Positions 1 to 64,000 of a stretch of 64,000 nt of DNA are shown in pieces. The position numbers and the translations under genes were made by a program. The stretch's first letter is position 1, and the number at the start of each line of letters is the position of its first letter. The notes below the pieces were generated by a model. It had not been told where the DNA came from and made no database searches. It saw nothing but the letters and a program-made list of their open reading frames with translations. Source of the DNA: Nitrospirota bacterium (GTDB taxonomy: Bacteria; Nitrospirota; Thermodesulfovibrionia; Thermodesulfovibrionales; SM23-35); contig JBFMCL010000016.1 in the NCBI GenBank assembly GCA_040754395.1, positions 1 to 64,000 on the forward strand, given 5' to 3'.

Positions 1-26
1 CCGTCTACAGGAACCAGTATCTTCAT
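1..26 (-). CDS. Universal stress protein, N-terminal fragment (runs off window)
   Basis: Only the first eight codons plus two bases lie in the window. They read MKILVPVD, the usual opening beta strand of UspA-fold proteins, and are preceded by a strong AAGGAGG ribosome site. The start is 10 bp after the stop of the upstream membrane-protein gene, so it is probably the last visible gene of the gntR-tauE operon. The family call rests on a very short segment. Confidence 0.6.
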
Positions 27-36
27 TTTTTCCTCC

Positions 37-804
37 TTAGACTTCCTTCTTTACTTTCGCCTTCTTCATGCTCAGTCCTATGCCCTCAAAGATGAAGAAG
101 ATCGCATATCCCCACCACATTGTATAGACCACATAGAATACCAGCAGGGTTGTCATCATGCCGGCTTTATCCTTCACCTTCACCGCATCAACCTTGTAGA
201 AGTTGTAGGAGGCCTCAATCGCCTTCTTGGTCACATCCGAAACTATCTTGGCTTCCTCGATCTTCTTCTCCTTCTTGAATGCCTTGTCTATCTTGGGAAG
301 GACATTGTTCCACTGACGGAACATCTGCTTTTCGTCATCAGTCGCCATGGCCTCCGCATATTTGGCTTTTATCTTGTCGCCCTCATTCCTAAACATGACA
401 TCCGCATCCTCCAGGGCTGCCTTCAGGACCATGCCAAGGTCGCCTTCGATTTTCATTTCCGCGCCATTCACCTCTACCGTGGATCCGGGATTCACCGTGA
501 ACAGCTTTGATGCGCGCTCAGCCCTTTTTTCGGACTCTCCGGGCTTATCCTCAGGTTTGCTGATATTGATGGTGACCGAAAACATCTTTCCCATAAACTG
601 TTCGTTGTTTTTCTGTACCTTGGGGATGAAATACGATGACCCCTTTGCAAGCTGGTTGAACATCTCATCAGCCCACTGCAATCCGTTCTGCGGCTTTCCT
701 TCTGGCGTCTTCGGGAATATCGGTGAAAACATCAGAAACAGCACCACGAAAAAGGATATGGCCAAAATTATGCCGATCCCCATATGTTTTTTTGCCTGTG
801 CCAT
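37..804 (-). CDS. Conserved two-TM membrane protein of the TauE/SafE operon
   Basis: This 255-residue protein has one hydrophobic segment near the N-terminus (about residues 9-27), a long charged lysine- and glutamate-rich middle, and a second hydrophobic segment near the C-terminus (about 220-243). That arrangement suggests a large domain outside the membrane anchored at both ends. I do not recognise a family with a known function. I chose the start at MAQAKKHMG because GGAGGG lies just upstream; an in-frame extension of 19 codons has no better site. It sits 2 bp after the permease stop, so it is probably co-translated with the TauE/SafE protein and may be an accessory subunit. That role is inference. 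Confidence 0.75.
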   Translation of the reverse strand: MAQAKKHMGIGIILAISFFVVLFLMFSPIFPKTPEGKPQNGLQWADEMFNQLAKGSSYFIPKVQKNNEQFMGKMFSVTINISKPEDKPGESEKRAERASKLFTVNPGSTVEVNGAEMKIEGDLGMVLKAALEDADVMFRNEGDKIKAKYAEAMATDDEKQMFRQWNNVLPKIDKAFKKEKKIEEAKIVSDVTKKAIEASYNFYKVDAVKVKDKAGMMTTLLVFYVVYTMWWGYAIFFIFEGIGLSMKKAKVKKEV

Positions 805-806
805 TG

Positions 807-2060
807 TTATCCCTCCTCTCTTAATTTCCCGATGTTGACAAAGAACTTGCTGATAACCCACACACCGAAAAACCCGATTATGATCCAGAATACGATATTG
901 CCCACGAATTCGATCTGTGTCACCAGGGACTTGGACATATTTATGTACTCAAGTTCGGTCAGTTTTTTCGGCAGCACCGTTGCCCTGTTGACAAAGCCTG
1001 CGAGGATTGACATTGCATAGAACCCTCTGATGTGTATCCCCTTCACGACCTTTGTCGTCAGCGCTCCTACCTGGATCCCGATCAGGGAGCCGATCAGCAT
1101 GCCCATGGCGAGGGTGTAGAACACGTACCCGTAAATGGCATACTGCGCGATCGATGCAAGACCCGCGGTAAAGATGATCTGGAGGATATCGGTACCGACA
1201 GTTGTTGCGGTAGAGACACCGAATATATACACGAACATCGGAAAGGTGATAAAACCGCCGCCGACACCCATGATCGCTGCGAGCATTCCGACAATGACTC
1301 CACCCATCGCAAGAAACAGCCAGGAGATTCTCCTGCCGCCGAAGTCCTCATCAAAGGTGATCATCGGCGGGATATTGACCTTCTGAATGCTTACTGCAAG
1401 GGAAGTCATGCCTGTCGGTCCGCCATGGGCGTCATGTCCGCCTCCGCCACCGGAAGGTTTTCTCGTCGCCTTCAAAAAATCTATCATGGCATATGTGCCG
1501 AGGAACCCCAGCAATACCGCATACACCGTGCTGATAAAGGCCTCGCTCAGAAGCGGGTCCTTATTGTACAGCGTTTTATTGATCCAGCCGCCGATAAACG
1601 TACCGCCAGCCGAACCGACAAGAAATGCAATGGCAAGTTTGACCGAGACGTTGCCCAGTTTCTTGTGCACCGCGGTTCCCATGATCGCCTTTGCAAAGAT
1701 ATGGAACACATCCGTGCCGACCGCAAGAATTCCTTTCACTCCCGCTGCCATCAGCGCCGGAGTAATGATAAAGCCGCCCCCCGCGCCAATGCAGCCGGTA
1801 ATCAGACCGGCCGCAAGGCCTACCGCGATCGAAACAATAAAGATCAGGTTTGAATAGTGGGCAGGCGCATATGCCGTCTTTCCGCCTATCACATCTGCTG
1901 CCTGTATCCAGGATACACCCAGTATCGGCAGCAGCAGGAGAAACAGGATCAGAAGTTTTTTCCGGTTTTTGATGATGTTCATCGAAACCTCATAATCCCA
2001 TTTCGCATGAGCAATACTGGCCATTTTCAGAAATTCATACATCCTTCTTGGGAAACTCAT
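807..2060 (-). CDS. TauE/SafE-family permease (sulfite/sulfonate or other anion exporter)
   Basis: This 417-residue polytopic inner-membrane protein has the two-fold repeat typical of TauE/SafE transporters. The repeats are marked by glycine-rich motifs GAGGGFIITP (about residues 92-101) and GVGGGFITFP (second half). Each half has several hydrophobic segments, and a central cytoplasmic loop holds a Gly/His-rich stretch. It is longer than the usual 250-300-residue members because of a roughly 50-residue N-terminal extension and this loop. Known members export sulfite, sulfoacetate or related organosulfur anions; the substrate here cannot be read from sequence. An AAGGAGGGG ribosome site precedes the ATG. 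It lies 31 bp downstream of gntR and 2 bp before the two-TM protein gene. Confidence 0.85.
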   Translation of the reverse strand: MSFPRRMYEFLKMASIAHAKWDYEVSMNIIKNRKKLLILFLLLLPILGVSWIQAADVIGGKTAYAPAHYSNLIFIVSIAVGLAAGLITGCIGAGGGFIITPALMAAGVKGILAVGTDVFHIFAKAIMGTAVHKKLGNVSVKLAIAFLVGSAGGTFIGGWINKTLYNKDPLLSEAFISTVYAVLLGFLGTYAMIDFLKATRKPSGGGGGHDAHGGPTGMTSLAVSIQKVNIPPMITFDEDFGGRRISWLFLAMGGVIVGMLAAIMGVGGGFITFPMFVYIFGVSTATTVGTDILQIIFTAGLASIAQYAIYGYVFYTLAMGMLIGSLIGIQVGALTTKVVKGIHIRGFYAMSILAGFVNRATVLPKKLTELEYINMSKSLVTQIEFVGNIVFWIIIGFFGVWVISKFFVNIGKLREEG

Positions 2061-2091
2061 TTCATCCCCTCCTTTTTGAAATTTCTATCGG

Positions 2092-2829
2092 TTATTTGAT
2101 ACGTTCGAATTCCATCTGGAACTTGTGCTTTTTCCAGCTTCCGATAAGCCTGGAATACGCAAGAACAGTTCCGTCTGAACCTGACAGGATCCTGCTGATC
2201 AGCAGTACTGAAGAACCCTTTTCGAGATTCAGATCTGCTGCAATGTCATTCTTCACTGCGGAGACTTCAACAGTCTGAACAATTTTAAATATCTTTTTTG
2301 TACCCTTTTCCTCTATCAGATCATAAAGGGACCTTTGGCGGATATCTTCCTGATCGATATCGGGAAGCAGGAACAACGGGATGATAAATTCTTCCGTATA
2401 CGGTTCTTCCCCGATAACCTTTTTGCTCCTGATATAATAGACCTTATCCTGTGACATCATGATATTCCCGATGTCCTCAGAGGCCCCCCGAATGCCTCTC
2501 TCAAGTATCTCTCTCTCTGCCGTCACCTCCTCTCCATCGATATCTTCTGATAATCTTGTTCTCATCATAACCCCCGGCTGAGGGACAGAATACATTACAA
2601 AAGTGCCCTTGCCCTGCTGCCGTTTCAGACACCCTTCACGAACAAGTTCCTGAATTGCCTCTCTCACCGTCACCTTGCTTACATCGTATGTCCTGCAAAG
2701 CTCATCTTCGGTAGGTATTTGTGTGCCTACCGGCCACGCTCCGCTGTCTATCTTTTCCTTAATGATGGCATAGATCTGAACATACAGTTTCAGCTTGCTG
2801 TCTCTGTCTATGGTCTTTTCAATCCTCAT
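2092..2829 (-). CDS. GntR-family transcriptional regulator (HutC subfamily, UTRA domain)
   Basis: The 245-residue product has a GntR winged helix-turn-helix at about residues 12-76 (including TEDELCRTYDVSKVTVREAI and the wing GKGTFV). A UTRA-type effector-binding domain follows at about 95-240, with the typical YYIRSKKV and Y-R-L/I-GSW elements. HutC-type regulators bind small metabolites and usually repress the operon they head. Here the gene is first in a gntR-tauE-membrane protein-usp operon and would be expected to autoregulate it. The ATG at 2829 lies about 30 bp downstream of the predicted sigma-54 transcription start. The effector is unknown. Confidence 0.85.
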   Translation of the reverse strand: MRIEKTIDRDSKLKLYVQIYAIIKEKIDSGAWPVGTQIPTEDELCRTYDVSKVTVREAIQELVREGCLKRQQGKGTFVMYSVPQPGVMMRTRLSEDIDGEEVTAEREILERGIRGASEDIGNIMMSQDKVYYIRSKKVIGEEPYTEEFIIPLFLLPDIDQEDIRQRSLYDLIEEKGTKKIFKIVQTVEVSAVKNDIAADLNLEKGSSVLLISRILSGSDGTVLAYSRLIGSWKKHKFQMEFERIK

Positions 2830-2869
2830 ATGCTTATTACTTCATGTCTTTATAATCTTTCCGTTAAAA

Positions 2870-2885
2870 AGCAATGATCATGCCA
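2870..2885 (-). promoter_or_regulatory. Sigma-54 (-24/-12) promoter of the gntR-tauE operon
   Basis: The minus strand reads TGGCATGATCATTGCT. This matches the RpoN consensus TGGCACG-N4-TTGCW at all positions but one, with the GG and GC pairs separated by exactly 10 bases. Transcription would start near 2860, about 30 bp before the gntR ATG. The gene for an NtrC-type activator ends 125 bp upstream. Confidence 0.75.
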
Positions 2886-2947
2886 TCTTTGCAACTAATT
2901 GAATTATCGATGTTATTTTATCTCAGCAATGGCAAGGTGCACCATTT

Positions 2948-3018
2948 TGTTGCGATTATTGGGGTTTTTTGGGACAATTAGTGCTGATTCATTATGTTGC
3001 AGTGAACTACTATGTTGC
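2948..3018. promoter_or_regulatory. Repeated TGTTGC boxes, candidate activator (UAS) sites
   Basis: On the plus strand TGTTGC occurs at 2948-2953, 2995-3000 and 3013-3018; the last two sit in a TATGTTGC direct repeat with 18-bp spacing. They lie about 70-140 bp upstream of the sigma-54 promoter, where enhancer-binding proteins normally bind, and reach into the last codons of the activator gene. That they are binding sites is inference. Confidence 0.35.
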
Positions 3019-4299
3019 TATTTTTAGTTGCTTGATTTTTCTCTGGAGCTGTTGTCGGTACACACCAAGTTCCTTTGCCGCCTTCGAAATATTGCCACCC
3101 GACCTTTGCAGCGCAGACCATATTAATTCCTTCTCTATGTCGGTAATCGTCTCCTTCAGTTTCGGGGTTGCGATCACCTGCTGTGTCGGGGTCTTCAGCA
3201 GATACGAGGGCAGATCGGAAGGCAGTATTTCAGGGCTGTTTGCGAATGATATCGAATGTTCAATGATATTTTCAAGCTCCCTGATATTTCCGGGATAGGA
3301 GTAACTCATGAGGATGTTCAGGGCCTCTTCGGAAACCGTGCGTATCAGGATATCCTTTCTTTTCGCGGCATGCTTCTTCATGAAATGATTTACCAGAGAG
3401 GGAATATCTTCCATTCTGTTTTTCAGCAGAGGAAGATGGATGTTGATGACATTGATCCTGTAGAAAAGGTCTTCCCTGAAAACTCCCCTTTTACAGGCTA
3501 TTGAGAGATCCTTGTTCGTCGCTGCAATGATCCTGACATCTATCTTGATATTGCGTGCACCCCCGATTCTCATCATCTCGCCTTCCTGAAGGACCCGCAG
3601 AATCTTTATCTGAAACAACGGGGAAACATCCCCTATTTCATCGAAAAAAACCGTACCTCCGTCAGCAACCTCAAGCAGACCCTTTTTGGTATAATTCGCA
3701 CCGGTAAATGCGCCCTTTTCGAAACCAAACAGCTCCGATTCAAGAAGCGTATCAGGGATTGCGCCGCAGTTTATCGTCACGAATGACTTTTCATTTCTCG
3801 GACTCCACTTATGGATAGCTCTCGCCACCAACTCCTTCCCGGTTCCGCTTTCCCCGGTGATGAGCACGTTACTTTCGCTTACCGCTGCTTTTTTAATGAG
3901 ACCGAACACCTCCTGTATAACAATGCTGGTACCGATCGTCTCGTCAAAACCGTATTCGGTGTCGAGTATCTTCTTTTTATGGTCCCTGACTACTCTGTTG
4001 ATAATCTCGCCTGTCAGAGGTTTTTCCAGAAAATCGGTTGCGCCAAGTTTCATGGCTGCTACCGCTTTCCTGATATCGGAACTCCCGAATGCGATAACCG
4101 GAATGCGCTGCCGGAGCTCAAAAAGGTTTTTCTGCCAGTTTTCCATGTCGAGATCAAGAAACGCAATATCATATTTCAGGGGATTGACCGGGTCAGTGCC
4201 GACAGAAATGCCTTTCAGTTTCACATCTTTCCTACTGGCAGACTTGAATAAGGAACTTATATCTTTGGATTCATTCGACAGAATCAATATACTTCGCAT
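3010..4299 (-). CDS. NtrC-type sigma-54-dependent activator with a divergent receiver domain
   Basis: The 429-residue protein has an N-terminal receiver-like domain (about 1-115), an AAA+ sigma-54 activation domain (about 125-360) and a C-terminal Fis-type helix-turn-helix (GGNISKAAKELGVYRQQLQRKI). The AAA+ domain shows Walker A GESGTGKE, the sigma-54 contact loop GAFTGA and Walker B GGTVFFDEIGD. The receiver keeps a likely phosphoacceptor Asp49 (AFLDLD) and the KP pair, but the acidic pair of the first strand is replaced by SNES, so phosphorylation may be weak or absent. No histidine kinase is adjacent. Its 3' end abuts the control region of the gntR operon, which carries a sigma-54 promoter, so that operon is the best candidate target. 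Confidence 0.88.
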   Translation of the reverse strand: MRSILILSNESKDISSLFKSASRKDVKLKGISVGTDPVNPLKYDIAFLDLDMENWQKNLFELRQRIPVIAFGSSDIRKAVAAMKLGATDFLEKPLTGEIINRVVRDHKKKILDTEYGFDETIGTSIVIQEVFGLIKKAAVSESNVLITGESGTGKELVARAIHKWSPRNEKSFVTINCGAIPDTLLESELFGFEKGAFTGANYTKKGLLEVADGGTVFFDEIGDVSPLFQIKILRVLQEGEMMRIGGARNIKIDVRIIAATNKDLSIACKRGVFREDLFYRINVINIHLPLLKNRMEDIPSLVNHFMKKHAAKRKDILIRTVSEEALNILMSYSYPGNIRELENIIEHSISFANSPEILPSDLPSYLLKTPTQQVIATPKLKETITDIEKELIWSALQRSGGNISKAAKELGVYRQQLQRKIKQLKIAT

Positions 4300-4401
4300 T
4301 TCTTATTGTAAACCAGTCCGGGGGGAAAAAAGAATATCAGCAGGAAATGCATGTTCTGAACAGTCCTGCAAGGGTACCCGGAATCCCGGGCTTCTGCTCT
4401 G

Positions 4402-5547
4402 TCAGTCTGCATCCTCATGAATCAGGTCTATCACCGTCACTTCAGGGGGTGACAAGAGACGGATCGGCGGCCCCCATGTGCCTGATCCCCTGCTGACATA
4501 GAGCCAGGATCTTGCAGAGAGCTGTGCCAGTCCCGCCTGTGTAGGATAATAAAACCATGTAATGATGCTGAAAGGGAATATCTGCCCCTTGTGGACATGG
4601 CCCGAGAGCTGCAGGTCAAACAGTCCTGTTGAATTCGGGTCAATCAGCGGCCGGTGTTTCAGCAGCATAATAAACCTGTCTCCCGGGAAACCTGAAAGCA
4701 ATGCAGTTTCGGTAATTGTCGGGGCAAGGCCTGCAGCCTTTACCTGAGAGTCATCTACTCCGGCAATAACAATGCTGCCTGCAGCAATTTCAGCCTCCCC
4801 GCGGAGCAGTCTGAACCCTGCCTTTTCGGTGAAATTCATCGCCTGACCGAGACCTGCATACAGTTCATGGTTCCCTGTGACCGCATATTTTCCGAACCTT
4901 GGCCTGACCTCCTGCAGCATTTCAGACAGTCCCGAAAGGTTGTCGAGCTGACCGTCCACAAGGTCACCTGTTGATACCAGGATATCCGGGTTTGCCCCTT
5001 TCACATGCCGGAGAATCCTTCTCAGTCTTTCCTCCCGCATAATCAGGCCGATGTGGACATCGGATATCTGCACTATCCTGAGTCTGCCGGTTTCCGCGGG
5101 TATCTTTGGAGTGGGTATCACTATTGTTTCAGTACGGATGTCTTTCGCCTCAAAATACCCGTATATTGAAAAGAGCAGGGCCAGTGAAAGCGGGATGAAA
5201 AACGCAGAATTCTTCGATACTGAGAGAGATGACAGGTCTTTATTGAGCATGACTCCCGAAGCATGCACTGTGAGCCTGTAGACATCGATTACCAGTGCAA
5301 CAGATATGAATAAAAAAAGGATTCCCAGCCACATATATCCTGCATATGACGCCAGTCGTGCAAACGCCTCAAGGCCTGCCCTTTCGGACAGTCGTACGAT
5401 GACCGGGGCAAAAATCATTGCCAGCATGAAGAGTGCAACGACTATGCTCGCAAGGGTGTTGAACGCGAACACAGACCTTGCCTTCAGGAAGACATACAGA
5501 TGCATGCTGCCGTAGATGAGGAAAAAAGTGAGCAGAAAGAGTGTCAT
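4402..5547 (-). CDS. Membrane-anchored metallophosphoesterase (YkuE/YaeI-like)
   Basis: The 381-residue product has four hydrophobic segments in the first 140 residues and then a calcineurin-like phosphoesterase domain. The domain shows the dimetal motifs in order: ISDVHIG, GDLVDG, GNHE, LKHRP and SGHVHKGQ. Related proteins hydrolyse phosphodiester or phosphomonoester bonds of envelope lipids such as UDP-diacylglucosamine-like substrates; the substrate here is unknown. The catalytic domain should face the cytoplasm or periplasm next to the membrane. It is a single-gene unit with a weak ribosome site, flanked by the sigma-54 activator gene and the efflux operon. Confidence 0.85.
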   Translation of the reverse strand: MTLFLLTFFLIYGSMHLYVFLKARSVFAFNTLASIVVALFMLAMIFAPVIVRLSERAGLEAFARLASYAGYMWLGILFLFISVALVIDVYRLTVHASGVMLNKDLSSLSVSKNSAFFIPLSLALLFSIYGYFEAKDIRTETIVIPTPKIPAETGRLRIVQISDVHIGLIMREERLRRILRHVKGANPDILVSTGDLVDGQLDNLSGLSEMLQEVRPRFGKYAVTGNHELYAGLGQAMNFTEKAGFRLLRGEAEIAAGSIVIAGVDDSQVKAAGLAPTITETALLSGFPGDRFIMLLKHRPLIDPNSTGLFDLQLSGHVHKGQIFPFSIITWFYYPTQAGLAQLSARSWLYVSRGSGTWGPPIRLLSPPEVTVIDLIHEDAD

Positions 5548-5690
5548 GACAAAATACCGTTATTCTTTATAATACACAATCGCCGGGAGAACATTCTTTT
5601 TCAGCTACTTTATCAGTCCTGATTATTCATGAACCATATTTACTAATAACAGAACATAGCGTGTTCTCTCATTCCCGGTCTTCGCCCCTC

Positions 5691-7220
5691 TCAATGCATT
5701 CCCGGTGCAATGCCCGCCTCTCCTCTCCTCATGAAAAAGACGAGCGGAACAATACAGAGCATCAGAATGCAGACAAGAAAAAACGCATCGTTGAATGACT
5801 GCATCGATGATTGCCTGAGGAGTTCCTTATACATGAGCCCGAGTGCCCCCTGCCCTGAGACTGATTCCTGCACACCCCTGTGTTCAAGGAAAGCTCTGCT
5901 TTGCTCGGCAAAAATCTGATAGTTGCTGTCAAAAGGGGTAAGATGTTCAACAAGACGGTTCTGATGGAACTGTGCCCTGCGTGAGAGAATCGTGGTAACG
6001 AAGGCAACACCGAAACTCCCGCCGAGGTTTCTGAGCAGGTTGTAAATGGCAGAGGCGTTCCCCATATCTTCCTTCCGTATCCCTGACATGGTCATGGTCG
6101 TGAGCGGAATGAAAAAGAACCCCATCCCTACGCCGAGAACGATCCTCGGCCATATGACGGTCCCGAAATCGGCATACAGGTTGAAATTGGACATCAGATA
6201 GGTTGCGTAGGCATTCACGATGATGCCGAAGGCGAGCAGGAACTTCGGATTGACCCGGTTCACCAGATTCCCTGCAACAGGCAGGGATATCAGGGTTGCC
6301 ATGCCTCCCGGTCCCAGAACAAATCCAGCGAGAAAAGCGGTATAGCCCATGAGCGTCTGGAGATAGATCGGCAGGAGAACGATGCTGGCGAAGAGATTGA
6401 AAAATCCCATAAACATGATGAGGTTGCCGGTGCTGAACGAGATGTTTTTGAATGCCCTCAGGTTTACGACCGGGGATTCTGCATACAGCTCAACCACCAC
6501 AAAAGCAATCAGGGAGACTACCGAAATGATGCTCATCCAGAAGATGAAGGGCGATGAAAACCAGTTCTCCTGCTGGCCCTTATCAAGGACTATCTGCAGG
6601 CAGCCGAGCCCAAGGGCGAGCAACACAAGCCCCCAGTAGTCAATCTTCAGTTTCGCCTTTGTCATATACGGCGGGTCCGTGATCACGAGCATGGTGAGGA
6701 AGATAGAGAGTATTCCTATCGGCACATTGATAAAGAATATCCAGTGCCACGACCAGTTGTCGGTTATCCACCCGCCGAGAAGCGGTCCCACAATGGGGCC
6801 GAACATAATTCCGACACCAAATACTGCCATCGCGATTCCGTGCTGCCGGGGGGGGAATGTCTCGAGCAGGATTGACTGGGACAAAGGCTGTAACGCCCCG
6901 CCTCCGATCCCCTGAAGGATCCTGAAGAAGATGAGACTCTGGAGACTCCATGCAGCCCCGCAGAGAAAAGAGCTTATGGTAAACATGGTGATCGAAATGA
7001 TCAGGTATCGTTTCCTGCCGAAAAACCTGCTCAGCCATCCTGTCATGGGGATGATGATCGCGTTGGAAACAAGGTAGGAGGTGATCGACCAGGTCGACTC
7101 GTCGATGCCTGCAGACAGGCTGCCCCTTATATGGTCGAGGGCTACGTTGACCACAGAGGTGTCAATGATCTCTATGAGGGTGGGGATCATGACGGTGAGT
7201 GCAACGAGCCACTTATTCAT
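5691..7220 (-). CDS. emrB: DHA2-family multidrug MFS transporter (EmrB/QacA type)
   Basis: The 509-residue protein has about 14 hydrophobic segments, as expected for DHA2 drug:proton antiporters. Family motifs are visible: the D-T-S-V-V-N-V-A-L motif C-like start of TM1 (EIIDTSVVNVALDHI), GWLSRFFGRKRYL (motif A) and GPIVGPLLGGWI (TM5 antiporter motif). It lies 32 bp downstream of an EmrA-type adaptor, so the pair should form an EmrAB pump that works with a TolC channel. It is the last gene of the tetR-tolC-MFP-RND-emrA-emrB operon. A small AGAACA/TGTTCT inverted repeat at 5651-5667 follows the stop, but it has no T tract. Confidence 0.9.
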   Translation of the reverse strand: MNKWLVALTVMIPTLIEIIDTSVVNVALDHIRGSLSAGIDESTWSITSYLVSNAIIIPMTGWLSRFFGRKRYLIISITMFTISSFLCGAAWSLQSLIFFRILQGIGGGALQPLSQSILLETFPPRQHGIAMAVFGVGIMFGPIVGPLLGGWITDNWSWHWIFFINVPIGILSIFLTMLVITDPPYMTKAKLKIDYWGLVLLALGLGCLQIVLDKGQQENWFSSPFIFWMSIISVVSLIAFVVVELYAESPVVNLRAFKNISFSTGNLIMFMGFFNLFASIVLLPIYLQTLMGYTAFLAGFVLGPGGMATLISLPVAGNLVNRVNPKFLLAFGIIVNAYATYLMSNFNLYADFGTVIWPRIVLGVGMGFFFIPLTTMTMSGIRKEDMGNASAIYNLLRNLGGSFGVAFVTTILSRRAQFHQNRLVEHLTPFDSNYQIFAEQSRAFLEHRGVQESVSGQGALGLMYKELLRQSSMQSFNDAFFLVCILMLCIVPLVFFMRRGEAGIAPGMH

Positions 7221-7252
7221 GGCAACTGAGGAATTCTCTCACCTTTGCCCTG

Positions 7253-8356
7253 TCATTCGATCAGAACCGTCGGCACCACTGACATCCCAATGCGAAGGAC
7301 ATGTTCTTTGTCCGTATCTTTATCAAGCACAATCTTTACAGGAATTCTCTGGACAACTTTTACGTAATTCCCGGTCGCATTTTCGGGCGGGAAGAGAGAA
7401 AACACTGCTCCGGTACCTGACATGATGCTCTCTACCCTGCCTGAGAAGCTTTTCCTGCTATAGGTATCAACCTTTATCTTAACCTTCTGCCCCGGCCTTA
7501 TCTTTTCGAGCAGCGTCTCCTTGTAATTTGCGGTCACCCAGATGTCGTCAAGCGGGACAACCGCCATGAGCGGCTGTCCCGTCTCAATCTGGTTACCGGT
7601 CTCAACCGATTTTTTCGTGATATACCCGTCGGACGGGGCATAGATCTTTGTATAGCCGAAATTCAGCCTGGCTGCATGGTATTTTGCCTCTTTCTCCCTT
7701 ATCGCGGAATGCTGCGCCTCCTTCAATGCCTCAACCTGTTTTGTCACTGCTTTTTGTGTCTCGAGCGCCTTTTCTGCCTGCTTCAATTGCTCTTTCGCAG
7801 CCCTGACCTGTGCCATCGCAACATTATATGCGGTCACGGTCTTTTCGTATCTCTCCCTCGAGATGGTCTCCGATTTGTAGAGGTTCTCTGCCCTTTCGCT
7901 GTCCCTCGCTGCCTGCCTGAGCAGGGCTTCCTGCAGGTCGAGACCTGCTTTTGCGGTTTCCACTGCTGCACCAAGTTCTGCCAGTTGCGTGCGTGAGACG
8001 CCGATTCTTGCTTCTGCCTCTGCGAACTTCGCCTTCTCGGCACTTACCCCCGACATAGCCTCCTGAACCTTTACCTCATAATCGGCAGGATCAATTTCAA
8101 TGAGCAAATCTCCCTGCCTGACCGCCTGATTCTCCTTTACATAGACGGCCTTCACGGTTCCCTTGATTCTTGATGCAATCGTATGTATCCTCCCGTCAAT
8201 AAAGGCATCGTCTGTGGTAATATGAGTAGCCTTGTATCTGAGATAGAAAAAAAGGGCAACAGCACCGAGAAGTACAATCACACCAAGGACAAGAAATCCT
8301 ATCTTTTTCTTTTTCTTATTCCCCTGTGCCGATGCATCGTTCATTTCATCTGTCAT
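7253..8356 (-). CDS. emrA: EmrA-type membrane fusion protein (HlyD family)
   Basis: The 367-residue adaptor has a lysine-rich cytoplasmic N-terminus, one TM helix (about residues 20-40), a lipoyl/barrel-sandwich half-motif (DGRIHTIASRIKGTVKAVYVKENQAVRQGDLL), a long alpha-helical hairpin rich in Ala and Glu (about 90-190) and the second lipoyl half (IYAPSDGYITKKSVETGNQI). It should bridge EmrB to an outer-membrane TolC channel. The start at MTDEMND lies 4 bp after the RND pump stop, which implies translational coupling. A longer in-frame start would overlap the RND gene and lacks a better ribosome site. Confidence 0.9.
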   Translation of the reverse strand: MTDEMNDASAQGNKKKKKIGFLVLGVIVLLGAVALFFYLRYKATHITTDDAFIDGRIHTIASRIKGTVKAVYVKENQAVRQGDLLIEIDPADYEVKVQEAMSGVSAEKAKFAEAEARIGVSRTQLAELGAAVETAKAGLDLQEALLRQAARDSERAENLYKSETISRERYEKTVTAYNVAMAQVRAAKEQLKQAEKALETQKAVTKQVEALKEAQHSAIREKEAKYHAARLNFGYTKIYAPSDGYITKKSVETGNQIETGQPLMAVVPLDDIWVTANYKETLLEKIRPGQKVKIKVDTYSRKSFSGRVESIMSGTGAVFSLFPPENATGNYVKVVQRIPVKIVLDKDTDKEHVLRIGMSVVPTVLIE

Positions 8357-8360
8357 GTCC

Positions 8361-11300
8361 TTACCCTTTTCTCTTCTTTCCCATTTTTTCCTGCAGCTCA
8401 TCAAAAAGGTCGTACACGACCGGCACTACCACAAGGGTTAAAAGAAGTGACGTGAGAAGTCCCCCGATGGTGGATATCGCCATCGGTGATCTCGTCTCAG
8501 CACCCTCACCGATTCCCATGGCAATCGGCATCATACCGAAGACTATCGCAAACGTCGTCATGAGTATCGGCCTCAGCCTGATCGGCCCCGCTGTGAGGAT
8601 CGCTTCTTTTCTGTCCATTCCCTGGGCTCGTAACGTATTCGTATAGTCCACCAGAAGTATAGCATTTTTCTTCACCAGCCCCATGAGGAGGATCAGCCCT
8701 ATGAAACTGAAGAGGTTAATGGTTTTCCCCGTGAGAAACAGTGCGCCGAATGCACCGATAAACGACAGGGGCATCGAGAGAAGAACCGTGACCGGGTGAA
8801 TAAAGCTCTCGAACTGGGACGCGAGGATCATATATGCAAGTACAGCCCCGAGCACAATAGCAAACATCAGGTAATAGAAAGACTCGCCCATCACTTCGGC
8901 AGTTCCCTTGTAACTGCCCGCATAGCCCGGGGGAAGGATTCCCGCAGCTATCGAATCGAGTTCTGCCTTTGCCTGACCCAGCGGCTTTTCTTCCAGGTTT
9001 GCGAATACGGTGACCGCCCTCTGCCTGTCAACCCTGTTGATCACGCTCGGGCCACCGGCCTCCTGGATCCTGACGATATTCGAAAGCTCCACGAGTCTGC
9101 CGTCTCTGGCCCGCACAAAAATCCTCCCGATATCTTCAGGCATTGATCTGTCTTCGGGTGTCAGCCTGGCCCTCACATCATATCTTCGTCCCTTTGTTTC
9201 ATCCTTGAATTTGGTCACGTCAGCCTCTCCCCCGATCAGAAAATTTGCCGCTTCCGCCACCGTTGCAATATCGACCCCCAGATCAGCCGCCTTGTCTCTG
9301 TTGATAAATACCTTGATCTCAGGTTTCCCGGTCTCAAGAGAGGTGTCCACATCGACTATTCCGGGAAGCTTCGAAAATTCCGTAATGATCTGTTTGGCAT
9401 ACTGTTCAACTGCCTTCAGATCGCTCCCCATGACCGAATACTGTATCGGCACGTTCCGGATTCCGCCGCCGATCAGCGAGACATCCTCTGCCGTGCCCTC
9501 CAGGCCTACGATGCCCCGGAACTGCTTTCTGATCTCCGCCATGATCTCCTGCTGTGTTCTGTCCCTCTTGTCTTTAGGCACAAGTGAGATGAACATCAGC
9601 CCCCTGTTCACCTGCCCCATCGAGAGCCCCTGTGCATAAAAGCATGTCTTCACCTCGGGGGTTGACCGCACAATATCTTCGGCCCTCTTGAAAAGCCTGT
9701 CAACCTCATCAACCGAATAGTCTATAGGGGCCTTCAGCCTTACCATAAATCTCGACTGGTCCTCAGGAGGCACAAATTCCTTGCCGATGAATGCGGTCAT
9801 GAACATGCTGAGCACGAAGATGCCCGAGGCCGCGAGAATAACAAGCGCCCTGTGGTTCAGGGCAACCTGAAGAATCTTCCGGTAGAGGTCTTCGAGCTTC
9901 CCGTACCAGGCTTCGAGACGACCGGAAATCCGGGAAAGGACCGGTTTTTTTTGCTCAGGTATTCCCCCTCCGGGTTTTTTCCCGGCTTTAAGAGATCCGC
10001 CATGTCTCCCGAGATACCGCGATGCCATCATCGGCGTGAGCGTAAACGATACAAAAAGGGAGACGAGTACGGAAAAGACCACAGTGAGCGCAAACTGTAA
10101 AAAGAATCTTCCGACAATTCCTTTCATAAATGCGACAGGGAGGAAAATGGCGACTATCGCGAGGGTTGTTGCCATTACCGCAAGCCCTATCTCCTGGGTC
10201 GCAAAAGACGCAGCTTCCTTCGGGCTCATCCCCCGGTCGATATGGCGGTGGATATTTTCGATGACGATAATCGCGTCGTCAATCAGTATGCCGATAGACA
10301 ATGAAAGTGCGAGCATCGTCATGTTGTTGAAAGTGAACCCGAAGACATTCATGAGGGTGAACGTTGCGATCACCGAAGTGGGGATGGCCAGTGCGCTGAT
10401 AAGCGTCGTCCGGATATCCTTCAGAAACAGGAACACAATAAGAATGGCCAGCAGTCCTCCGTAGACCATGTGATACTGCACTTCACGGATAGAACGGTTG
10501 ATGAAATCCGACTGATCAAAGGAAATGTCCAGTTTCATCCCCGGAGGGAGTGTCTTTCTGATATGCACAAGTTCCTTTTTTATCCGGTTAATCGTCTCGA
10601 CCGTATTTGTCCCTGATTGCTTCTGGATGCCGAGACCCACCGCAGGAAGTCCGTTAAACCTCGCAATGGTACGTTTTTCCTCCATCGCATCCTCTGCCCT
10701 GCCAATGTCACTCAGCCTGACCGGCGCTCCCTTGTAATATGTGAGAATGAGATCATTGAACTGCTGCACATCCGGGAACTCGCCTTTGATCTTGACCGTG
10801 TACTCCTTCGTCCCGCTTTCGATTCTGCCGCCGGGCAGTTCCACATTCTGTCTCGCGAGAGCAGTCATAACATCCTGCGCGGTCATACCAAAGGCATTCA
10901 GCTTGTCCTTTTCAAGCCATACCCTCACCTGCCGGAGCCTGAGCCCTCCCAGCCTGACCGAACCAACACCGTTTATCCTCTGGAACTGTTCCTTCAATAT
11001 TTCATCTGCATATGTGGAAAGATCCCGGATGGATTTTTCTCCGGAAAGGCCGAACCACATGATAGGCGTGGCGTCAGGGTCGACTTTTTCGATAATCGGA
11101 TCATCGATGTCCTTCGGAAGCTTCCCCCGTATGACGGACACCTTCTCCCTGACATCCTGCACCGCCAGATCGATATCCCTTTCAAGGACAAATTCGACCG
11201 TAACCACGGAAACTCCTTCCGTGCTCGAGGAGGTGATGCTTTTGACGCCATTGATCGTATTGACTGCTCCCTCGATCTGGTCCGTTACATCGATGTCCAT

Positions 11301-11474
11301 GATCTCGGGATTGGCACCCTTCAGGGTAGTGGTGATGTTCACTATCGGGAATTCCACCCTCGGGAAGAGGTCAACGCCTATTCTCGGGTAACTCACGACC
11401 CCGAGGATGACGAGTCCGAGAATCACCATGACTGCAAAGACAGGCCGTTTTATTGAGGTATCAGCAAGCCACAT
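8361..11474 (-). CDS. RND-family efflux pump (HAE1/AcrB type)
   Basis: The 1037-residue inner-membrane pump has the full RND duplication: 12 expected TM helices and two large periplasmic loops. The N-terminus (MWLADTSIKRPVFAVMVI) is typical of HAE1 exporters. TM4 carries the proton-relay Asp pair in GILIDDAIIVIENIHRH. It is the transporter of the complex encoded by the preceding lipoprotein adaptor and TolC genes. Its start codon directly follows the adaptor stop, with no intergenic base. The substrate is probably an amphipathic drug or metabolite and cannot be specified. Confidence 0.92.
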   Translation of the reverse strand: MWLADTSIKRPVFAVMVILGLVILGVVSYPRIGVDLFPRVEFPIVNITTTLKGANPEIMDIDVTDQIEGAVNTINGVKSITSSSTEGVSVVTVEFVLERDIDLAVQDVREKVSVIRGKLPKDIDDPIIEKVDPDATPIMWFGLSGEKSIRDLSTYADEILKEQFQRINGVGSVRLGGLRLRQVRVWLEKDKLNAFGMTAQDVMTALARQNVELPGGRIESGTKEYTVKIKGEFPDVQQFNDLILTYYKGAPVRLSDIGRAEDAMEEKRTIARFNGLPAVGLGIQKQSGTNTVETINRIKKELVHIRKTLPPGMKLDISFDQSDFINRSIREVQYHMVYGGLLAILIVFLFLKDIRTTLISALAIPTSVIATFTLMNVFGFTFNNMTMLALSLSIGILIDDAIIVIENIHRHIDRGMSPKEAASFATQEIGLAVMATTLAIVAIFLPVAFMKGIVGRFFLQFALTVVFSVLVSLFVSFTLTPMMASRYLGRHGGSLKAGKKPGGGIPEQKKPVLSRISGRLEAWYGKLEDLYRKILQVALNHRALVILAASGIFVLSMFMTAFIGKEFVPPEDQSRFMVRLKAPIDYSVDEVDRLFKRAEDIVRSTPEVKTCFYAQGLSMGQVNRGLMFISLVPKDKRDRTQQEIMAEIRKQFRGIVGLEGTAEDVSLIGGGIRNVPIQYSVMGSDLKAVEQYAKQIITEFSKLPGIVDVDTSLETGKPEIKVFINRDKAADLGVDIATVAEAANFLIGGEADVTKFKDETKGRRYDVRARLTPEDRSMPEDIGRIFVRARDGRLVELSNIVRIQEAGGPSVINRVDRQRAVTVFANLEEKPLGQAKAELDSIAAGILPPGYAGSYKGTAEVMGESFYYLMFAIVLGAVLAYMILASQFESFIHPVTVLLSMPLSFIGAFGALFLTGKTINLFSFIGLILLMGLVKKNAILLVDYTNTLRAQGMDRKEAILTAGPIRLRPILMTTFAIVFGMMPIAMGIGEGAETRSPMAISTIGGLLTSLLLTLVVVPVVYDLFDELQEKMGKKRKG

Positions 11475-12629
11475 CTATTGTGTACTTCCCTTCTCCTGTC
11501 CGGCAACCGCAATCTTCGCCCCGTCGAACAGACTTTGCTGACCTACTGTCACGATCATTTCGCCTTCCCGGACCCCTTCAGTAATTTCAGTAAACTCTGC
11601 GTTGCGTCCGGCTGATGACTGGCTTCTAGCCCCGGCGGGAAGATGATATTTCTGCCCGACCTTTACCACTCTTTCCTTTGCCCTGTCCCCTTCAGCAACA
11701 AAGACCTTTATGGTGTCCCCTTCATAAAGCAGGGAGGTGACCGGGACAAGAATCACATCCCGCTCAGCTCCAGTATAGAGAGTTATGCGTGCAAACAGGC
11801 CGGGCTTGAGCTGCCCGCTCTGATTCGATATCTGTGCTTCTACCTGGAGAGACCTCGTATGTTCCTCAAGGCTTGGATAGATCGTGGTCAGTTTTCCCTG
11901 AAATTCCCTTTCCGGAAACGCATCTACCCTGAAGATGATCTCCTGTCCGCGTTTGATCTTTCCCAAATCCTTTTCCGTGACGGTGAATATCAGTTTTATG
12001 GGGTGGGATCTGATGATCGAAAAAAGAGGCGTACCATTCTTCACATAGTTCCCGCGCTCTATTTGCTTTTCCTTGACCTCCCCTGCGAGCGGGGAATGGA
12101 TTTTTGTCTTTGCCTGCTTCTGCCTCGCAAGGGAAAGCGCAGCCTTTGCCCTGTCCACTTCCGAATCCGCAAGGGCCATTCGCGTGCGGACATCGTCAAA
12201 CTGCTGTTGTGTGACAAGCTGCTCCCTGTAGAGCGCCTCTTTTCTCTGATATTCGAGCCTTATATTTGCAAGGGTTGCCTCCGCCTGTTTTACGGAGGCT
12301 TCAGCCCGCCTCACCTCCAGCACATAATCGCTATCATCAATCACTGCGAGCACCTGTCCTCTCGCAACACGTGAACCATTGTCTGCCCTGACATCCTTCA
12401 GAATTCCGTCGACTTCGGCACTCACCGTCACCTCTTCATACGGTATCAGTGTTCCGACCGTTTCTATGAACGGCCTCAGGGAACGCTTTTCTGCAGGCTG
12501 GGCATGGATATTCAAAATCCTCTCGGCAGGCATCCGGGCCTCTTTCTTCCTGCATCCGCCGAGAGATATCAGCGAGAACACGGCAAGCAGCATGCAGCCA
12601 ATACCTAATACCAGAATATTTCTTTTCAT
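11475..12629 (-). CDS. RND periplasmic adaptor lipoprotein (AcrA/MexA type)
   Basis: The 384-residue membrane fusion protein starts with a lipoprotein signal (lipobox SLGGC, about Cys25), so it should be lipid-anchored in the periplasm. A split lipoyl domain (VTVSAEVDGILKDVRADNGSRVARGQVL and IHSPLAGEVKEKQIERGNYVKNGTPLF) brackets a helical hairpin. A beta-barrel domain follows at about 200-290. I prefer the ATG at 12629, with AGGAAAGGG 7-11 bases upstream, over a GTG three codons earlier. It sits between tolC and the RND gene and should link the two proteins. Confidence 0.9.
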   Translation of the reverse strand: MKRNILVLGIGCMLLAVFSLISLGGCRKKEARMPAERILNIHAQPAEKRSLRPFIETVGTLIPYEEVTVSAEVDGILKDVRADNGSRVARGQVLAVIDDSDYVLEVRRAEASVKQAEATLANIRLEYQRKEALYREQLVTQQQFDDVRTRMALADSEVDRAKAALSLARQKQAKTKIHSPLAGEVKEKQIERGNYVKNGTPLFSIIRSHPIKLIFTVTEKDLGKIKRGQEIIFRVDAFPEREFQGKLTTIYPSLEEHTRSLQVEAQISNQSGQLKPGLFARITLYTGAERDVILVPVTSLLYEGDTIKVFVAEGDRAKERVVKVGQKYHLPAGARSQSSAGRNAEFTEITEGVREGEMIVTVGQQSLFDGAKIAVAGQEKGSTQ

Positions 12630-12682
12630 TGTACGCACCCTTTCCTGTAGTCAGATAAGAACTTGCATCATCTTCACGGAGA

Positions 12683-14035
12683 TCATTTATCTTTGATGAC
12701 TGACTTCAGCAGAGTTCCTGTCGAACGCTTAAGCCTGAGAATTGCGAGATGATAATCGTATTCTGCCCTTGTCAATTCCCTCTCGGAATCAACGAGCAGG
12801 GTATTTGCATCGATCACATCGATACTCGTCGCGAGCCCGAATTCAAACTGTTTCGAGACAGCGTCATAATTCTCTCTCGCGAAACGTGCCTGATCTTCCA
12901 GCGATTTCAGGATGCCCGCTTGGGTCCTGGCGTCGAGAAATGCATTTTCCACTTCTATTCCGACCGTCTTTTTCATGTCATCGTACAGCATCTCGGACTG
13001 CCTTTGCTTTGCCACTGCCTCCCTCACCTCGGCCCTTCTCAAGCCCCCTTCAAAAAGGGGAAAGTCGAGCCTGAGCGCACCGTACACAGTCTCATCATTC
13101 AGAAAAGAGGATTGGGGATCCTCATCCCTTCTGGAATATATGCCCTCGAATGAAAGAACCGGCAGGTAAGATCCTTTTGCATATCTCACCTGCTGCCCGG
13201 CGATTTTCTTCTGCAGCCCGAGTGATTTCACCTCGGCCCTTTCCCCCATCGCCTCGTCTTTCAGAGATGAAAGGGACTGAAGATCATGCACCGGCGTCGC
13301 TGTGGCATCTTTGGTCACTCCTGGTTCCCTGCCAACCGGTTCCTTCAGAACAAAATCCTCATCAATACCGGACAGCCTTGCAAGCACTGCTTTTGCGAAA
13401 AGCAGGATATTCTCTGCCCTGACCAGACCGGACTGTGCACCGGAGAGTTCTGCCTCTGCTCTCAGAAGAGCTGTTTTCGAGACCTCACCCACTTTCAGCT
13501 TTATCTCTGCTTCATCCCTGTACTTCCTGAGTCTCTGCACATTCGCATGTGCAATCTCGACTGCACTCATTGCCTTCAGGACGTCATAATACGCCTCGGC
13601 GATGCGGAAAATATACGCCTCCCTGACGGCATCCGCATTATATCTGCTGCTCTCTATCCCTTTTTGGGCGATATCCAGCGCAATCACCTCTTTCCCGCCG
13701 AGAGATACCGATTGCTGTATCACCAGCCCCCATGAGGCAGATGACTCGGGCTGGACGCCAAAGCTCCCGGCAAAGCTTGAAAAGCTTTTCTTCTCGCGGT
13801 ACCGTCTATAGTCTCCAAACGCCGAAATTCTCGGCAGGAGCGCTGAGACTGTCTTGTCTTTCTCTCTTTCTGCGATGAAGAGGTTCTCCTCTGATATTTT
13901 GACTTTCTCAGCACGTTCAAGGGCAATCCGGAACAGATCGTCGAGCGTATACGCCCCTTCCGCACAAACAGCGCCGGGACTGCAGAGGCAGATGGCAACA
14001 ACAAGGATTGACAGACGTTTCAACACCGTGCTCAT
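12683..14035 (-). CDS. TolC-family outer-membrane efflux channel
   Basis: The 450-residue protein has a Sec signal peptide (about residues 1-25) and the tandem TolC repeats. Each repeat has the long coiled-coil helices seen in RAEKVKISEENLFIAEREKDKTVSALLP and the second-half equivalent near LDFPLFEGGLRRAEVREAVA. It should form the trimeric outer-membrane duct of this efflux operon and may serve both the RND and EmrAB pumps, because no second channel gene lies in the operon. Its ATG overlaps the tetR stop by 4 bp. Confidence 0.9.
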   Translation of the reverse strand: MSTVLKRLSILVVAICLCSPGAVCAEGAYTLDDLFRIALERAEKVKISEENLFIAEREKDKTVSALLPRISAFGDYRRYREKKSFSSFAGSFGVQPESSASWGLVIQQSVSLGGKEVIALDIAQKGIESSRYNADAVREAYIFRIAEAYYDVLKAMSAVEIAHANVQRLRKYRDEAEIKLKVGEVSKTALLRAEAELSGAQSGLVRAENILLFAKAVLARLSGIDEDFVLKEPVGREPGVTKDATATPVHDLQSLSSLKDEAMGERAEVKSLGLQKKIAGQQVRYAKGSYLPVLSFEGIYSRRDEDPQSSFLNDETVYGALRLDFPLFEGGLRRAEVREAVAKQRQSEMLYDDMKKTVGIEVENAFLDARTQAGILKSLEDQARFARENYDAVSKQFEFGLATSIDVIDANTLLVDSERELTRAEYDYHLAILRLKRSTGTLLKSVIKDK

Positions 14036-14631
14036 TTCGCCGTCCCTCTGATAAATATGTCGATGAAATCCCTCACGACTTTCTCTGAATCAATTTTCCC
14101 GTATTTTCTGAACAGATGGATTTCCCGCGTGTTGAAATACGAAAAGAACATCCCGAAGAAGGCACGGGCCCCGTTTTCCGTGTCGAACTCCCTGACAACC
14201 CCCTTCCGGTGAAGTTCATCGAAATACGAGGCGAGAGTCCTCAGCATCTCCTCTATAAAGCCATGGTATATCTTGTGGATCTTCTCCGGGTACCTGCGGA
14301 CCTCGGAATGTATGATCTGGATCATTTCCTTTCTTGATTCGAGCGTTTCGAGGAAGCGTTCTGCGATAAGTACCAGCGCTTTTTTATATGGCATTTTCGT
14401 AATTTCAGGGAGCAGCCCCCGGAGCACGGGAAGGAATGAGTACATGCTCAGCACTTCTTCAAAAAGTTTCTCCTTTGAGGGGAAATGCCTAAAAAGGGTT
14501 ATCTCCGCGACTCCTGCGTCCCTGGCGATTTCCCTGGTGGTGGCTCCGAGATACCCTTTCTCAGAAAACAGTTTCAGGGCTGTCTCAAGTATCTTGTCTC
14601 TCGTGGGAGAAATCACTTCGCCATGATTCAT
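14032..14631 (-). CDS. TetR/AcrR-family repressor of the first efflux operon
   Basis: The 199-residue protein has an N-terminal TetR helix-turn-helix (about residues 10-57, ATTREIARDAGVAEITLFRHFPSKEKLFEE) and an all-helical ligand-binding domain. It is the first gene of the tetR-tolC-MFP-RND-emrA-emrB operon, with ribosome site GGAGGATCG before the ATG. A promoter and palindromic operator lie directly upstream, so it most likely represses its own operon and is released by a pump substrate. The ligand is unknown. Confidence 0.9.
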   Translation of the reverse strand: MNHGEVISPTRDKILETALKLFSEKGYLGATTREIARDAGVAEITLFRHFPSKEKLFEEVLSMYSFLPVLRGLLPEITKMPYKKALVLIAERFLETLESRKEMIQIIHSEVRRYPEKIHKIYHGFIEEMLRTLASYFDELHRKGVVREFDTENGARAFFGMFFSYFNTREIHLFRKYGKIDSEKVVRDFIDIFIRGTAK

Positions 14632-14671
14632 CGATCCTCCATTTATTCATCCCGGCAAATGATACGACAAT

Positions 14672-14695
14672 GAATGTTAGCGCTAACTAACATTC
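14672..14695. promoter_or_regulatory. TetR operator (palindrome) of the first efflux operon
   Basis: Two 9-bp arms, GAATGTTAG at 14672-14680 and CTAACATTC at 14687-14695, form a perfect inverted repeat around a 6-bp spacer. The core GTTAGCGCTAAC (14676-14687) is itself a perfect 12-bp palindrome. It overlaps the -10 box of the tetR promoter, an ideal position for repression. Confidence 0.75.
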
Positions 14696-14720
14696 TATTC
14701 ATCGTTTCATCCGTTGTCAA
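14692..14720 (-). promoter_or_regulatory. Sigma-70-type promoter of the first efflux operon
   Basis: On the minus strand a perfect -35 TTGACA (14715-14720) is followed after 17 bp by -10 TAGAAT (14692-14697). The palindromic operator covers the -10 and the probable start site. The stop of the second efflux operon is only about 36 bp upstream, and no terminator is visible between them. Confidence 0.7.
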
Positions 14721-14756
14721 GGATTTTCTGAACGCTGCGGGGGTTGGGAGGTTCCG

Positions 14757-15986
14757 CTATTCGTATCTCAGCGCGTCTATCGGGTTCAGCATGGATGCCT
14801 TATAGGCCGGGTAGAACCCGAAGAACAATCCTACCATTGCGGAGAAACCGAACGCAAGGAAGATCGAGAGTGGGGACACGATCGTTGACCATCCCGCGAT
14901 CATTGCAATTATTTTGGAAGCCGAAATGCCGGTAATGATTCCTGCCACTCCTCCGATCAGGGACAAGGTGAGCGCTTCGATAAGAAACTGCAGCCTGATA
15001 TCCCAGGTCTTTGCCCCGATCGCCATGCGTATCCCGATCTCCCGTGTCCTCTCGGTGACCGACACGAGCATGATGTTCATGATCCCTATCCCTCCCACAA
15101 GAAGAGAGACGGATGCAATTGCAGCAAGCAGAAGAGTCATAACCTGTGTCGACTGTTCAGCGGTCTGCATGATCGAGGTCAGATTTCGCACGGTAAAGTC
15201 ATTCTCCTGTTTAGGTCCGATATGGTGCCTCTGCCTGAGCAGTTCGGTTATCTGCTTTTCTGCAGCCGCCATGTCTTCCTGGCTATTTGCTTTGACCATA
15301 ATCCTCCGCACCATACCGGGGAACGCGGTGCCGAAGAGTTTTTTCTGGGCTGTGGTGATAGGGACGTAGATCGAGTCGTCCTGGTCCTGTCCCTGTAGGG
15401 ACTGCCCCTTCGCAGAAAGAATCCCGATGACGGTAAATGGCACTTTTTGTATTCTCACTACCTGGCCGACCGGATCGGCTTCCCCGAATAAATTATCAAC
15501 TACGGTCTTTCCGAGCAGACAGACCTTTGCAGCGTTTCTCACATCCTGCCGGGTAAATGCTCTTCCGGATTCAAGCGGCCAGTCCCGTATCGCGAGCATT
15601 CCCGGCGTTGTCCCTGTTACCCCGGTCGACCAGTTCTGTGAACCGTAGACGACCTGCGCAACGCCGTTATGGATAGGGGCAACGTCCGAAACAGCGGGAC
15701 ATTCGCTCTGTATCGCCGCTGCATCGTCGATGGTGAGCGTGGTCTGGGTGCCGGAGCCCATCCTCACCCCTGCCGAGGTCGTGGCGCCCGGAAGGATCAT
15801 GATGAGGTTGCTTCCGATGCTCGCTATCTGTTCCGCGATTCTTTTACTCGCACCCATCCCGATGGAGAGCATGGCGATCACCGCTCCGACACCTATGATG
15901 ATGCCGAGCATGGTGAGCGCGGAACGCATCTTATTGCGTTTCAATGCCCTGAATGAGATGCGTATTGTAGTCGGGATATCAATCAT
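14757..15986 (-). CDS. MacB-type ABC transporter permease (FtsX fold)
   Basis: The 409-residue protein has the MacB layout: TM1 at about 20-42, a large periplasmic MacB_PCD domain (about 45-270), then three C-terminal TM helices of the FtsX domain (about 285-400). The conserved GGIGIMNIMLVSVTERTREIGIRMAIGA motif marks the start of that domain. Here the permease and ATPase are separate proteins rather than fused as in E. coli MacB. The gene overlaps the ATPase gene by 4 bp and is the last gene of the second efflux operon. Such systems export macrolides, peptides or envelope components; the substrate is unknown. Confidence 0.9.
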   Translation of the reverse strand: MIDIPTTIRISFRALKRNKMRSALTMLGIIIGVGAVIAMLSIGMGASKRIAEQIASIGSNLIMILPGATTSAGVRMGSGTQTTLTIDDAAAIQSECPAVSDVAPIHNGVAQVVYGSQNWSTGVTGTTPGMLAIRDWPLESGRAFTRQDVRNAAKVCLLGKTVVDNLFGEADPVGQVVRIQKVPFTVIGILSAKGQSLQGQDQDDSIYVPITTAQKKLFGTAFPGMVRRIMVKANSQEDMAAAEKQITELLRQRHHIGPKQENDFTVRNLTSIMQTAEQSTQVMTLLLAAIASVSLLVGGIGIMNIMLVSVTERTREIGIRMAIGAKTWDIRLQFLIEALTLSLIGGVAGIITGISASKIIAMIAGWSTIVSPLSIFLAFGFSAMVGLFFGFYPAYKASMLNPIDALRYE

Positions 15987-16675
15987 GACATCCCTGTCCT
16001 TTCGTCGCTGATAATCCTGCCGTCGAGGAATCTGATAATCCTCCGGCCGTACGCAGCGATGTCCTGCTCATGGGTCACGAGTATAACCGTGATGCCTGAT
16101 TCTGTGTTCAGTCTGGTAAAGAGTTCCATGATCTCGGCGCTCGTCTTGGTATCGAGGTTCCCTGTCGGCTCATCTGCGAGGATAATCGCCGCGTTATTCA
16201 CGAGAGCCCGTGCGATGGCAACCCTCTGCTGCTGCCCGCCGGAAAGCTGGCCGGGAGAGGAATCCTCCCGTCCTGCGAGCCCCACGTTTTTCAGCGCTTC
16301 TTCTGCGCGGCCTCTCCGGTCTTTCGCCGGAAGGCCGTTATAGAGCATCGGAAGTTCCACATTCTCGATGGCAGACGTCCGGGGGAGAAGGTTGAAGCCC
16401 TGGAAGACAAACCCGACCTTCTTGTTCCGAATCTGCGCCCGCTCGTCCCTGCCGAGAGTTCCCACATCCGTGCCCTCCAGCAGATACTGGCCGCGTGAAG
16501 GAATGTCGAGGCATCCGAGGATGTTCATGAACGTGGATTTTCCCGAACCCGACGGTCCCATGATTGCAACGAATTCTCCTGATTCGATGCATACGGAAAC
16601 CTGCATGAGGGCATTCACTTCGATGGAACCGGTCCGGTATATTTTGCAGATATCCCTGGTTTCTATAAGCGCCAT
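15983..16675 (-). CDS. ABC transporter ATPase (MacB/LolD type)
   Basis: The 230-residue nucleotide-binding protein shows Walker A GPSGSGKST (residues 40-48), signature LSGGQQQRVAIARAL, Walker B IILADEPTGNLD and the switch His (LVTHE). It belongs to the MacB/LolD/FtsE clade. It lies between the MacA-like adaptor (1 bp gap) and the MacB-like permease (4 bp overlap), so the three products should form a tripartite MacAB-type transporter with the TolC protein of the same operon. Confidence 0.93.
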   Translation of the reverse strand: MALIETRDICKIYRTGSIEVNALMQVSVCIESGEFVAIMGPSGSGKSTFMNILGCLDIPSRGQYLLEGTDVGTLGRDERAQIRNKKVGFVFQGFNLLPRTSAIENVELPMLYNGLPAKDRRGRAEEALKNVGLAGREDSSPGQLSGGQQQRVAIARALVNNAAIILADEPTGNLDTKTSAEIMELFTRLNTESGITVILVTHEQDIAAYGRRIIRFLDGRIISDERTGMS

Positions 16676-16676
16676 A

Positions 16677-17846
16677 TCAGAAAAATCTCGGTCCCGGAGG
16701 CGCCTCCTGCTTCTTCTGCCCCCTGGCTGCGGACTCGATGATTACGTTCTGTCCTTCCCTGAGGGTATCCGAAGTGATTTCGGTATAACTTCCGTCGCTG
16801 ATACCGGCAGCAATATTGATACGCTTTGGCTGCCCCTGTTCCAGTATCCATATTCCTGGACCGCCTGCTGCTTTTTTCTCCGCCCTCTTCTTCTCATTTT
16901 CATCGAGTTTGAACCTGAGCGCAGCATTCGGTATTTTCAGGACATCTTTTTTTATCGAAATAATAATCGACACGTTCGCGGTCATTCCCGGTTTGAGTTT
17001 GAGTTCAGGGTTCTCCACCTGAATCACCACATCATAGGTCACAACGTTCTGGACCGTAATCGGCGCGTTCCTTACCTGCCACACCTTTCCCTTGAATACA
17101 AGATCGGGATATGCGTCAACCGTAAACTCGACATCCTGTCCGTCTTTCACCTTTCCTATATCGGCCTCGTCCACATTCGTGTCGATCTGCATCTTGGTGA
17201 GGTCCTGGGCTATGGTGAACAATGTCGGAGTCTGAAAACTTGCTGCAACGGTCTGCCCCACATCCACGTTCCTTGATATCACCACACCGTCCACAGGAGA
17301 GAGTATCTTCGTATAGCGGAGATTCGTCTCGGCAAACTCGAGTGCTGCCATTGTCTGGGCAACCTGGGACTTCGCGGCGCTTACTGATGCCTTTACAGTC
17401 TCATAGTTTGTTTCTGCCGTATCCAGATCGCTCCGTGCGATGATATTCTTCGAGAACAGTTCAGTATTTCTTTCCAGAGTCCGTTTTGCGTCTACCAGGG
17501 TTGCTCCGGCTTTTTCAAGATTTGCCTGAGCCGCGAGGAGGTTAGCGCTTGCCTGCTGCACCTGCGCCTGGAATGTTGCAGGATCTATCTGCGCGATGAT
17601 CTGGCCTTTTTTTACCAGGGAATTGAAATCGACGGATATGCTCTTGATCGTGCCGGAAACCTGGGTGCCGACAAGGACCGTGGTGACTGCATTTACCGTG
17701 CCTGTCGCGGTAACCGACGTCACGATATCACCTTTGGAAACTTTTTCTGTTTTGAACTTAACGTCACCGCTCTTGTTTTTAAGCAGAAAGAACGTTACCG
17801 CAACTAGCACTGCCCCTATGATGACAATGAAGAGTGTCTTTTTCAT
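16677..17846 (-). CDS. macA: MacA-type periplasmic adaptor
   Basis: The 389-residue protein has an N-terminal TM anchor (about residues 4-20). Split lipoyl halves (VSGTIKSISVDFNSLVKKGQIIAQID and ILSPVDGVVISRNVDVGQTV) surround a long Ala-rich helical hairpin with MacA-like content (QVQQASANLLAAQANLEKAGATL). A barrel domain follows. It lacks a lipobox, as MacA proteins do. The start overlaps the stop of the upstream tolC gene by 4 bp. Confidence 0.9.
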   Translation of the reverse strand: MKKTLFIVIIGAVLVAVTFFLLKNKSGDVKFKTEKVSKGDIVTSVTATGTVNAVTTVLVGTQVSGTIKSISVDFNSLVKKGQIIAQIDPATFQAQVQQASANLLAAQANLEKAGATLVDAKRTLERNTELFSKNIIARSDLDTAETNYETVKASVSAAKSQVAQTMAALEFAETNLRYTKILSPVDGVVISRNVDVGQTVAASFQTPTLFTIAQDLTKMQIDTNVDEADIGKVKDGQDVEFTVDAYPDLVFKGKVWQVRNAPITVQNVVTYDVVIQVENPELKLKPGMTANVSIIISIKKDVLKIPNAALRFKLDENEKKRAEKKAAGGPGIWILEQGQPKRINIAAGISDGSYTEITSDTLREGQNVIIESAARGQKKQEAPPGPRFF

Positions 17847-19156
17847 TTCAGCCCCATGGCCTTTACAAGACTTGCCTGGGCGATCTTATCAGCATAAAGT
17901 GCCTGGATATAATAGGTTCTTGCATTCGCCAGACCTACCTCCGCATCAGTCACCTCTATGGGGTTCCCGACACCTGCTGCGTATCTGCCGTTTGCTATTT
18001 CCAGATTCTCCTGTGCCTGTTCTACACCGAGTTTTGCCGTGGGGATTGCTTCTTCGGCTGCCCTGAGGGTCAGGTATGCCTGCTGTACCTCAAGGAATAT
18101 TATCTGTCTCAGTAACTCTTCGTTCGCTTTCAGGATATTCAGGTTCGCCCTTGCTTCTTCCACCTGATGTTTCGTAAGGAAACCGTTGAACAAAGGGAAC
18201 GACAGGGTTGCCCCTGCATTCCATCCATGTTCAAGCGGGAACTGTTCCCCTGACCAACTGTATCCTGCGCTCCCGGTCAAGACGGGATAATACCCTGTCT
18301 TTGCAAGGCCGACCGCACTCTCTGCCGCCTTCCTCTGTGTAACGATTGACTTCAAGTCAGGCCTGTTTTCGTATGCTTTTTTCATTGCTTCTTCCAGAGT
18401 GATATCATATTTCTCAAAAGTCATTGTTTCATTGAGTGTGTATTCAGGTGCATCAGGAACTCCCATAACATTGTTCAGGGTTACAACAGAGACCTTGAAA
18501 GCGTTCTCATTCCTGATCAGGTTCAGCTTCGCATTGCTCACGTCAACCTCTGCTTTTGTCACATCAAATTTCGGTTTTGTGCCTACTTCATAAAAACCCT
18601 TCGCCTGTTCCAGATGCTGTTGGGTTTGCTTCACAGTATCTTCAGCGACCATCACATTATATTTTGCCTGCACAACCCCATAGTATGCCTTCTTGACTGA
18701 AAGGATAATCTGATCGCTGGTATTTCTCAGGTCTGAACGGGATGAATCGAGGGTTAAGTTCCGGATTCTTACCTGGGTTGGAGTTTTGCCGAAGTCATAG
18801 ATCATCTGGCTGAGATTTAACCCGGTGGAATATTCATCAAATGCATCTCCTGATGAACTGAATGAAGCCCCCTGAGTACCTGATAAACGGGATAAACCTC
18901 CTGACGCCGGCGATATTCTGCTATAGCTCGATGACCAGTTGACCTGTGGGAAATAATTTGACCTTGCCTGGCCAACCCTGCTCGCATTCACATCAACTGC
19001 CCCTTGTGCAGCGATGATGGACGGCTGCATTTGCAGCGCTATTTCAATACACCTCTCCAGAGTGAGGGTTTCGCCTTTTTTTATAATCTCCTCTGCTTCT
19101 GCTTGCAAGGGTACAATCAATACAAAAAATGATATAAAAACAATCCATTGCCTCAT
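17843..19156 (-). CDS. TolC-family outer-membrane efflux channel (second operon)
   Basis: The 437-residue protein has a signal peptide (about 1-21) and two TolC repeats. The helical hairpins appear as ALQMQPSIIAAQGAVDVNASRVGQARSNYFPQV and, in the second half, RPDLKSIVTQRKAAESAVGLAKTGYYPVLTG. A strong AGGAGG precedes the ATG. It lies 9 bp after the RND gene and just before macA, so one channel probably serves both the RND and MacAB-type pumps of this operon. Confidence 0.9.
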   Translation of the reverse strand: MRQWIVFISFFVLIVPLQAEAEEIIKKGETLTLERCIEIALQMQPSIIAAQGAVDVNASRVGQARSNYFPQVNWSSSYSRISPASGGLSRLSGTQGASFSSSGDAFDEYSTGLNLSQMIYDFGKTPTQVRIRNLTLDSSRSDLRNTSDQIILSVKKAYYGVVQAKYNVMVAEDTVKQTQQHLEQAKGFYEVGTKPKFDVTKAEVDVSNAKLNLIRNENAFKVSVVTLNNVMGVPDAPEYTLNETMTFEKYDITLEEAMKKAYENRPDLKSIVTQRKAAESAVGLAKTGYYPVLTGSAGYSWSGEQFPLEHGWNAGATLSFPLFNGFLTKHQVEEARANLNILKANEELLRQIIFLEVQQAYLTLRAAEEAIPTAKLGVEQAQENLEIANGRYAAGVGNPIEVTDAEVGLANARTYYIQALYADKIAQASLVKAMGLK

Positions 19157-19165
19157 CGCAACCTC

Positions 19166-22100
19166 CTATGGGTTCTCCGCCATCTCAGACTTTTTTCTTC
19201 CCGCATGCCTGCCGAACAAGGCTTTCGCTTTCGCCTGAAATATATCCATGTAATAGTACACAACAGGGGTGATATAAAGGGTCAGAAGCTGCGACACCGC
19301 GAGTCCCCCTACAACCGCAAGTCCCAGGGGACGGCGTGACTCTGCCCCTGCCCCGAAGCCGAGTGCAATCGGAAGTACTCCCATAAAGGCTGCCATGGTA
19401 GTCATCATGATAGGCCTGAAACGTATGATGCAACCCTGGTAGATGGCTTCGAGGGGCGGCTTGCCTTCTTTCCTTTCTGCATCGAGCGCGAAGTCGATCA
19501 TCATGATCGCATTCTTCTTCACGATTCCCAGCAGCATGATGACGCCGACGAATGCGAAAACGTTCAGGTCTTTCTGGAAAATCATCAGGGTGATGAGCGC
19601 TCCAAACCCTGCCGCGGGAAGGCCTGAGAGGATGGTCAAGGGATGGATAAAGCTTTCATACAGGATACCGAGCACAATGTAAATGACGAATATGGCCATG
19701 ATAAGGAGTATTGCCAATCCCTTTGTTGACGCCTGATATGCCTGTGCCGCTCCCTGAAATGTGTAGCTGACTGTCTGGGGAAGGGTTTCACGGGCGATTT
19801 TATCGATAATCGGCACTACGGTTCCCAAAGACACGCCGGGTTTCACGTTAAACGATATGGTTACCGCAGGGAGCTGCCCGAGATGGTTCACGCTCAGAGG
19901 TCCTATGCTCCGGGTGAGTTTTGCAACCGAATCCAGGGGAACAAGGCTCCCGTTTGATGACCTGACATAGAGCAGGGAAAGCGCAGAAGGATCCGTCTGA
20001 TAGCGGGGTTCCAGTTCAAGGATTACCTGGTATTGATTGTTCGGGGCATAGATAGTGGAAATCTGCCGGGACCCATAGGCATAATAAAGCGCATCTTCAA
20101 TCTGCTGTGCCGTTAAACCGACCGCAGATGCCTTGTCCCTGTCTATCTCGACGTTCACCTGAGGGTTTGTTATCTGGAGATCATTCGTGACATCCTGAAG
20201 TTCGGGAATCTTGCCCATCTTTTCCTGCATCTGGGGAACGACCATGTAGAGTTCGTCGGTATCAGGACTCTGGAGGGTGAACTGATACTGCGCCTTGGTA
20301 AGCTGCCCGCCGATCCTCACCGGAGGCGGGTTCTGGAGAAACATCATGATGCCGGGAACCTGCATGACCTTGGGCCGCATTTCCTGGATCACACCGTCTG
20401 CATCAAGACGCCGCTGGTCGCGCGGTTTCAGCCGGATAAACATGAAACCCGAATTCCCTCCAACCCGCGTCCCCCCCGGTCCGACAAACGACATGAACGA
20501 TTCCACGTTTGGGTCCTTTGCAACGATATCGGCAAGGGCCTGCTGGTGGTGAACCATGTCATTGAATGAGATGCCCTGCTGCCCCTCGGTAAAACCGAAT
20601 ATCCCTCCGATATCATCGCTCGGCAGAAACCCCCAGGGAATGATCTTGAAAAGCGCCACAGTCACTATGGTAAGGATAAATGTGAATACCAGTGTGGCGA
20701 AGCGATATCTCAGTACTGTCCTGAGGGTCCGCTCATAGAGATTCAGCATGCCGGCGAAAAAGCGCTCCAGAAGGAGATAAAGCCTTCCGTGCTTCTCTTC
20801 TGCAGGAGGACGCAGGAAACGGCTGCAGAGCATCGGGGTCAGGGAGAGGGAAACAACACCGGATATGAGGATCGCAACGCTGATCGTTACCGCAAATTCA
20901 TGGAGCAGACGTCCGAGGATGCCTCCCATAAAGAGCACGGGAATAAAGACCGCCACAAGGGAAAGAGTCATCGATAAGATAGTGAAGCCTATTTCTCTTG
21001 AACCGTTCAGGGCAGCTTCAAGCACGCCCTCTCCCTGCTCCATGTGACGGACTATGTTTTCGAGCATGACGATCGCATCATCGACAACGAATCCCACTGC
21101 GAGGATCAAAGCCATGAGAGAGATATTGTTCACCGTAAAACCCATGAGATACATGGCGGAGAATGTGCCGATGATCGAGAGGGGCAACGCGAGGCTCGGG
21201 ATTATCGTTGCCGAGAGATTCCGGAGGAAAAGGAAGATAACCATGACCACGAGACAGACCGTGAGAAAAAGAGTAAATTGTACATCTCGTACCGAATCAC
21301 GGATGGACGCCGAGCGGTCAAAGAGAATGTTGAGGTTCATCGAAGCAGGCATCTGTGACTGAAAAACCGGGAGGAGCTTTTTTATGCTGTCGACAACTTC
21401 AATGGTATTGGTGCCGGGCTGGCGCTGAATGGCGAGCACTATTGCACGGGTATTAGTATACCATCCGGCAATCTTGTCATTTTCGACACTGTCTATGACC
21501 CTCCCCACCTGTTCGAGGCGAACCGGGGAGCCGTCACGATAGGTAACGATTACCGGGCGGTATGCGTTCGCATTATAGAGCTGGCCGGTCGCCTGAACCA
21601 CAAAGGATTTCTTGTCACCATAGAGTGTACCGGTAGGGAGGTTTACGTTTCCCTTCTGCACTGCTGCTGCCACTTCATCGATCCCGATCTTCCTGCTCGC
21701 AAGGATCAGGGGATCGACCTGTACTCTCACCGCATATTTCTGAGACCCGTAGATCAGGACCTGAGCAACACCGCTCAACATCGAAATTCTCTGGGCAATG
21801 AACGTATCCGCATATTCATTGACTGTGGACAGAGGGAGGGTCGGAGAACTGAGCGCAATATACAAAACAGGCTGATCAGCAGGATTGACCTTCCGGTACG
21901 AAGGAGGAGTCGGCATATCCGGAGGGAGTTGCCGCGTTGCTTTTGCGATCGCTGCCTGCACATCCTGGGCTGCCGCATCAATGTCTCTCTCAAGCGCAAA
22001 CTGCAGCGTAATCTGGGTAATCCCGTTGCCGTTTGTAGAGGTCATGGAATCTATTCCGGCAATAGTGGAGAATTCTCGTTCAAGGGGTGTGGCAACGGCA

Positions 22101-22282
22101 GAGGCCATGGTCTCGGGAGTAGCACCCGGCAGATTGGCCGTCACCTGTATCGTCGGATAATCTACGTTCGGAAGATCACTGACCGGCAGAAGATGGTAGC
22201 CCATAAGTCCGAACACAATGAAGGCAAACATGACAAGAGACGTCATGACTGGCCTCCGGATGCACAATTCAGGGATGTTCAT
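19166..22282 (-). CDS. RND-family efflux pump (MdtB/AcrB type)
   Basis: The 1038-residue inner-membrane protein has the complete duplicated RND fold. The N-terminus MNIPELCIRRPVMTSLVM and the TM4 motif ILAVGFVVDDAIVMLENIVRHME, with the Asp pair, are typical of the MdtBC/HAE1 group. It lies 6 bp after its lipoprotein adaptor gene. It should transport amphipathic compounds from the periplasm or membrane through the shared TolC channel. Confidence 0.92.
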   Translation of the reverse strand: MNIPELCIRRPVMTSLVMFAFIVFGLMGYHLLPVSDLPNVDYPTIQVTANLPGATPETMASAVATPLEREFSTIAGIDSMTSTNGNGITQITLQFALERDIDAAAQDVQAAIAKATRQLPPDMPTPPSYRKVNPADQPVLYIALSSPTLPLSTVNEYADTFIAQRISMLSGVAQVLIYGSQKYAVRVQVDPLILASRKIGIDEVAAAVQKGNVNLPTGTLYGDKKSFVVQATGQLYNANAYRPVIVTYRDGSPVRLEQVGRVIDSVENDKIAGWYTNTRAIVLAIQRQPGTNTIEVVDSIKKLLPVFQSQMPASMNLNILFDRSASIRDSVRDVQFTLFLTVCLVVMVIFLFLRNLSATIIPSLALPLSIIGTFSAMYLMGFTVNNISLMALILAVGFVVDDAIVMLENIVRHMEQGEGVLEAALNGSREIGFTILSMTLSLVAVFIPVLFMGGILGRLLHEFAVTISVAILISGVVSLSLTPMLCSRFLRPPAEEKHGRLYLLLERFFAGMLNLYERTLRTVLRYRFATLVFTFILTIVTVALFKIIPWGFLPSDDIGGIFGFTEGQQGISFNDMVHHQQALADIVAKDPNVESFMSFVGPGGTRVGGNSGFMFIRLKPRDQRRLDADGVIQEMRPKVMQVPGIMMFLQNPPPVRIGGQLTKAQYQFTLQSPDTDELYMVVPQMQEKMGKIPELQDVTNDLQITNPQVNVEIDRDKASAVGLTAQQIEDALYYAYGSRQISTIYAPNNQYQVILELEPRYQTDPSALSLLYVRSSNGSLVPLDSVAKLTRSIGPLSVNHLGQLPAVTISFNVKPGVSLGTVVPIIDKIARETLPQTVSYTFQGAAQAYQASTKGLAILLIMAIFVIYIVLGILYESFIHPLTILSGLPAAGFGALITLMIFQKDLNVFAFVGVIMLLGIVKKNAIMMIDFALDAERKEGKPPLEAIYQGCIIRFRPIMMTTMAAFMGVLPIALGFGAGAESRRPLGLAVVGGLAVSQLLTLYITPVVYYYMDIFQAKAKALFGRHAGRKKSEMAENP

Positions 22283-22288
22283 GCCTGA

Positions 22289-23437
22289 TTATTTCCGTTC
22301 CGCACCGACAGGGGGTTTCACCTCGACAATGGCTCCGGGGAAAATCCTCATCTGACCGTCGGTGACGACCCGTTCGCCGGGTTGAAGCCCCTTCTCAATG
22401 ACTGTTTCTTCTGCATGGGCCAGACTGACCTCAACAGGTCGCGACTCTACGGTAAGATCAGGTTTGATCACAAAGACATAGGAACCCTGTTGTCCGGTCT
22501 GGACAGCCTGAGAGGGAACCACTGTCGCATCCTGCATTGCGGTGAGCGTCATCGATACAGCGACGAACTGGCCCGGCCAGAGCCGCCTGTCGTTATTGGC
22601 AAACGTTGCCTTGAGCTTTATGGTTCCCGTGGCAACATCCACAGTATTGTCCACAAAAGTAACTACTCCCTGCTCCGGATATTTCTCATCCTTTCCGGTA
22701 ACCACTGCCACATTCAGTCTTCCGGAAGACATATACTTCTTGATCTCCCCGAGGTATTGCTCGGGTACTGAAAAAGTTACATAAATCGGCTGGACCTGAT
22801 TGATGGCAACCATTGCAGTATCGGCATTTGCCTTAATAAGATTTCCCTGATTGGCCATGAGATTCCCGGTTCTTCCCGTGATGGGGGAATGGATAGAACA
22901 GTATTGCAACTGCAGTCGTGCATATTCAACCAGCGCTTTGCCTGCGTTGACAACTGCTTCGAGGGTAGCAGCGCTGGTGCGGATCTGGTCGTACTGTTCC
23001 TGCGCCACATAGCCTTTCCTGACGAGTTCCTCATAGCGGCGGACTTCAACCCGTGCGTTTTCCAACTGAGCGGCATCTTTTGCAAGGTTTGCTTCAGCTT
23101 GTTTTAGCGATGCCTCATAAGGCCGTGAATCAATCGAGAAAAGGAGGTCGTCTTTCCTTACATCTTGTCCTTCCCGGAAATGGACCCGGGTGAGAATGCC
23201 ACCTACCTGAGATTTCACCGAGACTGTGGAATATGGCTCCACATTGCCGACTGCCCTGATCTGCACCGGCACTGTTTTTTTCACCGCCTCGGCAACAACA
23301 ACCGGAACAGAAGGCGGTTTGGAGGATTGCGATTTATCTCCTGAGCATGCGGCAATGATAGTGAACACCAGTACCAGGGCAAATATGAAACAGGGCGTTC
23401 TTCCCCGCATTTCCGGATATCCATAATTGTAGCTCAT
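22289..23437 (-). CDS. RND periplasmic adaptor lipoprotein (MdtA type)
   Basis: The 382-residue protein has a signal sequence ending in lipobox IAAC (about Cys31), then the split lipoyl motif (VSVKSQVGGILTRVHFREGQDVRKDDLLF and IHSPITGRTGNLMANQGNLIKAN), a short helical hairpin and a barrel domain. The ATG overlaps the tetR stop by 4 bp and has GGGAGGG upstream. An internal ATG nine codons later would also keep the signal peptide. It is the adaptor for the adjacent RND pump. Confidence 0.9.
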   Translation of the reverse strand: MSYNYGYPEMRGRTPCFIFALVLVFTIIAACSGDKSQSSKPPSVPVVVAEAVKKTVPVQIRAVGNVEPYSTVSVKSQVGGILTRVHFREGQDVRKDDLLFSIDSRPYEASLKQAEANLAKDAAQLENARVEVRRYEELVRKGYVAQEQYDQIRTSAATLEAVVNAGKALVEYARLQLQYCSIHSPITGRTGNLMANQGNLIKANADTAMVAINQVQPIYVTFSVPEQYLGEIKKYMSSGRLNVAVVTGKDEKYPEQGVVTFVDNTVDVATGTIKLKATFANNDRRLWPGQFVAVSMTLTAMQDATVVPSQAVQTGQQGSYVFVIKPDLTVESRPVEVSLAHAEETVIEKGLQPGERVVTDGQMRIFPGAIVEVKPPVGAERK

Positions 23438-24075
23438 CCTTGACCCTCCCTCTGTGGATATTTCGCAGACCTGCCTGAATGCACGGACACATCCCTCCCC
23501 TTGCGGGAAGAAAGCAGCCCCTCCAGTACAAATTCATTCAGCATTATTGGCGTAACACGCACATCCGCATCCAGGGCCAGTGAAAGGACAACTCCTCTGA
23601 GTGCCCCGACGAGGATCGTGGCCATTGCCTCGGGATTGCATTCCCTGAACTCCCCGGACCGGATCCCGTGTGCGATAATATTTTCTATCAGTTCGCGCTG
23701 TTTTCTGAAAAAATTCCGTTTCTCACGAATCCCGAATGCAAACCCGTGCTCTCTGATGTGGAGAAGAATGAATTCCTTGTGCTTCAGAGCATATTCGAGA
23801 TACAATTCCAGAAATTTTGATAACGCCCCCGATGCAGACTCTGCCTCTGAAACGGTCCTTTCGATCATGGCGGCCATCTCACGACGCTTGTCATGAATAA
23901 GGTTCCGGTAAAGTTCCTCCTTGGTATTGAAATACAGGTATACCCCGCCGATACTGATCCCCGCAGTCTTCGCAATCTCCCTAATACTGGTTTTTGCATA
24001 GCCTTTCCGCGAGAATACATCCATTGCGGCCTGCATGATCTTCTTTTTTGATTCTATACCTGAACGTTTGTTCAT
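23434..24075 (-). CDS. TetR/AcrR-family repressor of the second efflux operon
   Basis: The 213-residue protein has an N-terminal TetR DNA-binding domain (about residues 8-55, YAKTSIREIAKTAGISIGGVYLYFNTKEELYRNL) and a helical ligand-binding domain. It is the first gene of the tetR-MFP-RND-tolC-macA-ATPase-permease operon. Two TGAAC-N4-GTTCA boxes lie at its start codon and just upstream, so it probably represses its own operon. It is not a close duplicate of the other TetR protein in the window. Confidence 0.9.
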   Translation of the reverse strand: MNKRSGIESKKKIMQAAMDVFSRKGYAKTSIREIAKTAGISIGGVYLYFNTKEELYRNLIHDKRREMAAMIERTVSEAESASGALSKFLELYLEYALKHKEFILLHIREHGFAFGIREKRNFFRKQRELIENIIAHGIRSGEFRECNPEAMATILVGALRGVVLSLALDADVRVTPIMLNEFVLEGLLSSRKGRDVSVHSGRSAKYPQREGQG

Positions 24076-24090
24076 GTGAACCTGTGTTCA
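24061..24090. promoter_or_regulatory. Two tandem TGAAC-N4-GTTCA operators for the second TetR protein
   Basis: Identical inverted repeats TGAAC-GTTT-GTTCA (24061-24074) and TGAAC-CTGT-GTTCA (24077-24090) lie 16 bp apart. The first overlaps the tetR start codon and the second abuts the -10 box of the promoter. The same palindrome twice at the promoter of a tetR gene strongly suggests operator sites. Confidence 0.65.
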
Positions 24091-24118
24091 GTATATGAAA
24101 ATAAATGCGGAGTGTCAA
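24090..24118 (-). promoter_or_regulatory. Sigma-70-type promoter of the second efflux operon
   Basis: On the minus strand TTGACA (24113-24118) is separated by 17 bp from TATACT (24090-24095). Both hexamers are near or at consensus. The tandem TetR operator sites begin at the -10. Confidence 0.75.
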
Positions 24119-24351
24119 TATGAATATTGTGCAGCGAAGTGGAATGCATTGGTGCGTACAGACTTCCTAAAAGAGTCGGAGCTGATCAGTTTTCCGTCCT
24201 GAAATCTTTTCTCAAAAAACCACCCAGTTACTTAGGGGGGAGCACAACTCCACACGTGAAAAACTCTATTCCGCGGGAAAGCTGTTGATGGCTGCCTGAA
24301 AAGGTATTCTGTCAGGAGCACCCGGTGCAATTTCCGATACCTGAAAGAATT

Positions 24352-24684
24352 TCAGAAATCAGGGAACATCTTGAGATAAAGTATGTTGCCATTTTCAGTT
24401 ATTATATGGGCGGTGAGTATGCCGCCTTCAATATACTGCACACTGAATCCCTTATATCCGGCTGATTCAAGGTCTTTCGCATTTGCCGGACAGCCGCGTT
24501 CACATCCGGCGATGCCCCTGATCATGTTGAGAATCAATCCTTTCACATCAAGGGTCTCTATCTCGGTTTCTTTTGACAAGGCAAATCGTTGAATCTGTGA
24601 ATGTATCGCATCAATATCAGGCTTATGAGGCTTATCAATCTGAACTGATATGGACGCGTTATTGATAATGACATCAAGAACCAC
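24352..24684 (-). CDS. Small conserved-looking protein with a CERGCP motif, unknown function
   Basis: The 110-residue soluble product has no signal or membrane segment. It starts with GTG behind a strong AGAGGAGG site; there is no in-frame ATG nearby. The only striking feature is a Cys pair in GIAGCERGCPANAKDL (about residues 55-70), which could bind a metal or form a disulfide. The region after it is predicted beta-rich (FSVQYIEGGILTAHIITENGNILYLKMF). It stands alone between panD and the second efflux operon. I do not recognise the family. Confidence 0.65.
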   Translation of the reverse strand: MVLDVIINNASISVQIDKPHKPDIDAIHSQIQRFALSKETEIETLDVKGLILNMIRGIAGCERGCPANAKDLESAGYKGFSVQYIEGGILTAHIITENGNILYLKMFPDF

Positions 24685-25098
24685 AAGGCCTCCTCTTTTT
24701 TACGCTTTTCACTGAATATTCATCCCATGCGGCAACAGAAGAATTACGTCTGTTTCACATCTCCGGCTTGATTACAGCAAAAATACCGATGTGGCATTCT
24801 GTCGCATCGATATTGATCAGCCGGTATTATTGTACAGGCATGTACCGCTTACCGCCCGAGTACAAGGGCCTTGTTATGCGTCATTGGTGTTCCTTAGCCT
24901 TCGTTTTATTACCGCCAGAAGCCGCAACTGCAGAATCACCTGGAGGGCTTCCGGGTTCTTTTATCCGGCTGCTGGATTCGTTCGTTTCTTTCTCTTGCAT
25001 AATGCTCTCCCTAACCAGCGCGGGCAACGCGGCGGACGCATTTGAAGCACGCTATTCTGGGTGTGGGATGAACAAGGCAGAACTCCGGAAACCGGATA
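24685..25098. other. 414-bp gap: one weak small open frame, otherwise nothing recognised
   Basis: The stretch between the CERGCP gene and panD has no convincing terminator, riboswitch or RNA gene. The only supported possibility is a 39-codon minus-strand frame at 24881-25000, listed separately. A plus-strand frame starting at 24768 runs into the 3' end of panD and has no ribosome site. Confidence 0.5.
24881..25000 (-). CDS. Possible 39-residue hydrophilic peptide
   Basis: An ATG at 25000 follows GGGAGAG at suitable spacing and opens 39 codons rich in Glu, Lys, Ser and Pro (MQEKETNESSSRIKEPGSPP at the start). There is no hydrophobic segment and no family signal. It lies about 100 bp downstream of panD on the same strand. 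The composition suggests a disordered peptide if it is real; chance is a fair alternative. Confidence 0.25.
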   Translation of the reverse strand: MQEKETNESSSRIKEPGSPPGDSAVAASGGNKTKAKEHQ

Positions 25099-25455
25099 TT
25101 ATTTTACCCCGATGATCCTGTTCTTCTCGTCAAGAAGCACAATCGTCGGTTTGAATCCCCTGAGTTCCCTGTCCTGAAAATACCTGTAACAGAAGATGAT
25201 TACCCGGTCTCCGACTACGCCTTTTCTTGCTGTGGGGCCGTTGAGACAGATCTCGCCGGAGCCTTTCCTGCCGGGGATAACATATGTCTCGAAGCGCTCC
25301 CCGTTATTGAGATTGCTTATCATCACCTGCTCATAAGGAATAATTCCCGCCTTTTTCAGGAGTGATTCGTCTATGGTAATGCTGCCCTCATATGAAAGGT
25401 TGGAGTCTGTTACCGTTGCGGTATGTATTTTTGCCCTCAGGATGCACCTTAGCAT
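25099..25455 (-). CDS. panD: Aspartate 1-decarboxylase (pyruvoyl enzyme)
   Basis: The 118-residue proenzyme makes beta-alanine from L-aspartate for pantothenate and CoA synthesis in the cytoplasm. The self-cleavage site is visible as YEGS, with Ser25 becoming the pyruvoyl group. The opening MLRCILRAKIHTATVTDSNLSYEGS and the GDRVIIFCY strand are typical, and length is normal. It lies 15 bp downstream of gatC and probably shares its transcript. No other pantothenate gene is in the window. Confidence 0.96.
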   Translation of the reverse strand: MLRCILRAKIHTATVTDSNLSYEGSITIDESLLKKAGIIPYEQVMISNLNNGERFETYVIPGRKGSGEICLNGPTARKGVVGDRVIIFCYRYFQDRELRGFKPTIVLLDEKNRIIGVK

Positions 25456-25470
25456 GCTGTAATTTTCTTC

Positions 25471-25758
25471 CTATTCTATTATTTTCGGGACCCTGTAGAA
25501 CTTCTCGGTATGCGATGGTGCATTCATGAGAGCGTCTTTACCGGGCAACGAAGGTTTCAGCACATCTTCGCGCATGACGTTATGCAGCGCAAGGACATGG
25601 GATGTGGGTTCAACATCCCCTGTGTCCAATTCATTCAGCTTCTCCATGTATCCGAGAATGCTGCTCATTTGGGAACTGAACAGTTCCTTCTCTTCCTCGG
25701 ACAGGGAGAGCCTTGCAAGCATGGCGATATGTTCAATTTCTGTTCTTGATATTTTCAC
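25471..25758 (-). CDS. gatC: Glutamyl/aspartyl-tRNA amidotransferase subunit C
   Basis: The 95-residue protein matches GatC throughout: the start KISRTEIEHIAMLARLSLSEEEKE, the central EPTSHVLALHNVMREDV and the end FYRVPKIIE. GatC helps assemble the GatCAB complex, which converts misacylated Glu-tRNAGln or Asp-tRNAAsn. The start is a GTG 8 bp after the helicase stop; the longer open frame upstream only overlaps the helicase gene. Neither gatA nor gatB lies beside it, since panD follows. Confidence 0.92.
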   Translation of the reverse strand: MKISRTEIEHIAMLARLSLSEEEKELFSSQMSSILGYMEKLNELDTGDVEPTSHVLALHNVMREDVLKPSLPGKDALMNAPSHTEKFYRVPKIIE

Positions 25759-25766
25759 GGGAAAAT

Positions 25767-27860
25767 CTAGATTTTTTCCAGGTTGGCGAACCTTACCGCA
25801 AGTCTTTTTACCCCGAAGTTGGGGAAATTGACCATGACCTTCAGGTCGTCTCCATCCCCGTAGCAGTCCCGGACTACCCCGATACCCCATGACGGATGTT
25901 TCACCCTGCATCCGGCAGTGTACAGGGTAAACGTATCTCTGGGCTTGACGCTTTTCTTGACAGGAGTAAGCTTTATCATCTGACGGCCTGTTATCTTTTC
26001 GATCCAGTTGCAGCACTCTCTGGGGATATCCCTCAGGAACCTCGACGGTTCCTGATCCTGCATTTTGGAATACAGTCTCCTCCTGCTGGCACCTGTGAGC
26101 CAGAGTACGTCCTTCGCACGGGTCATTCCCACATAAAAGAGCCTCCGCTCCTCGGCAATCTCATCCTCGTGATTCATCGCCTTGCAGTAAGGCAGAACAC
26201 CTTCTTCAAGGCCTGTAATAAACACCACCGGAAACTCGAGCCCTTTTGCGTTGTGCAGGGTCATGAGAGAGACAAACTCCCCTTCCTTCACCTCGTCCAT
26301 GCCGGTTATCATCAGCACCTTGTCGAGGAAATCTTTTATGTCCCTTCCCTCAGCAGAACTGATCAGTTCCTCCACATTTTTCATTCTTTCCTCGTTAAGG
26401 GTATCTGCATAGCCGGATTTTACTGCGATGCATCTCAGCATCTCTCCGGCGGACTTGAATTTTGACGGAGAGAACTTCTCGATTGTCTTTACGAATTGAG
26501 AAAGCTTTTCTTTCGCTGTACTCGAAAACTGATCTCCGCGGAGCATCGTCTTCAGGGCATTGAATAAGGGAATGGTCTTCTTCTTTGCCTCGGTCTCGAT
26601 TCTTGAAAGAAGGGACGCGCCTATTCCCCTTGACGGGGTGTTGACAACTCTCCGGAAACTTACATTGTCTCCGCTGTTTACGGACAGGCGCATGTATGCG
26701 ATGATGTCCTTGATCTCCTTTCTCTGGTAAAAACTGACGCCCCCCATGATTTTATACGGGAGCCCTTCATTCCGGAGCGCATCTTCGAGCACCCGTGACT
26801 GGAGATTAACGCGGTAGAATATCGCGAAGTCCCGGTAATTGTATATGCCTTTGAGATAGTATTCCTTTATGGCTTTTGCGATGTATTTTGCTTCGTCCTC
26901 ATAGGTATTCAGCCAGCAATGGTGCACTTTTTCCCCGCTGCCCCTCTCTGTCCAGAGTTTCTTCGACTTCCTCTTCAGATTCTGCGCAATCACTGCTCCG
27001 GATACATCGAGGATATGCTGCGTCGAGCGGTAGTTCTGTTCAAGTTTGATGATCTTCACCTTGGGGAAATCATTTTCGAAACTGCTGATATTGCTGACAT
27101 TGGCTCCCCTGAACTTGTAGATGCTCTGGTCATCATCTCCGACAACACAGATCTTCTCATGCCCCGATGCAAGGAGTTTCAGGAGCTTGTACTGCGCAAA
27201 GTTGGTGTCCTGGAATTCGTCGACCAGGATATAGGAAAACTTGTCCTGGTATTTCTCGCAAATATTTTTTTTCGTTTCAAACAATCTGACTGACAGCATG
27301 ATGAGATCATCGTAATCCAGCGCATTGCTCCTTTTTAGTTCATCCTGGTACCGCACATAGACCTTCGCAAGTTTCTCGTCAAAACCGAACCCGTCAGCTG
27401 AAGAGAGAAAATCCTCGGGGCTGACGAGGGATGATTTCAGGAAGCTGATCCGTGAGCTTATGCCTTTGTAAAGGGCTTCATAGATCTTGAACTCCTTCAG
27501 AATATGGCGTATGAGGCAGCACTGGTCGTCTTCGTCGTAAATGGAAAAATTGGGATCGTACCCAATGGCCTTGCTTTCCTTTCTCAATATCCTGTTGCAC
27601 TGTGAGTGAAATGTGCCTATCCATGACCCGTTGACGTCCTTATCGATGAGGCTGCTGATCCTGTGCTTCATTTCGTCGGCTGCCTTGTTCGTAAAGGTGA
27701 CCGTCAGGATAGAATCTTTTGCATGCTTTTTTAACCTGGTCAGGTAAGAGAACTTGTGGGAAATGACCCGTGTTTTCCCGCTTCCCGCCCCCGCAAATAC
27801 CATCAACGGGGTGTCATTGCACAAAAGAGCTTCTTTCTGCTGGGGGTTTAAATCATGCAT
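25767..27860 (-). CDS. UvrD/PcrA-family superfamily 1 DNA helicase
   Basis: The 697-residue helicase shows all SF1A motifs: Q motif LNPQQKEAL, Walker A GAGSGKT, Walker B VDEFQDTN, motif III VVGDDDQSIYKFRGA, motif IV QNYRST, motif V TLHNAKGLEFPVVFITGLEEGVLP and motif VI EERRLFYVGMTRAKD. It should unwind DNA 3' to 5' in repair and replication restart. The ATG at MHDLNPQQ, with AAAGGAG upstream, is preferred over one eight codons earlier. It lies 8 bp before gatC. Confidence 0.93.
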   Translation of the reverse strand: MHDLNPQQKEALLCNDTPLMVFAGAGSGKTRVISHKFSYLTRLKKHAKDSILTVTFTNKAADEMKHRISSLIDKDVNGSWIGTFHSQCNRILRKESKAIGYDPNFSIYDEDDQCCLIRHILKEFKIYEALYKGISSRISFLKSSLVSPEDFLSSADGFGFDEKLAKVYVRYQDELKRSNALDYDDLIMLSVRLFETKKNICEKYQDKFSYILVDEFQDTNFAQYKLLKLLASGHEKICVVGDDDQSIYKFRGANVSNISSFENDFPKVKIIKLEQNYRSTQHILDVSGAVIAQNLKRKSKKLWTERGSGEKVHHCWLNTYEDEAKYIAKAIKEYYLKGIYNYRDFAIFYRVNLQSRVLEDALRNEGLPYKIMGGVSFYQRKEIKDIIAYMRLSVNSGDNVSFRRVVNTPSRGIGASLLSRIETEAKKKTIPLFNALKTMLRGDQFSSTAKEKLSQFVKTIEKFSPSKFKSAGEMLRCIAVKSGYADTLNEERMKNVEELISSAEGRDIKDFLDKVLMITGMDEVKEGEFVSLMTLHNAKGLEFPVVFITGLEEGVLPYCKAMNHEDEIAEERRLFYVGMTRAKDVLWLTGASRRRLYSKMQDQEPSRFLRDIPRECCNWIEKITGRQMIKLTPVKKSVKPRDTFTLYTAGCRVKHPSWGIGVVRDCYGDGDDLKVMVNFPNFGVKRLAVRFANLEKI

Positions 27861-28018
27861 TAATATCTCCTTTGACTTATTCATGTTAACAGATTCTCAC
27901 CATTTTAATCTATGCTGCATCCCGGTTAACACGGTTTCTCGTGTCTTCCACGGTTCCTTAAAGGCAGGTCAACCCTGTTCCGCGAAAAACTCCGGAAACT
28001 CATAACTTCCCGACAGCC

Positions 28019-29845
28019 TTATTCAACGGTCACGCTTTTGGCAAGATTTCGTGGCTGATCGACATCACATCCCCGCAGGACACCGATGTGATACGCAAGC
28101 AACTGCATGGGAACCGCCATCAGCACCGTTGACAGATACGGATTCGTTGTCGGCACAAAGATGCTCCTGTCAGCGGTCCTGCAGATATCATCATGAGCAT
28201 CATTTGTGATTAAAATAATTTTCCCCCCTCTGCTTTTTACCTCCTGGATATTGGAGGCCATCTTCTCAAACAACTCGTCCCTGTGTGCAAGTACCACGAC
28301 AGGCATCTCTTCATCTATCAGCGCGATAGGACCATGTTTCATTTCACCTGCTGGATACCCTTCGGCATGAATATAGGAGATCTCTTTGAGCTTCAGTGCT
28401 CCCTCGAGCCCTACAGGATGGTGAATGCCCCTTCCAAGATACAGAAAATCCTGTGCTTTGAAAAATTCTTTTGCTACAGATATGATGTCTTCATCTGTTT
28501 TCAGAGCCTGTTCGACTTTTCCCGGCAGCATGAGGAGTTCTTTCAGAAGCGTCTGCGATTCATCGGTTGTGATTACCTTTCTGACTGTGCCGAGCGCAAC
28601 CGTGAAGAGGTACAGACCTACAATCTGGGTGGTGAATGCCTTGGTCGAGGCGACCCCGATTTCAGGCCCCGAATGGGTATAGAATACGGCATCAGCCTCC
28701 CTTGAAGACGTGCTCCCGAGTACATTGCATATGCTCATTACCCTTGCGCCAAGTTTTTTTGCCTCCCTCTGTGCAGCAAGAGTGTCAGCGGTTTCACCTG
28801 ATTGTGTGATGACAATCATAAGATCTCCGGGCCGGATTATCGGCTTTCTGTAGCGAAATTCCGACGCGATGTCAACCTCAACAGGGATTCGTACAAGTCC
28901 CTCTATCATGTATTTGCCGATGAGGGCTGCATGGTAGGATGTTCCGCAGGCCACAAGAAAAATACGCTCTGCCCTCGTAAGCGCCTCTTTGCTCATGCCG
29001 AATTCCTGAAGGTTCACTTCAGCATTTTCAAGACTGAACCTGCCTCTAAGGGTATCTGCGATTGCCCTGGGCTGTTCGTAGATTTCCTTGAGCATGAAAT
29101 GCTTGTACCCGCCCTTTTCAGCCATTGAAGGGCTCCATGACACTGAGTTCACCTCTTTTCGGACGGTATTCCCTCCGGAATCGATGACACTGACTCCATT
29201 GCGGGTCAGCACAGCCATCTCTCCGTCATCAAGGAATATGACATCTCTCGAATAGCTCAGGAATGCCGGGATATCAGATGCGACAAAATATTCGCCTTCA
29301 CTCAGTCCCACGACAAGGGGGCTGTCCTTTCTCACTGCCACTATCTTGTCCGGTTCATCCTGACTGATCACGGCTATCGCGTACGTGCCTTCAACCTCTT
29401 TCAGCGCTTTCCTGACCGCATCCTCCAGCGTGCTTCCCCTTGTGTGTTCGTGAATAAGGTGGCAGAGCACCTCAGTATCAGTTTCCGAAGAGAAAACATA
29501 TCCTTTCCCGGTCAGTGTCTTTTTTAGGGCAAGATAATTCTCAATAATGCCGTTATGCACGAGAACTATTCCGTCAGACCTGTGTGGATGTGCGTTTTCA
29601 TCAGACGGTCTTCCATGCGTGGCCCATCGTGTATGGCCTATCGCGTTATGGCTGGACGGGCTCTCTGATTCAATGAGAGAAGAGAGTTCCTTTATCTTTC
29701 CGAGACATCTTCTGACCTCGATCCCCTTATCCGAAAAAAATGCAACCCCCGCAGAATCATACCCCCGGTATTCAAGGCGCTTCAGTCCTTCCAGCACAAC
29801 GGATACTGCATTTTTCGTTCCGACATAACCAATTATCCCGCACAT
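28019..29845 (-). CDS. glmS: Glutamine-fructose-6-phosphate aminotransferase (isomerizing)
   Basis: The 608-residue enzyme makes glucosamine-6-phosphate, the first step toward UDP-GlcNAc for peptidoglycan and lipid A. The N-terminal class II glutaminase domain starts MCGIIGYVG with catalytic Cys2. Two SIS domains follow (VACGTSYHAALIGKYMIEG and the TQSGETADTLAA phosphosugar loop), and the C-terminus KSVTVE is standard. It lies 85 bp after glmU, and both act in the same pathway. No glmS ribozyme signature was seen in the short upstream gap. Confidence 0.97.
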   Translation of the reverse strand: MCGIIGYVGTKNAVSVVLEGLKRLEYRGYDSAGVAFFSDKGIEVRRCLGKIKELSSLIESESPSSHNAIGHTRWATHGRPSDENAHPHRSDGIVLVHNGIIENYLALKKTLTGKGYVFSSETDTEVLCHLIHEHTRGSTLEDAVRKALKEVEGTYAIAVISQDEPDKIVAVRKDSPLVVGLSEGEYFVASDIPAFLSYSRDVIFLDDGEMAVLTRNGVSVIDSGGNTVRKEVNSVSWSPSMAEKGGYKHFMLKEIYEQPRAIADTLRGRFSLENAEVNLQEFGMSKEALTRAERIFLVACGTSYHAALIGKYMIEGLVRIPVEVDIASEFRYRKPIIRPGDLMIVITQSGETADTLAAQREAKKLGARVMSICNVLGSTSSREADAVFYTHSGPEIGVASTKAFTTQIVGLYLFTVALGTVRKVITTDESQTLLKELLMLPGKVEQALKTDEDIISVAKEFFKAQDFLYLGRGIHHPVGLEGALKLKEISYIHAEGYPAGEMKHGPIALIDEEMPVVVLAHRDELFEKMASNIQEVKSRGGKIILITNDAHDDICRTADRSIFVPTTNPYLSTVLMAVPMQLLAYHIGVLRGCDVDQPRNLAKSVTVE

Positions 29846-29930
29846 ACGTTAATCAGCCGGGCAAAAAACACTTGGATGAGAGCCAACTGCAAGGAGTATA
29901 GTCGCCTGCTCCTGTCTATCAGATCTCCGC

Positions 29931-31331
29931 TTAATGTTTTCCGCTCCGGGCTCCTTTCAATTTTTTCCTTCTTTTCTGGACCCAGCCTTCGATAGTTTTC
30001 TGCTGCACCCTGGTTAGGGCCAGGGATCCCGAAGGCACATCCTTTGTGATCGTCGAACCCGCGCCCACATAGGCTCCCCTGCCTACCTTTACAGGCGCAA
30101 CAAGCTGCGAATCACTTCCGATAAAAACGCTGTCCTCAACCGTAGTTATATGTTTGTGATGGCCGTCATAGTTGCAGGTTATGGTTCCAGCCCCGATATT
30201 CACATTTCTGCCAATCTTTGCATCACCCAGATACGCAAGGTGCGATGCCTTTGTATTGGGGCCTATGACTGACTTTTTCACCTCGACAAAATTCCCAATC
30301 CGGGCACCTTCTCCTATCTCTGATCCGGGTCGTATATGGGCAAAAGGTCCGACCGAGGCCCCCTTTTTCACCACAGACCCTTCGATCAGTGTAGAGTCTT
30401 TGATCGTTGCACCTTCTTCCACAATACTGTCCAGAATTCTCACATTCGGGAATATCGTGCAATTTTTCCCTATCCTGGTGCTGCCTTCGAAATGGACATT
30501 CGGATACACCGTGGTCCCCTGCCCGAGGGAGGTATCTGCAGAAATGAACACCGATCCGGCATCAATAAACCTCACCCCGCGGGCCTGCCATCCCCTGACC
30601 ATCCTCTGTTTCATCATCTGTTCCGCCTCGCGGAGTTCTGCAATGGTATTTATTCCGGTGAATTCCTCTTCCGATCCGATACAGAACGCACTGACCTTAA
30701 AGCCCCTGTCCTTTGCGAGACGGACAATGTCGGTCAGATAGTACTCACCCTTCGATGCATTCAGCGGGATGTCCTTCAAAAGATGCAATGCGTCTGATTC
30801 AATTGCATATACCCCGCTGTTCACTTCACGGACCTTTTTCTGTATTTCGGTTGCGTCACGGTTTTCGATGATGGCGGTTATTCTTCCCCTGTCATCCTTT
30901 ATGATTCTTCCGTACGAACCGGGGTCTTCTGCAACAAAAGAAAGCACAGATATCCTGTTTTTTCTCTTCCTGTGAAGTCCAACGAATTTTTTGAGACTGC
31001 CGGCGGTGATCAGGGGAGTGTCTCCATTCACAATCATGACTGTGCCCCTGAAACCCCTCAGGGAAGGCAATGCCACGGATACTGCGTTGCCTGTGCCTTT
31101 GGCTTCTCTCTGCAGTGCAAAGGTAACTGAATCTGCATTCCGCAGTGATGCCTTTATTTCTTTCGCGTGTTTTCCGATGACTACAATGGTCTTTTCCGGC
31201 CTGACCTGAAAAAGGCAGTTCAGCACATATTGCAGCATGGGAGTTCCGTGCAGCCTGTGGAGCACTTTGGGCAGAGATGAATTCATCCTTGTTCCGAGTC
31301 CGGCAGCCAGCACAACGACCGCCAGCCTCAT
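29931..31331 (-). CDS. glmU: Bifunctional GlmU: glucosamine-1-P acetyltransferase / UDP-GlcNAc pyrophosphorylase
   Basis: The 466-residue protein has an N-terminal nucleotidyltransferase domain (VVLAAGLGTRMNSSLPKVLH, about 1-225) and a C-terminal left-handed beta helix of hexapeptide repeats (about 250-445), including the active-site segment GAGTITCNYDG. It makes UDP-GlcNAc from GlcN-1-P, acetyl-CoA and UTP. The start overlaps the DUF502 gene by 4 bp and has AGGTAAAGGG upstream. Confidence 0.97.
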   Translation of the reverse strand: MRLAVVVLAAGLGTRMNSSLPKVLHRLHGTPMLQYVLNCLFQVRPEKTIVVIGKHAKEIKASLRNADSVTFALQREAKGTGNAVSVALPSLRGFRGTVMIVNGDTPLITAGSLKKFVGLHRKRKNRISVLSFVAEDPGSYGRIIKDDRGRITAIIENRDATEIQKKVREVNSGVYAIESDALHLLKDIPLNASKGEYYLTDIVRLAKDRGFKVSAFCIGSEEEFTGINTIAELREAEQMMKQRMVRGWQARGVRFIDAGSVFISADTSLGQGTTVYPNVHFEGSTRIGKNCTIFPNVRILDSIVEEGATIKDSTLIEGSVVKKGASVGPFAHIRPGSEIGEGARIGNFVEVKKSVIGPNTKASHLAYLGDAKIGRNVNIGAGTITCNYDGHHKHITTVEDSVFIGSDSQLVAPVKVGRGAYVGAGSTITKDVPSGSLALTRVQQKTIEGWVQKRRKKLKGARSGKH

Positions 31332-31948
31332 CCCTTTACCTCGGAAATCTTGGCAGGAGTTGCTATCCCGCCGGAAAGGATAATTCTTATCCCCTCTTCA
31401 ATCGAAATATTCGTAAAAAAGATATGTTCGTCCTGGAAGAGTGCAATTTCACCGAAATATACAAGATTGGTTGGAATATAGACCGCCTTCAGCACGGTCT
31501 CTTTTCCGTCCCTTGCAGTTTCCATCACACATTCCTTGGTGAGGAATCCATATGCGTAAACCCCGGGCCTCGGATATTCGACAACCACGAATTTCTTGAA
31601 AGAGGTTTTCTGGCTCTCAGGGGAAAATGCATCGACAAGCTGTTTCACCGCGGTATAAATTCCCTTGAACCCGGGGATTTTCAGAAAAATGTTTTCGATC
31701 CACTCGATGATTCTTCTGCCAATAACATTCGTCGAAATGATCCCGACTATGAATATAAGAAGCACGGCTGAAAAAAACCCGAGGCCGGGAACATGATAGC
31801 CCAGGACCTGAAAATAGAGGGGTTCAAGAAGGCCGTCAACAAAGTTGAAAAACCAGCCTACAACGAGAAAAGTGATGACGGTCGGAATGGAAATCAGCAG
31901 GCCTGCTAAAAATCTTCTGCGGAAGGTTGCCCTGATGGAAATACCCAT
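31328..31948 (-). CDS. DUF502 family membrane protein
   Basis: The 206-residue protein has two N-terminal TM helices (about 12-35 and 55-80) and a soluble domain with the DUF502 signature features FSPESQKTSFKKFVVVEYPRPG and VYIPTNL. Function is unknown in this family. I place the start at ATG 31948, one base after the upstream stop; a TTG four codons earlier is possible. The gene sits inside the yebC-glmU cluster and overlaps glmU by 4 bp. Confidence 0.88.
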   Translation of the reverse strand: MGISIRATFRRRFLAGLLISIPTVITFLVVGWFFNFVDGLLEPLYFQVLGYHVPGLGFFSAVLLIFIVGIISTNVIGRRIIEWIENIFLKIPGFKGIYTAVKQLVDAFSPESQKTSFKKFVVVEYPRPGVYAYGFLTKECVMETARDGKETVLKAVYIPTNLVYFGEIALFQDEHIFFTNISIEEGIRIILSGGIATPAKISEVKG

Positions 31949-31949
31949 C

Positions 31950-32705
31950 TTATTTCTCAACCTTGGCGATCACCTCGTCAGGAACGTCAAAATTTGAATA
32001 TACATTCTGGACATCATCATGATCTTCCAGCGCTTCGATCAGCCGCATGATCTGTTCTGCCTGTTTTTCTTCGACGACTGCATACGTTTTCGGCAACATG
32101 GTAATTTCTGCAAGGGATACCGGGATTCCCGCTTTTTCAAGTGCGGTTTTTATCTGCTGCAGATTTTCAGGAGCAGTGATAATTTCGTAATTCTCCTCTT
32201 TCTGGTTATTCTTCATGTCTTCGGCGCCACCCTCAAGCGCAACCGCCATGAGGGTATCTTCATCGGTCCTGTCTTTTTCTATGAGGATGTATCCCTTTTT
32301 TTCGAAAAGCCATGCTACACATCCTGCTTCACCCAAATTGCCGCCGTTTTTTGTCATGAGATGCCTTATATCAGAGCTTGTCCTGTTCTTGTTGTCTGTC
32401 ATAATATCTATAAGAATCGCCGCACCTCCCGGACCATACCCCTCATACTGGAATTCTTCATACGATACTCCGGGAAGCTCACCGGTGCCCTTCATGATTG
32501 CCCTCTTGATATTGTCACCCGGCATGTTTACTTCTTTTGCCTTCTCGATCGCGGTCCTCAGCCTGGGGTTGCCTGAAAGGTCACCGCCTCCAAGCCGTGC
32601 AGATACGGAAATTTCCTTCACGATCTTGGTGAAAACCTTCCCGCGTTTTGCGTCGGTACTCGCTTTTTTATGCTTGATTTGCGCCCATTTGGAATGTCCT
32701 GCCAC
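31950..32705 (-). CDS. yebC: YebC/PmpR-family protein (TACO1 family)
   Basis: The 251-residue protein begins [26 protein letters not shown] and keeps the whole YebC core, including [21 protein letters not shown]. Members act as transcription regulators or as ribosome-associated factors that relieve stalling at proline runs. The start is a GTG behind GGAGGGGGATA; the longer open frame upstream has no ribosome site. It is often next to ruvC, but no ruv gene is present here. Confidence 0.93.
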
Positions 32706-32770
32706 TATCCCCCTCCGGTAAGAACATGTGAATGTGTAATCTTTATGATAATGCCACAGAGATTGGCCTG

Positions 32771-34141
32771 TCAAGCCTCAAGCCCGTATTCCTTTATCTT
32801 CGTGAGGAGTGTCTTGTAGCTCACCTGCAGGATTTCAGCCGCCTTCGTCTTGTTCCCTTTTGTCTCTTTCAGGACATCAGAGATCCTCCGGGACTCAGCC
32901 TTTCTCTGCGCCTCCTTTGACACCGCTTCGAGCGGTCCTGTCATCGTGAACACCTCTTCGGGAGCACTGAATCCGGGTTGCCTGCTGAACATAAAAAGCT
33001 CCGGGGGCAGCGTGTCTCCGTCAGAAAGAATCACCGCTCTTTCGACGGCATTTTCGAGTTCTCTTACGTTGCCTTTCCAGTGATAATGCATAAGCAGATC
33101 CAGTACCTCCTTCGAAATACTCTTCAGCGGCGTCTTTATCTCACGGCAATACTGGTTGACGAAGTATTCCGCGAGCAGTGGGATATCCTCCCTTCTCTCC
33201 CGCAGGGGCGGTATTTTGACCGGAAATACATTCAGCCGGTAATAAAGGTCCTCCCGGAACTTTTTATCCTCGACCGCCTTTTCAAGGTCTTTGTTGCTTG
33301 CAGCAACAATCCTTACATCAACCGTGATAGGCCTGACCGCACCGACCCGTTCAATTTCTCCCTCTTCGATCGCCCTCAGGAGTTTTGACTGTATCGTGAG
33401 ATCCATATCTCCGATTTCATCGAGAAAAATGGTTCCTTTGTCCGCCATTTCAAACTTGCCCAGCTTTTTGGTCTCTGCACCAGTAAATGCACCTTTTTCG
33501 TGCCCGAAAAGCTCTGACTCAAGCAGGTCCCTCGGGATTGCAGCACAGTTGATCGGAACGAACGGGTAGCTTTTCCTGTTGCTCAGGTGATGAATTGCCC
33601 TCGCAAAAAGCTCCTTACCGGTACCGCTTTCACCAATCAGAAGCACCGTTGCGTTTGTAGGGGCAACCTTCTGAATAATCTGCGCAACAGAGACTATCGC
33701 CTCGCTCCTTCCGATAATCCTCGGCATCCCGAACTTTGATGCAAATTCTTCTTTTAAAAGAATATTTTCAGTGGTAATCCTCTGGTTCTCCAGTGCCCGC
33801 CTTATGAGCACAAGGAGGTGATCGGTATCAAACGGTTTGGTGATAAAATCAAACGCACCCTGTTTCATCGCCTCTACCGCGGTCTCAACAGACCCAAAGG
33901 CGGTCATGATAATGACCGGCCGTATCTGGTTTTCTTCTTTCGATACCCTGAGAATTTCTATCCCGTTCTTTTGCGGCAGCTTCAGGTCTGTCAGAACAAG
34001 GTCAATCTTTCCCTCCTTCAGACAATTGATCCCCTCCATCCCGTTTTTCGCAGAAATTACCCTGTATCCTTCAGCCTCAAGGGTCAGTTTCAGCATCTCT
34101 GCCATGGATTCCTTATCTTCTATCACAAGAATCGTTTCCAT
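32771..34141 (-). CDS. NtrC-family response regulator (sigma-54 activator)
   Basis: The 456-residue protein has an intact receiver (acidic pair E8/D9, phosphoacceptor Asp52 in LVLTDLKLP, conserved KPF), an AAA+ domain ([24 protein letters not shown]) and a Fis-type helix-turn-helix ([21 protein letters not shown]). Unlike the first NtrC-type regulator in the window, its receiver keeps every phosphorylation residue. No sensor kinase is adjacent, so it is an orphan by location. It lies 4 bp downstream of mtnP, and its targets are unknown. Confidence 0.92.
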
Positions 34142-34145
34142 GGAA

Positions 34146-34928
34146 TCAGACTTTCGCCTCTCTCAAGGCTTCTTTACAGGAACATTTCCGCGCTGAAGGA
34201 ACCAGTCTGAGAGTCTCTTTCAAAAGTGTTCTCAGGCGCCCGGAAGCTTTCTGCATTGTTTCCACAACCTCTGTTGCGGTAAGCTTTTTTTCCCGCACTC
34301 CGGGGGCGAAGTTGGTAACAACGGCGATGCCGGCATAGCACATCTCTGCTTCCCGGGCAAGGGCAGCTTCAGGCATTGCCGTCATCCCGACAACATCCGC
34401 ACCCGCACGGGCAAAAAAGCGTATCTCAGCTCTCGTTTCAAGCCTTGGTCCGTTGGTACATACATAAGTTCCTGATTTTTTAACAGATATTTTTGTTTTT
34501 TTACCCGCAGTCAGAACGACCTTCCTCAGTGCGGCACAATACGGTTCCGTAAAATCCACATGATACACCCCTGTATCGCCCTCCCAGAATGTAGATTTCC
34601 TTCCATCTGTCATATCGATGACCTGATCAAGCACTACCAGGTTCCCGGGAATCAGTGCCCTGTGAATCCCTCCTGTAGCACCAATCGATATGATCTTCGT
34701 GACCCCGAGCTCACGGAAACCCCATATGTTAGCCCTGTAATTAATCCTGTGCGGTGCGATAGAATGACGTTTGCCATGTCTTGGCAGGAATATGACATTT
34801 CGTTCTGAGAATTCTCCCATCAGATATGCATCAGAAGGTGAGCCAAAGGGCGTTTTGACCCTTTTCTCCCTTTTGATCGTGACTCCTTCAATCTGATAGA
34901 GACCGCTGCCCCCGATTATACCTATCAT
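34146..34928 (-). CDS. mtnP: S-methyl-5'-thioadenosine phosphorylase
   Basis: The 260-residue enzyme of the PNP/MTAP family cleaves methylthioadenosine with phosphate for methionine salvage. Visible signatures are GGSGLYQIEG at the start, FLPRHGKRHSIAPHRINYRANIW, and the substrate-binding region VVGMTAMPEAALAREAEMCYAGIAVVTNFA. MTA-type specificity is inferred; an inosine phosphorylase activity is a possible alternative. It heads the run that continues into the response regulator gene. Confidence 0.92.
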   Translation of the reverse strand: MIGIIGGSGLYQIEGVTIKREKRVKTPFGSPSDAYLMGEFSERNVIFLPRHGKRHSIAPHRINYRANIWGFRELGVTKIISIGATGGIHRALIPGNLVVLDQVIDMTDGRKSTFWEGDTGVYHVDFTEPYCAALRKVVLTAGKKTKISVKKSGTYVCTNGPRLETRAEIRFFARAGADVVGMTAMPEAALAREAEMCYAGIAVVTNFAPGVREKKLTATEVVETMQKASGRLRTLLKETLRLVPSARKCSCKEALREAKV

Positions 34929-35254
34929 ATTGCCCCTCTCCCGTTACCGGACATTGTTTCGTGGGGTAATCATTCCTCAGTAGGAGTATTGTACCTCAGA
35001 AACCGGAATTTTGATATATTGGGACCGCTTTTTCACGGACTGTAGTAAATAATACACACATTATTGTCGTCAGACAACACACTTGATCCTCATATGAAAC
35101 AAATAATATCAACAAAAACTTTAACTTATCGTTCAAGAGCCAGTTTGTACGCCATTCCCGGGAGCAATCAGAAAACAGTAAAAAAAAACGGGTTTTTTCA
35201 ATTCCTCTGGCATCGTATTTGCAATCTATTCCCATGTTTTTATTGATTAACGCC
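34929..35254. other. 326-bp divergent control region between mtnP and lpxC
   Basis: This AT-rich gap separates divergent genes. It holds a good minus-strand promoter for mtnP, listed separately. Over its -35 lies a small inverted repeat TTGTC-GTCA-GACAA (35064-35077). I see no clear plus-strand promoter or ribosome site for lpxC. Confidence 0.5.
35049..35077 (-). promoter_or_regulatory. Sigma-70-type promoter for the mtnP operon
   Basis: On the minus strand -35 TTGTCT (35072-35077) is followed after 17 bp by -10 TATTAT (35049-35054). It lies about 120 bp upstream of the mtnP start. Confidence 0.5.
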
Positions 35255-36133
35255 ATGCGATTACAGAGAACTTTAAAACAGGAAATAAAATTCGAGGGAA
35301 TCGGGCTTCACACAGGCCGGTATTCGAAGGTCTGCCTTAAACCGGCGCCGAGGGATACCGGGATCATTTTTGTACGGATAGACAAGGATCTGGCGATAAA
35401 GGCTTCTATCGGTTCCGTAACCGATACCGCGTTTGCCACAACTCTCGGCCTCAACGGGACAAGGGTCAAGACGGTTGAACACGTCCTTGCTGCCCTGGCA
35501 GGCCTCGGAATAGACAATGTATATATTGAACTGAATGGTACCGAGATCCCTATTCTGGACGGGAGTTCCCTGGAACTGACAAGCCTGATCCTCAACGCCG
35601 GCATCGCAAAACAGAGCAAAAAAAGACCGTATATACGAATCACACACCCTGTAGCTCTTACTGACGGCAATGCCGAGATTGCAGTGTTTCCGTATCATGG
35701 AAGACGGATCACCTACAGGATCCACTTCAATCATCATCTTCTCGGTGAACAGCAGCTGAGCCTGGATCTCACCGAGGAAAGTTTCACCCTGGAAATTGCC
35801 CCTGCAAGGACATTCGGATTCCTCAAGGACGTTGAGTATCTGAAGGCAAACGGGTTTGCAAGGGGCGGCTCATTCGACAACGCAATTATCCTCGGAGAAA
35901 CCGGCATCCTGAATGCAACAGGTCTCAGGTTTAAGGATGAATTCGTGCGTCATAAAATCCTTGACCTTATCGGCGACTTTTCCCTGATCGGCTACCCGAT
36001 TTACGGGCATGTTATTGCGAATAAGTCTGGCCATACGACAAATCTGAAGTTCCTGAAAAAGCTGCTCACCCATTCCGAATGCTGGGAGCTGGAGGCTGAA
36101 ATCAGCCCGCAGCCTGTTCTCTCTTACTCATAA
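35255..36133 (+). CDS. lpxC: UDP-3-O-acyl-N-acetylglucosamine deacetylase
   Basis: The 292-residue zinc amidase carries out the committed step of lipid A synthesis. Zinc ligands are visible as H76 in VKTVEHVLAAL and the His/Asp of HKILDLIGDF; EGIGLHTG, ILDGSS and ARTFGF are also family motifs. I chose the ATG at MRLQRTLKQ because homologous starts align there. No Shine-Dalgarno sequence precedes it, and two in-frame ATGs upstream are no better. It is the main evidence that the host makes lipopolysaccharide. Confidence 0.94.
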   Translation: MRLQRTLKQEIKFEGIGLHTGRYSKVCLKPAPRDTGIIFVRIDKDLAIKASIGSVTDTAFATTLGLNGTRVKTVEHVLAALAGLGIDNVYIELNGTEIPILDGSSLELTSLILNAGIAKQSKKRPYIRITHPVALTDGNAEIAVFPYHGRRITYRIHFNHHLLGEQQLSLDLTEESFTLEIAPARTFGFLKDVEYLKANGFARGGSFDNAIILGETGILNATGLRFKDEFVRHKILDLIGDFSLIGYPIYGHVIANKSGHTTNLKFLKKLLTHSECWELEAEISPQPVLSYS

Positions 36134-36219
36134 TAATCATTTATTATCAATTATTTGCAATTTTTACTTGAATTTTTCCTCAGAATAGAGTTTCATATCT
36201 ATGAAGACCGCAAAAAGAA

Positions 36220-36243
36220 GGCTGGAGAATTTCTCCTCCAGCC
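36220..36243 (-). terminator. Rho-independent terminator after the lysine-rich peptide gene
   Basis: A perfect 8-bp stem (GGCTGGAG 36220-36227 with CTCCAGCC 36236-36243) and 8-nt loop is followed on the minus strand by TTCTTTTTG. It lies about 30 bp after the small-peptide stop. A short A-rich stretch on the other side could make it partly bidirectional for lpxC. Confidence 0.75.
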
Positions 36244-36274
36244 ATAAAAATGTAAATACGCGTGTAAAGGAAAC

Positions 36275-36331
36275 TTATTTCTTCTTTGCGGTCTTCTTTG
36301 TTGCCTTCTTCGCTGCTTTCTTGGTTGCCAT
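36275..36331 (-). CDS. 18-residue lysine/alanine/threonine-rich basic peptide
   Basis: The complete frame reads MATKKAAKKATKKTAKKK, with 10 Lys in 18 residues. It follows a strong AAAGGGGGTGA ribosome site at good spacing and ends in TAA. A terminator follows about 30 bp later, so the gene looks like its own unit. The AKKA/TKK pattern resembles the tails of histone H1-like and HU-like proteins, which bind DNA or RNA through charge. Function is unknown; nucleic-acid binding is inference from composition. Confidence 0.55.
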   Translation of the reverse strand: MATKKAAKKATKKTAKKK

Positions 36332-36351
36332 GTAAGTTCACCCCCTTTCTA

Positions 36352-36381
36352 CCCGCATTTTCCTGTGCAGAAAATGCCGGG
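36352..36381 (-). other. Stem-loop in the leader of the 18-residue peptide gene
   Basis: CCCG-GCATTTTC pairs with GAAAATGC-GGG around a TGCACAG loop, giving 11 bp with one bulged G. No T tract follows, so it is not a standard terminator. It ends about 20 bp upstream of the peptide's ATG and begins 11 bp before the end of the next gene upstream. Confidence 0.5.
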
Positions 36382-36391
36382 CGTGCTACAC

Positions 36392-36940
36392 TCAATGCCT
36401 CCCTATGAGAGTAATCCGCTTACCTCTCAAAAATTTTTTAAGGCTTGCCTCTCCCTTCTTTTTCCTGTATCTGTACTCTTCTTCATCCATAACAGTGCAG
36501 TCGATTTTTTGATCAAACCTTTTTTCAAGGTCTTTCAGTTCTTTCGCGAGTGATGACGATGCGCCGATAACAAATAAATCCACCGTCTCCACATCATCTT
36601 CCCCTTCTGCATATGGACCATAAAGGAAGGCGGCTTTTGCGCCGGAGGCCCTCAGGACAGCTTTTAAAGCTCCCGGCAGTCCGAGGGATTTTGTAATGAG
36701 GTTCTTGAGTTCGGAAAACAGGGGTGATTCCTTGTTTGCCTGGAAATACTTGAGGTTCACTATCTTTTCACTTGTTACGATACCCATCTTCTCGAGATTG
36801 TCGAGTTCCCGCTTGATGCCGGAAGGGTTTTTTCTGAGGAGCTTTGCTATTTCCCGGATGTAGAACTGCTCATCAGGGCTGTTCAGCAGCACGGAGAGAA
36901 CATCTGCTCTGATTGATGACGAGAATAAACTTTTCAGCAT
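36392..36940 (-). CDS. Winged-helix regulator with a degenerate nucleotidyltransferase-like domain
   Basis: The 182-residue protein has an N-terminal ArsR/MarR-like winged helix (about residues 5-70, FYIREIAKLLRKNPSGIKRELDNLEKMGIV). The C-terminal half resembles the MNT/MinNT nucleotidyltransferase fold: LYGPYAEGEDDVETVDLFVIG sits where GSxARGE-x-SDID-L occurs, but the canonical Gly-Ser and Asp pair are altered. It is therefore probably a regulator without transferase activity. This two-domain type is often found in transcription repressors of toxin-like or mobile loci. A strong promoter and tandem 21-bp repeats lie directly upstream, which suggests autoregulation. Confidence 0.7.
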   Translation of the reverse strand: MLKSLFSSSIRADVLSVLLNSPDEQFYIREIAKLLRKNPSGIKRELDNLEKMGIVTSEKIVNLKYFQANKESPLFSELKNLITKSLGLPGALKAVLRASGAKAAFLYGPYAEGEDDVETVDLFVIGASSSLAKELKDLEKRFDQKIDCTVMDEEEYRYRKKKGEASLKKFLRGKRITLIGRH

Positions 36941-36956
36941 ATATTCACCTTAAGAA

Positions 36957-36985
36957 TTTATACACTATTAAATCCTATTTGTCAA
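36957..36985 (-). promoter_or_regulatory. Consensus sigma-70 promoter of the winged-helix regulator gene
   Basis: On the minus strand TTGACA (36980-36985) and TATAAA (36957-36962) are exactly 17 bp apart. The -35 lies inside the first of two tandem 21-bp repeats. Confidence 0.75.
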
Positions 36986-37054
36986 CAATAAAATTCTATT
37001 TGAGAACAGATAATGCATTTTTGTAAACGATCCATATTTTAGAACAATTGTTCT
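36967..37054. repeat. Tandem 21-bp repeats plus palindrome upstream of the winged-helix gene
   Basis: Copies at 36967-36987 and 36988-37008 are directly adjacent and match at 17 of 21 positions (core CTATTTG-NN-AACA on the plus strand). A weaker third copy follows in phase at 37009-37029 (13 of 21), and a fourth partial copy near 37026-37046. The array ends in a perfect 14-bp palindrome AGAACAATTGTTCT (37041-37054). A period of 21 bp places each copy on the same face of the helix. Confidence 0.7.
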
Positions 37055-37068
37055 CAATTGTTAAACTG

Positions 37069-37725
37069 TTATTGCGATATTGTCATCTTCCTGACCTTTG
37101 CCAGATTTATCAGATCATCGGCTTCATTCTTTTTCGGGGTCTCGAGAATCAGGGGGATGTTCCTGAATGCCCGTCTGTTGATAAACCGGCTCAGTGCGCT
37201 GATGCCAATGTTTCCGAGGCCGATATGCTCATGCCTGTCAACACCTGCGCCCGCCTCGCCCTTCGAGTCATTGAGATGAATAAGCTTCAGACTGTCCAAG
37301 CCGATATATTTTTCCATTTCACTCGATATCATGTCGGCCACGACTGTTTCCCTGATATCATAGCCGGCGGCAAACGCATGACAGGTATCCCAGCAAATGC
37401 CTGTATGAAGAATCACGTAATCCGCCCCGATCTTGTCAGCCCTTTCCATTTCGGTAACCAGCATCCCGACCGACTTCCTGCGCAAGGCTCCGTCCCGTGA
37501 CGCCAAATTGACAAGGTAGGAGGCGTGGATAAATACCGGGGAAATATCGCGTTCCGCCCTGAGGGACCGGAACCTGGAAGCCTCCCGATCAGACAGGATT
37601 TTCACATCCCATCCCCTGGGATTATGAGAAAAAATTTGCAGGGTATTGCATCCGAGGGCATGGGCCCTTTCAAGGCTCAGATGCAGCCCGCCGGCTATGG
37701 AGGTATGGACGCCAATCCTGCGCAT
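37069..37725 (-). CDS. nfo: Endonuclease IV with an internal deletion
   Basis: The product is 218 residues, while endonuclease IV is normally about 280. Both ends are clear: RRIGVHTSIAGG, HASYLVNLAS, WDTCHAFAAGYDI, HLNDSKGEAGAGVDRHEHIG and ILETPK. The reading frame passes directly from VILHTG to ICWDTCH, so about 60 residues are missing, including the LENTAGQG segment that carries one zinc-ligand Glu (E145 in E. coli Nfo). The remaining ligand positions are present. The frame is kept across the junction. The start at MRRIGVH has AAGGAG upstream. It follows the riboswitch-controlled antiporter by about 45 bp and may share its transcript. It may be inactive. Confidence 0.75.
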   Translation of the reverse strand: MRRIGVHTSIAGGLHLSLERAHALGCNTLQIFSHNPRGWDVKILSDREASRFRSLRAERDISPVFIHASYLVNLASRDGALRRKSVGMLVTEMERADKIGADYVILHTGICWDTCHAFAAGYDIRETVVADMISSEMEKYIGLDSLKLIHLNDSKGEAGAGVDRHEHIGLGNIGISALSRFINRRAFRNIPLILETPKKNEADDLINLAKVRKMTISQ

Positions 37726-37772
37726 CAGCGCTCCTTCATCTGATTTGTGCACAGTATCATAACCCAGCCTTC

Positions 37773-38954
37773 CTATTCCTTTTCAAGCCACCGCTCCCCT
37801 GTGAGTTTCATGCCGATTGCTCCGAGGGGTGCAGTGAGAATTATGGAGAGAACAGAAACCGCAAGAATAACATCGCCGGACTTTATCCCCATTTCGAGCG
37901 GTACCGCGCCAATTGCTGCCTGAACTGTGGCTTTCGGGACATATGATATCACGCAGAAAAGACGCTCCCTGAAACTCATGTCGGTTCCCGTGACACTGAG
38001 ATAGGTCCCAATGCTTCTGCCTGCCAATGCAACGAGTATGAGCACTACACCTCCAAGCCCGGAATCCCAGGCAACCTGGATATTGACCTGGGCGCCGACG
38101 AGCACAAACAGGAGGATCTCCGCGAAAATCCATATCTTGGAGAGCTTGCGGGAAATCTTGTGGGCCTTCGCCTCTGCTTTTTCGAGGAGAATAAAACCGA
38201 TGGTCATAACACCTAACAGTGCAGACATCGATACCCTTGTTTTCAGTTCTTCTTCGAGCCACGTGAGAAGAACTGAAACAGCTACAACGACGATTGTCAT
38301 CTTTGTCGCCCTGAGCCTGTATTTGTCGAACAACCGGTAAAGTATATATCCCGCAATTGCGCCTGCCGCGATTCCGAGCAGAATGGACTCAGGTATCTCA
38401 AGCAACTTCATGCCGATATCCGTGCCGGCTCCGGAGTACATCCCGAGGAGTATTGAAAAGACCACGATAACAAAGACATCATCAACTGATGAGGCGCCAA
38501 GTATGAGGGTAGGAATCCCTTTTCGTACCCCTCTCTTTTTGTCAATCAGTTCTATCATATACGGGACAACCACTGCAGGGGAGACAGCAGCAAGGATGGA
38601 ACCCAGGATTGCAGCTTCGAAATAACTGATCCCGAGCAAAACCGGGGCAAGAAAAACAACAACAGCCCCCTCAAAAATGGCGGGGACACAGGACATAATG
38701 AGCGCGGTTCTGCCTACCCTGTTCAGGGTATCCTTCCTGAGTTCGAGCCCGGCCCGGAGGAGTATTACAATAAGAGCTACCATTCTGAGGTCAGCAGATA
38801 CTTTCAGAAGTTCCGGCTGCATGACATTGAAAATATGCGGACCGCAGAGTATCCCTATAATGAGCATGCCAAGCAGGCCCGGCAGTTTTGCCCTGGTCAG
38901 AAGATAATCAGCAATAAGGCCAAGGATAACAATCAGTGCGATACTGATAGCCAT
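37773..38954 (-). CDS. CPA-type cation:proton antiporter under fluoride riboswitch control
   Basis: The 393-residue membrane protein has about 11-12 hydrophobic segments and the Na+/H+ exchanger fold. Features include AAVSPAVVVPYM, the paired acid residues in GASSVDDVFVIVVF, and RSIGTYLS in a late helix. A GGAGGAGG site precedes the ATG. The 5' leader contains a fluoride riboswitch and terminator, so the protein is probably made when fluoride is high. Antiporters of this kind are known members of fluoride regulons, where they may relieve acid or ion load; direct fluoride export is not shown. Confidence 0.9.
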   Translation of the reverse strand: MAISIALIVILGLIADYLLTRAKLPGLLGMLIIGILCGPHIFNVMQPELLKVSADLRMVALIVILLRAGLELRKDTLNRVGRTALIMSCVPAIFEGAVVVFLAPVLLGISYFEAAILGSILAAVSPAVVVPYMIELIDKKRGVRKGIPTLILGASSVDDVFVIVVFSILLGMYSGAGTDIGMKLLEIPESILLGIAAGAIAGYILYRLFDKYRLRATKMTIVVVAVSVLLTWLEEELKTRVSMSALLGVMTIGFILLEKAEAKAHKISRKLSKIWIFAEILLFVLVGAQVNIQVAWDSGLGGVVLILVALAGRSIGTYLSVTGTDMSFRERLFCVISYVPKATVQAAIGAVPLEMGIKSGDVILAVSVLSIILTAPLGAIGMKLTGERWLEKE

Positions 38955-38997
38955 GGAAACCTCCTCCGGTAGAGATTATCCGGCATCTTTACCTTCA

Positions 38998-39112
38998 ACA
39001 AAAAAACCCCTACGCCCTCGCCTGCCCCTCTCATGATCGGAGAGGAACAGAAAAAGGAGTAGGGGTCATCAGTCCTTTGCAGGGACGGTTAAAGGCGAAC
39101 CCCATCGCCTGT
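38998..39112 (-). promoter_or_regulatory. Fluoride riboswitch (crcB motif) with transcription terminator
   Basis: The minus-strand leader reads GGCGATGGGGTTCGCC, then TTTAACCGTCC, a GGAC stem partner and CTGATGACCCCTAC (39059-39109). This matches the conserved crcB aptamer. The pseudoknot pair, GGAG with CTCC in published examples, has changed to GGGG with CCCC here, a compensating change that supports the fold. ACCCCTAC also pairs with GTAGGGGT (39006-39013), followed by seven U residues. That is an expression platform in which fluoride binding would prevent termination. Confidence 0.9.
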
Positions 39113-39120
39113 CTGAGTAC

Positions 39121-39150
39121 ACTATACAATGATCAAAAGACGCCTGTCAA
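39121..39150 (-). promoter_or_regulatory. Promoter of the fluoride-riboswitch transcript
   Basis: On the minus strand TTGACA (39145-39150) is separated by 18 bp from TATAGT (39121-39126). Transcription would start near 39115, just before the aptamer. Confidence 0.7.
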
Positions 39151-39218
39151 TGCACTGCAACCTCACTTGTTGCCGCAGCGCTTGCTTTTCGACGCCTGCG
39201 TTGTTTACTATCATCTGT

Positions 39219-40115
39219 ATGAAAGTGCGAATCATTCCCGCCCTTATCCTGATGGTGCTGGCCACAGCGACCATATCACCGGCCGCTGATCAGATTTATC
39301 CTTTTTCACCAGACGAGATGGTAATCGGATCAATCCGGACCCATAAGATCGTGGGAGACGAATCTCTCATCGAGCTTGCAAGGACATTCGGGATCGGTTA
39401 CAACGAAATCGTCGATGCAAACCCCGGACTGGACCCATTTGTTCCCGGTGAAGGAGAGGAGATAACGATTCCGACAGCCTGGATATTGCCTGACATCCCT
39501 TCGTTTGGGGGATTAATCATTAATATTTCTGAAATGAGGCTCTATTTTTTTTCGAAACATAGCAGCAGCACTGTCAGGACATTCCCCATAGGGATCGGAA
39601 GCGAAGGCAATGAAACCCCTGTAGGAAGCTTCAAAATAATCAAAAAAATGGTCAATCCAAGCTGGAACGTCCCCGAGTCCATCAGGAAAGAGAGACCGGA
39701 ACTTCCCAGGGTGGTGCCCCCGGGCCCTGAAAACCCTCTTGGCACACATGCATTGCGTCTTTCTCTGGGAAGCATCCTGATACATGGCACAAACAGGCCC
39801 TTCGCCGTGGGAAGACGGGCAAGCCATGGCTGCATCAGGATGTATCCCGAGGATATTCCAAAGCTCTTTCAGGCTGTGCCGAAGGGGACGGAAGTAAGCA
39901 TTATTCAGCAGCCGGTAAAGGTAGGCTTGCTCGGCAACAGGATATATCTGGAAGTGCACGAAGATCAGGCTATGCGGATTAATTATTTCGATGAAGCGGT
40001 GACATTGTTAAGGAAGCTCATGAAGAGACATGAAATCTACGACACCATTGACAAGGAAAAAATGCTGGCCGTCCTGAGGGAAAAAAGCGGCATGCCCGTT
40101 GATATTACCCGATAA
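39219..40115 (+). CDS. L,D-transpeptidase (YkuD/ErfK family) with LysM-like domain
   Basis: The 298-residue protein has a signal peptide (MKVRIIPALILMVLATATIS), a LysM-like segment (about residues 35-90, HKIVGDESLIELARTFGIGYNEIVDANPG) and a YkuD catalytic domain with active-site motif ILIHGTN...ASHGCIRM, the Cys being the nucleophile. It should form 3-3 peptidoglycan cross-links or attach lipoproteins to peptidoglycan in the periplasm. The start before the signal peptide is preferred; a 30-codon extension lacks a ribosome site and overlaps the riboswitch promoter on the other strand. A C-terminal helical tail of about 60 residues is extra. Confidence 0.88.
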   Translation: MKVRIIPALILMVLATATISPAADQIYPFSPDEMVIGSIRTHKIVGDESLIELARTFGIGYNEIVDANPGLDPFVPGEGEEITIPTAWILPDIPSFGGLIINISEMRLYFFSKHSSSTVRTFPIGIGSEGNETPVGSFKIIKKMVNPSWNVPESIRKERPELPRVVPPGPENPLGTHALRLSLGSILIHGTNRPFAVGRRASHGCIRMYPEDIPKLFQAVPKGTEVSIIQQPVKVGLLGNRIYLEVHEDQAMRINYFDEAVTLLRKLMKRHEIYDTIDKEKMLAVLREKSGMPVDITR

Positions 40116-40122
40116 AATAAAA

Positions 40123-40149
40123 GGGCTAAGAACCTTATATTCTTAGCCC
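40123..40149 (-). terminator. Terminator of the coiled-coil lipoprotein gene
   Basis: A perfect 10-bp stem (GGGCTAAGAA 40123-40132 with TTCTTAGCCC 40140-40149) and 7-nt loop is followed on the minus strand by TTTTATTTTATC. It lies about 23 bp after the lipoprotein stop and 8 bp after the convergent transpeptidase stop, so it may also act on that transcript. Confidence 0.8.
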
Positions 40150-40172
40150 CTGCAAAATTCAGGCGATGAGTC

Positions 40173-40556
40173 TTATTTCTTCTGCTGCAACTCAAACGAT
40201 TTGGCGCACTTCTTTGCTGCTTCTTCGGCCCTTCGTGCAGAATCTTCAGCTTTTGCCGCAGCGGCTTCTGCCTTTCTGACAGCAGCATCTGCCTTATCGC
40301 AACATTCCTTTGCGGTCCTTATTGCATCTTGAGCCAATGACTTCGCTTCACGGGCATCCTGCTTTGCTGCATCAATCTCTGCCATTTTGCCTTCAATCGC
40401 AGAGAGACGCGACTCAATGGATGTAACTCTTGCTTCGAGTCTGCTGATTCTGTCAATCAAAGGATCAATCTGCTGTTTCACGTATTCTTTCGTCGCACAA
40501 CCAAAAAGAGAGAGTAATAATAAAGAAAGGACTACCAACAACGTTACCTTTTTCAT
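40173..40556 (-). CDS. Alanine-rich coiled-coil outer-membrane lipoprotein (Lpp-like)
   Basis: The 127-residue protein has a lipoprotein signal with lipobox LFGC (Cys20). A continuous heptad-patterned helix follows, first Ile/Leu-based (about 28-62), then rich in Ala-Glu-Lys (about 65-118). It ends in QQKK. The design resembles Lpp/OprI alanine-zipper lipoproteins but is about twice their length. An AAAGGAGGTG site and a near-perfect promoter suggest high expression. It is convergent with an L,D-transpeptidase gene, an enzyme type that attaches Lpp to peptidoglycan; the C-terminal Lys would be the acceptor. That link is inference. Confidence 0.85.
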   Translation of the reverse strand: MKKVTLLVVLSLLLLSLFGCATKEYVKQQIDPLIDRISRLEARVTSIESRLSAIEGKMAEIDAAKQDAREAKSLAQDAIRTAKECCDKADAAVRKAEAAAAKAEDSARRAEEAAKKCAKSFELQQKK

Positions 40557-40592
40557 TTTACACCTCCTTTCTTATATATCATAGTTATCCCA

Positions 40593-40621
40593 ATATTAAA
40601 GTAAAATCTACTGAATGTCAA
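40593..40621 (-). promoter_or_regulatory. Strong sigma-70-type promoter of the lipoprotein gene
   Basis: On the minus strand perfect -35 TTGACA (40616-40621) and -10 TAATAT (40593-40598) are 17 bp apart in AT-rich DNA. The position is about 37 bp upstream of the lipoprotein ATG. Confidence 0.8.
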
Positions 40622-40718
40622 CAAAATAATTGATTTTGATGATTAATTTTTATATTTTTGCATAACTTCTGGGTATACACTGAAAAAAGCCTTGTTTCTG
40701 TGTTAGTATTGAGCGGTC

Positions 40719-41336
40719 ATGGTCATAAAAGTAACTCGGCAGAATATCCGTGAGGTACTCCTTCATGCGGTTAATTTGCTTGAAAAGGGCGGCATCGTAG
40801 CGTTCCCGACTGAAACGTTTTATGGTCTCGGTGTGAAATTTGATAATGAAGAAGCCCTGAAAAAACTCCATGATATCAAGCAGAGACCAAAGGATAAAGC
40901 AATTCCGCTTATTATCGGGGATATGGCTCTTCTTGACACAATTGTAGCTTCCGCTAACCAGAAAGCGCATCTTCTCATGCAGAGACTGTGGCCCGGTCCT
41001 CTCACCTTCCTCCTGCCCGCCAGAAAAACTCTTTCCCAGCTCTTGACTGCGGGCACCGGGAAGATCGCGGTCAGGATGCCGGGAGAGTCGTTTGCTCTCC
41101 GTCTCGCAAAAGCCGCCGGGTTTGCGATAACCGCAACAAGTGCGAACCCGTCAGGCAGTTCTCCCGCATCTGATGCCTCCGCCGTACTCGGATATTTCGG
41201 CGATCGCATTGACCTCATCATCGATGCCGGGCCTTCTCCGGGAGGTCTTCCCTCAACTATAACTGAGGTGACCGATACAGGAATAAAAGTGCTCAGGGAA
41301 GGAGTGATCAGGAAGGAGCTTCTGTACTCTCTCTGA
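40719..41336 (+). CDS. tsaC: L-threonylcarbamoyladenylate synthase (YrdC/Sua5 family)
   Basis: The 205-residue protein makes threonylcarbamoyl-AMP for the t6A37 modification of tRNAs. The YrdC domain covers nearly the whole length: GGIVAFPTETFYGLG, IKQRPKDKAIPLII, LWPGPLTFLL, AVRMPG, ATSANPSGSSPA and the end GIKVLREGVI. It lacks the extra Sua5 C-terminal domain, so it is the short TsaC type. It is the only gene of its unit, and its ribosome site is weak. Confidence 0.93.
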   Translation: MVIKVTRQNIREVLLHAVNLLEKGGIVAFPTETFYGLGVKFDNEEALKKLHDIKQRPKDKAIPLIIGDMALLDTIVASANQKAHLLMQRLWPGPLTFLLPARKTLSQLLTAGTGKIAVRMPGESFALRLAKAAGFAITATSANPSGSSPASDASAVLGYFGDRIDLIIDAGPSPGGLPSTITEVTDTGIKVLREGVIRKELLYSL

Positions 41337-41479
41337 CCTGTTTTTTCAGGCAATGCCTTTCAAATGAGGATGATATGGCAGCCGGTTTATCCTGGGGGTC
41401 TGACTGCCATACCTTGGAGGGGAAGAAAAAGTAAACGTATTCTTTTACTATAATAATAGTGGAATATTTTTTTACTTCC

Positions 41480-41495
41480 TGTGATCTGAATCACA
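41480..41495. promoter_or_regulatory. CRP/FNR-type palindrome in a convergent gap
   Basis: TGTGA-TCTGAA-TCACA is a perfect match to the CRP half-site spacing. It lies in the 244-bp gap between the convergent tsaC and lapA-like genes, so it has no obvious target promoter. Confidence 0.4.
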
Positions 41496-41580
41496 AAAAA
41501 GAGAACAATCCAAAAAAAATGGTGATTCAGCCACACTCAGGCCAGTAAGAAAAGAAGACTGCGTAAGCAGCAATTCTGAC

Positions 41581-41838
41581 TCAGAGGCCGGGCTCTGTTT
41601 TCCCGGTGTCCGGGTGCCCGGTATCCGGTGCCCCCTTCTTGCCTTTCGGTTTGAAGCGTATCATCGAAACGATAACCGCAGCAGCAATCATTCCAAAGAG
41701 TACGGAAAGAAAAATGACTATCGCGAGAGACGCTTCAAACTTCCAGAAAAAAAAGGTAATGGCGACCGGCAGCGCATTCTGTACAGAAAATACCGCCACA
41801 ACGGTTAACACAATAAATACGAGAATTATCGTTGCCAT
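41581..41838 (-). CDS. LapA-domain (DUF1049) membrane protein
   Basis: The 85-residue protein has two TM helices (about 3-22 and 38-62) with the family pattern SVQNALPVAITFFFWKFEASLAIVIFLSVLFGMI, then a charged Gly/Pro/Lys tail. LapA proteins work with LapB in E. coli to control LpxC stability; whether this short protein does so is unknown, and lapB is not adjacent. The upstream basic-tail gene on the same strand probably shares its transcript (24 bp gap). Confidence 0.8.
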   Translation of the reverse strand: MATIILVFIVLTVVAVFSVQNALPVAITFFFWKFEASLAIVIFLSVLFGMIAAAVIVSMIRFKPKGKKGAPDTGHPDTGKTEPGL

Positions 41839-41862
41839 AGATATCAGGAAAACCTGTTTGCC

Positions 41863-42222
41863 CTATCTGCTTTTTGGCTTTACGGAACGTTTCTTCGCCG
41901 GTTTCTTCACCGCTCCTTTCTGCGTGCCTTCCAGCTTCGTGATCTGGGCTTCGAGTTTTTTGACCCTAGTGAGGATTGCTTTCACCTTCTTGTCAAGCAA
42001 AGGGTTCTTCATCTTTGAACTCAGGTCATACACCTTTCCTCCGAGTTCTGCTATCTCACGCTGGACCTTGGTCTGAAGCTCAAAAATCTTCAATCTCCGC
42101 TTTCCTTCAACAGAAAGCTCTTCAGCCTTTTCCTTTACTACCGTTACCCCCTCCTTCACAATACCAACCCCTTCTTTCAATCCCTTCTGGATATCAGACT
42201 TTATTTTCTCCCAGAAATCCAT
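41863..42222 (-). CDS. Small helical protein with a basic C-terminal tail, unknown function
   Basis: The 119-residue product begins MDFWEKIKSDIQKG after a strong AAGGAGGGG. The first 100 residues are predicted to be helical and coiled-coil, with repeats of charged and hydrophobic residues. The last 20 are Lys/Arg/Pro-rich (KKPAKKRSVKPKSR), a tail that could bind nucleic acid or acidic lipid. No signal or TM segment is present. I do not recognise a family. It precedes the LapA-like gene. Confidence 0.7.
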   Translation of the reverse strand: MDFWEKIKSDIQKGLKEGVGIVKEGVTVVKEKAEELSVEGKRRLKIFELQTKVQREIAELGGKVYDLSSKMKNPLLDKKVKAILTRVKKLEAQITKLEGTQKGAVKKPAKKRSVKPKSR

Positions 42223-42409
42223 TTTCCCCTCCTTGTTCATGTTGAATGAGAGTTTAGCAGATTCTCAGAAAGACGTAAAGAGAGTTTCTCCCCTGTATTA
42301 TGTTCAGGAAGTCAATGCTCAGCCGGGTCTTCTGACTGATCCTGCCAGTGTTGCAGAAGCCGCATATAGCCACCAAAACCAGCGAGTGCATGCAGCAAGT
42401 CTATTGCCT

Positions 42410-43398
42410 TCATCTCATGACGTACAGGAGCATAATATTGGTAATGTACACCATTACGATCATGATGGTATCCCATGCCAGAAAAAGGGGTTTTTTCGTC
42501 GCACGGCACGTCAGGCCGATAACCGCGATAGTCATCATGATGATCGCTGACTGGGCGGAAATAATATGATCCGGACTAGCGGCCCCTGGGTAAAGAAGAT
42601 ATCATCGATTGCCAGAATGAAAATATTGAAGATGTTGCTTCCGAAGAGATTGCCGATGGCAAGGCCTACTGCGTCAATTTTCATTGCAGAAAGGGACACG
42701 ACCACCTCGGGGAGGGATGTAGCTATTGCGATAAAGATATTTCCCACAAAGGTCTGACCGAGACCCGTCTGTTCGGCAATGCCTTCTCCGATTGCCGGCA
42801 GGAACGTTGCGGCTACAATCACAATAACAGCGTTGATGCTGTATTTGATGACCGCATCTCTTGTAGAAATGTCCTCGTATTTAAGTTCAGCAGCTTTCTC
42901 TTTCAGCGCCTCGGCAATAAGCCTTTTCTCATACTGATAGACAAACCGCATTGCAACCAGATAGATGATGATGAAGACGATGCTGTAAGGGCCGATCCAT
43001 CCGAAAGGTGCTACTTCTTTCCCCATATAGATGCTTAAAGAAACAATCCCTATGAGGAGTATGCCAAAGGCTGCAGCAAGTATATTGCCCTAATGTGCCT
43101 TCGTTGATATGGGCATAACCCGGTAATTGGCATCCAGAATGGAAATGATCAGCATATTGAAGACACAGCTCCCGAGCACATCCCCGATCGCAATGTTCGG
43201 AACTCCCGCAAAGGTAACGGCGCTGATCCCTGTGACAAGTTCGGGGAGTGACGTAACTGATGCGATAAGCACCATTCCTATCCAGGCTCTGCCAAGTCCG
43301 GTCTTTTCCGCGATAATATCTCCATACCTCGAGAGCTTTGCCCCCGCGTAGATGATCAGTCCTGTGCAGATGAAAAAGCCTGTCCAGAGAAGTATCAT
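42410..43398 (-). pseudogene. Calcium/sodium exchanger (CaCA family), broken by an amber codon and a frameshift
   Basis: Three pieces together give a normal CaCA exchanger of about 329 residues with both alpha repeats: [16 protein letters not shown] in the first half and ATSLPEVVVSLSAM...GNLFGSNIFNI in the second. An in-frame TAG at 43090-43092 falls between ISTKAH and GNILAAAFGILLIG, where a CAG Gln codon would fit. A second lesion at the CCCC run 42583-42586 shifts the frame, and the tail ASPDHIISAQSAIIMMTIAVIG continues in the other frame. The gene starts inside the stop of the KefB-like gene (ATGA overlap). Two independent lesions favour a decaying gene, but sequencing error in this region is an alternative. 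Confidence 0.8.
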
Positions 43399-45386
43399 GG
43401 TCCCCCCCTGAAATATGACAGCGCATTGTTGATGTTTTCCCTGTCCCCGGTGAAGAGCAAAAAATCTCCTTTTTTCAGCCTGAAATCAGGCTCGGGATTT
43501 GTATAAACCGTTTTCCCTCTTCTTACCGCGATTATAGTCACTCCGGTTTTTTTTCTGACCTGCAGATCTTTGATCGTCTTTTCATCGATATGGGATCCCT
43601 CTTCCACCCTGTATCCGTCGATTTCTATTTCGGGAAGCCATTCATACTTATCGAACAGGTGTCTTCTCGGCACTTCAACACTTCGCAGTGCAGTGTAACT
43701 GTTGCTCCTTATTTTTTCAACCATGGTGAGAATTGCGTTTCTCGGGAAACTGTACCGGTGCAGCACCCGTGAAAAAATCTCTATGGATGTTTCAAACTCT
43801 TCAGGGATAACCTCGTCAGCTCCCAGTGATTTGAGGTCATCCACTTCAATGAGATAACGGGTCCTTACGATGATATAAATATGCGGGTTCGCATGTCTTG
43901 CTATTGAAACGATCCTCCTCGTCGAGACCGGATCAGAAATCGCTATCACCAGAAGCCTTGCCTTTTCTACGCTCAGTTTATGGAGTATTTCCTGACTCGT
44001 CCCGTCTCCGTAATAAATCGGTTCACCCTTTTTCCTCATCTCCCGCACAGTATCACTGTTCATCTCAAGTACCGCATAGGGAATCTCCGCCTCTTTCAAC
44101 ACCCTTGCGAGATTTTTGCCGTTCAGACCGAATCCGATGATAATGACATGGTCGTGCTTTCGCCGCGGAGTTCCGTCAACGGCCTCTGAAAACCTTTTTC
44201 TGCTCAGTCTCCTGAGCATAGTTCTTGAGGACAACCATTCGGCTGCAGATGGAGCAACCTGCAATAAGAAAGGGGTAGCAATCATTGTGACGACTGAAGA
44301 TGCAAGGAAAATCTGATAGAATTCTTCCTCAACAAGTCCTGACGCCTTTCCCGCCACAGCAAGCACAAACGAAAACTCGCCTATCTGTGCAAGACCAAGC
44401 CCTACGAGTACGGAAGATCTCAGGGAAGACCCAATCATCATGGCAGCTGCGGTACCGGTGGTCACTTTCATGATGAATATCACTATGACAACCTGTCCAA
44501 TCCGGAAGACATTCTCCAGCACAAAGCCGGTATCCATCAGCATGCCGATGGATACGAAAAAAAGCCCCATGAAGCTGTCCTTGAACGGCAGTATGTCTGA
44601 TATCGCCTGATGGGCGTATTCTGACTCTGATATGACAAGTCCTGCGAGAAAGGCCCCGAGGGCAAGGGAGAGTCCGAATTTTGATGTCAGGAGAGCGATA
44701 CCGAGACAGAGAAGAATAATCGTGGTTAAGAAAAGCTCCCGGCTTTTGGTTCGAACAACCTGATGAAGCAGCGCAGGGACTATCCATCGTGCACTCAGCA
44801 ATACCACCACTATTATCAGCGCTGCATTGCCCATCTTGATGCCCACATCGAGAATATCGATGCTGCTTCCGGACAATACCGGAACAAGAAGCATGAGCGG
44901 CACAATGCAGATGTCCTGGAAAATAAGGATACCGACCATGATGTGGCCATGAGGAGAGTCTATTTCACCCCGTTCGACAAGGAGTTTCAGGACAATCGCA
45001 GTGCTGCTCAGGGCATAAAGAAAACCGAAGAAAACTGACTTATTGACATTTCCTATCGCGATATACGTGGCAGAGGCCGATAGGATAATGGTAAGCAAAA
45101 CCTGCGCTCCGCCTCCGCCGATTACAGCTTTTTTGATCCTGATAAGCTTTGTTAAGGAGAATTCGATACCGATTGTGAAGAGCAGGAGAATCACGCCGAT
45201 TTCCGCAAGTATTTGTATAAAGTGAACGTCCTTGATTAACCCGACACCATGGGGACCTATGATAATTCCTGCAACAATAAACCCGATAAGCGAGGGCATT
45301 TTGAGCCGGTAAAGCAGCAGGATAACCGCTGCAGATGCAATAAAAATGACTTCAAGGGATTTGAGAAATTCAAATTCTATCGTCAT
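43395..45386 (-). CDS. KefB/KefC-type monovalent cation:proton antiporter (CPA2) with TrkA domains
   Basis: The 663-residue protein has an N-terminal CPA2 exchanger domain of about 12-13 TM helices (about 1-390). A TrkA-N (RCK) nucleotide-binding domain ([18 protein letters not shown], about 415-540) and a TrkA-C domain at the end (about 575-660) follow. It should export K+ or Na+ in exchange for H+ under control of a bound nucleotide. The start has no clear ribosome site. The gene is translationally coupled to the broken exchanger downstream. Confidence 0.92.
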
Positions 45387-45628
45387 TCTATAAAGGAAAA
45401 GTTATGGACTATTTCCCGGGACGGTATTCGCCATGAGAAGGTACCCTGAAACAGGGCCTTAACCGCGTGAAACTCCGGCTTCTCGAGAGAAGCAAAACCG
45501 GATCTGTTACATGCACAAAATGCCGTCATATTCCGATGCTGAAACGGTTTTTTTCTCACCCTTACCTGTAATATGGTGGATTTGTTATCTTTTCTTCAGA
45601 TTCTTGGAGAATCCCTCAGCAATGCACA
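45387..45628. other. 242-bp gap with a stem-loop, no gene seen
   Basis: The gap upstream of the KefB-like gene contains a stem GCTTCTC/GAGAAGC (45478-45493) inside a CCGG-CCGG pairing and a separate CCCTG-AAA-CAGGG stem (45444-45456). I could not match it to a known riboswitch. Confidence 0.35.
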
Positions 45629-46327
45629 TTACAGATGACTGATCTCATCCGTCTTTTCCTCACCTTTTATCTTTTTCTCAAGATAATCCTTTGCCACATC
45701 CCTGCCGCCAAGCCCGAATGCAAGAGAAATCGCAAAAACAACACCCCCGAAAATCACCGCAAAGGCAATGATTATTGTTTCCCTGCCGATTCCGAGCTGT
45801 TCCAGCGCCATGGTAACGGCGAGAAGAAAAATGGTCAGTTTGACAAATCTCGCCATCATGCCTGACAGCTTGAATCCGGCATTCACGGAGGCGATCAGCG
45901 CTGCACGTCCGAGAAAATTACTGAGAAAATACCCGAGAAACAGGATCAGTGCGGCAACGAAAACATTCGGCAGATACAGGATGAACCTTTCGAGTATCCG
46001 CTCAATAACAGGGACATTCAGTGAACGCAGTGAGAGGATTATAAAACTTATGATGGTTATCCACCCGATAATTTTTGAGAGGATAACTGAAACGGGCTCC
46101 CTGACCCCTCCTTTCTGCATCATTTCAACCATACCGGACTTCTCCGAAAATTTATCGAGTTTAATTGCTCTGAAAAGTCTCAGGAACACCGATTTGAGAA
46201 TCACGCTGAGAACCAATCCCGCAACCAGAACAAGGACGGACGTCAGGACATCGGGAAGAAATTCCACTACCCTTTCAAGAAATCTATCAAATGGTTCGAC
46301 AATCACTCTATCCAGAAAACCGTTCAT
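45629..46327 (-). CDS. MscS-related conserved TM-helix protein
   Basis: The 232-residue protein has four TM helices in two repeats, each with the TM_helix signature seen in small-conductance channel relatives (LPDVLTSVLVLVAGLVLS and LPNVFVAALILFLGYFLS). It ends with the pore-like FGLGGRDVAKDYLEK. The cytoplasmic beta domain of true MscS channels is absent, so mechanosensitive gating is uncertain; CmpX-type proteins have this layout. An AAAGGAGG site precedes the ATG. It lies 15 bp downstream of the glycosyltransferase gene and probably shares its transcript. Confidence 0.8.
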   Translation of the reverse strand: MNGFLDRVIVEPFDRFLERVVEFLPDVLTSVLVLVAGLVLSVILKSVFLRLFRAIKLDKFSEKSGMVEMMQKGGVREPVSVILSKIIGWITIISFIILSLRSLNVPVIERILERFILYLPNVFVAALILFLGYFLSNFLGRAALIASVNAGFKLSGMMARFVKLTIFLLAVTMALEQLGIGRETIIIAFAVIFGGVVFAISLAFGLGGRDVAKDYLEKKIKGEEKTDEISHL

Positions 46328-46342
46328 TCATGCCTCCTTTCA

Positions 46343-47602
46343 TTAACTCCACCTGTTCAATAAAAAGCTTTTATGTTCCTCGAAACTCAAACTCAATTTG
46401 TCGATCTTCTCCTCAACTTCTGCAGCGCTGCATTCCCATGTCTCAATGACAAATGAGGCGACTCTTCCTATATACAATGGGGTAAGTGACTTCAGCAGGT
46501 GTTCCCTGTTCAGCACCTTGCTGTGCGCTGCAAGTGCAAAGCTGTAAATAATCTCTACCCATATTTCATCCGGGATATGGAAATCAGTCTTCTGCATGAC
46601 ATCCGTCTTGTGCAGAAACCTCATGACCTCATCCGGCATAAAGCCCTTCCATATATCGTGCAATTCCCGTATACCAAGCCTGAACTTGTCAATCATTCTG
46701 TCGAGGTTTACCGCCACCGGTTCAAGTCCTACCGCGTACTGGAACCCGAAGGTTGGCACCCCCTCGGAACCTTTGACCGCCTTCCATGCATCAGCATATG
46801 TCTCCATCAGTTCAAAGGTTGCGCCGACGACCTGATAGAGCATAGCGCTGAGATCTGCTCCCGGATCCTTCGGATCATGGATCTTTGCGCCGAGGAATGC
46901 CTGGCATACCTTGAATTGGTTAGCAACTGCAGTTGTTGTCATCCATATGTCTATTCCGTACCTTGCCACATCAGTTTCCCAGACATCCTTTTCCAGATAA
47001 TATTCTGCAAGCTTTCCGGAAAATCCGAAGTCTCCTCCGATAGGCTGTCGTATTCTCCTGCCATATAATGCCCTTGTCAGAGGGTAGATAATGCTGTTTG
47101 TTATTGTCCCGTCGTATTTATGCCTGTGATAAAGGGGTGCAACGTAATCAAATCCCCCCTCGATCAGGGGCTTTATCAGAAGCTCGATCCATTCGGGCGT
47201 AATGCTTCTGAGGTCCGAATCGACCACTGCGCATGCCTTCACGTTCAGGTTGCTGGCAATCGCGAAGATCGTTCTGAACGCGCTCCCTTTTCCGGGAATC
47301 CCGTGGTACGGCGTGGCTATCTTGAATACCGGCCCGACTTTATGATGGAGAAGGATTGCCTGGAAATCCTCCACAGTGGTTTTCTCGACAACCTCAGTTG
47401 TGCCATCGCTCGATCCACCGTCTGAATTCACCAGCACAGACTTCCTGTTCGGGAAATATTTTGCCAGTCCCGCCTGCACTGCCTTCACCACATGGCCTAT
47501 CGTAGATGCATTGTTGTAGCTTGGGATGCCGACCAGAATATCGGCTTCCTGTATTTTCTCAATCTCTTCCTGTATCTCTTTTTTTATCATGACTCCTTCC
47601 AT
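46343..47602 (-). CDS. GT81-like glycosyltransferase, possible glucosylglycerate synthase
   Basis: The 419-residue soluble protein has a GT-A fold. It shows the start VGIPSYNNASTIGHVV, a DxD-type VVDSDLRS motif, and the large conserved block VAPLYHRHKYDGTITNSIIYPLTRALYG. These are characteristic of the GT81-like group that includes glucosyl(-3-phospho)glycerate synthases. Such enzymes make the compatible solute glucosylglycerate. I prefer the ATG preceded by AAAGGGTGAAG; a GTG two codons earlier and an ATG four codons later are alternatives. The gene sits next to trehalose genes and ion transporters, which fits osmoprotection. The exact acceptor is inferred. Confidence 0.75.
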   Translation of the reverse strand: MEGVMIKKEIQEEIEKIQEADILVGIPSYNNASTIGHVVKAVQAGLAKYFPNRKSVLVNSDGGSSDGTTEVVEKTTVEDFQAILLHHKVGPVFKIATPYHGIPGKGSAFRTIFAIASNLNVKACAVVDSDLRSITPEWIELLIKPLIEGGFDYVAPLYHRHKYDGTITNSIIYPLTRALYGRRIRQPIGGDFGFSGKLAEYYLEKDVWETDVARYGIDIWMTTTAVANQFKVCQAFLGAKIHDPKDPGADLSAMLYQVVGATFELMETYADAWKAVKGSEGVPTFGFQYAVGLEPVAVNLDRMIDKFRLGIRELHDIWKGFMPDEVMRFLHKTDVMQKTDFHIPDEIWVEIIYSFALAAHSKVLNREHLLKSLTPLYIGRVASFVIETWECSAAEVEEKIDKLSLSFEEHKSFLLNRWS

Positions 47603-47709
47603 CTTCACCCTTTGTTTGTCCTGTTATGATTCCTTTCACTGATGCATCCGTGTTTTCCGCCATTTCCTAATTTATATCATAAAACCCACGGGTATGCGAC
47701 ATCTCCCCC

Positions 47710-50700
47710 TCATGCTGTTTCCTGCGAAGGGTAAATCCTCTCCAGCATGGCAACCGGGAAGTTGGCAAATACCTCCGAAAGATACAATGAGGTAGCATCC
47801 TTATGCGTATGAGCCTTTATCACCTCATCGGTAAAAATATTGCGATACAGGGCGCCTGGCTCCGCAATAGGTACGATCACGAACGAATTGCCCCAGACCA
47901 CTTCACCAAAGGGAAGGTCATCCTGCCCGGAGATGAGTTGTGTCAGAAATCTCGGGGCAACCGCAATCAATCGTGCGTTTCCGAGTCTTCTGGCAAAGGC
48001 GCATACATTGTCAGCGCGGCTGCCCATTGCCTCAAGGGGGATATATTCCCCTTTCTCAAAAAGTTCCCGGTTTTCCCTCCGGTAATTCAGCGCCCTGATC
48101 GTGACAAACAACTTAACCTTTCCGTCTTCTTTATTCACCGTCAGATCCCTTGCAAGTTCATGCAGGGCACTTGCAGACTCTCGTGTCTTGAGCTCTTTGA
48201 GCGCCTCCATTCTCCTGGTGAAATCCACCGGTCTCCGGTTGTCAGGATCCACGAGGCTGAAATCCCAGAACTCCGTCCCCTGGTAAAAATCCGGAATGCC
48301 GGGAGAAGTTATTTTGAGAAGCACCTGGGACAGCGAATTGAACATGCCGAAACAGGAAATTCTCTTCTGGAAGGGAACAAAATCAGACAGGAACTGATTG
48401 TCGTCCGTACCGTCCAGAACCAAATCCACAAAGATCATGAAGGCTTCTTCATATATGGTATTGGGACTGATCCAGCTTGTATTGACCTTTGCCTCCCGTG
48501 CCGCCTTCAGCATGTATGCCCTGATCCTGCGTCTGAACATATCCTTTTCAGCACCGTCCATCTTGCCGGCCGGCCATGCCCCGATAAGCGTCTGATACAG
48601 AAGATATTCCTCGTTCAGGTCAGGAACCATTTGCCCCTCAACAACCGGCTTTTTCCTTTTATTCAACCGTCGCCAGTAAGCCAGATGTTTTTTCCACTCA
48701 TCGGGAATCTCCGAGAGGACATTAATTCTTGCCCTCACATCTTCGCCCCGTTTTGTGTCATGTGTTGCAGTCGTGATGAGGGCATGGGGCCAGAATTTCA
48801 TCCGCTCGATGTTCTTTCCGTGAAACGTCTCGAGGGAAGTACCAAATCGTTCAGGACATCCTCCCACTTCATTGAGCGAAACCAGCCGGTTATAGACATA
48901 AAAGACCGTATCCTCAAAACCCTTTGCCATGACGGGTCCGGTAAGCTGCTGCAGCCTCATGACAAAATCAAGCCACTCTTTTTTGTCGATGTCAGCAAAA
49001 TTATCAGGATAATTCAGCAAAAGTATGTTCTTCAGAAAATCAAAGACAGATTCGCTGATCGCAGGGTTTTTGCGTTTCGCTTTTGAAATCGCAAATTCTA
49101 TGTATCTCCGGTCCCTGTCGTCAACACCTGCCTGGTCGATATACGTTCTGTACACCGGGAAAATAGCGATCACTTCCACGATTGCTGACGTGAGACTGTT
49201 GAGGGTAAAATCACGGGTATGCCTGTCCTTTTCGGAAAGCCTGTCCAGGTAATGTCCCAGGGTGTTGATTTCGCTTGACATCGCCACCTGCATGATCAGT
49301 TTCTTCTTCTCATAGACGATCTCCTGGAAATTCATCCTTGATTTCGTAAATCTTTCATAGATATCGTCGAACACCTTCGCGTTCCCTGTCCTGATGAATA
49401 TTCCGTTCAGCGCATTCAGAAAGACGTACCCGGTGGTGCTGAAAATCGTCCAGTCATCCGGCATCCTCTCCTCTTTCATGAGGATCTTCTCCCCGACTAT
49501 ATAAAAGGGTTTAAACTGCATATCCGAAGCTGTCAGGTCGTGGTACTGCTTCAGGATCTCATTCCTGAGTTCACGTCTCCTGTAAGGCAGCGCATTCTCT
49601 TTTTTCACACGTTCCGAGTAATGTAGCCGGGTCTGAAGAAAGCATTGTCGCTGCAGCTTCCGAAAGTACTCCGCAGGATTGTAAAGCCCGTCAGGATGAT
49701 CAATCCTCAACCCGGTAACTTTTCCCTGTCCGATAAGCTTCATGACAAGACTGTGGCTTTTCTCGAACACATCGGGATTCTCCATCCGGATTGCCGCAAG
49801 ACTGTTAATATCAAAGAACCTTCTGTAATTTATTTCCTCGGTTGCTACACGCCAGAAGGAAAGCCTGTATGCCTGGATCATGAGAAGCTCATCGAGAAGG
49901 TTAAAGCTTTCGGGATTACCCTTCGTGCCGTTGAACTCCCTGATATTGTTATCGATAAAGGATCTGATGTCCGGATTGTCCAGGTATATTTTTGCGATCC
50001 GCTTTTTTATAATCTCCTTCTCACGGTACCTTTCTGCAACTTTTTCGGGCTCGATTTCAGTGTAAAGGGGCAGATGCTCCAGTGCTGTAATTATGCTCAG
50101 CAACTCGACATACTCCGGATTATCCGGAGTCAGGATACGTTCGAGCTGATCAATCCGGTGCTTCAGAATATAAATATAGGTTTCTGGAATCACCGGAAAC
50201 CTGTGTTCATAATAATGAATGAAAAATGCGCCTGCCTCGTAAGCCAGCCTGATTTCCTGGGCTTCGAGAACGTCACCGTACTGGTTGCCCAGGATGGGAA
50301 TAAGTACCCTGTGTGTTAGGTCTTTTTTCAGGGGCCCCCAGTCTATATCGAAAAAGTCCGCATACCGGGAGCTTGTACCATTCTCAAGGATATCCTGCCA
50401 CCAGATGTTGTCTTTGCTGTCAATACACATATGGTTTGGGACAATGTCGAGTATCTGCCCCATCCCGTATTTGTGAAGTTCCCTGATAAGGGCATTATAC
50501 TCCTGCTCAGTGCCGACCTCGGGGTTCAATGCAGTCGGGTCAACGATATCGTATCCGTGCAGGCTTCCTTCCTTCGCTCTGAAATAGGGTGATGCATACA
50601 TGTCAGTAATGCCGAGATCATGCAGATACTGGATGATCCTTTTCGCATTCCTGAATCTGAACTGCGTATTGAACTGCAGTCTGTAAGTCGAAACCGGGAT

Positions 50701-50724
50701 CCTTGATACCAACAGCATTTCCAT
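47710..50724 (-). CDS. treY: Maltooligosyl trehalose synthase
   Basis: The 1004-residue GH13 enzyme converts the reducing-end alpha-1,4 bond of maltooligosaccharides to an alpha,alpha-1,1 bond. It starts VSRIPVSTYRLQFNTQF and shows the GH13 motifs DIVPNHM, GLRIDHPDGLYNP (nucleophile Asp), YIVGEKILMKEE (acid Glu) and TATHDTKRGEDVRARI. At about 1000 residues it is longer than many TreY proteins. The ATG at 50724 is far from an AGAGGA element; an in-frame ATT three codons upstream has better spacing but is an unlikely start. It is the last gene of the glucan operon. Confidence 0.93.
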   Translation of the reverse strand: MEMLLVSRIPVSTYRLQFNTQFRFRNAKRIIQYLHDLGITDMYASPYFRAKEGSLHGYDIVDPTALNPEVGTEQEYNALIRELHKYGMGQILDIVPNHMCIDSKDNIWWQDILENGTSSRYADFFDIDWGPLKKDLTHRVLIPILGNQYGDVLEAQEIRLAYEAGAFFIHYYEHRFPVIPETYIYILKHRIDQLERILTPDNPEYVELLSIITALEHLPLYTEIEPEKVAERYREKEIIKKRIAKIYLDNPDIRSFIDNNIREFNGTKGNPESFNLLDELLMIQAYRLSFWRVATEEINYRRFFDINSLAAIRMENPDVFEKSHSLVMKLIGQGKVTGLRIDHPDGLYNPAEYFRKLQRQCFLQTRLHYSERVKKENALPYRRRELRNEILKQYHDLTASDMQFKPFYIVGEKILMKEERMPDDWTIFSTTGYVFLNALNGIFIRTGNAKVFDDIYERFTKSRMNFQEIVYEKKKLIMQVAMSSEINTLGHYLDRLSEKDRHTRDFTLNSLTSAIVEVIAIFPVYRTYIDQAGVDDRDRRYIEFAISKAKRKNPAISESVFDFLKNILLLNYPDNFADIDKKEWLDFVMRLQQLTGPVMAKGFEDTVFYVYNRLVSLNEVGGCPERFGTSLETFHGKNIERMKFWPHALITTATHDTKRGEDVRARINVLSEIPDEWKKHLAYWRRLNKRKKPVVEGQMVPDLNEEYLLYQTLIGAWPAGKMDGAEKDMFRRRIRAYMLKAAREAKVNTSWISPNTIYEEAFMIFVDLVLDGTDDNQFLSDFVPFQKRISCFGMFNSLSQVLLKITSPGIPDFYQGTEFWDFSLVDPDNRRPVDFTRRMEALKELKTRESASALHELARDLTVNKEDGKVKLFVTIRALNYRRENRELFEKGEYIPLEAMGSRADNVCAFARRLGNARLIAVAPRFLTQLISGQDDLPFGEVVWGNSFVIVPIAEPGALYRNIFTDEVIKAHTHKDATSLYLSEVFANFPVAMLERIYPSQETA

Positions 50725-50746
50725 ATTCTGAATGTTTTTTCCTCTT

Positions 50747-53191
50747 CTATTCCGACAGCACGGATGCGATGTTGAAAAAAAGCATCTCGCCCAGATATTT
50801 GAAATGATCAATCCACCGGATGGCATTCTCATCACCAGCTTGTGCCTTGGCGAGAAATGCGCGGTACGTGGTGCCCGCAATCCTGTAGAAGACGTTCTGG
50901 GTCTGCCAGAAATTCATTTCGACCGGCAGCAGTCTCACCAGCTCAAGCCCCTTCAGTATTTCCTGCATCAGACTGTCATCACTTGGGTTCTTCAGAAGGG
51001 CAGCTATCTGCTCCTCGAATTTTTTCCTTGCAGCGAACTCTATATCGACGGAATCCAGGACAACATGCCATTTTTTTATCTCACTGATCAGGTACTGTAT
51101 CCTCTCTGCATCAAGATGCGGCTCCATAAACGCCTTCCTGATGTCGAAATTGAGGGTAACCTCGGCAGCGGCAAAAAAGGCTTTTTTCAGAGGTATCCCT
51201 GTCTCCTTCAGGAAACTCATCAGGATCCTGTTATTCTCATACATCTGACGATAGGCGTTTTCGAATTCCTCAAGCGTCTTCTGGATGAGCGTATTGATGA
51301 TATTCCATTGCTCGTCCCTGAAAAGATTGGAGAGCGAGTAATTATGCATTCCAAAATGGTGATCCATGAGCCTCACGATATCCGCAAAGCTGCCCTTCTC
51401 AAACGTCGAGGATATTTCGTTCTTCATCGCACTGTAGGCAGCATGCCCGAGAAATGTCCTCACCCCGCCGCTGAGGGCATGCCCACCAAAATGCAGCACG
51501 CAGAAACTCACGGTCTCGGCTTCTCTGGTTATTGTAGACGATACCGATATCCTTCCTATCGCCAGCCTTGTCGCACCTGCCTCTATCCGGTAATAATCCT
51601 CCCTGCCGACACGATAACTGTTGATTACTGTTTCTTCTGCGTAGTCTTCGAAAAGCGAGCTGATCGCATAGTGTGCTCCCACTTTCTTGAGATCGATCAT
51701 GGCAGGTTTGACATACTTTTCATAAATCTGTGAACCGTTTTCGTGTTCGGGCATATTGCTCTTCGCCAAAGACAGCCTGACCTTAAAAGCTTCTTCAAGA
51801 CTGTCAGGGAAAATCTCCTCACAGAGCTGCACAGCCCTTCCCGCATACTGCATTACCTGAACGGTTTCGAGGCCGGAAAGCTCATCGAAAAACCAGCCGC
51901 AGCTGGTATACATAAGCATGGCATGCCTCTGAATCTCGAGGAGCTTCAGTACCGTAATCTCTTCCGAAGGGGTGAGTTCCCTTGTTGCATGCTCTGCAAA
52001 AAAGCGCTGCATCGAGTCCCGGGAACGGTCGAGAATCACCTCGATATATCTGTTGCGTGCCGCCCAGGGATATTGAAAATACTCCGAGGCAAGGTTTTCA
52101 TAGATTGCCGCGAGTCTGTCTCTCAGCCAGTCAAGCGCAGCTCGCAGCGGACCTCTCCATTCCTGATTCCACGACGGATAGCCTCCTGAATTACATCCGC
52201 AGTTGCTCTTCCAGCGCTCGACCCCGTGAATACAGCTCCATGACGAATTCTGGAATATTTCGACTTCATAGGTCGGAGGGTGTTTTTCGAGATATTCGCC
52301 ATAATTGGTTATTTGCGCAAGCCCGTTTTCCTCCAGATAATTCAGGGCATATGCGAGAGCCATATCACCAAACCGCTGATGGTGTCCATAGGTTTCGCCA
52401 TCCGTGGCGATGTTCAGCATCTGCGGCCATTGTCTGATATCGGAGAAACCGCTCAAAAGACGGTTTGCAAAACCTTCGCCCCGTTTCAGAAGACCTTCGA
52501 ACGCTACTGCCTGGGATATCGGCCCGTCATAAAAAAAGAGTGTGATCGACCGTCCCGAGGGGAGTCTGCACAGATAGGGCATGGTGGGATCGACCCGTGC
52601 CCCGCTCACGTCCCTCCACTTTCCGGTATTGATCTTCCTGACCCTCGACGCCTGGTGTGGCGCGAGAATAGTATAGACAATGCCGAGTTCGGAGAGGATT
52701 TCCAGGGTTGCGGTATCGACCGCGGTTTCCGCGAGCCACATTCCTTCAGGAGACCTTTTGAACCGGTATTCAAAATCCCTTATTCCCCACAAAATCTGTG
52801 TGCGCTTGTCCCTCTGGTTTGCCAAAGGCATAATGATATGGTTGTAAACCTGTGCAATGGCATTACCATGGCCGGAGCGCCATTGCATACTCTGCCGGTC
52901 TGATTCAAGAATTGCAGCATATAGTTCGGGAGAGTTCTTCTCGATCCATGAAAGCAGCGTCGGACCGATATTGAAGCTCGTTCTCGCGTAGTTGCTTACA
53001 ATATTGAGGATCTTCCCGTCGCCGTCAAGGTTTCTGGATGCAGAATTCGGCGCATAACATTCAGCAGAAATTCTCTCATTCCAGTCATGATAGGGATGCG
53101 CGGAATCCTGTATCTCGATTGCCTCAAGCCAGGGGTTTTCTCTTGGCGGCTGGTAGTAATGCCCGTGGATGCATACATATCTTTTTGACAT
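50747..53191 (-). CDS. GH57 glycoside hydrolase with DUF3536 domain
   Basis: The 814-residue protein opens with the GH57 signature (YVCIHGHYYQPPRENPW) and contains GMWLAETAVDTATLEIL, where the Glu fits the family nucleophile. The second half (about 400-800) resembles DUF3536. GH57 enzymes act on alpha-glucans as amylases, branching enzymes or amylopullulanases; the activity of this subgroup is not established. The ATG overlaps the treZ stop (TGATG), and treY follows 22 bp later. Its place inside a trehalose/glucan operon suggests it works on the same polymer. Confidence 0.85.
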   Translation of the reverse strand: MSKRYVCIHGHYYQPPRENPWLEAIEIQDSAHPYHDWNERISAECYAPNSASRNLDGDGKILNIVSNYARTSFNIGPTLLSWIEKNSPELYAAILESDRQSMQWRSGHGNAIAQVYNHIIMPLANQRDKRTQILWGIRDFEYRFKRSPEGMWLAETAVDTATLEILSELGIVYTILAPHQASRVRKINTGKWRDVSGARVDPTMPYLCRLPSGRSITLFFYDGPISQAVAFEGLLKRGEGFANRLLSGFSDIRQWPQMLNIATDGETYGHHQRFGDMALAYALNYLEENGLAQITNYGEYLEKHPPTYEVEIFQNSSWSCIHGVERWKSNCGCNSGGYPSWNQEWRGPLRAALDWLRDRLAAIYENLASEYFQYPWAARNRYIEVILDRSRDSMQRFFAEHATRELTPSEEITVLKLLEIQRHAMLMYTSCGWFFDELSGLETVQVMQYAGRAVQLCEEIFPDSLEEAFKVRLSLAKSNMPEHENGSQIYEKYVKPAMIDLKKVGAHYAISSLFEDYAEETVINSYRVGREDYYRIEAGATRLAIGRISVSSTITREAETVSFCVLHFGGHALSGGVRTFLGHAAYSAMKNEISSTFEKGSFADIVRLMDHHFGMHNYSLSNLFRDEQWNIINTLIQKTLEEFENAYRQMYENNRILMSFLKETGIPLKKAFFAAAEVTLNFDIRKAFMEPHLDAERIQYLISEIKKWHVVLDSVDIEFAARKKFEEQIAALLKNPSDDSLMQEILKGLELVRLLPVEMNFWQTQNVFYRIAGTTYRAFLAKAQAGDENAIRWIDHFKYLGEMLFFNIASVLSE

Positions 53192-55020
53192 CAGTGCATC
53201 TTTCTCCTGTAGATCATGAAACTCCTTCCCCTCAGGGTTACTTTTTTGTTTCCTTTCAGCCTGTCAAGCAGCAAAGTACCCGGTCCTTTCCATTTCTTGT
53301 CGGAGGAATCAAGCACCTTGCTCCAGATACCCTGCGGAAGGTAGAGCTCGAATTTCCTGTCTTCCTCATTGAAATTGAAGCTGCAGAAGACATGGTCATC
53401 ATCCTTCCACCGTCTCACGAACAGTATCCTGTCGTTTTCGGACACAATCACATCAAGGCTCTTCTTGTCATGATTCGAGAGGGCAGGAATATCCCTCCTT
53501 AGTCTGATCAGATGCGTATAGAATTCGAGGAGATTTTTATGGTTTCCCGTTTTTCTCTTTTCCCAGTGAATCTTGGAATTCTTAAACGTCCCCGGGCTCT
53601 GGGGATCAGGCGGCTCGCCGGTCCACGCAAATGCCCTGAACTCTTCCTTTCTTCCCTTCCTGACAGCCTCTATCAGATCCGGGTCGGTATGGCTGACAAA
53701 ATAAAGGAACGGCGCGTCCTCTCCATATTCTTCTCCCATAAAGAGCAGCGGCACATATGGTGAAAGCAGCACAACTCCTGCAGACAGCTTGAGGGATTCG
53801 AATGAAATAAGGCTGGAAAGACGTTCGCCGAACATCCTGTTCCCGGTCTGATCGTGGTTCTGCGAAAAAACGATAAGCTGCGAGGCCGGGATATCCTTTG
53901 AGGAATTGCCATGGTTTCGTTTCCTGTACTCCGAATACTCACCCGAATAGACAAAGCCCTCTTTCATGGTCTTGACAAGATGCTCCATCTTCCCGAAATC
54001 TACATAGTATCCGCCTTTTTCTCCGGTGAGAAGAGTGTGGAGCGAATGGTGAAAATCGTCACACCATTGTGCATGAAGATTGAATCCCCCCGCTTTCCGC
54101 GGTCGTATCAGCCGCGTATCATTCATGTCGCTCTCGGCTATCAGAGAGAACCGTCTTTTCTGATAGGCTGAAAACTGTTTTACCGCACGCGCAAGCTCCT
54201 GAAGAAACGTCTTTGCGCTCAGGTCCGTAATACCATGGACAGCGTCAAGCCTGAGTGCATCGATATGATAATTGCCAAACCAGTGAAGTGCATTTTCGAT
54301 GAAGAAGTTTCTGACTTCGTTGCTGTAGGCATCATCGAAATTCATGGCCATTCCCCAGGGGGTTCTGTACTTATCGGTAAAATACGGCCCGTAATCCCAA
54401 AGGTAGTTGCCTTCAGGACCAAGGTGGTTGTATACGACATCAAGGATGACGGCGATATCATGCTTATGGCATTCGTTCACAAGTCTCTTGAGACGTTCAG
54501 GCCCTCCGTAAGAGTTCTGGACCGCATAGGGAAACACACCGTCATATCCCCAGTTTCTCTCGCCAGGGAACTGGGCAACAGGCATAATCTCAATGGCATT
54601 TATCCCCATATCCCTGAGCCGGGAAAGCCGCGGTATCACCGCATCGAACGTGCCCCCGGGTGTAAAGGTTCCGACATGCAGTTCATACATGACCATCTCC
54701 GAGAGGGGGATTCCTTTCCAGTCGCTGTCAGTCCATCTGAAATTCCCGTGGTCAACAATCTGCGAGGGACCGTGAACACCTTCAGGCTGAAAATGCGATG
54801 CAGGGTCAGGCATGTCTGTTCCTTCCTTCAGACGATAGAAATACCGTGCATTTTCGGCTATGTCAGGCAGTGCAAGCTCCCAGTATCCTCCATGGGTTTT
54901 TTCCATGGGGACGATCTTCTCCACAGGGGAAACAAGTTTCAGTTCTACCGCCTCATGGAAAGGCGCCCACACCACAAATCTGCACTGTCCGCTGCCGGAG
55001 TGAAGAGCGCCGATTTTCAT
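53191..55020 (-). CDS. treZ: Malto-oligosyltrehalose trehalohydrolase
   Basis: The 609-residue GH13 enzyme releases trehalose from maltooligosyl trehalose, the product of TreY. An N-terminal early-set domain (about 1-95) precedes the catalytic barrel with [27 protein letters not shown] (nucleophile), [11 protein letters not shown] (acid) and [11 protein letters not shown]. It overlaps glgB by 4 bp upstream and the GH57 gene by 1 bp downstream. Confidence 0.94.
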
Positions 55021-56966
55021 CTGTGTGTACCCCTGTGCCTGAAAAACAGAATGCCAAGCGGAGGCAATGTCAGGGAGAGGGAAAAAAATTTCCCGTGCGA
55101 CGGCACCGGCGAGGCTTCCATGCCACCGATGTTTCCATGTCCGCTTCCCATATAGGTAACAGCATCGCTGTTCAGGATTTCCTGCCAGAACCCGCCCAGC
55201 GGCACACCGATCCTGTAATTGTAGCGGGGGACAGGGGTAAAATTGCAGACGATGAGAATCCGTTCATCAGAGATTCTTCCCTTCCTGAGAAAACTGATGA
55301 CACTTTCCTCCCAGTTGTGGAAATCCACCCATTCGAACCCCTCTGTGCCGAAATCGACTTCATGAAGCGCCGGCTCTGACCTGTACAGATGATTCAGATC
55401 CCTTACCCAGGCCCGGACGCCCTGATGTAACGGATACTCAAGCACATGCCACTCGAGGCTTTCATCGTGATTCCATTCCTTCCATTGCGCGATCTCAGCC
55501 CCCATGAAGAGCAGCTTTTTGCCGGGGTGCGCATACATGTACCCGTAAAGCATTCGCAGATTTGCATATTTCTGCCACTCATCTCCTGACATCTTGCCAA
55601 AAAGCGACCCCTTGCCATGAACAACTTCGTCGTGTGACAGCGGGAGGACAAAATTTTCGGAAAAGGCATACCATATGCTGAAGGTAAGCTGATTATGGCG
55701 ATATTTTCTGAACACCGGGTCGTTCGAAAAATAATCAAGCGTGTCGTGCATCCAGCCCATGTTCCATTTCATACCGAAGCCAAGTCCGCCGACATATGAA
55801 GGCCGGGAGACCATGGGCCAGGCAGTCGACTCTTCCGCAATAGTCTGTACATCCGGGAATTTTTCATAGACCATCTCATTGAACCGTTTCAGGAAGCTGA
55901 TGGCCTCGATATTCTCTTTCCCCCCGTATTCATTCGGTATCCATTCACCTTCCTTCCTGCCGTAGTCGAGGTAGAGCATTGATGCGACTGCGTCGACCCT
56001 GATGCCGTCGATATGATATTTTTCAAGCCAGAACAGGGCGCTGCTGATGAGGAAATTCCTCACCTCATGCCGTCCGTAATTGAAAATATAGCTCTTCCAG
56101 TCAGGATGAAACCCTTTTTTCGGCTCTTCATGCTCATACAGATGGGTTCCGTCAAAATAAATAAGTCCGTGTTCGTCATCCGGGAAGTGAGAAGGCACCC
56201 AGTCAAGGATTACCCCGATGCCGTTCTGGTGCAGATGATCGATCAGGTACATGAAATCCTGCGGAGGCCCGTATCTGCTCGTGGGAGCAAAAAATCCCGT
56301 TACCTGATACCCCCACGAACCGTAAAACGGATGCTCCATGACCGGAAGGAATTCGACATGCGTAAACCCCATATCCTTTACGTATTCCGCAAGATAACGA
56401 GCCATTTCCCGGTAGGTTAGCGGCCTGTTTCCTTCTTCAGGAACCCTTCTCCATGACCCCGGGTGCACCTCATAGATCGACCATGGTGCATTGAGAGAAT
56501 TGCGGGGCCGCCTGCTGCTCATCCATTCGCTGTCATTCCATTCGTAGTCCAGTCTCCGGACAATTGAAGCAGTTTTGGGCGGAACTTCACAATGATATGC
56601 AAACGGGTCGCATTTCTCGACCTTGTATCTGTTGTGTCGTGAGGCGATATGGTATTTATATACGCTTCCGTGTCCGGCACCGGGAATAAAACCCTCCCAT
56701 ATGCCGGAACCATCCCATCGTGCAGTCAGGGGGTGTGTTTTCCTGTCCCAGTCATTAAAATCACCGATTACTGATACCTTCTCAGCATTCGGAGCCCAGA
56801 CCGAAAAAAGAGTGCCCTCAATACCGTCAACCGTCAGCGGATGTGATCCGAGCTTTTCATGCAGTGTAAAGTGGTTTCCCTCCTTAAAGAGATATATGTC
56901 ATGATCAGTAAGGAGACTAACGTCATGCCTGATCAAATCTTTTTTCCTTCTTTTTTTGTCTGCCAT
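55017..56966 (-). CDS. glgB: 1,4-alpha-glucan branching enzyme
   Basis: The 649-residue GH13 enzyme forms alpha-1,6 branches in glycogen-like glucan. It has a CBM48 domain (about 40-130, [20 protein letters not shown]) and the catalytic motifs [38 protein letters not shown] and [16 protein letters not shown] start at MADKKRRKK, with GGAGGAATGACA upstream; an ATG two codons earlier overlaps the preceding stop. It is the partner of GlgE in building branched alpha-glucan. Confidence 0.95.
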
Positions 56967-56968
56967 TG

Positions 56969-59900
56969 TCATTCCTCCAGTAACCGACTTATCCCCTTCA
57001 GCGGAATCATGATCCAGTCAGGACGGTTATTGAGTTCATATCCGACTTCATACACCGCTTTTTCAAAGAGGAATATGTTCAGCAATATCTCAATGTCTGC
57101 GGGATTATCCGGGATATGCGAATTTCCTTTTGAGGCATCGAGATATGATCTGAGAAAAACCCCTCCGACACAGAGATACCAGCAATCAATCCACGGTTCA
57201 AGCGCCGGCATATCCTCCGACTTTAACAGTATGTGCTTGAAAAGCGCGGTGTACGCTGCATAATGAAAGGAGCGTATCATTCCCGCAACGTCCACAAACG
57301 GCGATCTCTTGAGCCTTCTCTCACTCAGGGATCTTGCAGGTTCCCCTTCGAAGTCGATAATCACAAAATCATTCCCGGTAAAGAGCACCTGACCGAGATG
57401 ATAATCTCCGTGAACCCTCATTTTTGTTGCAGACATCTTCTGTCTGAGGAGCGCCTGATATCTCTGCACGATTTCCTTTTCAAACCTGAGAATCCTCGCC
57501 GATTCATTTCTCACTTCATCCGGGAGAGATGCCATGTTCTTCTTCAGGAGGTGAAAATTTCTCTTTGTGAGACTTTGCAGTGACTGGTAAAGTGACCTCT
57601 GGTAAAGGAGTGAAAAAGCCTCAGGTGCAAAGTCGGGCGATTCCCTGTCAGAGGTGAGCGAAAGGTGGAGTTCGGCCGTCCTCTTGCCAAGCAGCGATAT
57701 CATCTCAAGAAAATCGCAGCCTATCAGTTCCCGGAAGAGCACGGGGACAGACTGGATGTCTCCGACACCTGTGAGAGCGGAAGGAACCTTGGGCATTTCC
57801 CTGATCTTCGGTCTTTTTGAAAGGACCCTTTCAAGATACCTTCCCGCAGCGTCAAGCGCATAGGTCCACGCATCTCCCTGGTTATGAACATATGCCTGAA
57901 GAATACCGATCACCACAGGCTCTGTACCGGCTACCCGGTATTCGATCGCTCCCGCAAAAGGCGACACATGAGGGAACAGCGCCTGTTCTGTCAGAAATCT
58001 GCCGACTTCGAGATCAGGGTTCATTCCCTCATCAAGTCTCCTGAAGAGCTTGAAAAACAGTTTCTTCCCATATAGGATTGCCGTATTGCTCTGTTCAGCT
58101 TTCAGCACCACCGACTTTTCCTCAAGCAGCTCCTTGCCCTTCAGAATCCTGAATAATCTTCCCGGATAGGAAGCAAGCTGACCGCGCATGCCTCTCACAA
58201 CATGTCTGCCGGCAATCTGCACCAGCATTTCCTTCCGGAATGCATCATTGTAGATTCCGTCAAATATAATGCCATCCGTCTTTCCGGTTTTGATGCGTGC
58301 GACGATGATGTAGGGTTTTTCTTCGATAATCTTTTCCGCCTCAACCCCGGATACAAAAGAGATCGGAATCAGATAGACATCCGCCAGTCCCTCTGTATAA
58401 AAGACCTTTACAAAAAGTAACTGAGTTACAGAAGAATCTTTTCCGATGGGAATCTTTTCCATAATTCTGATCTGCCTGATCTTTCTTGCCTTTCCGCCAA
58501 ACCACCTGCAGCCGGTAATATACTGCGGCAGTATTTCGTCTTCGAACTTCTCCCTGGTCTTTCCCCGGAATATTTCTTCCCAGCTGCCGCTCACCTGCAG
58601 TTCCGGCACAGGGGTGAACAGGTCGCTGAACCTCAGCACTTCTTCTTCCTTCTTGAGACAGAACCAGAAATAATCATAGAACCCCATGGTGAGCACATAA
58701 GGTGAATCCTTGATAATCGGGAATTTATTCCTGCTGAAGACCTCTTCCGGGGTATATCCGGAAAACCTTGAAAGATCCAGTTCAACCACCTGGGAATACC
58801 GGGAGATATTGACAACTACCAGGATTATTTCATCATTATACTTGCGGACAAAGGCAAGGACTTTCGGATTGTCTGAGAGAAGGAAATCGATCGTCCCGCG
58901 TCCGAACGCCTTGAACCGCTTTCTCATCGATATAATGCGCTTCATCCACCAGAGAAGCGATGATTGGTTGCTCTCCTGATTCTCCACATTCACAGACTCG
59001 TAGTGATATTCAGGGTCAATGATGACAGGAAGATAGAGTTTCTGGGGATTTGCCCTTGAAAACCCTGCATTCCTGTCAGCGCTCCACTGCATCGGCGTCC
59101 TCACCCCGTCTCTGTCACCAAGGTAGTAGTTGTCTCCCATGCCGATCTCATCGCCGTAATAGATCACCGGGGTTCCGGGCAATGAGAACAGGAGGAAGTT
59201 CATAAGTTCTATCTTTCTCACATGGTTCCCGAGCAGTGGCGCCAGCCGCCTGCGGATGCCGAGGTTTATCCTTGCGCTGGGGTCCCTCGCATATACCTTG
59301 TACATGTAATCACGTTCTTCGTCGGTAACCATTTCAAGGGTCAGTTCATCATGATTCCTCAGGAAAAGCGCCCACTGGCATGTGTCAGGGATAGAGGGGG
59401 TCTGCTCAAAGATATCGATGATCGGAAACCTATCCTCCATCCAGAGCGACATGAAGATTCGTGGCATGAGCGGGAAATGAAAGGCCATATGGCATGCATC
59501 AGCGTCCCCGAAATAGCTCACGGCATCTTCAGGCCATTGATTGGCTTCTGCCAGAAGCATCCTGTTCTTGTATTTGCTGTCGACATACGCCCTCAGTTTC
59601 TTCAGAAACGCATAGGTCTCGGGGAGGTTCTCGCAGTTGGTTCCCTCACGCTCGTACAGATAGGGAACTGCGTCGAGCCTGAGGCCGTCGACCCCCATCG
59701 AAAACCAGTAGTCAATAACACGGAACATCGCCTTCTGGACATGGGGATTGTCAAAGTTCAGGTCAGGCTGATGGGCGTAAAAACGGTGCCAGTAATATGC
59801 CTTCGCAACAGGGTCCCATGACCAGTTCGACGTTTCAAAGTCCTTGAATATTATTCTCGTGTCGCTGTATTTTTCAGGGGTATCGCTCCAGACATAAAAG

Positions 59901-60301
59901 TTCCGCCACACAGAACCCGGCTTGGCTCTTCTTGATTTCTGAAACCATATATGCTGGTCGGAAGTATGGTTCAGAACAAGTTCAGTGATAACCCTTATAC
60001 CCCTTCTGTGGGCCTGCCTCAGGAATTCCCTGAAGTCCTTCATAAGGCCGTATTTCTGATGGACACTCAGATAATCCGCAATGTCGTACCCGTCATCCCT
60101 CAGCGGCGACGGATAAAACGGCAGCAGCCACACCGCAGTTATTCCAAGGCTTTCGAGATAGTCCAGTTTCTTGGTGAGCCCCCTGAGATCTCCTGTTCCG
60201 TCACCACTGCTGTCATAAAAGGCCTTGATATGCAGCTCATATATGACTGCGTCCTTGTACCAGAACGGCTGGTCCTCAAAGTAGGATTCTGTTTTCCGCA
60301 T
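56969..60301 (-). CDS. treS: Trehalose synthase - maltokinase fusion
   Basis: This 1110-residue protein joins two enzymes. The N-terminal GH13 domain (about 1-555) is a trehalose/maltose isomerase, with [43 protein letters not shown] and [13 protein letters not shown]. The C-terminal part (about 565-1110) is a maltokinase (Pep2/Mak) of the aminoglycoside-phosphotransferase type, with catalytic [12 protein letters not shown] and [14 protein letters not shown]. Together they turn trehalose into maltose and then maltose-1-phosphate, the GlgE substrate. The ATG has AAGGAG 8 bp upstream; a TTG one codon earlier is possible. It follows glgE by 12 bp. Confidence 0.95.
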
Positions 60302-60313
60302 CAACCGGTCTCC

Positions 60314-62299
60314 TTACATGAAGTAATCAAAATCCGTCTCCTTCTTCATCTGTCTTCTGAGGCTGAAGATATACGCGGGACAGATGAACGGGTTTATTTC
60401 GATATAGTTTCTCTCACCCTGCCATATGAACTTGTCGTTGCCGATGAGGTCATGGACCAGATACGGTTGGCCGGGATCGATGCCAAGTTCATCGAGAGGC
60501 ACCTTCACCCAGCAGGAATGCTTATGGAACGGGTCAAGGTTAACCGCTATCAGCAGGATATTGGACAGGTCGCGCGTAACCTTCCCGTAAAACAGGATAT
60601 TGTCATTATCGGCTTCATGGTGCCGGATATTAAATGTTTCATGAAGGGCCGCATTTTCCTTCCGTATCCTGTTGATCCGTGTGATGAAGTCCTTCAGGCT
60701 GCCCTCCCTCTGCCTGTCCCATTTCTTAAGCTCATATTTCTCTGAATAACTGTATTCTTCCTTTCCGGGAACTGCTTCGTTGACCGCCAGCTCATATGCA
60801 GGTCCGTATATGCCGTAATTCGAGGAAAGCGTCGCGGCCAGCACAAGCCTCATCATAAAGGCGTTCCTGCCGCCGTACTGAAGGTGCTCAGGGAGGATGT
60901 CCGGGGTATTCGGCCAGAAATTCGGCCTGAAATACTCCCTCACATCGGTTTTCGCAAGCTCATTGATATACTGCGCAAGCTCAAATTTTGTATTCCTCCA
61001 GGTGAAGTACGTGTAGGATTGGGTAAAACCGAGCTTTGCGAGACGAAACATCACCTTTGGTCGTGTAAACGCTTCGGAGAGGAAAATTACCTCTGGATAA
61101 TCTTTTTTCACTTCGTGTATGAGCCATTCCCAGAAGGCAAATGGTTTGGTATGCGGGTTGTCAACCCTGAATATCCGGACTCCTTTTTCGATCCAGAAAA
61201 GTACCACATCTCTCAGCTCGTGCCACAGTTCCTGCCACTTCTCGGACTCGAAATTCAGGGGGATGATGTCTTCATATTTCTTGGGTGGATTCTCCGCATA
61301 CTGCACGGTGCCGTCCGGACGCCAGCTGAACCACTCAGGGTGTTTCTTCACATACGGATGATCGGGAGAGCACTGGAACGCAAGGTCCATAGCGACATCG
61401 ATGCCGTATTCCTTTGCCTTCTGTACAAACCGGCGAAAGTCTTCAATTGTCCCGAGTTCAGGGTGAACCGATTTGTGACCTCCCTCTCCTGAACCGATAG
61501 CCCATGGACTTCCGACATCATCAGGTGCGATGTCGAGTGTGTTGTTCTTTCCCTTGCGTTTGGTCCTCCCTATGGGATGAATGGGCGGAAAATAGAGGAC
61601 ATCAAAACCCATATCCGCAATTTCAGGGAGCAAGGATTCGCAATCACGAAACGTGCCGTGCGTTCCTTCTCCAGTGCCGCATGAACGCGGAAATATCTCG
61701 TACCAGGAACTGAAAAGGGCTTTCCCCGGTTCCACAACAACCGGCAGCTCTTTCTCATACATAACCGCAAAACGCCTGGGCAGGTAAGTGTCCATCAACT
61801 GCGCCAGTTCAGTCCCGGTTGCGTATGCAACGGCCTTTTCCCGCGTCTCGGTGTTGAAAAACTCGCGATACCCGGCGAGCCGCGCTACAATGTCATCAGA
61901 CCCTGCGGCATTCTTCTCTGCATCCCCGATCATGAGTGCTCCTGTGGCAAAATCCGACTGGATATCCTGACCAGCGTCATGCTTCTTCTTGATATCTTTC
62001 TGCCACGTCCTGAACCGGTCAACCCATCCCAATATGCTATAGCGGTATTCCCCGATCTCCTCAACCGCAAACTCACCCCTCCAGCGGTCATTTTCAACAT
62101 GCTGCATCGGGACTTCTTTCCAGCCACTTTCTTCCGCTCTCCTGTAAAGCAGGCGTGCAGAAACCGCATCGTGTCCGTCAGAAAAAATATCCGCCTCGAC
62201 CGTCACATGCTCACCGACTGTTCTTTTCACGGAATATCTGCCGCAGTCGATTTCGGGTTTCACCCGTTCAATGATAATTCTTTTTCTTCCCTCTTTCAT
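60314..62299 (-). CDS. glgE: Alpha-1,4-glucan:maltose-1-phosphate maltosyltransferase
   Basis: The 661-residue GH13_3 enzyme adds maltosyl units from maltose-1-phosphate to alpha-1,4-glucans. Visible motifs are FSSWYEIFPRS, LYFPPIHPIGRTKRKGKNN, AMDLAFQCSPDHP, GVRIFRVDNPHTKPFAFWEW (nucleophile Asp) and FLSEAFTRPKVM (acid Glu). An N-terminal beta-sandwich domain covers about residues 1-110. AAGGGA precedes the ATG at 62299; a TTG seven codons upstream is less likely. It is the first gene of the operon. Confidence 0.96.
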   Translation of the reverse strand: MKEGRKRIIIERVKPEIDCGRYSVKRTVGEHVTVEADIFSDGHDAVSARLLYRRAEESGWKEVPMQHVENDRWRGEFAVEEIGEYRYSILGWVDRFRTWQKDIKKKHDAGQDIQSDFATGALMIGDAEKNAAGSDDIVARLAGYREFFNTETREKAVAYATGTELAQLMDTYLPRRFAVMYEKELPVVVEPGKALFSSWYEIFPRSCGTGEGTHGTFRDCESLLPEIADMGFDVLYFPPIHPIGRTKRKGKNNTLDIAPDDVGSPWAIGSGEGGHKSVHPELGTIEDFRRFVQKAKEYGIDVAMDLAFQCSPDHPYVKKHPEWFSWRPDGTVQYAENPPKKYEDIIPLNFESEKWQELWHELRDVVLFWIEKGVRIFRVDNPHTKPFAFWEWLIHEVKKDYPEVIFLSEAFTRPKVMFRLAKLGFTQSYTYFTWRNTKFELAQYINELAKTDVREYFRPNFWPNTPDILPEHLQYGGRNAFMMRLVLAATLSSNYGIYGPAYELAVNEAVPGKEEYSYSEKYELKKWDRQREGSLKDFITRINRIRKENAALHETFNIRHHEADNDNILFYGKVTRDLSNILLIAVNLDPFHKHSCWVKVPLDELGIDPGQPYLVHDLIGNDKFIWQGERNYIEINPFICPAYIFSLRRQMKKETDFDYFM

Positions 62300-62625
62300 C
62301 GCGTTTCCCTTCACAGACAAATGTTATCCGATAGATTTGGTTCTTGCAACATGCACCAGGACAATGCTGGCAGATTTGGAACCGGCGATGGGGTCAGTCT
62401 CTTCTTCAACCGGTACAGATCACCGGTCAGAAAACGCCTCCATATGCTGTCTGAATCTAAATTGTAACCCCATAGCAGATTAATTGTGGTTATAATATAG
62501 CATAATTGTAGTTATATTACAACCCTATTATGCATGCGCTTTTTCGTTCACTGAAAAAATAATCCCGCCGTGGAAATCCGAAACCTTTTTATCCTGCTTG
62601 GGTAACGGAAAACTGTAAATCCAGG
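62300..62625. other. 326-bp gap: promoter and structured leader of the glgE operon
   Basis: The minus-strand promoter at 62494-62522 would give a leader of about 190 nt before glgE. The leader contains ACCGGT twice (62409-62414 and 62422-62427), able to form a stem, and GGTTC/GAACC arms (62339-62343 and 62379-62383) around a helical insert. An AGATTTGG direct repeat also occurs (62333 and 62372). I do not recognise a riboswitch class. Confidence 0.4.
62494..62522 (-). promoter_or_regulatory. Promoter of the glgE-treS-glgB-treZ-GH57-treY operon
   Basis: On the minus strand -35 TTGTAA (62517-62522) is 17 bp from -10 TATATT (62494-62499), in a very AT-rich stretch. Imperfect repeats of the AATTGTRGTTATA type flank it and could be regulator sites. 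Confidence 0.55.
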
Positions 62626-64000
62626 TTAGAGAGAGGTGAAGATTTTCTTGAATTCGAGATCTTCAGATGCCATAACATAGGAAATGAATGGAAAGTCCTG
62701 TGTCCTCTGGAAGATATTTTTCAGATACCGGCTGTAGTCCTCCGCATTTTCTTCCTGAGAAGGTGGACGGAGCCCCACAAAAACGCAATCAGAATCGTGT
62801 GAATGTTTCCTGATTGTGCCGAAAAGCCCGGATTCGTCCATAATCACTGCGTCAACGCCTGCTTCCAGTCGCACCTGTTCGATAAATGACATCAGACCTC
62901 TTTCAATCTCATGACGGTCATCTGTCGGGGAAATGACAGTCCTCAGGCGAAGACCAGAATTCTTCCAGGACGGACTCGTGCTCAGAAGGTGTGCGAGTGC
63001 AAGCACAAGCCCTGCATTGTTCCCTTTCTGTCCCCACCAGATATCGATTTTTTTCTCTTTTGCGCCCTCTTCCCTCTTCTGCCCTTCTTTCACGATGATA
63101 ATATTGCGCCTGTTTTCATGCATCATCCTGATCATTTCGGCAAACGGAGTGATGTTTTCTTCCCCGGCAATTTCGCCTATCAGGACGGTATTGGGTTCAA
63201 TCGGTCCGAATCCATAGCCTTTTATGAGTGCAGATATGCCATTGATGATGGTATCGGCAGGATATACTTTCACCATCGCCTTGACGTTTTTTTCCTCAAG
63301 ATAGTTGCGTATTGTTGTCTCCATGCTCTCTTTTCTCTGAAAAGACACGTGCTTTTCGGGAAGGATAGCCGCAACAGTAAGCAGACCATACCCGTGGGAA
63401 AGGGCATTCGCCATCTCGATCAGATGCCATCGTGAAGTGGGGGAACCGCTCAGTACGAGGATATTCGGCCGCCAAGTCTCAATATTTGGGCGCTTTGCCG
63501 CAAGCTTGTACAGCCCGAACTGCACCATAAGCATAAGTATGCCGTATTTCAGATCCCCCCAGCGCGCTTTCATGCGCCTGCGTTTCATCAGCGCATATAC
63601 CCCGATCGAGACAAAAATGGCGATAAAGGTCGCACCCGGATTGATCATAAACATTGCAGCAAAGCATCCAAAGGAACCCGCAAAGGAAATACCCCAGTGA
63701 ACCCTGAACTTCGGGCGCCAGGAAGGGCTGTTGATCAGTTTCCCAAACCCTGCCGAGAGATTCAGCAGGCCATAGGTTGTCAGAAAAAACATGCTCAGGA
63801 CAGGAGCGATCACATTCAAATCACCTGCCAGAATACCTGCAAGGGCGATCAGAAAAGACAGAAAGACCGCAATCCTCGGCTCCTGGTTTTTGCCGAACCC
63901 GTGGCCGATGAATCTGAATACAATGCCATCCCGTGCTATCGCCTGGAGCGTTCTCGGAGCTCCCAGAAGCGAACCCATCGCACTCGAGAGTGCAGCGCCC
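62626..64000 (-). CDS. Cation-chloride cotransporter-like / amino acid permease family protein, C-terminal part
   Basis: The visible 458 codons continue past the window end in the same frame (GAALSSAMGSLLGAPRTLQAIA). The first part holds TM segments of the APC/SLC12 fold, with the conserved ALSSAMGSLLGAPRTLQ block followed by about five helices. After residue about 160 comes a long soluble C-terminal region (RPNILVLSGSPTSRWHLIEMANAL). That pairing is typical of bacterial Na-K-Cl-cotransporter-like proteins. The substrate is unknown, but ion uptake would fit the neighbouring compatible-solute genes. Confidence 0.75.
   Translation of the reverse strand, partial: GAALSSAMGSLLGAPRTLQAIARDGIVFRFIGHGFGKNQEPRIAVFLSFLIALAGILAGDLNVIAPVLSMFFLTTYGLLNLSAGFGKLINSPSWRPKFRVHWGISFAGSFGCFAAMFMINPGATFIAIFVSIGVYALMKRRRMKARWGDLKYGILMLMVQFGLYKLAAKRPNIETWRPNILVLSGSPTSRWHLIEMANALSHGYGLLTVAAILPEKHVSFQRKESMETTIRNYLEEKNVKAMVKVYPADTIINGISALIKGYGFGPIEPNTVLIGEIAGEENITPFAEMIRMMHENRRNIIIVKEGQKREEGAKEKKIDIWWGQKGNNAGLVLALAHLLSTSPSWKNSGLRLRTVISPTDDRHEIERGLMSFIEQVRLEAGVDAVIMDESGLFGTIRKHSHDSDCVFVGLRPPSQEENAEDYSRYLKNIFQRTQDFPFISYVMASEDLEFKKIFTSL

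Follow-up and report, generated by a model that had tools for sequence, protein, structure and literature searches.

The window, i.e., the whole analyzed stretch of 64,000 nucleotides, contains on its minus strand an nfo gene for deoxyribonuclease IV (endonuclease IV) from which an internal segment is missing, flanked by a conserved gene downstream and an antiporter-like gene upstream. The features referred to below are as follows.

37069-37725, minus strand: internally deleted nfo (deoxyribonuclease IV/endonuclease IV), 218 amino acids plus stop, TIGR00587 match of 4.2e-56 in two stretches.
36392-36940, minus strand: conserved neighbor downstream of nfo, 182 amino acids with a helix-turn-helix-like start and a weak cas_HTH match below the cut-off, marking the ancestral locus.
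37773-38954, minus strand: cation:proton antiporter-like gene upstream of nfo, its stop lying 47 bases ahead of the nfo start.
37390-37407, minus strand: deletion junction, codons H107-T108-G109 joined to I110-C111-W112, placed by the 27-relative alignment.
37525-37527, minus strand: retained metal ligand H67, H in 35/35 homologues.
37387-37389, minus strand: retained metal ligand D113, the fourth codon past the junction, D in 35/35 homologues.
37390-37392, minus strand: W112, adjoining ligand D113; W occurs in this gene only, the residue being I (20), L (5), or F (2) in the 27 full-length relatives.

The gene starts with an ATG codon at 37725. TIGR00587 (nfo, deoxyribonuclease IV) matches the 218-aa product with 190.2 bits (cut-off, 129.65); at this E-value a chance match is hardly an issue, and the protein can be assigned by descent to the Nfo family, the cut-off being exceeded. 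Four equivalog models (PRK01060) also match, below their cut-offs. The match falls into two stretches in 14 of the 15 solved sequences that match the protein, and in the two read residue by residue, the crystallized chain has about 55 (3aam) or 63 (2x7v) residues that are skipped where the 218-aa protein runs on. Together with the alignment to relatives, the family match supports the proposal of the first-pass annotation that an endonuclease IV with an internal loss is encoded here.

The downstream neighbor was found at 25 of 41 relatives' loci with 57-90% identity, the 41 loci including some duplicates and many short flanks; lpxC is present at 7 and the MTAP gene at 6 of them. No family model matches the neighbor above its cut-off, and no match to the antiporter gene was found in the available flanks of these loci. 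By its position the nfo gene is the ancestral (orthologous) copy in its place. In the same-family loci that contain it, the 182-aa neighbor is 81-90% identical, the nfo average being about 65%.

Relative to 23 of 27 full-length relatives from the same order, the gap amounts to 64 codons (192 bp), whereas the remaining four relatives have 63, 62, 59, and 55 residues at this position. This count omits loci L023 and L032, which have damaged genes, but includes L008 and L014, both interrupted by contig ends. The frame passes from VILHTG to ICWDTCH without interruption at about 37398/37399, the exact base being ambiguous by a few positions because a G codon is present on both sides. Thus, both the stop-free jump and the loss of some 60 internal residues that had been read from the letters alone were confirmed, with the place correct. 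The sequence across the junction is CATACAGGCATTTGC. On the left side of the gap the relatives mostly encode H-x-G-S, and on the right side relatives L007 and L020 have TCAGGCAT ahead of the next codons. Slippage between 3 to 5 bases common to both ends (GGC to CAGGC) may plausibly have produced the deletion. The change to W at codon 112 may predate or postdate the deletion.

Compared with a control model of the full-length relative L035, the deletion removed, in order, helix a4, strand b5 (bearing the metal-bridging Glu), helix a5, and a portion of strand b6. In the control these elements are a helix at 116-132, a strand at 139-143, a helix at 156-165, and the start of a strand at 171-177; the first three are absent from the model of the short protein, and a three-residue piece of the fourth is left. 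The eight-stranded TIM barrel is thus incomplete relative to the control model. The ENTAG-type motif lies within this block; its Glu and Asn are shared by 35/35 full-length homologues in an alignment of 35 of the best 80 of 217 loci. Active endonuclease IV has nine metal ligands, and eight of these are found here: H67, H107, D113, H116, H150, D163, H165, and E195 match 35/35 homologues, the ninth being the Glu of the deleted block. We take the lost residue to be E145 of Escherichia coli Nfo, and H67 and D113 to be its H69 and D179. The initial claims that one zinc-ligand Glu disappeared with the ENTAG-type block and that all other ligand motifs survive are therefore both upheld. In the Chlamydophila pneumoniae enzyme, two of the three metals are reported to be bound by Glu153 (PMC13113976); judging by how the ligands are ordered and spaced, the lost Glu probably corresponds to this residue.

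Mean pLDDT values from AlphaFold2 were 94.3 (short protein) and 94.4 (full-length control). The model of the 218-aa protein superimposes on endonuclease IV crystal structures, for example at 1.8 Å over 217 residues for 4hno and at 1.9 Å over 216 residues for 1qtw. Use of the confidence score as a folding test was rejected because the full-length control scores the same. In our reading, the model sets the retained parts in their native positions and says nothing on the folding of the short protein.

The source genome is 99.96% complete in 75 contigs. A second complete nfo, the presence of which had been named as a reason to abandon the initial reading, was looked for and not found: TIGR00587 at E 0.001 returned this gene only. 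Two other PF01261 genes, on contigs C8 (261 aa) and C11 (250 aa, below the cut-off), were not picked up by this search. The lost block has no copy elsewhere in the genome, where the only match was to the retained end of this same gene. Exonuclease III (xth) has no match in the genome, whereas Nth (above the cut-off) and a uracil-DNA glycosylase are present.

Among 61 genomes (the source genome and 60 relatives), 49 have an nfo match to a single-protein query, and 12 have none. A profile search likewise returned no match for 10 of these 12; G010 and G016 were not among the rows listed. Matches to xth exceeded the cut-off in seven genomes, with two more below it, and were distributed unevenly (5/12 nfo-negative vs. 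2/49 nfo-positive genomes), so that seven genomes have neither gene matched. These are G012, G016, G032, G039, G043, G048, and G052, G016 being only 73% complete. Across the phylum sample TIGR00587 matches 143 of 295 genomes, and no other internal gap of such size in one open frame was seen among the matches listed for these 143, as assessed visually from the length and the part of the profile covered. The same deletion was also absent from the best 80 of 217 loci in a scan of genome contigs, which may leave out the source genome's own records; every open frame there is at least 275 aa long. The search for the deletion in close relatives, suggested by the first-pass annotation, was thus negative among the matches listed and these 80 loci. 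Eight stretches of viral contigs matched a pattern, none of them encoding a relative of this protein. In the open-access literature searched, no such shortened form was found by title or abstract start.

A shorter Nfo in G034 was considered as the same case and rejected because its ENTA motif is kept, the protein being shorter through several small gaps. Four further genomes have damaged nfo genes: in G013 (L122) the first part is not matched and a stop lies inside, in G030 (L121) the C-terminus is truncated, in G227 (L119) the frame changes within a stretch containing 2 N, and in G232 (L120) it changes near a contig end. Some of this damage is perhaps due to sequencing faults. Since 12 of 61 genomes have no nfo match, seven of them also have no xth match, and four more genes are damaged, nfo looks repeatedly lost and dispensable in this order.

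The rest of the gene is well preserved. No changes were observed at the 47 columns invariant in the 27 relatives or at the 75 columns at least 90% conserved. When each relative was left out in turn, 17 of 27 were also unchanged at the otherwise invariant columns (1 to 6 changes in the rest) and 3 of 27 at the 90% columns (1 to 8 changes in the rest); therefore, this gene is as intact in these columns as its best-preserved full-length relatives. Assuming that constraint has ceased, the free amino-acid divergence since then is below approximately 4% per site (rule of three, 0/75). The unchanged conserved columns suggest that the deletion is recent. The terminal branch of this gene is 0.438, compared with 0.295 and 0.292 for its nearest relatives L017 and L013, yet it falls within the observed range (0.565 for L028 of the same family). 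A branch of this length is not simply explained either by full constraint or by a very young event.

We conclude that the locus most probably holds the orthologous Nitrospirota nfo with one clean 192-bp in-frame deletion, a recent loss-of-function allele. The protein, if made, would lack strand b5, helices a4 and a5, part of b6, and the Glu bridging two metals. The trinuclear site would very probably not be held and AP-endonuclease activity would be absent, in which case AP sites may be handled by other enzymes, e.g., through the AP lyase activity of Nth. Several observations count against this reading: the frame is kept, for which a random deletion has one chance in three; all other ligands and conserved residues survive, as in a still-working protein; the terminal branch is longer than those of the two nearest relatives; and the AlphaFold2 model lies confidently on the native fold, although by the control this confidence does not discriminate.

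An alternative is that most cells carry a full-length nfo and the assembly took a minority or chimeric path. The absence of changes at conserved positions outside the gap, the division of the assembly into 75 contigs, and the lack of a second genome of the same genus among the genomes listed would all agree with a strain variant or artefact of this kind. However, the junction contains no N and no break, and the deletion ends seem to share a few bases, probably too short a repeat for assembler collapse without supporting reads. As a weak control, the best family match is a single stretch, in some cases a partial one, for 17 of 20 other genes in the window; the three two-stretch matches belong to an outer-membrane efflux protein, an alpha-amylase, and an SLC12-like gene. 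We consider this alternative unlikely.

Another alternative is a shortened endonuclease IV that still works, as a mini-barrel or dimer, with a smaller and altered metal site. It would agree with the open frame, eight of nine ligands, all conserved residues kept, a confident model overlaying 4hno and 1qtw, the varying kind of metal within the family (PMC13113976), and the failure to find another nfo or xth in the genome, which could make the function necessary. It is nevertheless very improbable, given that the deletion took out an entire strand, two helices, and the metal-bridging Glu, that the form recurs in no other genome among the matches listed, that AlphaFold2 scores a full-length relative the same, and that 7 of 61 genomes match neither nfo nor xth. 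A functional miniature that has a reduced barrel, binds at most two metals, and does without the bridging Glu is hardly to be expected, and the support for any working short enzyme, which is unlikely, comes down to the uninterrupted reading frame, the ligands that remain, and the lack of change at conserved residues. Of the two outcomes proposed initially, an inactive protein is thus favored over a shortened enzyme whose metal site is altered, because a barrel strand and two helices are lost with the Glu, Glu153 is described as binding two metals, and no listed relative has this shortened form.

Read as a recent loss of function, the locus would represent plain gene loss caught early and one more data point for repeated nfo loss in the order. 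The seven genomes with neither nfo nor xth matched raise the question of how such bacteria cut AP sites.

In comparison with known endonuclease IV (TIGR00587, PF01261; PDB 1qtw, 2x7v, 3aam), residues 1-109 and 110-218 of the protein match the N- and C-terminal parts, respectively, and eight of the nine metal ligands are present, whereas 64 internal residues, comprising a strand, two helices, a part-strand, and the bridging Glu, are absent. With the damaged nfo genes of G013, G030, G227, and G232 it shares the restriction of the damage to a single genome each; their lesions, however, are end truncations, inner stops, and frame changes, whereas the lesion described here is an in-frame internal deletion.
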